This document shows positions 1 to 33,854 of a stretch of 33,854 bases of DNA, one piece after another. Below the pieces are notes generated by a model. It saw nothing but the letters and a program-made list of their open reading frames with translations. It was not told where the DNA came from and searched no databases. Source of the DNA: an uncultured Roseibacillus sp. (GTDB lineage Bacteria; Verrucomicrobiota; Verrucomicrobiia; Verrucomicrobiales; Akkermansiaceae); assembly GCA_937949965.1 (NCBI GenBank), contig CALFBF010000007.1:1-33854 (forward strand). Reading direction: 5' to 3'. How positions within the stretch are numbered: the stretch's first letter is position 1; every line of letters starts with the position of its first letter. Position numbers and translations under genes: made by a program.

Positions 1-381
1 GGCATTCGCGGCGGCATCACCCATTCGATCAGCATCTACGATTACGCCAATCTTCCAGGTCCCTGCAGGGGCCGCGAGGTGAAAGGGTTTTTCCAGTTCG
101 CGCATTTGCTCTACTCGGATCTGACGTGAACGCGATTTCGGCCGCACAATGCGCACAAATTCTCCTTGGAGTTCGTCGAGCGATTTTGGCTCCACCGCAA
201 CGGGCTCACCCCAGAGATCGTTGCCAGCTTCCTCCGGCTTATTGAGATGCTGAATCAGACTAGCCGCTAGCTCAGTCTTACCACTCCCCGGAGGGCCGCT
301 TAGGATCAAAGCATGCGCTAAACGGCCCCGCTCGTGGGCAGATTCTAATAATTCGCGGGCTGCAGCCACCTTCATCGGCAT
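1..381 (-). CDS. holB: DNA polymerase III subunit delta' (N-terminal part, runs off the window)
   Basis: The reverse strand reads open from about 483 down to base 1, so only the N-terminal part of the protein is here. It carries a Walker A motif GPPGSGKTE after the typical lead-in RGRLAHALILS. Further on come RQIRVEQMRELEK and a segment ending in VIVDADRMGDAAANA, which matches the Walker B region of clamp-loader delta' subunits, where the last Glu is replaced. The family delta' subunit is a structural part of the replicative clamp loader. I chose the ATG at 381; a second ATG lies at 375, and a TTG at 483 would add about 34 residues. Neither start has a Shine-Dalgarno sequence. The gene is divergent from fabH with about 100 bases between starts. 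Family assignment is good, but RuvB/DnaX-like AAA+ relatives cannot be fully excluded from a fragment. Confidence 0.8.
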   Translation of the reverse strand, partial: MPMKVAAARELLESAHERGRLAHALILSGPPGSGKTELAASLIQHLNKPEEAGNDLWGEPVAVEPKSLDELQGEFVRIVRPKSRSRQIRVEQMRELEKPFHLAAPAGTWKIGVIVDADRMGDAAANA

Positions 382-483
382 GGGGAGAAGATTGGCCAGA
401 ATAGGAGATGATTCAACCCTCGTTTCATTGCTGACTCCCCCCTTGCCAGATGGCTCAGAAGCAACGAGACTCCCGCCATTCAA

Positions 484-1497
484 ATGAGCACATCGACCAG
501 CAAACCTGAGTCCCAAAACCCCGTCATGATCGCCGGCACGGGAAGTTACCTTCCCGAGAAAGTCCTTACCAATGCTGAGCTGGAGTCCCTCGTCGAGACC
601 TCCGACGAGTGGATCACCTCGCGCACTGGCATCAAAGAACGCCGCATTGCCGCCGAGGATGAATTCACCTCCCACATGGCGACCAAAGCAGCCGAAAAAG
701 CGCTCGAACAAGCTGAAATCGCGCCCGAGGACGTGCAGCTCATCATTGTGGCCACCATTACGCCCGACACCCTCACCCCTGCGACCGCGTGCTATGTGCA
801 GCAGAATCTAGGCAGTCTCCAAGCAGTTGCTTTCGATATTTCAGCCGCTTGTTCGGGATTCATCTACGCGATGAAAATTGCGAAGCGTCTCATCTCAGAT
901 GGGGCTTTTGAAAACGCGCTCATTATCGGGGCCGAAAAGCTTTCCTCCTTTGTGAACTGGGAAGATCGGAATACCTGTATCCTCTTTGGAGACGGAGCTG
1001 GAGCGGCAGTCTTGCGACGCTCCAAAGAAGGCGAAGGCAACATTATCTCCACCGATATCGGCACCGATGGTCGCCAGACTCACTTGCTCAACATCCCCGG
1101 AGGAGGATCAGCTTGCCCGATTACGATTGAAAATGCTGATCAGCGTTTAGCATCGCTCGCCATGCTGGGGAAAGAAGTCTTCAAACATGCCGTCACGCGG
1201 ATGAAGCAGTCTGCTGAGACTGTGCTCGAGCGCGCAAACATTCAACCGGAAGACGTCAAACTGATCGTCCCCCATCAAGCGAACCTCCGCATCATTGACG
1301 CCATCGCCGATCGGCTCACCGTGCCCAAGGAGCGAGTGTTCACCAATCTGCAGAAATACGGAAACACTTCTGCTGCCGCAGTCGCCATCGCTCTCGACGA
1401 AGCCCATCGAACAGGTCGCTTTGAGCGCGGAGATAACATCGTGCTAGTCGTTTTCGGGGCCGGCCTCACCTGGGCTGCCGCCGCGATTGAGTGGTAG
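484..1497 (+). CDS. fabH: 3-oxoacyl-[acyl-carrier-protein] synthase III (KAS III)
   Basis: This 337-residue protein condenses acetyl-CoA with malonyl-ACP to start fatty acid synthesis in the cytoplasm. The Cys-His-Asn triad of the FabH family is visible: Cys123 in DISAACSGF, His264 in VPHQANLRI and Asn294 in YGNTSAAA. The glycine-rich C-terminus VVFGAGLTWAAA is also typical. The first 14 residues (Ser/Thr/Pro-rich) precede the usual FabH start, so translation from Met15 is possible; no Shine-Dalgarno sequence decides it. The gene stands alone: it is divergent from holB and convergent with the PDZ-protein gene only 18 bases downstream. The usual rpmF-plsX-fabH arrangement is not seen inside the window. 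Confidence 0.95.
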   Translation: MSTSTSKPESQNPVMIAGTGSYLPEKVLTNAELESLVETSDEWITSRTGIKERRIAAEDEFTSHMATKAAEKALEQAEIAPEDVQLIIVATITPDTLTPATACYVQQNLGSLQAVAFDISAACSGFIYAMKIAKRLISDGAFENALIIGAEKLSSFVNWEDRNTCILFGDGAGAAVLRRSKEGEGNIISTDIGTDGRQTHLLNIPGGGSACPITIENADQRLASLAMLGKEVFKHAVTRMKQSAETVLERANIQPEDVKLIVPHQANLRIIDAIADRLTVPKERVFTNLQKYGNTSAAAVAIALDEAHRTGRFERGDNIVLVVFGAGLTWAAAAIEW

Positions 1498-1515
1498 TTT
1501 TCGAATGAGAAAGCC

Positions 1516-2445
1516 TTAGCCCTCTTCCTCCACGGTCTCTAATTCCACCGTGGTAGCGGGAGGAGTCACCGGAACGAGTTCAGGCACGACTTCGACTTCT
1601 AACAACTCAGTTTCGCGAAGAAACTTAACAGATGCCTTTTCGTCTTCTCGAAGATAGAAAAAAGCATTCAAAGCTTCCGCGTAATTTCGCACCAGACGAG
1701 GGCCAATTTGCAGGAGAATATCCCCTTTCACGATTCCGGCCTTGGCTGCGGGAGAAGCAGAGCGTACTCCTTGCACGATCGCGAACGGGTCGCTTGCGAG
1801 GAGTTCGACCCCAAACCAACTGCGCTGCACGACCCCATCAACGACGGTCGCTTCTTGAATACGAGCCACAACCTCCACAGGATAAGCAAAGCTACCGTTC
1901 CCAAACTCGCTGGCACTGCGGTAGTTGATCGCTACCAGACGGCCAGCAGAATCAAAAAAAGGATGACCCAAGAACGGGCGCGTGTCGGACTGATGATGAA
2001 CGCGGAAGAGCTCTAACGGAAGAGGTTGATCTTTATATTCGCTCTCTCGACTCACAAAACGTGAAAGAGAAGTGTCACCCTCGACTGCGAGATAGAGAGG
2101 GCTCCCTTGTTGAAGTAATAGAGAGCTGCCCAACTCAACGGGCTTACTCTTCTCCCCCTCCAACAATGGAACACGGACAAGAGTCAATCGGCTGACCGGA
2201 TCATGGGCGACAAGCTCAACCTCTTGATCGAGATAACGCCCACTCCGGAAGTCTACCATAGACTCCGTGACCGCAACACCGAGTCCTTCTTCATCTAAGA
2301 ACACAAGCTCGGAACGGATTTGCCCCGGACCTTCCTTGCGATCAAATAAAATCGCGACGACTGTTTCTTGTGCAATAAGGCCTACTCCACCGAAAAGGCT
2401 GAAGAAACTGATAAGAAGAAAGAGAGTGAGTCTCCTAGAATTCAC
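1516..2445 (-). CDS. Secreted HtrA-like pseudoprotease with C-terminal PDZ domain
   Basis: I take the GTG at 2445 as the start, giving 309 residues that begin with a signal peptide (SRR, then hydrophobic residues about 6-25). The frame stays open upstream to 2793, but that part is the shadow of the neighbouring gene. Residues about 45-195 resemble a trypsin-like HtrA fold: ELVAHDPVSRLTLVRV resembles the Asp-containing segment. The serine region reads LGHPFFDSAGRLVAINY, with no GNSGGP, and no catalytic His is visible. A PDZ domain follows (about 210-288, SPAAKAGIVKGDILLQIG). The acidic tail ends in VEEEG. The gene overlaps the anti-sigma-like gene by 11 bases, so the two are probably translationally coupled. 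The likely role is envelope-stress sensing or chaperoning in the periplasm, not proteolysis; this is inference. Confidence 0.7.
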   Translation of the reverse strand: MNSRRLTLFLLISFFSLFGGVGLIAQETVVAILFDRKEGPGQIRSELVFLDEEGLGVAVTESMVDFRSGRYLDQEVELVAHDPVSRLTLVRVPLLEGEKSKPVELGSSLLLQQGSPLYLAVEGDTSLSRFVSRESEYKDQPLPLELFRVHHQSDTRPFLGHPFFDSAGRLVAINYRSASEFGNGSFAYPVEVVARIQEATVVDGVVQRSWFGVELLASDPFAIVQGVRSASPAAKAGIVKGDILLQIGPRLVRNYAEALNAFFYLREDEKASVKFLRETELLEVEVVPELVPVTPPATTVELETVEEEG

Positions 2446-2863
2446 TGGGAAGGATTTCCAAAACTTCCTCACTACGATCTTTGGAAGGATCGTTTGCACG
2501 CTCAGAGCCAAGCTCGACATGCTGAAGCTTACTGCCTTGGGGTAAGAAATCTTCCGTTTCTTTAGCGACATTAGAAGACTTGGAACCGCTACCGACGGTG
2601 CCAAAGAATGCCAATGCGAGGACCGCGTAAGCCACTCCTGCTCCCACAGCCCACTTGGCCGCGCCCAAATCTTGGAACCATTCTGCGAAACGGCTCCAAA
2701 CAGTAGCTTTCTGACTGCTGCGAGCGTCTTCACGTTGACGACGGTGAAATTCGTCCAAAAAGTCTTCAAAATACCCATCCGTTGGCTGCTCATAATTTTT
2801 GAGACGCAAAAGCTTTTGCAAATCTTCGAGCTCTTCTGCGGGAATGTCTTGAGGGTGAGTCAT
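2435..2863 (-). CDS. Anti-sigma-factor-like single-pass membrane protein
   Basis: The 142-residue protein has a charged N-terminal part with LEDLQKLLRLKNYEQP and GYFEDFLDEFHRRQR (residues 13-44). One transmembrane segment follows at about 70-90, then an extracytoplasmic acidic tail to 142. This layout (cytoplasmic helical domain, one TM segment, short outer domain), directly downstream of an ECF sigma gene, fits an anti-sigma factor. I recognise no named anti-sigma domain such as RseA or a zinc-binding HxxxCxxC motif, so the assignment rests mainly on topology and position. It starts 46 bases after the sigma factor stop and overlaps the PDZ-protein gene by 11 bases. No Shine-Dalgarno sequence is seen. 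Confidence 0.65.
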   Translation of the reverse strand: MTHPQDIPAEELEDLQKLLRLKNYEQPTDGYFEDFLDEFHRRQREDARSSQKATVWSRFAEWFQDLGAAKWAVGAGVAYAVLALAFFGTVGSGSKSSNVAKETEDFLPQGSKLQHVELGSERANDPSKDRSEEVLEILPSEF

Positions 2864-2909
2864 GCGGGGAATTAGAACGATATTAAAACAATCAATTACT
2901 TTAGCAACC

Positions 2910-3512
2910 TTAAATTTTAGCAGCCTTCAGCCGAAATTCTTCGAGATGTCCTTGCAATTGTTTATGGGCATAAAAGAGACGTGAGCGAACCGTGCCTTCA
3001 GAAACACCGAGGATTCGGCTAATTTCTGCGTGAGGGATTCCTTGAATATCAAACATGATTACCACTGCTCTATGATCCTTGGACAACGCTTGAATGGCTT
3101 CGTTCAATTTTTCTTGCAGAGAGTGAACATCGCTTTGTTGTCTCGGATTAGCGCGGTTGGAATAGTCGACGAAAGCAGGGTCATTCTGAATCCCAGAATC
3201 GACCTCATCCAAGCTGCTTGCCATTCTCCTCTTCCTTTTCTTAAGGAAGTTGAGCGTCATGTTGGTAGCGATGGCGTAGATCCAAGTATAAAAAGTCGAT
3301 TTCCCTTGAAAGCGTCCCAAAGAGCGAAAGGCCTTGGCAAAGACATCCTGCATCAGGTCATTGGTGTCGTCCTTGTTGGACGTCATATTGTAGATCAGCC
3401 CATAAATTTTGGGGCTATACTTCATAATCAATTCGTCGAAGGCGCGGGTGTCGCCTCCTTGCGCTCGTTGGACTAAGTCCAGATCAGGGTCAATTTTAGG
3501 CGAAACAGTCAT
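2910..3512 (-). CDS. ECF-family RNA polymerase sigma factor (sigma-70 group 4)
   Basis: The 200-residue protein has the two ECF domains. Region 2 spans about 12-95, with FDELIMKYSPKIYGLIYNM, DLMQDVFAKAFRSLGRF and FYTWIYAIATNMTLNFL. Region 4 spans about 132-190, with the helix-turn-helix IPHAEISRILGVSEGTVRSRLF. The linker (about 98-130) is long and polar. It should direct RNA polymerase to a small regulon, probably including its own operon with the anti-sigma-like and PDZ genes downstream. The 175-base gap upstream (3513-3687) contains a perfect TTGACA on the minus strand at 3566-3571, but I could not pair it with a convincing -10 box. Assignment to the family is firm; the inducing signal is unknown. 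Confidence 0.92.
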   Translation of the reverse strand: MTVSPKIDPDLDLVQRAQGGDTRAFDELIMKYSPKIYGLIYNMTSNKDDTNDLMQDVFAKAFRSLGRFQGKSTFYTWIYAIATNMTLNFLKKRKRRMASSLDEVDSGIQNDPAFVDYSNRANPRQQSDVHSLQEKLNEAIQALSKDHRAVVIMFDIQGIPHAEISRILGVSEGTVRSRLFYAHKQLQGHLEEFRLKAAKI

Positions 3513-3687
3513 CCAATTTTAAAAATAACAAGGGGTGAAGAGAGCGTTATGAACTCCCTTGCCAGTGTCAAAAGGAGACCACGCGTTGTGTGGCATCCTA
3601 ACATTAAAACCTAAGGTTCTCCCGTCAACGTCTAGAATCTGTCTTGCTCCTCTGATTCCTTCGATCAGTAAGGCAAGCGTTTCGACA

Positions 3688-4668
3688 CTACCTTGTCTTT
3701 GTAACCGCAACAACCACTCCCTCACAATTCATTAGGATTGGTTTTTCCACTTTTACCTGAACTGAACGAGCTTGAAACTGATCCACTACAAGGTCCGCAA
3801 TTTCTTCCGCTAAAGTCTCAATCAGTTTACGAGGGCGAGAAGCAGCTAGTTCTTTGATAGCCTCTGTCACTTGGTAATAGTCAATCGTTCCGGCGAGATC
3901 GTCAGACAAACCAAGAAGCCCATCACGGGTCTCGATCTGGAGACTAATCTTCAAGTCTTGAGACTTCTCTCTCTCCTCATCAGGAACGCCTATGAAAACA
4001 GGAACTCTGAGCTTATTAACTACGATATCTGGTCTCGGCTCGGAAGACACAGGAGCGCAAAAGTCAGGCAAACCACCCACATTAGGTAAAATCATATTCG
4101 GGCCTGCCTGAGCCAATCGATCCACCGGATCATACCCCGAAGTAACCGCAACCGCAGTCAACCCACCTGCCTGAGCGGCGTGGATATCGTGAACCATGTC
4201 TCCAACATAAGCGGTTTCTTCTTGCCTCAATCCGTGATCTTGGACGACCTCTATCATTGTTCGGCGCTTGTCCAAGACACCTCCGTAGATGGCCTCGAAG
4301 AAGGGAGTGAGCCCGAAGGCTTCCCCCTGCCGTTGCAGCGCTTCTTCATTCATACTCGAAAGAACTAACAGACGCAGCCCTTGCCGTTGAGCTTGGCGGA
4401 GAAATTCGCGTGTCGGAGCTAAGGGCTGCACCAGATGCTCCGCCTCCAAAAAGGCTTCTTTGAAAATGACCTCCAACTGTTCTAGCTCGATTTCGGGTAA
4501 AAATTCTTTGTAGAAATCGGGATAAGGAAGTCGGAAGTCACGACGAAATTCCTCCGTAGTAAATGCCTCTTTCCCAAACTTTTCGAAAACAACGTTAGTG
4601 GCAATGAGAGTCGCGGTGAAGTCATCGACCAAGGTGCCAGACCAATCGAGTATTAGGTTTCGAATCAT
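3688..4668 (-). CDS. HAD-family hydrolase fused to dihydroneopterin aldolase (FolB-like)
   Basis: This 326-residue protein has two domains. Residues 1-205 form a HAD-superfamily domain: motif I is DWSGTLVDD (Asp8), motif II is near LVLSSMNEE (about 102-110), Lys134 lies in VLDKRRT, and motif IV is VGDMVHDIHAA (Asp157, Asp161). Motif I has Ser10 where phosphatases usually carry the second Asp. Residues 214-326 match FolB: VPVFIGVPDEERE (Glu region), IDYYQVTEAI, LIETLAEEIADLV and KVEKPI, with a Lys at the usual catalytic place. FolB converts 7,8-dihydroneopterin to 6-hydroxymethyl-dihydropterin in folate synthesis. Dihydroneopterin phosphate must first be dephosphorylated, so the HAD half could supply that step (inference). 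The gene lies 28 bases after dciA on the same strand and is probably cotranscribed with it. Confidence 0.8.
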   Translation of the reverse strand: MIRNLILDWSGTLVDDFTATLIATNVVFEKFGKEAFTTEEFRRDFRLPYPDFYKEFLPEIELEQLEVIFKEAFLEAEHLVQPLAPTREFLRQAQRQGLRLLVLSSMNEEALQRQGEAFGLTPFFEAIYGGVLDKRRTMIEVVQDHGLRQEETAYVGDMVHDIHAAQAGGLTAVAVTSGYDPVDRLAQAGPNMILPNVGGLPDFCAPVSSEPRPDIVVNKLRVPVFIGVPDEEREKSQDLKISLQIETRDGLLGLSDDLAGTIDYYQVTEAIKELAASRPRKLIETLAEEIADLVVDQFQARSVQVKVEKPILMNCEGVVVAVTKTR

Positions 4669-4696
4669 AGTAGACGTTTACAGTGAGGGTTGAGAA

Positions 4697-5074
4697 TTAA
4701 CCGGAGATGAGACGAATCTCGCGCACAACCTCACGTCCGAGTTCTCGCTGCACCTTCCCTAAGAGCTGTCCTCGGGATTGTTCGAGGTGGAAGCGCATTG
4801 CCGGTTGAATCACGCGGAGAAGAAGCACTCCACGCTTGAGAGAAATGACCTCGGTCTGAGTGGAGACGAAGTCACCTGCGACTTTTTTCCAGCTTTCCCT
4901 GATTTGGCCTTCCTCGACTCCCTCTGCCATTTTAAATCCGGCAAGGATGTCGCTGACCCAGTCGGCAGCTTTGGAGCAATTCTTCTCAGTAGGCATTGGG
5001 GTCTCCCCTCCCTGCCAATCACGAACTACCGAGCGAGTATAATGAGCCCGTCGCTTCTCGCGGGCTTTCTTCAT
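4697..5074 (-). CDS. dciA: DUF721 protein, DciA-like replicative helicase loader
   Basis: The 125-residue protein ends in a DUF721/DciA domain (about 40-125). It shows IRESWKKVAGDFVSTQTEV, then RGVLLLRVIQPAMRFHLE and LLGKVQRELGREVVREIRL, the family pattern W..v.G......t....l..g.L.v.v....w...L. DciA proteins load the DnaB helicase in most bacteria that lack DnaC or DnaI. The N-terminal 35 residues are basic. The start overlaps the stop of the ferredoxin gene as ATGA (5071-5074), so translation is probably coupled. The HAD/FolB fusion gene follows 28 bases after the stop. Confidence 0.82.
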   Translation of the reverse strand: MKKAREKRRAHYTRSVVRDWQGGETPMPTEKNCSKAADWVSDILAGFKMAEGVEEGQIRESWKKVAGDFVSTQTEVISLKRGVLLLRVIQPAMRFHLEQSRGQLLGKVQRELGREVVREIRLISG

Positions 5075-5304
5075 GCGCCGTCGTCGCCAATGGCTTCAAC
5101 AGGGCATCCTTCCATTGCTTCCTCGCACTGCTCACGCTCTTCATCGCTTTCAGGCTGCTTGAAGACATAGGAGTAACCTTCGTCTTCCTGCCGGGTAAAA
5201 TTAGCCGGAGCAGTCTCCCGACAGAGGTCACAATCAATGCATTGGGTATCAACGTAAAACTCACCCTTGATGTTTTCTTCGTGCTTATCGTCGTTATCTG
5301 CCAT
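5071..5304 (-). CDS. Small [4Fe-4S] ferredoxin
   Basis: I use the ATG at 5304 (77 residues); the frame extends to 5358, but the first 18 residues of that version look non-coding. The protein has CIDCDLC (Cys22, Cys25, Cys28), followed by ETAPANF and, near the C-terminus, Cys67 in EGCPVEAI. This is the pattern of a one-cluster [4Fe-4S] ferredoxin, with an extra Cys60 that may form a disulfide as in related proteins. It is very acidic (many Asp/Glu), as expected for a soluble electron carrier. It overlaps dciA by four bases. The redox partner is unknown; the ferredoxin-type nitrite reductase encoded in this window is one possible client, but nothing in the sequence proves it. Confidence 0.85.
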   Translation of the reverse strand: MADNDDKHEENIKGEFYVDTQCIDCDLCRETAPANFTRQEDEGYSYVFKQPESDEEREQCEEAMEGCPVEAIGDDGA

Positions 5305-5363
5305 TTTTTTAGCTACGCTAGTTTCTGAAGATGTCAGCCAACTCTGGCCTCGTTGCAATGATT

Positions 5364-5392
5364 TTTTAAGTCTTTCTAAAATTCTTTTTCAA
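5364..5392 (-). promoter_or_regulatory. Possible sigma-70 promoter for ferredoxin-dciA-HAD/FolB
   Basis: On the minus strand TTGAAA (5387-5392) is followed after 17 bases by TTAAAA (5364-5369). It lies about 60 bases upstream of the ferredoxin start in the AT-rich divergent region. The -10 box is weak, so this is only a candidate. Confidence 0.3.
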
Positions 5393-5446
5393 AAATTTCC
5401 AAGCTAGCCAACCCTCCCTATTCTGGCTTAACCTCATGCACATAAT

Positions 5447-6634
5447 ATGAGGCGTCGCCGAAAGCGTAAGAAAAACGATAATCAGAGCTCCGAAAACGAG
5501 TTGCTCAACGAAGCTCCTGACCACTCATCTAAAAAACCTTCGCTCAATTCTTCTGCAACTAAACCGTTTGCCGAAAGCCTTCATCTCCCCCAAAAAACGG
5601 GTCCCATTGACAGGTTGGGTGAAATTGATGACCCCGAACAAAACTCGACTTACGCAATCAACAAAGAATTTTCCCTTCCTTCAGCCGAAGATAGAAAACA
5701 GCTCCGGGCCAGCCGCATTGTCAGAGAAGGCTCCAATCTAGAAGAACCCGAACCCTCTCCATCCAAGACCCGCTCCACTCCTCTCGACGCCCGAGCTGAA
5801 CTCCAGAAAAGACGAAGCGAGAAATCAATAAAAGCCTCATTACCAATCGCACCAAATACGGATGAACTCAGAAAGCTCGATGAGGACGATCTGATGAGTG
5901 AAAATTCACTCCAACCAGTCGCAGTGACCAGCCCTGTCACAGTCTCCGCCTCAATCCCCGAACTTGAGACGACACCTACGCCATCCTCCTCTGTTCCGGA
6001 GGAAATTGATGAAGATCCCGTCGTTCACTCCTTCCGAGGGTGGCTTAAACGGACTCTTGCTTCGCTTTCTTTGTTAGAACAAGCCTCTGTCGGACTCTTA
6101 ATTATTACTCTTCTAGTTGCCGCCTTTTGGTCTACCTCCGTTGTTTCGGCACGCATTCCTAACACCATCATTGCCTCTAAGCTCCGCTACCCGTTGAAGG
6201 GAGAATCAGTGGTAGTCGCAAACTACGAATCTTACTGGCGCAAGCCGATCCGCGAAGGAGCCTCTGCAGACGAAGGAGTATCCAGTAACATCCAAATCAT
6301 TCCAGTCGTCGAACTCACCCTGGCAGCTGAGTCCAAGGCCAAAGCTCTTCGCTTTTTGTTCCGTAATGAGGATGGTCGTTACGTGGGAGACTCCACAACC
6401 GTCACAATTTCTGGATCAAACTATCAACCCGCCATCGACGTCACGGCCGTTACTTCGGGCAAGAAAGCAATCATCCGCTCTACTACTGGGTTCGAATTCG
6501 AAGGCGAACTCATCGCTTACCTTGCCGACGACGACTTCCAATGGGAGGTTGTCATTCTCGAATCCAAAGATGGCAAAACTTTTACCGAATTTATGGCGAT
6601 TCCTATTTCCGCCAATCGTAGAGAGCAATCATGA
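5447..6634 (+). CDS. Unknown single-pass membrane protein with disordered basic N-terminus
   Basis: I do not recognise a family. The 395-residue protein begins with an Arg/Lys-rich stretch (MRRRRKRKK). A long polar, probably disordered region rich in Ser, Pro, Glu and Lys follows (10-195), then one transmembrane segment (about 212-235, LLIITLLVAAFW). A C-terminal domain of about 155 residues (240-395) has beta-strand-like patterns such as IQIIPVVELTLAAESKAKALRFLF. The topology suggests a cytoplasmic tail and an outer folded domain. Its stop overlaps the chdC start as ATGA (6631-6634), which indicates translational coupling with coproheme decarboxylase. A role around heme synthesis or cytochromes is therefore possible but not shown. 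The divergent region upstream holds CATAAT directly before the ATG. Confidence 0.75.
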   Translation: MRRRRKRKKNDNQSSENELLNEAPDHSSKKPSLNSSATKPFAESLHLPQKTGPIDRLGEIDDPEQNSTYAINKEFSLPSAEDRKQLRASRIVREGSNLEEPEPSPSKTRSTPLDARAELQKRRSEKSIKASLPIAPNTDELRKLDEDDLMSENSLQPVAVTSPVTVSASIPELETTPTPSSSVPEEIDEDPVVHSFRGWLKRTLASLSLLEQASVGLLIITLLVAAFWSTSVVSARIPNTIIASKLRYPLKGESVVVANYESYWRKPIREGASADEGVSSNIQIIPVVELTLAAESKAKALRFLFRNEDGRYVGDSTTVTISGSNYQPAIDVTAVTSGKKAIIRSTTGFEFEGELIAYLADDDFQWEVVILESKDGKTFTEFMAIPISANRREQS

Positions 6635-7467
6635 CTGAAACATCCCAGACCACTGGTGTCCGTCCGGAAGAAGGCTGGCACGTACTCCACCTTTACTACC
6701 AAATCGATCACGCCCAGTGGGCTACTCTTTCGCGCGATAAGCAATTGGAAGCTAAAACCAATCTAACAGAGCTGATTCAAGAGATTCGATCTTTTCCTGA
6801 CACTCAGCTGTTAGCTTTTGCCGTGACTACCCCGAAGGCGGACATCGGCTTTATGCTACTGACTCCTGATCTAGTAACTGCTACCCACTTCGAGAAGCGT
6901 CTTTCTCTTTCGCTCGGGCCCGACGTCTTAGCTCCGACCTACTCCTACCTCTCACAAACCGAACGCTCAGAATACACCACTACTCGGGATCAGTATGCAG
7001 CTGATACCTTGATCAAGGAAAAGGGATTGAGCGAAGGTTCCGGTGAATTCGAAGCTGCTCTTAAAGAATTTGACGAGCGAATGGAGAAGTATACTCAGCA
7101 TCGCCTCTACCCCGTTCTCCCTGACTGGCCAGTGGTCTGCTTCTACCCCATGTCCAAGCGCCGCGGGAGTCATCCTGACTACAATTGGTATAGCACCGAA
7201 TCCTCCGAACGCCGTGAACTCATGAAGGGGCACGCCACCACGGGAAGAAAGTATGCTGGCAAGATTCTCCAACTCATCTCGGGCTCTACCGGCCTTGATG
7301 AGCACGAATGGGGAGTCACTCTCTTGGCACATGACACCTACCAGATCAAAGCCATCGTCTACGAAATGAGGTTCGACGCCGTATCTGCACGATACGGTGA
7401 ATTTGGAGACTTCTACATCGGACTCCAGCTCCCCCTCGACGAACTTTTCCGTCGAATCTGTCTTTAA
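6631..7467 (+). CDS. chdC: Coproheme decarboxylase (chlorite dismutase family)
   Basis: The 278-residue protein matches HemQ/ChdC, which decarboxylates two propionates of coproheme III to make heme b in the coproporphyrin-dependent pathway. Characteristic segments are FYPMSKRRG (Tyr172 as the likely catalytic Tyr, Lys176), YNWYSTESSERRELMKGH with His201 as the probable axial heme ligand, GRKYAGKILQLISGSTGLD, and the C-terminal EWGVTLLAHD and YEMRFDAVSARYGEFG. The region 112-160 is charged and lengthens the usual linker between the two ferredoxin-like halves. Translation is coupled to the upstream membrane-protein gene by an ATGA overlap. The presence of ChdC implies that this organism uses the coproporphyrin route to heme, unless the protein is a detoxifying relative. 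Confidence 0.92.
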   Translation: MTETSQTTGVRPEEGWHVLHLYYQIDHAQWATLSRDKQLEAKTNLTELIQEIRSFPDTQLLAFAVTTPKADIGFMLLTPDLVTATHFEKRLSLSLGPDVLAPTYSYLSQTERSEYTTTRDQYAADTLIKEKGLSEGSGEFEAALKEFDERMEKYTQHRLYPVLPDWPVVCFYPMSKRRGSHPDYNWYSTESSERRELMKGHATTGRKYAGKILQLISGSTGLDEHEWGVTLLAHDTYQIKAIVYEMRFDAVSARYGEFGDFYIGLQLPLDELFRRICL

Positions 7468-7491
7468 ACGGCAGCCATGAATCCAACTCAT

Positions 7492-7516
7492 CGAATCAAT
7501 CGAACAGGTTGATTCG
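7492..7516. repeat. Inverted repeat downstream of chdC
   Basis: CGAATCAA (7492-7499) and TTGATTCG (7509-7516) are perfect reverse complements separated by nine bases, 24 bases after the chdC stop. There is no T-run after it, so it is not a classical intrinsic terminator. It may be a weak terminator, an RNA-stabilising hairpin or an operator. Confidence 0.45.
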
Positions 7517-7587
7517 TAAAAGAGAACATCGCTAAATCACTCCTTCTCTCAAAGGAGTTCGTAAGCGAAGCTATGCCCCAAAAAAGT

Positions 7588-7610
7588 AATCATGAATTTG
7601 GCTCATGATT
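7588..7610. promoter_or_regulatory. Palindrome upstream of the nitrate operon promoter
   Basis: AATCATGA (7588-7595) and TCATGATT (7603-7610) are perfect reverse complements with a seven-base spacer. The palindrome ends 46 bases upstream of the sigma-54 -24 element, so it could be the binding site of an activator or repressor of nitrate assimilation. It does not match the NtrC consensus. Its function is inferred from position only. Confidence 0.45.
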
Positions 7611-7655
7611 CTTATGGTTTCTCTTCTATCCTTTTCTTAGTCCAGACTGAGGACT

Positions 7656-7672
7656 TGGCCCATCGGTTGCAT
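7656..7672 (+). promoter_or_regulatory. Sigma-54 (RpoN) promoter of the nitrate assimilation operon
   Basis: The sequence TTGGCCCATCGGTTGCAT has GG at 7657-7658 and GC at 7669-7670, separated by exactly ten bases. It keeps TGGC and TTGCA of the -24/-12 consensus. Transcription would start near 7682, about 20 bases before the permease ATG at 7701. Nitrogen-assimilation genes are classical sigma-54 targets, so motif and context agree. Confidence 0.7.
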
Positions 7673-7700
7673 CTTAGCGAGATGAACCTAGTTCCCAACG

Positions 7701-9335
7701 ATGGCCGACTCTCCAAAAGACAAACTCAAATACAGCATTCTCAAAGTCATTGATGTCAGTGGCTTCAAGGTCTTTGACCCACCAGTCAGACTCATTTTTG
7801 GAGAAGAGCCCCAGAAGCAGATTCGGGACATCGCTAAGTACATGCTCCTTCCCATTCTTTTCATTGGGGTCTGCATCCTTGCTTGGGACATCATCGGACC
7901 TAACCATAAAACAAAATCGGGCGAAGTTCCCAATCCGGCCAAAGTGCTCGTCGCTTACTCAGACGCGAGGCGCTTTGATCAACGAGAAGACGAAAAGAAT
8001 CACGCTTTCGAAGTCACCGGTAGCGAGCGTAAGTCCGAAGTCAAACGTGTTGAAAGCAAGCTCGCTCAGTTAGAAAAAGAACAGGCGAATCTCCAGAAAA
8101 AATCTTCCGAAATCGCGCAAGCAGCCCAGAAGTCTCTCGATACGCAATTAGCCCCCATTCAGGAAAAATACGCTGCCCTCAAAGCCAAGAACGAAAGTGC
8201 TGAAGAAGTCCGCGAAGCCGAGATGGAAGCATTGGCTGAAAAAATCGCGCTCAAAGAAGCACAACCAGAAAAGCTCATCGCTCTCCTCAAACAAGCAACC
8301 GTTGCAGAGGAAAAGGAAAAAGAAGCGGAGTCCATCCTCAAGGATCAGATGGACCTCATCCGCGATAATCCTCCCGAAGAAGTTAAAGAAGCTCAACTCG
8401 TCACTAACAAAGTTGCCGATGAAGTCCAGCACCACAAAAAACTCCTCGCCATTCTCACAAAAGAAAACAAGAGCGTGAAGGAGGCCAGCCTCCTCGCCAA
8501 AGCGAAAGAAGATGCCGAACAACTCGCTGCAGCCACAACAGGGAAAGAAGTGCTCAAGGAAGCCAAGTCCATTGTCAAGAACACAGAGAGAGCGGAAAGC
8601 ACTAGCGAACAAAGCTACCCTCGCACCGCGACTATCTTTTGGCAGACCAGACGCTCTCTTGCGACTGTCTTCGTCGGGTTCATCATCGCGGCGGGAGTCG
8701 CTATTCCACTCGGCATCATGTGTGGTCTGAACCGTATTTTCATGGCTTGCATGACGCCCCTCATCTCTATCTTTCGTCCGGTATCTCCTGTGGTTTGGTT
8801 ACTCATTTTTCAAATCATCGTAGGAGCCTTCTTCCTCCCCGATCCAGCCAGCCATCCCTTGTTCGTCTTTATGAACGATAGCTTGAATCCCTTCTCCTCC
8901 TTACAGACCAACCCCGCGATGATCTTCTCCGCCTGCACGGTAGCGATGTGTGCTCTCTGGCCCGCCTTGGTGAACACTGCGCTCGGTGTCTCCGCCATTG
9001 ATAAAGATCACCTCAATGTTGCAAAGGTCCTCAAACTCGGTTTCTGGTCTCGTCTTTTCAAAATCGTCATCCCTTCCTCTCTTCCTCTTGTCTTTGCCGG
9101 ACTTCGCATTTCATTGGGAGTGGGTTGGATGGTTCTTATTGCGGCAGAGGCCCTCTCATCCTCAGACGGACTCGGAAAGTTTGTCTGGGATGAATACCAG
9201 AATGGCTCCTCCCAGTCCTTCGCCAACATCATCCTCGCTTGTTTCGTAGTCGGCATCATCGGCTTCTTCCTCGACCGTCTGATGATCATCCTCCAGCGCT
9301 TGGTCTCCTTCGACGACGGTTCTGCTACTGCTTAA
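7701..9335 (+). CDS. nrtB: Nitrate-type ABC transporter permease with large coiled-coil insertion
   Basis: The 544-residue protein is a NitT/TauT-family permease. One TM segment (about 46-63) is followed by VPNPAKVLVAYSDAR (76-90), as in NrtB. The main membrane domain (312-535) contains the EAA-type loop VAKVLKLGFWSRLFKIVIPSSLP, and SPVVWLLIF and GLGKFVWDEYQ agree with the family. Between them, residues about 108-300 form a Glu/Lys/Ala-rich heptad-like coiled coil that ordinary NrtB proteins (about 270-300 residues) lack. By topology it should lie on the periplasmic side. A second small insertion is near 380-405. The ATG at 7701 has no Shine-Dalgarno sequence. It is the first gene of a seven-gene operon, 23 bases before the first ATPase gene. 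Nitrate as substrate is inferred from the nitrite and nitrate reductase genes that follow. Confidence 0.85.
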   Translation: MADSPKDKLKYSILKVIDVSGFKVFDPPVRLIFGEEPQKQIRDIAKYMLLPILFIGVCILAWDIIGPNHKTKSGEVPNPAKVLVAYSDARRFDQREDEKNHAFEVTGSERKSEVKRVESKLAQLEKEQANLQKKSSEIAQAAQKSLDTQLAPIQEKYAALKAKNESAEEVREAEMEALAEKIALKEAQPEKLIALLKQATVAEEKEKEAESILKDQMDLIRDNPPEEVKEAQLVTNKVADEVQHHKKLLAILTKENKSVKEASLLAKAKEDAEQLAAATTGKEVLKEAKSIVKNTERAESTSEQSYPRTATIFWQTRRSLATVFVGFIIAAGVAIPLGIMCGLNRIFMACMTPLISIFRPVSPVVWLLIFQIIVGAFFLPDPASHPLFVFMNDSLNPFSSLQTNPAMIFSACTVAMCALWPALVNTALGVSAIDKDHLNVAKVLKLGFWSRLFKIVIPSSLPLVFAGLRISLGVGWMVLIAAEALSSSDGLGKFVWDEYQNGSSQSFANIILACFVVGIIGFFLDRLMIILQRLVSFDDGSATA

Positions 9336-9358
9336 AGGACTCCTAACAAACTACTAAC

Positions 9359-10264
9359 ATGGCATTCTTAGAACTCGATAACGTCACCGTCGCCTTTGGT
9401 CCTGCTACGAATCAAACCGTAGTATTAAAGGACATCAGTCTCGAGGTGGAAGAGAACGAATTCGTCGCTATCATCGGTTTTTCCGGAGCAGGCAAATCGA
9501 CCCTCATTTCTCTCCTCGCAGGCTTGCAGCAGCCAACCTTGGGAGAAGTTCGCAAGAACGGGCAACTCGTCACCGAACCAGGGCCCGATTTGGGCCTCAT
9601 GTTTCAGAACTACTCCCTTCTTCCTTGGCTCTCAGTGAACGACAACATCAAGCTAGCGGTAAAAACCGCTTTTCCCAAACTTTCCAAGACCGAGCTTGCC
9701 AAGAAAATTGAGCACTATGTCAAAATGGTAAAGCTCGGCCATGCTGGCGACCGCAAGCCGCACGAACTCTCTGGCGGCATGAGACAACGGGCCTCCCTTG
9801 CTCGCACACTCTCACTCGACCCCGAAGTTCTCTTACTAGACGAGCCACTATCAGCTCTCGATGCATTAACTCGTTCCGAACTCCAAGATCAGATTCTCAA
9901 CATCTGGGAAACAGATAAGCGGACCGTAGTCATGATCACAAACGACGTTGATGAAGCGGTGCTCATGGCCGATCGCATCATTCCCCTCACCATGGGCCCG
10001 GAAGCCACACTCGCGCAGGAGTTCGTCGTCAATATGGAACGTCCCCGTGATCGACAAACTCTCAACGACCACCCCGAATTCATGCGCCTGAAGTCGGAAA
10101 TCACTTCCTTCATGATGCAAATCAATAAGGAGTCCAAGGCGTTTTCCTCCAATCAAGTGGTCCCCATGCCACAGATTCGCCCCAAAGACTTCACCCCTAT
10201 CTCAGGCACTCCTCGTCTCAAAACACGTCCCACTCAACCCGGAAAACCAAAATCAGCGGCATGA
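9359..10264 (+). CDS. ABC transporter ATPase, nitrate type, with altered H-loop
   Basis: The 301-residue ATPase energises the nitrate permease. It has Walker [10 protein letters not shown] (40-48), Q-loop Gln83 in [11 protein letters not shown], signature LSGGMRQR (137-144), Walker B LLLDEP (158-163) and D-loop SALD. The switch position reads MITNDVDEA, so the conserved His is Asn195. The second ATPase of the operon keeps His there. The pair may therefore form an asymmetric heterodimer with one weakened hydrolysis site. A C-terminal extension of about 70 residues (Pro-rich, basic, ending KPKSAA) follows the ATPase core. Its stop overlaps the next start by ATGA (10261-10264). TauB/SsuB/NrtD-type is the family; substrate by context. 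Confidence 0.9.
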
Positions 10265-11175
10265 GCATTGAACTTTACGAACCAGCGCCTGAGCGACTGA
10301 ATCCTAAATTCGTCGAAATCTCAAATTTGGTTAAATCCTATCCAAATCCTTATGGAGAAGACTTTCGAGTCGTGGAAGACTTTAACTTAAACATCCGGCA
10401 AGGAGAGTTCATCTCCCTCATCGGTCACTCCGGCTGTGGAAAATCCACCGTGCTAACCATGTTAGCGGGTCTCAACGAAATCTCCGAAGGAGGGATCATC
10501 GTAGGAGATCGCGAGATTGACGGACCAGGCCCGGATCGCGCCGTCGTCTTCCAAGCACCCTGCCTGATGCCTTGGCTCTCTGCCTATGGCAACGTCATGC
10601 TGGGAGTAAAATCAGTTTACCCCCATGCAAGCAAAGCGGAGCAAAAGCAGATCGTGGAGCACTCGCTCTCTGTGGTGGGACTGGCTGATGCGATGAAAAA
10701 ACTCCCCAAAGAACTCTCTGGCGGCATGCAGCAGCGGGTCGGAATCGCACGCGCTATTGCGCTACAGCCAAAAGTTTTACTACTAGACGAACCCTTCGGT
10801 CGTTTAGACTCCCTCACCCGAATGGAACTACAAGATGTCATCATCGACATTCTTGCCCGTGAAAACCTCACTGCCATGATCGTGACACACGACGTCGACG
10901 AGGCGGTCTTCATGGCTGATCGTTGCGTGATGATGTCTAACGGACCCAAAGCCGGAGTGGGTGAAATTATGGAAATCGACTTCGCTCGCCCTCGCAACCG
11001 CGAGGTCGTCTTCAACGACCCCAAGTTTTTCGAATACCGCGAACACCTCCTTGCCTTCCTTGAACAACGTTCTCACATCAAAGGAGATACCAGAACTCAC
11101 AACCGTGAAAACCTCATCGGTTACATGAACAAAGCAGAGCTCATCGACTTAGAACAAAAACTCTCGGTGGCCTAA
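10261..11175 (+). CDS. nrtD: ABC transporter ATPase, nitrate type (NrtD-like)
   Basis: The 304-residue protein has a full set of ABC motifs: Walker A GHSGCGKS (55-62), Q-loop Gln98 in [12 protein letters not shown], signature LSGGMQQR (152-159), Walker [12 protein letters not shown] (173-183) and switch His210 in [15 protein letters not shown]. This pattern is that of nitrate/sulfonate/taurine importers. It is the catalytically complete partner of the preceding ATPase, with which it shares a four-base overlap. The C-terminal tail (about 255-304, basic and polar) is somewhat longer than in TauB. No substrate-binding domain is fused to it, unlike cyanobacterial NrtC. The nitrite reductase gene follows after 42 bases. 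Confidence 0.9.
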
Positions 11176-11217
11176 CATCTCAGGATCGTCATTTCTATCA
11201 ACTCGAATCCCCACTCT

Positions 11218-12987
11218 ATGCAACCCTTCACTGCCGAACAAACCGGATACCTCTCAGGCTTCATGGAAGGCCTGAAGCAAATCCAAGCGGAAGGTCTCCC
11301 CTTCTTGGGTCAAAATGCGAATGGTCAGTTCACTCATGATCCAACCCTCGCAGTAGCACCGGAAGAGGAAGCTATCTACGGATGTGCTATTGACGATCTT
11401 TGTAAAGAGGAACGCATTAAGTATGAGAAAAACGGCTTAGATTGTTACGATGAAATTGCAAAATGCGCGGCCGAGAATAAATTTGTCGAAGGCGGGGATC
11501 TTTTTCGCTTCAAATTCCACGGCCTTTTCTACGTCACGCCCGCTCAGGAGTCTTATATGCTCCGTTGCCGGATTCCCGGCTGTATTCTAACCAGCGCTCA
11601 ACTCCGTGGACTAGCTGAACTTTCTCGGGACTGGGGTTGTGGCAATTGCGATGTCACCACCCGAGGAAACATTCAAGTTCGTCAACTAATGCCTGAGAAC
11701 CTGCCTAACGTCCTCACAAAACTCTACGATCTCGGGCTCACCTCACGCGGCTCCGGGGCAGATAACGTTCGCAATGTGACCGCCACACCAACTACCGGTT
11801 TCGACAAAGACGAACTTCTCGATGTTATGCCCCTCGCCAAGGGGATGCATCACTACATCATGAACAATCGAGACCTCTACGGTCTTCCTCGTAAGTTCAA
11901 TATCTCCTTTGATTCCGGCGGAGCCATCTCGGTTTGCGCTGACACCAATGACATCGCCTTCTATGCGGTGCGTCTCACCGAAGAAGTGGATGGAATGGTT
12001 CCTGGGGTTTACTTCCGCATGCAATTGTGCGGTATCACCGGTCACAAGCAGTTTGCTACCGATTCTGGGGTCCTCCTTACTCCCGAGGAAACGATCCCAG
12101 TAGCCGCTGCTATCCTACGGGTTTTCATCGAGAACGGAGACCGCACCAATCGTAAAAAAGCACGTCTCAAATACGTCGTTGATAAGTGGGGTATTCCCAA
12201 GCTGTTAGAAGAGGCTGAAAAGAAACTCACCTTCCCCTTCCGTCATATTCCCCTCGAATCGTGCGAAGTCCCTCAACCCAAGGTCAAGCACGGTCACTAT
12301 GGGACTCACAAGCAGTCTAACGGAGAAAATTACCTCGGAGTGGTTACTCCCGTAGGCCGTATTCCTGTCGATCAAGTCGATCAACTTTGCGACATTGCGG
12401 ATGAATTCGGCAGCGGCGAAATCCGCCTCACAGTTTGGCAAAATGTCATCATTCCCAACATCCCTGACGACAAACTCATTGCGGCACAAGCAGCGATCCG
12501 CGCGACGGGATTAGACTACGAATCGAGCAATATCTCGGGTGGTCTCATTGCCTGCACTGGCAACCTCGGCTGTAAATTCGCAGCAGCTAACACCAAAGGC
12601 CACGCCATTGAACTCGCTGCTTACCTCGAACCGAAACTCTCTCTCGATCAACCGGTGAATATCCACCTCACCGGATGTAATCACTCCTGTGCACAGCATT
12701 ATATCGGCGACATCGGGATGATGGGGGTAACAGTTAAACTCCCATCAGGTGAGAAGGTAGAGGGCTATAACATCGTCCTCGGTGGTGGATGCGACGACGA
12801 TCAATACGTCGCTAAAGAAGTCTTCAAAGCGATTCCATTCTCTGAAATCCCTCCCCTCATCGAGGAACTGCTCAACACCTATCTTTCGCACCGCAAAGGA
12901 ACTGAAAGCTTTGCGCACTTCACTCGTCGGCTTGAAATCGAGGAACTCAAGTCCCTCCTCGAAACCTCCACAAGTAAAGCGGCTTAA
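11218..12987 (+). CDS. nirA: Siroheme-containing nitrite reductase (ferredoxin/flavodoxin type)
   Basis: The 589-residue protein belongs to the nitrite/sulfite reductase family and should reduce nitrite to ammonium with six electrons in the cytoplasm. The [4Fe-4S]/siroheme ligands are clear: ACTGNLGC with Cys446 and Cys452, and [11 protein letters not shown] with Cys487 and Cys491. The two ferredoxin-like/siroheme half repeats show [12 protein letters not shown] and [15 protein letters not shown]. Context (nitrate transporter, nitrate reductase) favours nitrite over sulfite. The N-terminus [17 protein letters not shown] resembles the N-terminus of the flavodoxin encoded downstream. There is no NADH-binding domain as in NirB, so electrons must come from a separate carrier. 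It lies 45 bases before the flavodoxin gene. Confidence 0.92.
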
Positions 12988-13032
12988 TTTTCCTACGAGT
13001 AATCCCCTAATTCTTTTTCTTCATACACTCCC

Positions 13033-13617
13033 ATGCTTTCCATCCCACCAAACGCACCCTTCACACCCGAACAGGTTGGCTGGCTCAATGGCTATCTTGC
13101 GGCGAGAATACAGGTCCAAAGCGGCGGCCCCTCAACGGCACCAACTGCCTCCGAAGCATCCACTACCGGTCTCCCGATCACCATTCTCTGGGGCTCACAA
13201 ACAGGGAACTCCGAGTCGTTAGCAAAAAGAGCGGCCAAATCACTCGGAAGTAAAGGCCATCAAGTCACCGTCACTGACATGGCTCAAGTCGAGCCTCAAT
13301 CACTTCCGCAAATCGAGAACCTCTTCATCATCACCTCCACTTATGGTGACGGTGAACCACCAGACAATGCCGCAGAACTTCATGAGTATCTGCAATCAGA
13401 CAAAGCGGCTTCATTCGAGAATACCAACTACACCGTGCTCGGGCTCGGTGATTCGGAGTACCCAGACTTTAACCAATGTGCGAAGGATTTTGACACTGCC
13501 TTAGAAAAACGAGGTGCCAAACGCATCACTCCTCTCATCGAGAGCGACGTTGACTACGATGAGCCCTTTGACCAATGGCTCGCAGATATCACAGAGAGCC
13601 TCAGTGCTCTGGCCTAG
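13033..13617 (+). CDS. Free-standing CysJ-type FMN (flavodoxin) domain protein
   Basis: The 194-residue protein carries an FMN-binding domain of the CysJ/cytochrome P450 reductase type: phosphate loop GSQTGNSE (54-61), TSTYGDGEPPDNA (101-113) and LGLGDSEYPDFNQ (136-148). CysJ-like proteins normally continue with FAD- and NADPH-binding domains; here the protein stops after the FMN domain. The N-terminal PFTPEQVGWLNGYLAARI (9-26) precedes a short Ser/Thr/Ala linker. Its place between nitrite reductase and the nitrate reductase subunits suggests that it carries electrons to one of them (inference). No transmembrane segment is seen. The gap to the next gene is 18 bases. Confidence 0.88.
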   Translation: MLSIPPNAPFTPEQVGWLNGYLAARIQVQSGGPSTAPTASEASTTGLPITILWGSQTGNSESLAKRAAKSLGSKGHQVTVTDMAQVEPQSLPQIENLFIITSTYGDGEPPDNAAELHEYLQSDKAASFENTNYTVLGLGDSEYPDFNQCAKDFDTALEKRGAKRITPLIESDVDYDEPFDQWLADITESLSALA

Positions 13618-13635
13618 AATTATTCTAACAAGAAA

Positions 13636-15156
13636 ATGTCTGCGGCAGCTCCAGAGCGAACCTTGATCGACGAGTTACTCGCCGATCAAAAGACGCTCTC
13701 TACTCCGGTAGCAGACTTTTCCGAACAACACGATCGGGAGCCCGACCTTGCGGGGCATTATCGCAATCTCATCCCTCTCAGCAAACCGGGACCTGGCGAG
13801 CAATACGCCTTTGAGGTTGCCCTCGATAAGTGCACCTCATGTAAAGCCTGTGTGGCAGCTTGCCATAGCCAAAACGGACTGGATGAGGACGAATCTTGGC
13901 GCGACGTCGGCTTACTGTTAGGAGGCGAAGATGAGCCTAGCTGGCAGCAAACCATCACGACTGCTTGTCATCACTGCGCCGACCCGGAATGCCTCAACGG
14001 GTGCCCGGTCAAAGCATACGAAAAATCAGAAGAGAATGGTATCGTGCGTCACCTCGACGACCAATGCATCGGGTGCTCCTACTGTATTTTCAAATGCCCT
14101 TTCGACGTTCCCAAGTATTCCAAGAAACGAGGTATCGTCCGCAAATGTGACATGTGTCACGATCGTTTGGCAGAAGGAGAAGCCCCCGCTTGTGTGCAGG
14201 CTTGTCCCACCGAGGCCATCAAGATCGTGACAGTGAATGTGGTGGAGAAGTCCAAGCTCGGCAAACGCGACCTCGGCTGGCTCAACGGCGCTCCTCCAGC
14301 CCACATTACCCAACCGACCACTCGCTACACCGGGCGCGAAGTCCCAATCACCGCACAGGCTGCCGATTATCAAAACCTCAGACCTGAACACGCTCACGCG
14401 CCACTGGTTATTATGCTCGTGCTCACCCAGGTTGCAGTCGGTTTGTTCCTTGGCTCCCTACGCAGCGGACTCCCCCCTCTGGGACTCACGCTCTTGACCT
14501 TGGGCTTGTTCACCATCGGGCTCGTCTCCGCGACTCTTCATCTCGGACAACCTTTAAAAGCTTGGCGCTTTTTCTTAGGACTCCGCACCTCTTGGCTCTC
14601 ACGTGAGCTGCTCGCCTTTACGATCCTGGGTGGATTCCTAACAGTTCCTCTTATCCATCATCTCCCTTTTATCCCTTCCTCGCAGCTCGCACCACTTGTC
14701 AATTTTCTCAGCGGAAAACTCTTTGCCAGCTTTTCTGCTCTCATCGCTCTCTGCGCGATTTTTACAAGTGTCAAAATTTACGAGACCACCCATCGTCAAC
14801 TCTGGAAAGCGGCCATTACCTTTCCTCGTTTCTTTGGCACTACTGCTATAAGCACTCTTCTGATCCTTTCACTATTTGACCCTGTCTGGACTCCCTTTTT
14901 TACCCTCGGTATTCTTATCAAACTAGGACTCGATTTCCTGCAACTTCAAGGTGAAAAGCTGAAACGCGAGCGAATCCTCATCACACAAATACTTCTCCCC
15001 ATCTCTCTCATCCGTCTCGTCAGCGCTCTACTCGCAATAGGTGTCGTCTTTCTGCACCCCTGGGTAGCCTTTCCTTTTTTCCTAATCTCCGAGTTCGCGG
15101 AACGCACCCTCTACTTCAAGGCTGTGCGCCCTCTCAAGATGCCCAGCTTTCTCTAA
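13636..15156 (+). CDS. DmsB-DmsC fusion: four-cluster iron-sulfur subunit with membrane anchor
   Basis: The 506-residue protein joins two subunits that are usually separate. Residues 55-200 form a DmsB-like electron-transfer domain with sixteen cysteines in four groups: Cys66/69/72/76, Cys111/114/119/123, Cys144/147/150/154 and Cys171/174/186/190. Residues 255-500 are a DmsC-like membrane part with about eight hydrophobic segments; SATLHLGQPLKAWRFFLGLRTSWLSRE is the familiar DmsC region. The protein would oxidise a membrane quinol and pass electrons to the following NasA. Neither this protein nor NasA has a twin-arginine signal, so the iron-sulfur part is expected on the cytoplasmic side. It lies 21 bases before nasA. 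Family identity is clear; the electron path is inferred. Confidence 0.9.
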   Translation: MSAAAPERTLIDELLADQKTLSTPVADFSEQHDREPDLAGHYRNLIPLSKPGPGEQYAFEVALDKCTSCKACVAACHSQNGLDEDESWRDVGLLLGGEDEPSWQQTITTACHHCADPECLNGCPVKAYEKSEENGIVRHLDDQCIGCSYCIFKCPFDVPKYSKKRGIVRKCDMCHDRLAEGEAPACVQACPTEAIKIVTVNVVEKSKLGKRDLGWLNGAPPAHITQPTTRYTGREVPITAQAADYQNLRPEHAHAPLVIMLVLTQVAVGLFLGSLRSGLPPLGLTLLTLGLFTIGLVSATLHLGQPLKAWRFFLGLRTSWLSRELLAFTILGGFLTVPLIHHLPFIPSSQLAPLVNFLSGKLFASFSALIALCAIFTSVKIYETTHRQLWKAAITFPRFFGTTAISTLLILSLFDPVWTPFFTLGILIKLGLDFLQLQGEKLKRERILITQILLPISLIRLVSALLAIGVVFLHPWVAFPFFLISEFAERTLYFKAVRPLKMPSFL

Positions 15157-15177
15157 CAGAGAATATCTTCTCCACTC

Positions 15178-17397
15178 ATGACCCTTCCTATCCCATCCGA
15201 GAAACTCGCTCAAACGCTCAAAGAGCAAGCCACTCTCCACGCTCGGCAAGGCACTTTTACCAGTGAGCTGCTTCGCAATCCGGGTAAGTTTGGTCTAGGA
15301 CAAGTTCCTGTCGCACTCAAACCCGACGCTACTACGACCTCAGTTTGTGGATATTGCTCTACTGGATGCCGACTCAAAATTCACCTCAAGGATCGAGAGG
15401 CAATAAATCTAACACCTAGCGTAGACTACCCGGTCAACCTCGGAATGGCTTGTCCCAAGGGTTGGGAAGCACTTGCGGTGTTAGACTCGGATGAACGAGG
15501 AACAACACCGCTTCTCAATGGCAAAACCACCGATTGGAACTCCGCTCTCGATAGCTTTTGCGAGAACTTTAAAGGTATTCAGGACAAACACGGAAAGGAC
15601 TCGGTCGCATTTATCTCGACCGGACAAATCACCGTTGAAGATTTTTTCTTACTTGGGTCATTTGCAAAATTCGGGATGGGGATTCGTCACGGAGATGGCA
15701 ACACCCGCCAATGTATGGCCACCTCCGTCGTGGCCTATAAACAGTCCTTCGGTTTTGATGCTCCACCCTACACCTACGCCGATTTCGAAGAATCTGACAC
15801 CCTTGTTTTCATTGGTGCCAATCCCGCCATTGCTCACCCAATCATGTGGCAACGGGTGATGCGAAATCGCCGTGATCCTCATATCGTGGTCATCGATCCA
15901 CGCTGCACCGAAACTGCGCAAGTAGCCACCCAACATGTCCCGCTAACACCCAAATCAGACCTCGCACTGCTCTACGGACTGGCACACATCATTGTCCGAG
16001 ATGGACGAGTCAATGAAGATTACCTCGACAAAACGGAAGGATTCGAAGACTTCGCTCGTTTCCTCGACGACTATCCACCAGAAAAGGTGGCTCCTATCTG
16101 CGGTCAAAGTATCGCCGAGCTCGAAGCACTCGCTCATCGGGTCTCTGAACCTGGCAAACGAGTCTCTTGGTGGTGGACGATGGGAGTGAATCAGAGCTAC
16201 GAAGGAGTGCGCACCGCGCAAGCAATCATCAACCTCTGTCTCATGACGGGTAACATCGGGAAACCAGGCACCGGAGCGAACTCGATTACCGGACAATGCA
16301 ATGCGATGGGATCACGGCTCTTCTCCAATACCACGAACCTGTTAGGAGGGCACGACTTCGGGAATCCCGATCACCGAGCTAAAGTAGCGGGACTGTTAGG
16401 CATTCGAGAGGATCGTATTCAAGAAGCTCCCGGCTACGCCTACGACCAGATCATTGAAGCGATTGATAAGGGCGAGATCAAAGGACTCTGGATCATTGCC
16501 ACCAACCCGAACCACTCTTGGATCGACCAAAAAAACTTTGCTCGCATCCGCGAGAAACTCGATTTTCTAGTGGTGCAGGACATCTATGTCACCACCGAGA
16601 CCAGTCAAATGGCAGACCTCTATCTCCCTGCCGCGGGCTGGGGAGAGAAAGACGGTATTCTCATCAACTCGGAGCGACGGCTCGGCATCATTCGACAAGT
16701 CAAGAAGGCACCTGGGCAAGCCCTCACCGACTATCGTATCATCCAGGCCCTTGCTGATCGCTGGGGTGGATGTGAGTTCATCAAAAAGTGGCCCACCCCT
16801 GCGGAAGCGCTCACCACTATAAAAGCACTGAGCAAAGGACAGCCCTGCGATATTTCCGGTATCAGAGATCATAACCATCTCGAACAAGTGGGAGGAATTC
16901 AATGGCCAGCACCAGAAACAGAAAGCCCTAGTCTGTTAGAACACCCCACTGAGCGTCGCCTCTTTGAAGACGGTAAGTTCTACACCGCCAACCAAAAGGC
17001 AAAATTCGTCTTCGATCATCCCTCCCCCTTGGCAGAACCCACCTGCGAAGACTATCCCCTAATCCTACTAACAGGTCGCGGCACAAGCAGCCAATGGCAT
17101 ACCCAGACTCGGACCGGAAAGTCTAAAATCCTCCGCAAACTCTACCCCCAAGAGTGTTATCTAGAAATTAATCCCGAAGATGCCGCACAACTTAAAATCG
17201 AAGATAGACAGCAAGTGACGATCAGTAGTCGGCGCGGTGAAATCAAAGCACAAGCCTATTACGCGCCCACAGTGCAAAAGGGGCAGGTCTTTCTCCCCAT
17301 GCACTACAAGGAGATTAATCGCCTGACTCATGCCAGCTTCGATCCTCACTCGCGCCAACCCAACTACAAGTATTGCGCAGTGAATGTTGCAAAGTAA
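15178..17397 (+). CDS. nasA: Assimilatory nitrate reductase, molybdopterin catalytic subunit
   Basis: The 739-residue protein is a molybdopterin oxidoreductase of the NasA/NarB type, reducing nitrate to nitrite. The N-terminal [4Fe-4S] cluster is bound by Cys57, Cys60, Cys64 and Cys92 (VCGYCSTGC and MACPKG). Cys179 in [12 protein letters not shown] is the expected molybdenum ligand. [30 protein letters not shown] and [12 protein letters not shown] are family hallmarks, as is the C-terminal [12 protein letters not shown]. There is no Tat signal, so it is cytoplasmic. There is no C-terminal [2Fe-2S] domain. It is the last gene of the operon and runs convergently towards murC-murB with 17 bases between stops and no evident terminator. 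Confidence 0.93.
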
Positions 17398-17414
17398 CGC
17401 ACAAACCAAAGCAC

Positions 17415-19775
17415 CTAAAAAGCGTAGTCGTCTTCTCCGAGAATCTGCACCTCTGTTTCCAACTCCACTTCTCGCTTTTCTTTTGCCTTGGCCTGAATTT
17501 GGGTGATTAGTTCTAGCACTTCCGTGGCCGTTCCCTTCCCTCGATTAACGATAAAGTTTCCGTGCTCTTGAGAAACATCAGCCTTGCCGACCGCAGTTCC
17601 TTTCAAGCCCAGTTCATCAACTAGCTGACCAGCTCCGATTCCCGCCTCTTGGGGATTTTTGAAAATACAACCTGCACTTGCACCTCGGGGCTGAGAGCTT
17701 TTGCGCTTGTCCCGCGACTGATCGAGGAGTTCTTGGATATTCGCAGCACTGGCCTGCGAGTCCCCTTTAAAAACAACCCGAAGGACGTAATTTCTCCGCA
17801 ACTCTGGAACGTTGCGATAGAAGACCTCGACTTCATCCCGAGTTCTTACGCGGCGCTGACCATCTTCTTCTAGCAGCTCCACTTCCACCACTTGGTCAAA
17901 GGTTTCCACTCCCATCGCGCCCGCATTCATACGCAGACCGCCGCCAACATTACCCGGAATGCCCTCCATCCATTCGAAACCACCGATGCCTTCCTTCTGA
18001 GCAAAGCTTGCTAGTTTCTTGAAGCGAACCCCTGCTCCAGCCTCAATGAGACCATCGCCCACTACCTTCACTTCTCCAAACTCTCCTTTGTTAGCAGGGT
18101 GGATAACAGCTCCGCGAATACCCCCATCTCTAACGAGAAGATTCGACCCTCGACCGACCACTCGGACGGGAAAGCCCTCTTCTTTAAAGTAATCCACCGC
18201 AGTGACAAAGCAGGCAAAGCTTTCGGGCTCAACCCAGAACTGGGCGGGACCACCTACGAGCATCGTCGTATGTCGTTTCATCGGTTCGTAGAGCTTCACC
18301 TTCAGGCATTCAGTATCGCACTCGCGCTTGAGTTCTTCGACATAAGTAACATCACGAATGATCCGACGACCAATTTCATGAACATTGCCAGCCCCCAAAG
18401 TGAGGAGAAGGTCGCCTTCCTTGAGAGCATTTCCGACAACGTGATGCGCGTTTTCGAAGTCCTCCAAATAGGACCCTTCAGTTGAGCCCTTACGTAACAT
18501 TGCTTGCACGATGGTCTCTCCACTGATGCCCTCGATAGCATCTTCGCTCGCGGCATAAATAGGAACCACGTATACGAGGTCTGCAAGTTGCAGCGCTTGC
18601 CCAAACTCATCAGCTAAGCGCTGAGTGCGAGAGTAACGGTGAGGTTGGAAGACGACGACGAGACGACTGTTTCCTAGACTCAGTGCGGTCTTGAGAGTGG
18701 CCTCGATCTCGGTTGGGTGATGACCATAGTCATCAATCACGCGAAGTGCATTAGTCCGCCACTTGGTCTCGAAACGACGCTTGGCACCTGCGAAAGTGGA
18801 AAGCGCACGAGCAACGAGTTCGAAACTGGTATCGACCTGATGGGCGAGCACGATGGCTCCTAGTGCATTGAGAACATTATGTCTCCCAGGAATCCCGAGT
18901 TCGACCCGCCCCAACTCCTCCCCTTTCCGGAAGACCGTGAACGCAGTCGTCCCCCGGCCCTCTAAAATATCTCGCGCTACAAAATCATTCTCCTCACCGA
19001 AGCCATAACTAATCGCCTTTTCGCGAGCGCCACAGACGCGGCGAGCTCCTTCATCATCGCCACAGTAGATGATGGACTCAGCCGTTTGGTCCAGCAAGGT
19101 GGAGAAGACAGCATCGATTTCCTCAATCCCGGAGTAAAAGTCGAGATGCTCGGCTTCGACATTGAGCACGATGGCGTATTTCGGGCGATAGAGTTGCAGG
19201 GTGCCATCACTTTCGTCACCCTCGGCCACCATGAGCTCTCCTTCTTCCTCCCAATGGGCATTGGTACCCAAGACCGGAATCTCTGCTCCCACGTAGTGGC
19301 TCGGTTTCTTCCCTCCCTTGCGAAGAATATGGGCACACATCGCCGAAGTCGTCGTCTTACCATGGGTGCCCGAGACAACAACGCCATCCTTACCTCCTAA
19401 GATACCCGTCAGACATTCGGCGCGAAGCAGACAAGGAATACCACCCGCCTCGGCAGCAGCACGGGCTGGGTTCTCAGGACGGATTGCAGAAGAATAAACC
19501 ACGGCATCCACCCCCTCGACAGCCTCCGCAGTATGTGGGCTAGAGAACTCCAGCCCCAATCCCTTGAGGCGTTCCACCTCGCCACTTGTCACCCTATCAG
19601 AGCCGCTCACACGATGCCCCATCTGCAGAAGCAAGCCTGCAAGACCGCTCATCCCTGAGCCCGCCACCCCGATCAAATGCACCCGCGCCGGATTATCCCG
19701 GTCTAAAAATCGTTCCGTCCAATCTGCCATCAGTGCGGTGAGTGTCGGAAACTCCCGCCCCAGCCTCAAGGCCAT
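17415..19775 (-). CDS. murC-murB: UDP-MurNAc-L-alanine ligase / UDP-GlcNAc-enolpyruvate reductase fusion (MurC-MurB)
   Basis: This 786-residue protein joins two peptidoglycan precursor enzymes. Residues 30-476 are MurC: IGVAGSGMSGLA (nucleotide loop), SGTHGKTTTSAM (ATP loop, 136-146), NVEAEHLDFY and DDYGHHPTEI. Residues about 490-785 are MurB: GRGSNLLVRDGG (541-552), EGIPGNVGGGLRMNAGA (604-620), SAGCIFKNP (700-708) and the final ELETEVQILG with the expected catalytic Glu. The proton-donor position in SAGCIFKNP is Cys703 rather than the Ser of E. coli MurB. The start at 19775 gives a 15-residue lead; Met16 is an alternative. It is divergent from the 294-residue gene, 110 bases away. Confidence 0.95.
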   Translation of the reverse strand: MALRLGREFPTLTALMADWTERFLDRDNPARVHLIGVAGSGMSGLAGLLLQMGHRVSGSDRVTSGEVERLKGLGLEFSSPHTAEAVEGVDAVVYSSAIRPENPARAAAEAGGIPCLLRAECLTGILGGKDGVVVSGTHGKTTTSAMCAHILRKGGKKPSHYVGAEIPVLGTNAHWEEEGELMVAEGDESDGTLQLYRPKYAIVLNVEAEHLDFYSGIEEIDAVFSTLLDQTAESIIYCGDDEGARRVCGAREKAISYGFGEENDFVARDILEGRGTTAFTVFRKGEELGRVELGIPGRHNVLNALGAIVLAHQVDTSFELVARALSTFAGAKRRFETKWRTNALRVIDDYGHHPTEIEATLKTALSLGNSRLVVVFQPHRYSRTQRLADEFGQALQLADLVYVVPIYAASEDAIEGISGETIVQAMLRKGSTEGSYLEDFENAHHVVGNALKEGDLLLTLGAGNVHEIGRRIIRDVTYVEELKRECDTECLKVKLYEPMKRHTTMLVGGPAQFWVEPESFACFVTAVDYFKEEGFPVRVVGRGSNLLVRDGGIRGAVIHPANKGEFGEVKVVGDGLIEAGAGVRFKKLASFAQKEGIGGFEWMEGIPGNVGGGLRMNAGAMGVETFDQVVEVELLEEDGQRRVRTRDEVEVFYRNVPELRRNYVLRVVFKGDSQASAANIQELLDQSRDKRKSSQPRGASAGCIFKNPQEAGIGAGQLVDELGLKGTAVGKADVSQEHGNFIVNRGKGTATEVLELITQIQAKAKEKREVELETEVQILGEDDYAF

Positions 19776-19844
19776 TTCGTATTCGTATTTTGTAGCCCCC
19801 TCAACCCGGCAGAACTCAACAAGCCCTATTTCATTCCATTATCA

Positions 19845-19861
19845 CGGACCGTTTTTGTCCG
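19845..19861 (+). promoter_or_regulatory. 17-nt palindrome, copy 1 (upstream of the 294-residue gene)
   Basis: CGGACCGTTTTTGTCCG has perfect 5-base arms (19845-19849 and 19857-19861) around a 7-base spacer. It ends 24 bases before the start of the downstream plus-strand gene and just after a CATTAT box (19837-19842). A copy with the same arms and spacing, matching at 14 of 17 positions, lies upstream of the DUF262 operon, in the same orientation relative to its gene. It is a candidate operator for the WYL regulator. Confidence 0.55.
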
Positions 19862-19885
19862 CCCCTCTCCTGCAGTCTAGTCTGC

Positions 19886-20770
19886 ATGAGACCGACTCCT
19901 GATTCGCTTTCCCCAAAATTTGTTGAGCTCGTCAAAACGAGCAGATTCAGCAGCCTCCCTGACTTACAAAAAACCAAATTTAAAAATGGCAGCAGCAGTC
20001 AAGCAGCAGCTACCGGAATGACCGATCTTGAGATCATTCACCATCTCGGTAAACCTATCCCTGACTCCATATACTCGCTTCGTAAAAAGAAATTTCCCAG
20101 AAAGAATTCCACCCAAAAGAACGAACTCGTAGAATCTATAATCTCCTCTGAAGATAGACTCGCTATCACTAAGGAGCGCTGTCGTCACCTCCTCCATTAC
20201 TGTTCGCACCCGACTCCCTCGTGTCGCGACATGGCTGCACAATATCTTTGGAAATTTAGCGCTTCACAGTCTCTTCATGATTTTTCTCGAAAATTACTAG
20301 ATACCGCCCTCTCACCTCCACAGCCTTCACTTTACCATTTACGTTGCTACGTCCAGCTTTTTGGAATCAGCGAGGAACGGTTAGAAAAAATCCACTCCTT
20401 TCGCGACAAATACCTCGGTGAAAAGCTCGTCGACTGGCTCATCCCTCAAGCAAGCACCACCAGATCTCTCCCGCCAGCTCTCCAAACAATCTTGCGAGAG
20501 ATCGTTTGCAACTACCCTTTCCCAGTAAAACGTAAAGTAGCCAACGAAGACTCTCTCAATTGGAGGGTATTCTCCCAACTTCTCTCTCGAGGTCTCCCCC
20601 TACACTCACTCGAAGCCATCGCGGTGACAGATTACCAAACCTTTCTCAAAGCGGCCTCCTCTTCGGAAAAAAGCGAAACGCAAATCTTCCTAAGACGAAT
20701 CGCCAGACTTTCGCCGGATCTCGAAAGGAGGGTCCTCAACCTAGTAGGAACTCACTCCCTACTCGACTGA
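19886..20770 (+). CDS. Unknown, mostly helical protein convergent with the DUF262-WYL operon
   Basis: I do not recognise a family. The 294-residue protein is polar and predicted mostly alpha-helical by residue pattern. Segments such as KERCRHLLHYCSHPTPS, LRCYVQLFGISEERLEKIHSF and ALQTILREIVCNYPFP suggest a helical-repeat-like fold. There is no signal peptide, TM segment or obvious catalytic motif. The N-terminal 80 residues are basic and Ser/Lys-rich. Its 3' end overlaps the 3' end of the WYL regulator gene by 19 bases, tail to tail. The shared palindrome upstream of it and of the DUF262 operon suggests common regulation, so it may belong to the same cassette. The gene could equally be an independent lineage-specific protein. 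Confidence 0.65.
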   Translation: MRPTPDSLSPKFVELVKTSRFSSLPDLQKTKFKNGSSSQAAATGMTDLEIIHHLGKPIPDSIYSLRKKKFPRKNSTQKNELVESIISSEDRLAITKERCRHLLHYCSHPTPSCRDMAAQYLWKFSASQSLHDFSRKLLDTALSPPQPSLYHLRCYVQLFGISEERLEKIHSFRDKYLGEKLVDWLIPQASTTRSLPPALQTILREIVCNYPFPVKRKVANEDSLNWRVFSQLLSRGLPLHSLEAIAVTDYQTFLKAASSSEKSETQIFLRRIARLSPDLERRVLNLVGTHSLLD

Positions 20771-21729
20771 TAATTAGCCAACGCCGTCTTCAGATCAGCT
20801 AAACATTGTTCGCGAAAAGGTAGCGGTTTTAGAATCTCTACATCTGGTCCAAATCGTCTTACCCACAACATCAATTCAGTGAGGCCTTTCACCTTTACCT
20901 GCAAAACGCACTCACTCCCATCGTCACTCAGAACCTTTTGGTAATTTGCTATCGGGCGTTCAGCCACATGGTTCCGAGCATAACCTGTTACCCTCATCTC
21001 TACCACGGTCTCTGCTTCCCCCTCTCCTAACAGCCATATCCCCTCCTGCTCATCCTGCACCCACTTGGCAATCTGTTCCTCGCTAGGACCTCCTCCTTTC
21101 GCTGATAATGAGACCAGATTCTTCATTCGGCTCAGATGATAAACTCGCCGCTCACCGTTGTAATAACAATACCCCATCAGATACCAAAGTCCGTCACTCT
21201 CCCGAATTTGCAGCGGTAAAACCTCACGGTTAATTTCGAGCTCTGACTCCAGATTACGATAATCAAAACTCATGGCACCACGACATAGGATACTCCGTCC
21301 AAGAAGTCCGATCCTTCGCAAATCATCCTCCGTGGTCTGAGGATGATTGAGCCGAACCATTCGATGTTCCGAATAGAAATCATTCACTCCCAATTCGGCT
21401 TGCTTCAAAAGACATTCTCGCAATCTCACTCCTAGATCCGAGTCTAATGTCCCATAGCGGCTATCGATGAATCCACCGGCTAAAAAAAACACTCCGAAGA
21501 CTCGCAGGTCGGTAGGATCTCGCTCTCCACGCGAAGCCTTACGCATCCAAAACCCCCTCTGATCACTCTCGATGGCAAACCGTCCTTGGGTACGGAGTTT
21601 GTCAATATCCCGCCGAATTGTTCGCTCATCCACCTCAAAGTCTACCGCCGCCTGACGTGCAGTAAACCGTTCTCCTCCTTGCAAACGAAGCAAGATCAGC
21701 TTTCTCCGATTATCGCGTTGGTTCATCAC
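20752..21729 (-). CDS. WYL-domain transcriptional regulator
   Basis: The 325-residue protein has an N-terminal helix-turn-helix (about 21-47, FTARQAAVDFEVDERTIRRDI). A WYL domain follows (about 145-205) with LPLQIRESDGLWYLMGYCYY, where Trp182-Tyr183-Leu184 give the name, and RVYHLSRMKNL. A WCX-type C-terminal domain spans about 240-320. WYL proteins sense ligands, often nucleotides or nucleic acids, and many, such as BrxR and CapW, repress phage-defence operons. Its start overlaps the 3' end of the DUF262 gene by 20 bases, so it is the last gene of the same operon and probably translated by coupling. Met1 and Met2 are adjacent alternative starts. Autoregulation through nearby palindromes is inferred. 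Confidence 0.9.
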   Translation of the reverse strand: MMNQRDNRRKLILLRLQGGERFTARQAAVDFEVDERTIRRDIDKLRTQGRFAIESDQRGFWMRKASRGERDPTDLRVFGVFFLAGGFIDSRYGTLDSDLGVRLRECLLKQAELGVNDFYSEHRMVRLNHPQTTEDDLRRIGLLGRSILCRGAMSFDYRNLESELEINREVLPLQIRESDGLWYLMGYCYYNGERRVYHLSRMKNLVSLSAKGGGPSEEQIAKWVQDEQEGIWLLGEGEAETVVEMRVTGYARNHVAERPIANYQKVLSDDGSECVLQVKVKGLTELMLWVRRFGPDVEILKPLPFREQCLADLKTALANYQSSRE

Positions 21730-23053
21730 TTTCTAACAGTTTCATGGCCTCATCGAAGTCCCCTTCCTTCCAATCCTTATCTAAACCAATCCTCCCCGAA
21801 TTATTTGTCTTCCGATCTTCGTTTGCGGCCAACCAATTTTTTACCCCCTCTCGAACCTCTTCCACCGAAACCTTCCCATCCTCCCTTTCGATACTATCCA
21901 CTGTTGCCTCCCAGTTCCAGATTGCCTCATTCTCCTTGCCCCAGTAGCGGCCTCGATCCCAGGACGCACGGTGATTGTTAGCATTATCCAGTCGATGAGC
22001 AGCCATCCACCACACGAGATTCTTTACAATCGTTCTAACAAGTTCATCACCTGCGGTTTCATCTTGTTCTGTGACCGCAATCCTCATCATTAAGGCTCCA
22101 TAACGTTTATCCCAGAAATAAGGGTCTTCACTGATACGCTCTTTGAAAAGCTTCTGATATCGGTCAAGTCTCAAGATCCATTTACCCTTGCCTTGCGGAT
22201 CTTCCGCATCTACTAAATTCTCTGCGAATTCTTTTTTCGAACCCACTAATTTCTCTTCTTTGATGCTATCATAAGCGGATTGAAAGTGCTCATACTGCTC
22301 TTTCATACTTCCCTTCCTGCCTCGATTATTGGCTGCTGCAATCATGCTATAACGCCATTCGTGAGTTTGCGAACAAGCTTGGAAAACCGCGAGTTCATCA
22401 TTCGAAGCAGCTTTAGGATTAATCATCAAAAAGTTCCTTACCAAATCCTTAAACGACATTTCGTGCTTCGAACCATTCATTCGTCGAAAGACTCTTTCCG
22501 GGATCATGTTGGAAGGCAGCTCGACCTTAACAAGTTGAAGCTTTTCCCAGTTATTGCGGTTGGTCCAGTCTTCCAGATTGAGATCTTCCACCCGCTCTCT
22601 CAGCTTGTTATAATTCTTTAAAATAGAATTCTCTCGTTGGCTCAATGAGCAATAGCGTCCGAGCATCACCTGATGATAAGCCATCTGATCCCAATGGTTC
22701 TCAAATGATAGCCGAGGCAAGCCCGTATCCGGATTGAGACAAAAGTTCCGGAAAACATCGCCCGCAAGCTTATCCTTCCACTTTTCCGCCAGCGCCATGA
22801 ACAGAAGACTCAGCGTGGTGAGCCGTTGCTGTCCATCAATCACTTCATAATCACCTTCGACTGATTTTACTAGAGTGATAGTGCCAAAGTAATGAGAAAT
22901 GCCTTCCTTAAACGCATCTCGAACATCATTAAAGAGAGTCTCAACATGGCTCTCCGACCAATTGTATCGCCGTTGGTAAAGAGGAATACGGAAGTCAGTT
23001 TCGCCATTCGTGAAACCAATCAGAGTTGTGGGAAGGTTGCTTTGTGAAAACAT
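21710..23053 (-). CDS. DUF262 (GmrS-like) protein lacking the DUF1524 nuclease domain
   Basis: The 447-residue protein has the DUF262 core: FRIPLYQRRYNWSESHVETL (21-40), HYFGTITLV, and the nucleotide-site motif VIDGQQRLTTLSLLF (71-85). RRMNGSKHEMSFKDLVRNFLM matches the later DUF262 block. In GmrS and BrxU-type enzymes the DGQQR motif supports NTP hydrolysis during restriction of modified DNA. The C-terminal part (about 340-447) carries no EHI.P or LGNL motif, so no HNH nuclease is visible. It lies only six bases after the stop of the DUF262-DUF1524 gene and overlaps the WYL gene. It could be a specificity or regulatory partner of the upstream nuclease. No frameshift is evident, so the missing nuclease domain looks like a genuine architecture. 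Confidence 0.88.
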   Translation of the reverse strand: MFSQSNLPTTLIGFTNGETDFRIPLYQRRYNWSESHVETLFNDVRDAFKEGISHYFGTITLVKSVEGDYEVIDGQQRLTTLSLLFMALAEKWKDKLAGDVFRNFCLNPDTGLPRLSFENHWDQMAYHQVMLGRYCSLSQRENSILKNYNKLRERVEDLNLEDWTNRNNWEKLQLVKVELPSNMIPERVFRRMNGSKHEMSFKDLVRNFLMINPKAASNDELAVFQACSQTHEWRYSMIAAANNRGRKGSMKEQYEHFQSAYDSIKEEKLVGSKKEFAENLVDAEDPQGKGKWILRLDRYQKLFKERISEDPYFWDKRYGALMMRIAVTEQDETAGDELVRTIVKNLVWWMAAHRLDNANNHRASWDRGRYWGKENEAIWNWEATVDSIEREDGKVSVEEVREGVKNWLAANEDRKTNNSGRIGLDKDWKEGDFDEAMKLLESDEPTR

Positions 23054-23059
23054 ATTTAA

Positions 23060-24832
23060 TTAGAGGGCAAGGGCTTTGACAAGTTCTTTGGCTAAATAAG
23101 TAGTTCGCTTCTCGATGTATTGAGACCAACATCGATCCGGTGGTGGATTCTCTCCTGAGCAGATTCTAAAATCTTCCTCCTCAGCAATACGTCGAGTCAT
23201 CACGAAGTTTGAAGTGCGGTAAGCTTTTTCTTTTTCTAAAGGAGAACGATTCCCCACTGAGCTATTCAAGCGTCCCCCTAACAGGGTTAAATTTCCTAGC
23301 GTGTGACAGCGCTCGCCCCTCACCTCCCCCCATTCCGATGGACGTCCTTCCTCACCAGGACGAGGATTCTGTGGGACAATGTGTTCCAAAGTTGGCCTGC
23401 CCCCGACGTATTGAATCGCAGTGTCCAAATTCCCCGCAGTGAGTTTGTCTTCGTAGACCTCCAAGAGAGCGATCAAGCGTCCTTGCTTCGCGTAAACATC
23501 TACATACTCAACGGAATCCTCTTCCGTCGAATCCTCCTCAGAGCCGTCAGGCGCTTTTTCTCCCTTAGGTTCTTTCTCTTGTTCAGAATTTTCCTCATCT
23601 TCTTCGTCACTGGAAACACCCCTTAGTTGCTTTTCTAATTCGTCGGAGAAGTTAACATGCTTTTCATCCAAAAAATTTTTAAAACACTCTATGGTTGGAG
23701 GCTTATCGTCATCATTTTTCAAAAGCCCTAACCAATCCCCCAGCTGCACTTTTGTATTAAGAAAATTATTAATAAGAATAGCCTTAATAAACCCCACGAA
23801 AGTTTCTCTCTCTCTTTCCCCAAATTTCGTTGAACGCAAAAACATTTCAACTGCCAGTGGAGTAGCATTCCTGGTCAGGGCACGCGCTAGCTTAGCGAGC
23901 ACCGACGACATCTCACTATCGACTCCATCTATTCGCCCGCACCTCACGGCGACCCAAGCCTCGGCATGTCTCCACATTTCGGAGACCAATTTTTCAAGTT
24001 GCTGAATCGAGCCACCCTCTTTCCGTAGGACTTCTTCGAACTTCTTCACTAACTTCGACTCCGGAGCCCGGGCGGCCTTATCTTTATCCGACTCTGACCA
24101 TTTTCGTAGGATCAGAAAATCTTGCAAAAATTCAAGTCGTAGCGAATCACGCTCACTCTCAAAGAGCTCTGTCACATTTTGCCAAATTTCGTTGAGGCGC
24201 CTTCGGTAATCAACTTGGCTTCCCTCGGGTTGCAGCTCTCTTGCGCGCATGAAGAGAGCATTTTGAACCAAATCAAAAGACGATAAGTTCAAGCCTTCGA
24301 CATTCATTTTCTCGAAAACAGTCTGGGAACAATCACTGATTCCATTCGGAGATTCTTGCTCATTACTGTAAAGGGTAACTAACGAAACCTTCACGCGACG
24401 AAGAAGCTCTTCATTCAGCTGAATTTTCTTTTCTCCAAAAATCTTGTAGTTCCGCCAAACCGCCCCTTGTTGATCGCTCTCTGGTTTAAGATAATCAGTC
24501 GCAATGTCCGTCGCGCCATCCGTCGATTGCGGAATCAGTTTCTTACAGTAGTTGCTCTTTCCTTGACCCATCGCATCAAGCATAAGAAAGAGACTCGTTA
24601 GGCGCTGTTGGCCATCGATCACGTCTTGGGTCTTGGGCTCTCCTTTAGGAGCCTGAACTACCAAATTACCAAGGTAATGAATCGCGGATGGGCTAGCCTC
24701 CAACTCTTGGAAATCCTCCACCAAATTGTGGCAAAGTTCTTCGCTCCAACCATAGGGCCTTTGATAGAGAGGGATTCGGTAGGTAACTTCTCTCGCTAGA
24801 AGAGTTGAGAGGTCGATTAATTCAGCAGTCAT
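23060..24832 (-). CDS. DUF262-DUF1524 GmrSD-like type IV restriction nuclease
   Basis: I choose the ATG at 24832 (590 residues), because MTAELIDLSTLLAREVTYRI is where DUF262 proteins begin; the frame stays open to 25003. The DUF262 domain contains RIPLYQRPYGWS (19-30), HYLGNLVV (52-59) and VIDGQQRLTSLF (71-82). FEKMNVEGLNLSSFDLVQN (173-191) is the second block. An acidic linker (about 408-442, runs of Glu/Asp/Ser) leads to a DUF1524 HNH nuclease: EHIVPQ with His484, CHTLGNLTLL with His510 and Asn514, then LNSSVGNRSPLEKEKAY. This is the fused GmrSD/BrxU arrangement, which cuts modified foreign DNA in an NTP-dependent way. It is the first gene of the operon with the second DUF262 gene and the WYL regulator. 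Confidence 0.92.
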   Translation of the reverse strand: MTAELIDLSTLLAREVTYRIPLYQRPYGWSEELCHNLVEDFQELEASPSAIHYLGNLVVQAPKGEPKTQDVIDGQQRLTSLFLMLDAMGQGKSNYCKKLIPQSTDGATDIATDYLKPESDQQGAVWRNYKIFGEKKIQLNEELLRRVKVSLVTLYSNEQESPNGISDCSQTVFEKMNVEGLNLSSFDLVQNALFMRARELQPEGSQVDYRRRLNEIWQNVTELFESERDSLRLEFLQDFLILRKWSESDKDKAARAPESKLVKKFEEVLRKEGGSIQQLEKLVSEMWRHAEAWVAVRCGRIDGVDSEMSSVLAKLARALTRNATPLAVEMFLRSTKFGERERETFVGFIKAILINNFLNTKVQLGDWLGLLKNDDDKPPTIECFKNFLDEKHVNFSDELEKQLRGVSSDEEDEENSEQEKEPKGEKAPDGSEEDSTEEDSVEYVDVYAKQGRLIALLEVYEDKLTAGNLDTAIQYVGGRPTLEHIVPQNPRPGEEGRPSEWGEVRGERCHTLGNLTLLGGRLNSSVGNRSPLEKEKAYRTSNFVMTRRIAEEEDFRICSGENPPPDRCWSQYIEKRTTYLAKELVKALAL

Positions 24833-24855
24833 TTTATCAGATAAAAAAAGGCTAT

Positions 24856-24884
24856 TATGTAATTTTTTTATTACTAGAAAACAA
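24856..24884 (-). promoter_or_regulatory. Probable promoter of the DUF262-DUF262-WYL operon
   Basis: On the minus strand TTGTTT (24879-24884) and TACATA (24856-24861) are 17 bases apart, ending 23 bases before the chosen start at 24832. The region is strongly AT-rich. A small palindrome overlaps the -10 side, which would suit repression. Confidence 0.45.
24859..24874. promoter_or_regulatory. Small palindrome overlapping the promoter
   Basis: GTAAT (24859-24863) and ATTAC (24870-24874) are perfect reverse complements with six T bases between them. It covers the -10 edge and spacer of the proposed promoter. The arms are short and AT-rich, so chance is possible. Confidence 0.3.
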
Positions 24885-24905
24885 CTCAAGCATAGCCACC
24901 CTACC

Positions 24906-24922
24906 CGGACAAAAGATGTCCG
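24906..24922 (-). promoter_or_regulatory. 17-nt palindrome, copy 2 (upstream of the DUF262 operon)
   Basis: Read on the minus strand this is CGGACATCTTTTGTCCG: the same 5-base arms, the same 7-base spacer and the same TTTT at the end of the spacer as the copy at 19845-19861. It lies 21 bases upstream of the proposed -35 box and 73 bases before the start codon. It is also about 60 bases after the yjbQ stop, but no T-run follows, so a terminator role is less likely than an operator role. Confidence 0.55.
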
Positions 24923-24983
24923 CACCAAGATTCCCTGACACGATTCAACTCTGCCATACTGAGTCCGGAGACGCTCTAATTCC

Positions 24984-25403
24984 TCACTCGCCAACAACCG
25001 CAACCACGATCTCGCGGCGATGGCGGGCTCGCCGATGCTCGAAGAGGAAAATTCCCTGCCAAGTTCCTAACGCCATACGGCCACTAATGATGGGGATGAC
25101 TTCGCTGGTGCGGGTGAGCGCCATCCGAATATGACTCGGCATGTCATCAGCACCCTCATAGGTGTGGATGAAGTAATCGGTATCCTCGGGCACCAGACGC
25201 TCGAAGAATTCCTCAAGATCTGTTCGGGCGGATGGATCGGCGTTCTCCATAATCACTAAACTCGCCGAGGTATGCTTCACGAAAACGGTGACGATCCCGG
25301 TAGTCATTCCCGACTCCGCAACCACTGCACGCACGTGGTCTGTGATCTCGTAAGTGCCCTTCCCCGAACTGGTAACTGAAAACGTCGCGCTATGTGCTGG
25401 CAT
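24984..25403 (-). CDS. yjbQ: YjbQ / UPF0047 family protein
   Basis: I choose the ATG at 25403, giving 139 residues, close to the 138 of E. coli YjbQ; an in-frame TTG at 25475 would add 24 residues overlapping the upstream gene. Family motifs are VFVKHTSASLVIMENADPSA, DDMPSHIRMAL, LGTWQGIFLFEHR and the closing REIVVAVVGE. Members have weak thiamine-phosphate synthase activity, but the physiological role is uncertain. It follows the helical-repeat protein gene on the same strand and may be cotranscribed with it. About 150 bases separate it from the DUF262 operon. Confidence 0.92.
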   Translation of the reverse strand: MPAHSATFSVTSSGKGTYEITDHVRAVVAESGMTTGIVTVFVKHTSASLVIMENADPSARTDLEEFFERLVPEDTDYFIHTYEGADDMPSHIRMALTRTSEVIPIISGRMALGTWQGIFLFEHRRARHRREIVVAVVGE

Positions 25404-25471
25404 TGCATGAGCAGCTTCGCTAATCTGTCGAAATTGGTCGAACCCCTTCTCTGTCCGTGGGAAAAGCTCGA

Positions 25472-26833
25472 TCAACGACCTCCCCGGCGGCCACGACCAC
25501 GGCCTTCGTTCCCATTGCCAGTAGCTTGCTCTTTGATACGTTGGAGGGTGTCGGCATCTACGAGTTCTGCCGTAGTAAAGAAGGATTCCGCAGCCTCTGC
25601 GTCTTCACGGAACCAACGTCTCGCAGCGATTCCCACGGTCCGTTCTCTACTCCCGTCATCACCAATCGTCGCGGCTAATTGCACCGCTTCTTGGAGGTCA
25701 ACATCACTCGAACTAAAAACAAATGTGCTCACTGCGCGATCTCGCACGGCATTGTCATCTAATGTCCGAATGACTTCCAAAGCCTCGTTAGAATCCGTCC
25801 GTGCAAGAGGAACCATCGCCTCGCGCATGGCACTTTCTTGAGCGGCTTCACTACCATTAGCGATCAGGAAATCCATCGCTGCCTTTGGGTTTTGCCGAGC
25901 CCAAGGCTCAATAACATCACCAAAGGCCTCATCTCTTACCGCCCCTTCATTGAGAGAGAGAAGACGAGTAGCTGCATCCTCAGGATCGCGCTGAGCAAGG
26001 CCAGCTATTCCACGAGCGAGAGCAGCATCACGCTGTTCTACCGGGAGGCCGCGCGCCCAGCTCTCCATCGCATCCCAATCCTCCTTGGCCCACTCCAGCG
26101 CAATCGCGGCATGAGCTTCCTCTTGAGAGCCCGTATCCAATCCATTAGCCATAGATAGCGCATTCACAGGGTCGTCGCTGGCAACCTGCCGAATGACACT
26201 AGCGACCGCGCTTTGGCTTTCGCGACCGGAGAGACCCTTTGCCCACGCGAGCGCAGCATCAGGATCCTGGCGAGCCCATTCCAAGGCGATTGTAGCAGAG
26301 GCTCCGCGACCACGTCCTCCACCCATCCCGCCCATAAAGGCAAAGTCTCGGGGATTTTCCTGCAGATACTGAGCCGCTGCCGCAGGGTCTCCCGAGGCCC
26401 AACTCTGCAAGACTGTCGGCTTCACAAAAAAGCCAGTACGCCCCATGGTATCTGTCTGCGCGAGGGCAGCAAGAGGATCGATTTCAGCCCACTGTGAAAA
26501 AAGGAGATAGGAAGCCAGAATGCGCTCCGAGAAAGGCAGTTCATCCAGCTTAGCCGCTTCGCTCTCAAATAAAGCAGGATCAAGTTCGGTATAATAATCA
26601 AGGAGACGCTGCACTCGAACAGTCTGACTTTGCTCACCGTATATTTGCGTAAAGTCTCTAATCACCTCCCGGCGACCAGTCTCCACCGCCACCACCTTTG
26701 TCCGTCCTGTTTTCGTTGCGCTTGAACTTCCGTCATCATTTACCCCAGTAGAACTTCCTCCCCGAGCAATAAATCCTCCCACTCCGCCCAGGAGAACTCC
26801 TCCCACTCCGACAATAAGCAACGATTGGTTCAT
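25472..26833 (-). CDS. Membrane-anchored helical-repeat protein of unknown function
   Basis: The 453-residue protein starts with a hydrophobic, glycine-rich segment (about 5-24, LLIVGVGGVLLGGVGGFI) that acts as an anchor or signal. The rest is built of alpha-helical repeats of roughly 30-40 residues with a recurring pattern W...DP.AAL.W...L, for example LEWARQDPDAALAWAKGL, LEWAKEDWDAMESWARGL and IEPWARQNPKAAMDFL. The tail is basic and glycine-rich (RGRGRRGGR). A glycine/arginine insert MGGMGGGRGRG lies near residue 170. Such repeats normally bind proteins; no enzyme motif is visible. To my knowledge similar proteins occur in Verrucomicrobia without assigned function. Confidence 0.7.
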   Translation of the reverse strand: MNQSLLIVGVGGVLLGGVGGFIARGGSSTGVNDDGSSSATKTGRTKVVAVETGRREVIRDFTQIYGEQSQTVRVQRLLDYYTELDPALFESEAAKLDELPFSERILASYLLFSQWAEIDPLAALAQTDTMGRTGFFVKPTVLQSWASGDPAAAAQYLQENPRDFAFMGGMGGGRGRGASATIALEWARQDPDAALAWAKGLSGRESQSAVASVIRQVASDDPVNALSMANGLDTGSQEEAHAAIALEWAKEDWDAMESWARGLPVEQRDAALARGIAGLAQRDPEDAATRLLSLNEGAVRDEAFGDVIEPWARQNPKAAMDFLIANGSEAAQESAMREAMVPLARTDSNEALEVIRTLDDNAVRDRAVSTFVFSSSDVDLQEAVQLAATIGDDGSRERTVGIAARRWFREDAEAAESFFTTAELVDADTLQRIKEQATGNGNEGRGRGRRGGR

Positions 26834-26956
26834 ATCTACATGCTAACCCCATTCCTGGGAATAAGTCGCAAAAAAAATGTTCCCAAGCTGTCCGTGCTCA
26901 GATTTTCTGGAAATCCTCTCTTTCAAAAAATCTCTCACCTAGGCAAACATTGTGGC

Positions 26957-29860
26957 TTAGCGTGGAGAGATGATCAGACGATAATAACGCTCCTCATCGA
27001 CGAAGGAAGCAACCTCCGTCATCACTTCCTCGAAGCCATCGATAGGCACTTGAGAGGAAAGAAAAACTTGATCCGGAAGAGCAACCCAAGTGCTCAAATC
27101 AGTCGAGGTTTCCAAGGACACAGTCACATCATCGGCGGCCAAAACTCGACGGTAGCGAAGAATGAAAGAATCACGATCAACACTATCAACACGTAAAACA
27201 TCATCTGTCACATCGTTCCCGAAGGAGTATGCCCGAATCTCTTCTTCTGAATCCCCTGCTAACGATTCCGTGAAAATTGCACTCGGAGAACCACCCACAG
27301 ACTGACTCGCTCGCCAAGTGGACGGTAGGGCAGGATCGAGAATAAGATCAGGTCGAATTCGGGTCAAAGAATGGCCTAGGCCATCTGCAGCTGCAGGCCA
27401 AAAACGACTATCATTGTAGGCGAAGGCTTCAATCGTGCTGCCATCTGCCGCAGCCAATGCGATCTGCTCCCCATCATTCGAAAGATTCCCCACGTAATCT
27501 GCTGGGGTCAAGATAAGTGACGAACCCGCTGCCAAAGTGCTTCCATTCGGAAAGAGGTAATCAATCCCTGCCGCAAAGCGCAGACCTGCTAGATTCAACT
27601 CACTACTTGAGATATTGGTTAGTTCAATGAACTCACTGGCTTCCGCAATCCCAAGCGGATTGTAATGAATTTCGGAAATCACTAGGTTACCAGCCGTTGC
27701 TGCTAAGATAGCACTCGGTTCGAACACCGCGATGACATTGCCGGCAATATCGAAAGGAATATTAATTTCTTCGTCAGTCTCTCCGGCAGCTAAACCGTCC
27801 CAGCGAACAAATTCGAAACCGGGCTTAGGTTCTGCTTTGAGACGAAGTGGAACGCCTCGGAAATAGGGTCCAGCTTCGCGGCCTGGAGTGACCCGAAATT
27901 GATGCACCCGAACATCTCCTCGTGAAGAATCGTTACTCGAAATATTGAGTTCAATCATCTCAGGGAGAGAAAAACGAGTCTGCATAGCTTCAAGAACACC
28001 CCGGTATCGGACATTAACAAAAGTCCGAATCTCATCAACATATCCAAGCCATTGCGGCATATTGAGAGCTATCAGATCAATACGCTCAGCAGCAACTCTC
28101 GGTCTACCGTCAATCACATCTTCTACAGTAAAACCATTATTAGCTAAATCGTTCGTATAATAATCAATTGTTCTAGGCATCATAGGAGCCATGGTTGTTT
28201 CGATGGCATCGATTTTTTCAATCCACCTCTCGGGGTAAGCAAAGAGATTAAAAAAGGCGGCATTAGCATGCACAATCTCAGACCACAAAACGTCGCCCGG
28301 TTGAACGCGAGGAAAACCAACATTAATATTAAGATCATCAAAAGGAGCAGTGACACGTGCGAAACTCCCCCTTTCACCCAGACTTAAATCGTAGTCATGT
28401 AAAAGGTAATTCCTAAAACCAAGACGATCGGCAAACCCAAACCATGTATTCCCCTCACTTCCTATCCCGCCTAATCTTAAAAAACTATCCACCAAATGAG
28501 TATCAAACGTAATTAGACTTCGAAGCTCATTAACCGCATCATCAGCTCGATGATCCACCCCTAAAAAGAAATGATCAAATCTACCGCCAAGACCTACCTG
28601 AACAACTTCCTCATTACTGATATATTGCCTTGCGAACTCAGAATCATCATCTTCACGGAGATTCATATGACCAAGAAAACGACCATTTAAATAAAGAACA
28701 ACAGGACGAAATGCTTCTTCCTCTAGCTCAACAATATTGTCTTGCCCTAACATATGAGAATGCACACCGTCACGCATTCTGGCTTCTGAGAAATCTTGGC
28801 TTGAATTGCGTAATAATACTCGTTCAAAGCGACGTTCTTCTTTCTCTGGGAAAAACTGATGATTTAAGGAGCTTGGGCCCAGTCTCGCCCGTGCAAAAAT
28901 TTTACCATTGAGAGGAGGGCGGCGACCACTTGTTCGCCCAGAGCTTTCAAACTCAGCGTATTGACTAACTTCCAGGCGGCCATCGTTCTCTAAAAAATCA
29001 AACCGAACCCGCCCATCAATCATGAATCGCGTATAAGGGTCACTAAAATCTAGTCCACCTATTACTTCTTCTTGATCACTCGTCAAAATAACAACTGGGA
29101 CACCGGGCATTTCTTCAAAGAGAAAACTCCTCATTGTTGATTCGCTCACCCCAACTCCTCGTGAGGAAATCGCACGAAGAACAGTCGTTTCAGTAATGGT
29201 AATTGCTGTGCTGTAGACAGGAGAATCCGTATCCGGTTGACTACCATCGGTTGTGAAATGAATGACATCTCCCTCTTCATCAGGCGCTAAAACCACTTCC
29301 ACTGCATCCGTGTAAAATCCTGATTCTTGATTTACCGAAGGTCGTCCGACCAGTGACACCAATGCGGACTCCTCTACATTGGCAGCCCCTATGGTGACAT
29401 CTGGAAAGAAACCATAACTCCCATCCGCAAATCGGGCATACGAAACATCAGTCGTTTGACGGGGAAAACTTAAACTCGAAATCTCTTCCCCTGATGGGGA
29501 AGTTAAAACCAAATCTTCTCCTCCTGCTGACAAGCGAAAGTCGGGACGACCTCCGCCACTGCCATCACAGATCACAACCAGAAAACCATTAGCTGGAATG
29601 GTTGTTCCTGCTGGAAACTGCCATCGCAGTGGATTCCCGAGGCCATCCGAGAAAAAGTATCCACTCAGATCGATGAGATCTGGAGTCAGATTCAAAAACT
29701 CTACTACGTCTGGAGAGTCAGTCGTTCCCGCAGGCGAAAAGGCCGTTTCATTACTCGCTAAAACTTCATTGAAGACAATTTCTCCAGACTCCACTTGAGC
29801 TGACAACACATTAGAAAAAAATATTATCGTGCAAAATATATCAACAACCCAAATCTTCAT
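26957..29860 (-). CDS. Secreted multidomain protein with lamin-tail and CotH-like domains (paralogue A)
   Basis: The 967-residue protein starts with a signal peptide (1-21, cleavage near VLSA-QVES). Domains by motif are: a lamin-tail domain (about 24-160, GEIVFNEVLASN, VVEFLNLT, DLSGYFFSD); a chitobiase/hexosaminidase C-terminal-like module (about 173-248, HFTTDGSQPDTDSPVYS); a CotH-like region (about 255-640, with RFERVLLRNSSQD and VVLYLNGRFLGHMNLREDD); a beta-repeat (about 650-715, PGFEFVRWDG); a second lamin-tail domain (about 720-835, LVISEIHYNP); and a C-terminal segment with LETSTDLSTW and a YYRL end. These domains are typical of extracellular structural or adhesive proteins of Verrucomicrobia and Planctomycetes. 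Kinase activity of the CotH part is not shown. Paralogue B lies 55 bases upstream and has the same length. Confidence 0.85.
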   Translation of the reverse strand: MKIWVVDIFCTIIFFSNVLSAQVESGEIVFNEVLASNETAFSPAGTTDSPDVVEFLNLTPDLIDLSGYFFSDGLGNPLRWQFPAGTTIPANGFLVVICDGSGGGRPDFRLSAGGEDLVLTSPSGEEISSLSFPRQTTDVSYARFADGSYGFFPDVTIGAANVEESALVSLVGRPSVNQESGFYTDAVEVVLAPDEEGDVIHFTTDGSQPDTDSPVYSTAITITETTVLRAISSRGVGVSESTMRSFLFEEMPGVPVVILTSDQEEVIGGLDFSDPYTRFMIDGRVRFDFLENDGRLEVSQYAEFESSGRTSGRRPPLNGKIFARARLGPSSLNHQFFPEKEERRFERVLLRNSSQDFSEARMRDGVHSHMLGQDNIVELEEEAFRPVVLYLNGRFLGHMNLREDDDSEFARQYISNEEVVQVGLGGRFDHFFLGVDHRADDAVNELRSLITFDTHLVDSFLRLGGIGSEGNTWFGFADRLGFRNYLLHDYDLSLGERGSFARVTAPFDDLNINVGFPRVQPGDVLWSEIVHANAAFFNLFAYPERWIEKIDAIETTMAPMMPRTIDYYTNDLANNGFTVEDVIDGRPRVAAERIDLIALNMPQWLGYVDEIRTFVNVRYRGVLEAMQTRFSLPEMIELNISSNDSSRGDVRVHQFRVTPGREAGPYFRGVPLRLKAEPKPGFEFVRWDGLAAGETDEEINIPFDIAGNVIAVFEPSAILAATAGNLVISEIHYNPLGIAEASEFIELTNISSSELNLAGLRFAAGIDYLFPNGSTLAAGSSLILTPADYVGNLSNDGEQIALAAADGSTIEAFAYNDSRFWPAAADGLGHSLTRIRPDLILDPALPSTWRASQSVGGSPSAIFTESLAGDSEEEIRAYSFGNDVTDDVLRVDSVDRDSFILRYRRVLAADDVTVSLETSTDLSTWVALPDQVFLSSQVPIDGFEEVMTEVASFVDEERYYRLIISPR
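27285..27916 (-). repeat. Near-identical internal tract shared with paralogue B (copy A)
   Basis: This stretch aligns without gaps to 30247-30878 (offset 2962). Reading by eye I count about 18 mismatches in 632 bases, with a core of about 270 bases (27469-27740) showing one. It encodes the beta-repeat and second lamin-tail domain (residues about 650-857). Flanking sequence diverges much more. Confidence 0.85.
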
Positions 29861-29887
29861 CTAACATGAAAATTGTTCGGAAAATCA

Positions 29888-29907
29888 TTCAAGTCCAGCT
29901 CAAATTT
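29888..29907 (-). promoter_or_regulatory. Conserved leader element of paralogue A
   Basis: On the minus strand AAATTTGAGCTGGACTTGAA ends 28 bases before the start codon. The same element with two changes lies 29 bases before the start of paralogue B. It may be part of the promoter or 5' leader, or simply a remnant of the duplication. Confidence 0.4.
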
Positions 29908-29915
29908 TTACTTCC

Positions 29916-32819
29916 TCAACGTGGATTCACGATTAAGCGATAGTAACGCTCTTCCTCTGCAATAGGTATTACCTCTGTCTCTACGTCCTCAAAACCATCC
30001 ACTGGCACTTGGCGGGACAAAAAAGCCTGATCTGGTAGCGGAAACCAAGTAATCAAATCAGTCGAAGTTTCCAACAAAGCGACAGCATCGTCAGCTCCTG
30101 AAACACGCTGAAAACGGAGACTGAATGAATTCTCTCCTTCTAGACGGGTTACTCGAAGAAGATCTTCGGTAGAGTCTTCCCCAAAATAATACGATCTGAT
30201 CTCTTCTGCAGAGTTCCCCACCAATGATAAAGAAGATATCGTTAAAGGAGAACCACCCGCAGATTGACTCGCTCGCCAAGTGGATGGTAGGGCAGGATCG
30301 AGAATAAGATCGGGTCGAATTCGGGTCAAAGAATGGCCTAGGCCATCTGCAGCTGCAGGCCAAAAACGACTATCATTGTAGGCAAAGGCTTCAATCGTGC
30401 TACCATCTGCCGCAACCAATGCGATCTGCTCTCCATCATTCGAAAGATTCCCCACGTAATCTGCTGGGGTCAAGATAAGTGACGAACCCGCTGCCAAAGT
30501 GCTTCCATTCGGAAAGAGGTAATCAATCCCTGCCGCAAAGCGCAGACCTGCTAGATTCAACTCACTACTTGAAATATTGGTTAGTTCAATGAACTCACTG
30601 GCTTCCGCAATCCCAAGCGGATTGTAATGAATTTCGGAAATCACTAGGTTACCAGCCGTTGCTGCTAAGATAGCACTCGGTTCGAACACCGCGATGACAT
30701 TGCCTGCAATATCGAAAGGAATATTAATTTCTTCGTCAGTCTCTCCGGCAGCTAAACCGTCCCAGCGAACAAATTCGAAACCGGGTTTAGGTTCTGCTTT
30801 GAGACGGAGTGGAACACCTCGGAAATAGGGTCCAACTTCACGACCTGGAGTCACTCGAAATTGATGCACCCGAACATCACCTTGCGATGAATCACTACTT
30901 GCGATATTGAGATCAATTAAGTCCGGCAAAGAAAAACGAGTCTGCATGGCCTCAAGAACGCCATTGTAACGAACATTCACAAAGATTCGCATCTCATCAA
31001 CGTATCCGAGCCATTGAGGCATATCGAGAGCCACTAACCTAAAACGTTCAATTCTTTCTCTATCCAAACCATTGATTACATCTTCAACTGTCAAACCATT
31101 ACCAGCCAAATCATTCACATAATAATCAATTGTGGCCGGCATTACAGGAGCCATAGCAGCCTCGATGGCATCAATTTTTTCAATCCATCTCTCGGGATAA
31201 GCAAAGAGATTAAAGAAAGCCGCGTTGGCCTGAATAATTTCAGACCAGAGAACATCTCCAGGTTCGGTAGGAGGTCTCCCAAAACTAAAGAAAAGATCAT
31301 CGTAAGGAGCATCAAAATTTTCAAAAGTTCCCCCTTCTCCAAGGCTCAAATCATAGTCATGTAATAGGTAATTTCTAAAATTAGGGCGATCGGCGAAATC
31401 AAACCAAGTATTTCCCTCACTTAATCTTGCGCTTCCCCTTAGGAGACCATCCACAAATTGAGTATCAAAGGTTAGGAAGGTTTTCATTTCTTCCAAAGCA
31501 GTATCAGACCGATTATCGACTCCGAAACCGTAGTAATCAGCAACCCAACCAAAACCTTCTTCTATAATCTCGGCGTCAGATATGTATTGCCGCGCAAATT
31601 CAGCATCGTCATCTTCACGAATGTTCATGTGTCCGACAAAACGACCATTTAGGTAAACCACCACAGGTCGGAACCCCTCTTCCTCTAACTCAACAATATC
31701 ATCCTGCCCGAGCATATAAGAAAATATCCCGTCACGCATTCTCGCTTCTGTATGATCTTGACTGGTATTACGCAGTAGAATCCGCTCAAAACGACGTTCT
31801 TCTTTCTCCGGGAAGAATTGATGATTCAAAGAACTTGGACCAAGTCTGGCCCTCGCAAAAATCTTACCATTTAAGGGAGGGATATCGGAACTTGATCTTC
31901 CTGAACTTTCAAACTCGGCATATTGACTAATCTCAAGCCGGCCATCATCTTCTAAAAAATCAAACCGGATTCGACCATCAATTATAAATCGAGTATAAGG
32001 TCGAAAACGGTTTCCTGGTTCAGCAGTCTCTTGATCACTCGTCAAAATCACAACCGGAAGCGCAGGCACTTCTTCAAATAGAAAACTCCTCATCGTTGAT
32101 TCGCTCACTTCACCCCCACGTGAGGAAATCGCACGAAGAACAGTTGTTTCCGTGATGGTAACCGCTGCGCTATAGACAGGAGAGCTGGTATCCGGCTGAC
32201 TACCATCTATTGTGAAGTGAATGATATCTCCCTCTTCATCAGGCTCTAAAACGACTTCCACTGCATCTGTGTAAAATCCTGACTCTTGATTCACTGAAGG
32301 TCGCCCGACTAGTGACGCCAATGCTGTCCCCCCAGCATTGGCGCCCCCTATGGTAACGTCCGGGAAGAAACCATAACTCCCATCCGTAAATCGGGCATAC
32401 GAAACGTCAGTCGCCTGACGGGGAAAACTTAACCTTGAAATCTCCACCCCTGACGGGGAACTTAAAATCAAATCTTCTCCCCCCGCTGACAAGCGAAAGT
32501 CAGGACGATCTCCGCCACTGCCATCACAGATCACGACTAGAAATCCATTCGCAGGAATGACCGTTCCAGCGGGGAACGGCCAACGCAGTGGATTTGCAAA
32601 GTCATCCGAGAAAAAATATCCACTCAAATCGATGGAATCTGGAGTCAGATTCAAAAACTCGACTACGTCTGGAGAATTAGTCGTTCCAGCAGGAGAAAAA
32701 GCCGTTTCATTACTCGCTAAAACTTCATTGAAGACAATTTCTCCAGATTCTACTTGAGCCATTAACACCCCAGAAAAAAGAGCCAAAACAAAAACCATGT
32801 AATTACATATAATTCTCAT
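29916..32819 (-). CDS. Secreted multidomain protein with lamin-tail and CotH-like domains (paralogue B)
   Basis: I choose the ATG at 32819, which gives 967 residues, the same as paralogue A, and a normal signal peptide (MRIICNYMVFVLALFSGVLMA); the frame is open to an ATG at 32870, which would add 17 hydrophilic residues. Domain order equals paralogue A: lamin-tail, chitobiase-like module, CotH-like region (VVVYLNGRFVGHMNIREDD), beta-repeat, second lamin-tail, and a C-terminal segment ending YYRLIVNPR. The CotH region has diverged most, for example around residues 420-530. The two genes are tandem on the same strand, which indicates duplication. The protein is expected outside the cytoplasm; its ligand is unknown. 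Homoserine dehydrogenase diverges from it 112 bases away. Confidence 0.85.
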   Translation of the reverse strand: MRIICNYMVFVLALFSGVLMAQVESGEIVFNEVLASNETAFSPAGTTNSPDVVEFLNLTPDSIDLSGYFFSDDFANPLRWPFPAGTVIPANGFLVVICDGSGGDRPDFRLSAGGEDLILSSPSGVEISRLSFPRQATDVSYARFTDGSYGFFPDVTIGGANAGGTALASLVGRPSVNQESGFYTDAVEVVLEPDEEGDIIHFTIDGSQPDTSSPVYSAAVTITETTVLRAISSRGGEVSESTMRSFLFEEVPALPVVILTSDQETAEPGNRFRPYTRFIIDGRIRFDFLEDDGRLEISQYAEFESSGRSSSDIPPLNGKIFARARLGPSSLNHQFFPEKEERRFERILLRNTSQDHTEARMRDGIFSYMLGQDDIVELEEEGFRPVVVYLNGRFVGHMNIREDDDAEFARQYISDAEIIEEGFGWVADYYGFGVDNRSDTALEEMKTFLTFDTQFVDGLLRGSARLSEGNTWFDFADRPNFRNYLLHDYDLSLGEGGTFENFDAPYDDLFFSFGRPPTEPGDVLWSEIIQANAAFFNLFAYPERWIEKIDAIEAAMAPVMPATIDYYVNDLAGNGLTVEDVINGLDRERIERFRLVALDMPQWLGYVDEMRIFVNVRYNGVLEAMQTRFSLPDLIDLNIASSDSSQGDVRVHQFRVTPGREVGPYFRGVPLRLKAEPKPGFEFVRWDGLAAGETDEEINIPFDIAGNVIAVFEPSAILAATAGNLVISEIHYNPLGIAEASEFIELTNISSSELNLAGLRFAAGIDYLFPNGSTLAAGSSLILTPADYVGNLSNDGEQIALVAADGSTIEAFAYNDSRFWPAAADGLGHSLTRIRPDLILDPALPSTWRASQSAGGSPLTISSLSLVGNSAEEIRSYYFGEDSTEDLLRVTRLEGENSFSLRFQRVSGADDAVALLETSTDLITWFPLPDQAFLSRQVPVDGFEDVETEVIPIAEEERYYRLIVNPR
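30247..30878 (-). repeat. Near-identical internal tract shared with paralogue A (copy B)
   Basis: Partner of the tract at 27285-27916, with the same length and no gaps. It encodes the same beta-repeat and second lamin-tail region. The contrast between this tract and its diverged flanks is the signature of gene conversion or strong domain-specific constraint. Confidence 0.85.
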
Positions 32820-32847
32820 TGAATTGATAAATTGCTCGCATTCACCG

Positions 32848-32867
32848 TTCGAGTCCAGCTTAAATTT
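32848..32867 (-). promoter_or_regulatory. Conserved leader element of paralogue B
   Basis: On the minus strand AAATTTAAGCTGGACTCGAA ends 29 bases before the chosen start at 32819. It differs from the paralogue A element at two of 20 positions. The matching distance supports the chosen start. Confidence 0.4.
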
Positions 32868-32931
32868 CATTTTAAAAAAAACTCATCATCCAAACTTTCC
32901 CTTTTGACCACTAAGCGCTAAACGCCCTTCC

Positions 32932-33854
32932 GTGAGTTGCAAAACCTTAGGAGTTGGCTTGGCTGGATTCGGAACTGTCGGTTCTGGGGTGTGGAATATT
33001 ATTGCACGTAATGGAGATCTGATTAGTGAGAGAACACACGGAACTGTGAAGCTGGAGATACGCCGCATTGTGGTGCGCGATCTCAACAAATTCCGGGAAG
33101 CCGATGCTTCTGACGAGCTTTTCGGAACGGATCTAGCGACTCTGATTGAAGATCCCGCAGTAGACATTGTGGTGGAACTGATTGGTGGCACCGATGCGGC
33201 CTTCCACCTAGTGGCAGCTGCGCTCAAGGCGGGCAAACCAGTCGTGACCGGGAACAAAGCGCTTTTGGCAGAACGCGGGACTGAGCTTTTCGCCCTCTCC
33301 AAGGAGCACAATACTCCCATCCATTTCGAGGCAGCGGTAGCGGGAGCGATTCCAGTGATCAAAGGGGTCCAGGAATCTTTCGTTGGTAACCGAATCGAGG
33401 CTCTAACGGGAATTATCAACGGGACTTCGAACTATATTTTACAACGAATGACCGAAGCCGGACTCGGCTACCCTGAAGCTTTGGCGGAGGCAAAGGATCT
33501 CGGTTATGCGGAAGCAGACGAGACCCTCGATGTCAACGGGTGGGATGCAGCGCACAAGGCGATTCTCTTAGCCTCCCTCTCCTATGGCTCCCTCATTGAT
33601 TACCGTGAGGTCTACGTGCGTGGCATCGAGATGGTTACCCCGCTGGACATCAAGTTCGCAAAAGAACTAGGCTACGTGGTAAAACTCCTTTCTCTCGTAA
33701 GACAAGACGAGGAAGGACGGGTCGAGATTCGCACCCAACCGTCCTTCATCTCCTCGAAACACATTCTCGCCTCGGTCAACGGAGTCTTCAATGCTATTGC
33801 CGTGAAAGGTGATGCCGCTGGCGAATCCCTCTTCTACGGACGCGGTGCTGGGCA
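32932..33854 (+). CDS. hom: Homoserine dehydrogenase (5' part, runs off the window)
   Basis: The frame opens at a GTG at 32932 (no ATG is available after the in-frame stop at 32905) and stays open to the window end, giving 307 residues. The NAD(P)-binding loop GVGLAGFGTVGSGVW is at the N-terminus. TGNKALLAE, FEAAVAGAIPVIKG, GIINGTSNYIL and TLDVNGWDAAHKAILLAS are hallmark segments of homoserine dehydrogenase. The enzyme reduces aspartate semialdehyde to homoserine for threonine and methionine synthesis. The last visible residues lie in the region that precedes the C-terminal ACT domain in many bacteria. It is divergent from the CotH/LTD gene. The GTG start and lack of a Shine-Dalgarno sequence are notable, but the frame leaves no better choice. 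Confidence 0.93.
   Translation, partial: MSCKTLGVGLAGFGTVGSGVWNIIARNGDLISERTHGTVKLEIRRIVVRDLNKFREADASDELFGTDLATLIEDPAVDIVVELIGGTDAAFHLVAAALKAGKPVVTGNKALLAERGTELFALSKEHNTPIHFEAAVAGAIPVIKGVQESFVGNRIEALTGIINGTSNYILQRMTEAGLGYPEALAEAKDLGYAEADETLDVNGWDAAHKAILLASLSYGSLIDYREVYVRGIEMVTPLDIKFAKELGYVVKLLSLVRQDEEGRVEIRTQPSFISSKHILASVNGVFNAIAVKGDAAGESLFYGRGAG

What the first reader, a model, noticed from the sequence alone, without database searches (positions are those of the whole stretch)
21710..24832. Tandem DUF262 pair: one with an HNH nuclease domain, one without
The first gene is a fused GmrSD/BrxU-like protein (VIDGQQRLTSLF and an EHIVPQ...LGNLTLL nuclease). Six bases later comes a second DUF262 protein with its own VIDGQQRLTTLSLLF motif but no nuclease motifs. 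Classical GmrS/GmrD is split into one DUF262 and one DUF1524 protein; here there are two DUF262 ATPase-like parts and one nuclease. This suggests a heteromeric restriction complex in which the second protein senses or regulates. I infer defence against phage or modified DNA.
Basis: partly seen in the sequence, partly recalled or inferred. Interest (0 to 1): 0.72.

Follow-up and report, generated by a model that had tools for sequence, protein, structure and literature searches.

The report
Two-protein GmrSD-like restriction system variant
Two neighbouring bacterial genes look like a two-part enzyme that cuts chemically modified phage DNA: one protein carries the DNA-cutting domain, and its partner carries only the nucleotide-binding sensor domain, joined to a tail not seen in the known two-part versions.

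Summary
On the minus strand, P0001 (23060-24832, 590 aa) carries GmrSD_N/DUF262 plus GmrSD_C/DUF1524. Six bases later, P0002 (21710-23053, 447 aa) carries an intact DUF262 and no nuclease. P0002 keeps all three DUF262 motifs (QR, DGQQR, FxxxN), so it does not look like a decayed copy. It also missed that this layout has two published precedents: TgvAB and GrwAB, type IV restriction systems that need both proteins. I found at least 11 TgvAB-like and 12 GrwAB-like pairs in the window's phylum. The window pair is neither: its gene order is GrwAB-like, P0001 is closest to single-chain GmrSD, and the P0002 tail (about 211-447) matches neither the DUF7834 tail of TgvA-like partners nor the long tail of GrwB-like partners. 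No full-length P0002 relative turned up in about 640 related genomes. Most likely it is a two-protein modification-dependent restriction enzyme under WYL control, a new variant of a known and recently named kind. That it works as a heteromer, and that it restricts phage, is inference.

The parts
23060..24832 (-). P0001, 590 aa: fused GmrSD-type protein (DUF262 + helical middle + DUF1524 His-Me nuclease)
24251..24805 (-). DUF262/GmrSD_N domain of P0001 (QR, DGQQR 73-77, FxxxN 173-177)
23504..23620 (-). acidic, low-confidence stretch before the nuclease (residues 405-443, 18 D/E of 39; pLDDT < 50 at 410-440)
23165..23506 (-). DUF1524/GmrSD_C nuclease domain of P0001 (H484, N514, N523)
21710..23053 (-). 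P0002, 447 aa: second DUF262 protein without a nuclease domain
22424..23008 (-). DUF262/GmrSD_N domain of P0002 (QR, DGQQR 73-77, FxxxN 189-193)
21713..22423 (-). C-terminal region of P0002 (211-447): no family match above a cut-off, predicted helical at low confidence; residues to about 277 resemble the region after DUF262 in DndI
20752..21729 (-). P0003, 325 aa: HTH_11 + WYL + WCX regulator; start overlaps P0002 stop (17 bases from the ATG at 21726)
24833..24983 (-). intergenic region upstream of P0001, likely promoter/operator; holds GTAAT-AAAAA-ATTAC-type inverted repeat; no sigma-70 consensus match
   Evidence: function is inference

Best explanation
The locus is a two-protein GmrSD-like type IV (modification-dependent) restriction system with its own WYL regulator. 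Shown here: P0001 has a complete DUF262 NTPase-type domain, a helical middle and a complete His-Me nuclease; P0002 has a complete DUF262 domain and a helical tail and no nuclease; the three genes lie head to tail with a 6-base gap and an overlap. Inferred: the two proteins form a heteromer; the DUF262 domains bind nucleotide and read a modified base (such as sugar-modified hydroxymethylcytosine) on invading DNA; nucleotide turnover by both releases the P0001 nuclease; P0003 keeps the operon low until needed.
For: Domains and motifs complete in both proteins. Models: P0001 aligns over its length to DndI 9jfl_A (VIA Z 20.3, rmsd 8.5, 490 residues), SspE 7drr_A (Z 19.1, rmsd 19.0, 502) and BrxU 7p9k_A (Z 12.1, rmsd 16.4, 403); P0002 residues 4-277 align to DndI 9jfl_B (Z 19.1, rmsd 4.9, 257 residues) and 1-196 to SspE 7drs_A (Z 17.1, rmsd 3.4, 196). 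Same layout as TgvAB and GrwAB, where both genes and both DGQQR motifs are needed. At least 23 tandem DUF262 pairs with one nuclease found in the same phylum. WYL regulators are known beside type IV restriction genes: 37 of 210 BrxR-linked systems, PMC9122601. GC3 of the block is 0.465-0.485 against 0.53-0.61 for most neighbouring core genes, and none of the four block genes lies beside the flanking genes in three same-genus genomes, as for an accessory defence block.
Against: No full-length relative of P0002 in 388 phylum and 260 family genomes, so conserved pairing of this exact partner is not shown. P0001 is closest to single-chain GmrSD, which works alone in published cases. No complex could be modelled. 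No modified-DNA target or phage activity tested.
Confidence: 0.6

Rival explanations
1. P0001 is a self-sufficient single-chain GmrSD enzyme; P0002 is only an accessory, for example one that blunts phage inhibitors or dampens the nuclease.
For: P0001 matches single-chain GmrSD proteins over its whole length (residues 1-588, E 1e-37) better than TgvB-like or GrwA-like proteins; the quick tree places its DUF262 among single-chain ones, on a long branch with modest support.
Against: Tight coupling of the genes, and both proteins needed in the two studied pairs.
Confidence: 0.2
2. Two unrelated DUF262 defence genes that happen to be neighbours in a defence block; P0002 acts with another effector or alone, as nuclease-less DUF262 proteins of Menshen, Dazbog or PD-T4-2 do.
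For: No conserved pairing of this P0002; nuclease-less DUF262 proteins in other systems are described in PMC10952713.
Against: Six-base spacing, same strand, no other effector gene recognised in the block, and 23 or more tandem pairs in the phylum.
Confidence: 0.1
3. P0002 is a truncated, decaying copy of a fused GmrSD gene.
For: It lacks the nuclease, and its DUF262 resembles that of fused proteins.
Against: Intact frame; all invariant DUF262 residues kept at about 20% overall identity; not a recent duplicate of P0001 (42% over 74 residues); no nuclease remnant downstream, where the WYL gene begins inside P0002.
Confidence: 0.06
4. A phosphorothioate-sensing SspE/DndI-type restriction protein pair.
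For: The best solved-structure matches are DndI and SspE.
Against: No DndC match at E <= 0.01 in this genome, which is 90.6% complete; no dnd/ssp-like gene was recognised among the window ORFs read.
Confidence: 0.04

Closest known systems
GrwAB (V. cholerae WASA lineage, PMC12137116)
   Same: Two DUF262 proteins; the nuclease-bearing one (GrwA) is encoded first, the nuclease-less one (GrwB) second; QR, DGQQR and FxxxN in both.
   Different: GrwB has a long multi-domain C-terminus; second proteins of GrwAB-like pairs in this phylum have 650-900 aa, P0002 has 447 and its tail shows no similarity to theirs. P0001 is closer to single-chain GmrSD than to GrwA-like proteins.
TgvAB (V. cholerae VPI-2, PMC11411939)
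   Same: One DUF262+DUF1524 protein and one DUF262-only protein without nuclease.
   Different: Gene order reversed (tgvA, the nuclease-less one, comes first); TgvA-like partners here carry DUF7834, P0002 does not; not embedded in a type I RM cluster, and has a WYL gene instead.
Single-chain GmrSD / Eco94GmrSD / BrxU
   Same: P0001 has the same domain layout and catalytic residues over its full length.
   Different: A second, nuclease-less DUF262 gene is attached; acidic stretch before the nuclease of P0001.
SspE and DndI
   Same: Best solved folds for both proteins.
   Different: No DndC homologue found in the genome.
BrxR/CapW-type WYL regulators of defence systems (PMC9122601)
   Same: P0003 has HTH + WYL + WCX and sits in the same operon-like block as a type IV restriction gene.
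   Different: P0003 is last in the block, not upstream; relationship to BrxR itself was not tested.

Membership tests
[quoted passage not shown]
   Both Pfam models over their cut-offs; residues 24-25, 73-77, 173-177, H484, N514, N523
[quoted passage not shown]
   needs biochemistry
GmrSD family (P0002) | DUF262 domain with the three motifs | tested here: met
   GmrSD_N E 2.6e-30; motifs
GmrSD family (P0002) | DUF1524 nuclease domain | tested here: not met
   no GmrSD_C match, none with a phylum-built HMM, no EHI/GNL motif
TgvAB-like pair | nuclease-less gene first, nuclease gene second | tested here: not met
   P0001 (nuclease) is first
TgvAB-like pair | partner carries C-terminal DUF7834 (inferred from TgvAB-like pairs here, one of them between hsdS and hsdR as in V. 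cholerae; TgvA itself was not scanned) | tested here: not met
   PF25202 found in 6 of 6 scanned TgvA-like proteins, not in P0002; hhalign of P0002 tail to this group 0.2%
GrwAB-like pair | nuclease gene first, nuclease-less gene second | tested here: met
GrwAB-like pair | second protein with extended GrwB-type C-terminus (group taken from phylum pairs of the same order; GrwB itself not compared) | tested here: not met
   447 aa against 650-900 aa; hhalign of tail 0.1%
Two-protein GmrSD-like systems in the broad sense | both proteins required for defence | not testable with these tools
   needs deletion of each gene
SspE/DndI phosphorothioate-sensing systems | phosphorothioation genes in the same genome | tested here: not met
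   no DndC match at E <= 0.01; draft genome of 90.6% completeness
WYL-domain defence regulators (BrxR type) | HTH + WYL + WCX, beside a defence system | tested here: met
   WYL-type regulation of this operon not tested

The most novel reading that the evidence does not exclude
A third, independently assembled type of two-protein GmrSD-like restriction system: a single-chain-type GmrSD enzyme that recruited a short nuclease-less DUF262 partner with a new tail, controlled by a WYL regulator in the same transcript. It would mean that pairing a GmrSD nuclease with a second DUF262 protein evolved several times.
Probability: 0.4. Interest if true: 0.5.

Novelty: new variant of a known kind. Interest (0 to 1): 0.4.

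Why it matters
Why some GmrSD enzymes need a second, nuclease-less DUF262 partner is stated as open in the TgvAB and GrwAB papers. A pair whose partner tail is unrelated to both known partner types, next to an enzyme of the single-chain type, lets one ask what the second DUF262 domain itself contributes. The survey also shows that pairs of both published layouts are widespread in this phylum.

Tried and rejected
Close-relative scans of P0002 and P0001 in genome contigs and of P0002 in viral contigs gave nothing. Searching the P0002 tail alone in plasmids gave only chance matches, E >= 1. A DUF1524 remnant in P0002: MAFFT aligned H353 with the nuclease histidine column, but the surrounding residues do not fit and no HMM matches; taken as an alignment artefact. 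A conserved WYL link was not seen: a P0003-based WYL profile matched no ORF in the loci examined up, and the five other P0003 relatives in the phylum sample are only 25-28% identical; their neighbours were not examined. A clean empty insertion site was not found: the two flanking genes are far apart or on different contigs in same-genus genomes. The DUF262 tree is a quick tree with long branches for both window proteins; I do not rely on their exact place. The fold of the P0002 tail beyond about residue 277 was not resolved (pLDDT mostly under 50).

Full report
What is there. On the minus strand the window holds P0001 (23060-24832, 590 aa), a 6-base gap, P0002 (21710-23053, 447 aa), and P0003 (20752-21729, 325 aa), whose start lies inside the end of P0002. 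Pfam finds GmrSD_N and GmrSD_C in P0001, GmrSD_N only in P0002 (above cut-off), and HTH_11, WYL and WCX in P0003. PADLOC models for DUF262 defence proteins (HEC-06, Orf5, SspE) match both P0001 and P0002. These are the only two GmrSD_N proteins in the 2.73 Mb draft genome.

Is P0002 intact? In an alignment of 33 proteins at about 20% identity the invariant residues P24, Q27, R28, W32, D43, G57, D73, G74, Q75, Q76, R77, F189 and N193 are all present in P0002. The DUF262 part of its AlphaFold model is mostly at pLDDT about 90 or above, with dips around residues 91-100 and 131-140, and its first 277 residues fit DndI (Z 19.1, rmsd 4.9, 257 residues) and, for 1-196, SspE (Z 17.1, rmsd 3.4, 196) well above unrelated folds. 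The tail is predicted helical at low confidence. P0002 is neither a recent copy of P0001 nor followed by a nuclease remnant.

P0001. Nuclease residues H484, N514 and N523 are present, the model contains the strand-strand-helix of a His-Me nuclease (480-526) and fits DndI, SspE and BrxU over most of its length. A 39-residue acidic stretch precedes the nuclease; of the 77 proteins compared only one other (L095, at another position) has as acidic a stretch.

Relatives. In 388 genomes of the phylum, 151 carry GmrSD_N at E <= 1e-6. Reading the surrounding DNA showed two recurrent tandem layouts. Layout A: a 464-610 aa nuclease-less protein followed by a nuclease-bearing one (L063-L069, L071, L090, L095, L105; in L071 only a short second frame is left; the plasmid locus L114 is of this kind too). 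The six first proteins scanned all carry DUF7834 at their C-terminus. In L063, from a genome of the window's own genus, the pair lies between hsdS and hsdR, as tgvAB does in V. cholerae; I therefore take layout A as TgvAB-like. Layout B: a nuclease-bearing protein followed by a 650-900 aa nuclease-less one (L070, L082-L085, L088, L089, L093, L094, L096, L097, L099), the order described for GrwAB, whose second protein also has an extended tail; I take it as GrwAB-like. TgvA and GrwB themselves were not compared, so both names are inference.

Where the window pair fits. Its order is that of layout B, its partner size that of layout A. Profile comparison puts P0001 with single-chain GmrSD (residues 1-588, E 1e-37) ahead of layout A (residues 8-212) and B (16-270); the P0002 tail matches none of the groups (0.1-1.1% probability). 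P0002 has no full-length relative in 388 phylum and 260 family genomes, nor among plasmids and phages. So the pair is a layout of its own, for now seen once.

How it likely works. TgvAB and GrwAB need both proteins, the DGQQR motif of each, and the nuclease residues of one (PMC11411939; PMC12137116). They act on phages with modified bases. By that precedent P0001 is the effector nuclease and P0002 a second nucleotide-driven sensing or gating subunit. This is inference. The closest enzyme kin of P0001 act alone, so an accessory role of P0002 is the main rival. A phosphorothioate-sensing role is unlikely, since no DndC was found.

Context. The block has lower GC3 than most neighbouring core genes, and none of its four genes (the three above and orf 19886-20770) lies beside the flanking genes in three same-genus genomes, in keeping with an acquired defence block. 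WYL regulators beside type IV restriction genes are known (PMC9122601). No other locus examined up to one search had a gene matching the P0003-based WYL profile.

Verdict. Observation confirmed; interpretation partly supported. The architecture is known since 2024-2025; this locus adds a variant with an unrelated partner tail and a WYL gene. Moderate interest.

Noticed in passing
window 26957-29860 and 29916-32870, minus strand: Two large neighbouring genes (967 and 984 aa, lamin-tail/CotH-like by eye) share a long nearly identical stretch in their C-terminal halves, as after recent gene conversion or duplication.
   Followed up: no
window 17415-19775, minus strand: MurC and MurB are fused in one 786 aa protein (Pfam); kept in same-genus genomes at 77-85% identity.
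   Followed up: partly
window 19886-20770, plus strand: 294 aa protein with no Pfam match over the cut-off and no PHROGs match, tail to tail with the WYL gene; not found beside the flanking genes in same-genus genomes. May belong to the same accessory block.
   Followed up: partly
window 3688-4668, minus strand: Looks by eye like a HAD-type phosphatase fused to a FolB-like (dihydroneopterin aldolase) domain.
   Followed up: no
L063 1403-11694: In a genome of the same genus a TgvAB-like pair lies between hsdS and hsdR of a type I RM cluster, as in V. cholerae VPI-2.
   Followed up: yes
L067 4342-9570: Three DUF262 genes in a row on one strand: nuclease-bearing, nuclease-less, nuclease-bearing.
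   Followed up: no
P0001 residues 405-443 (window 23504-23620): Strongly acidic stretch (18 D/E of 39) just before the nuclease domain, low model confidence; could be a flexible or autoinhibitory linker.
   Followed up: partly
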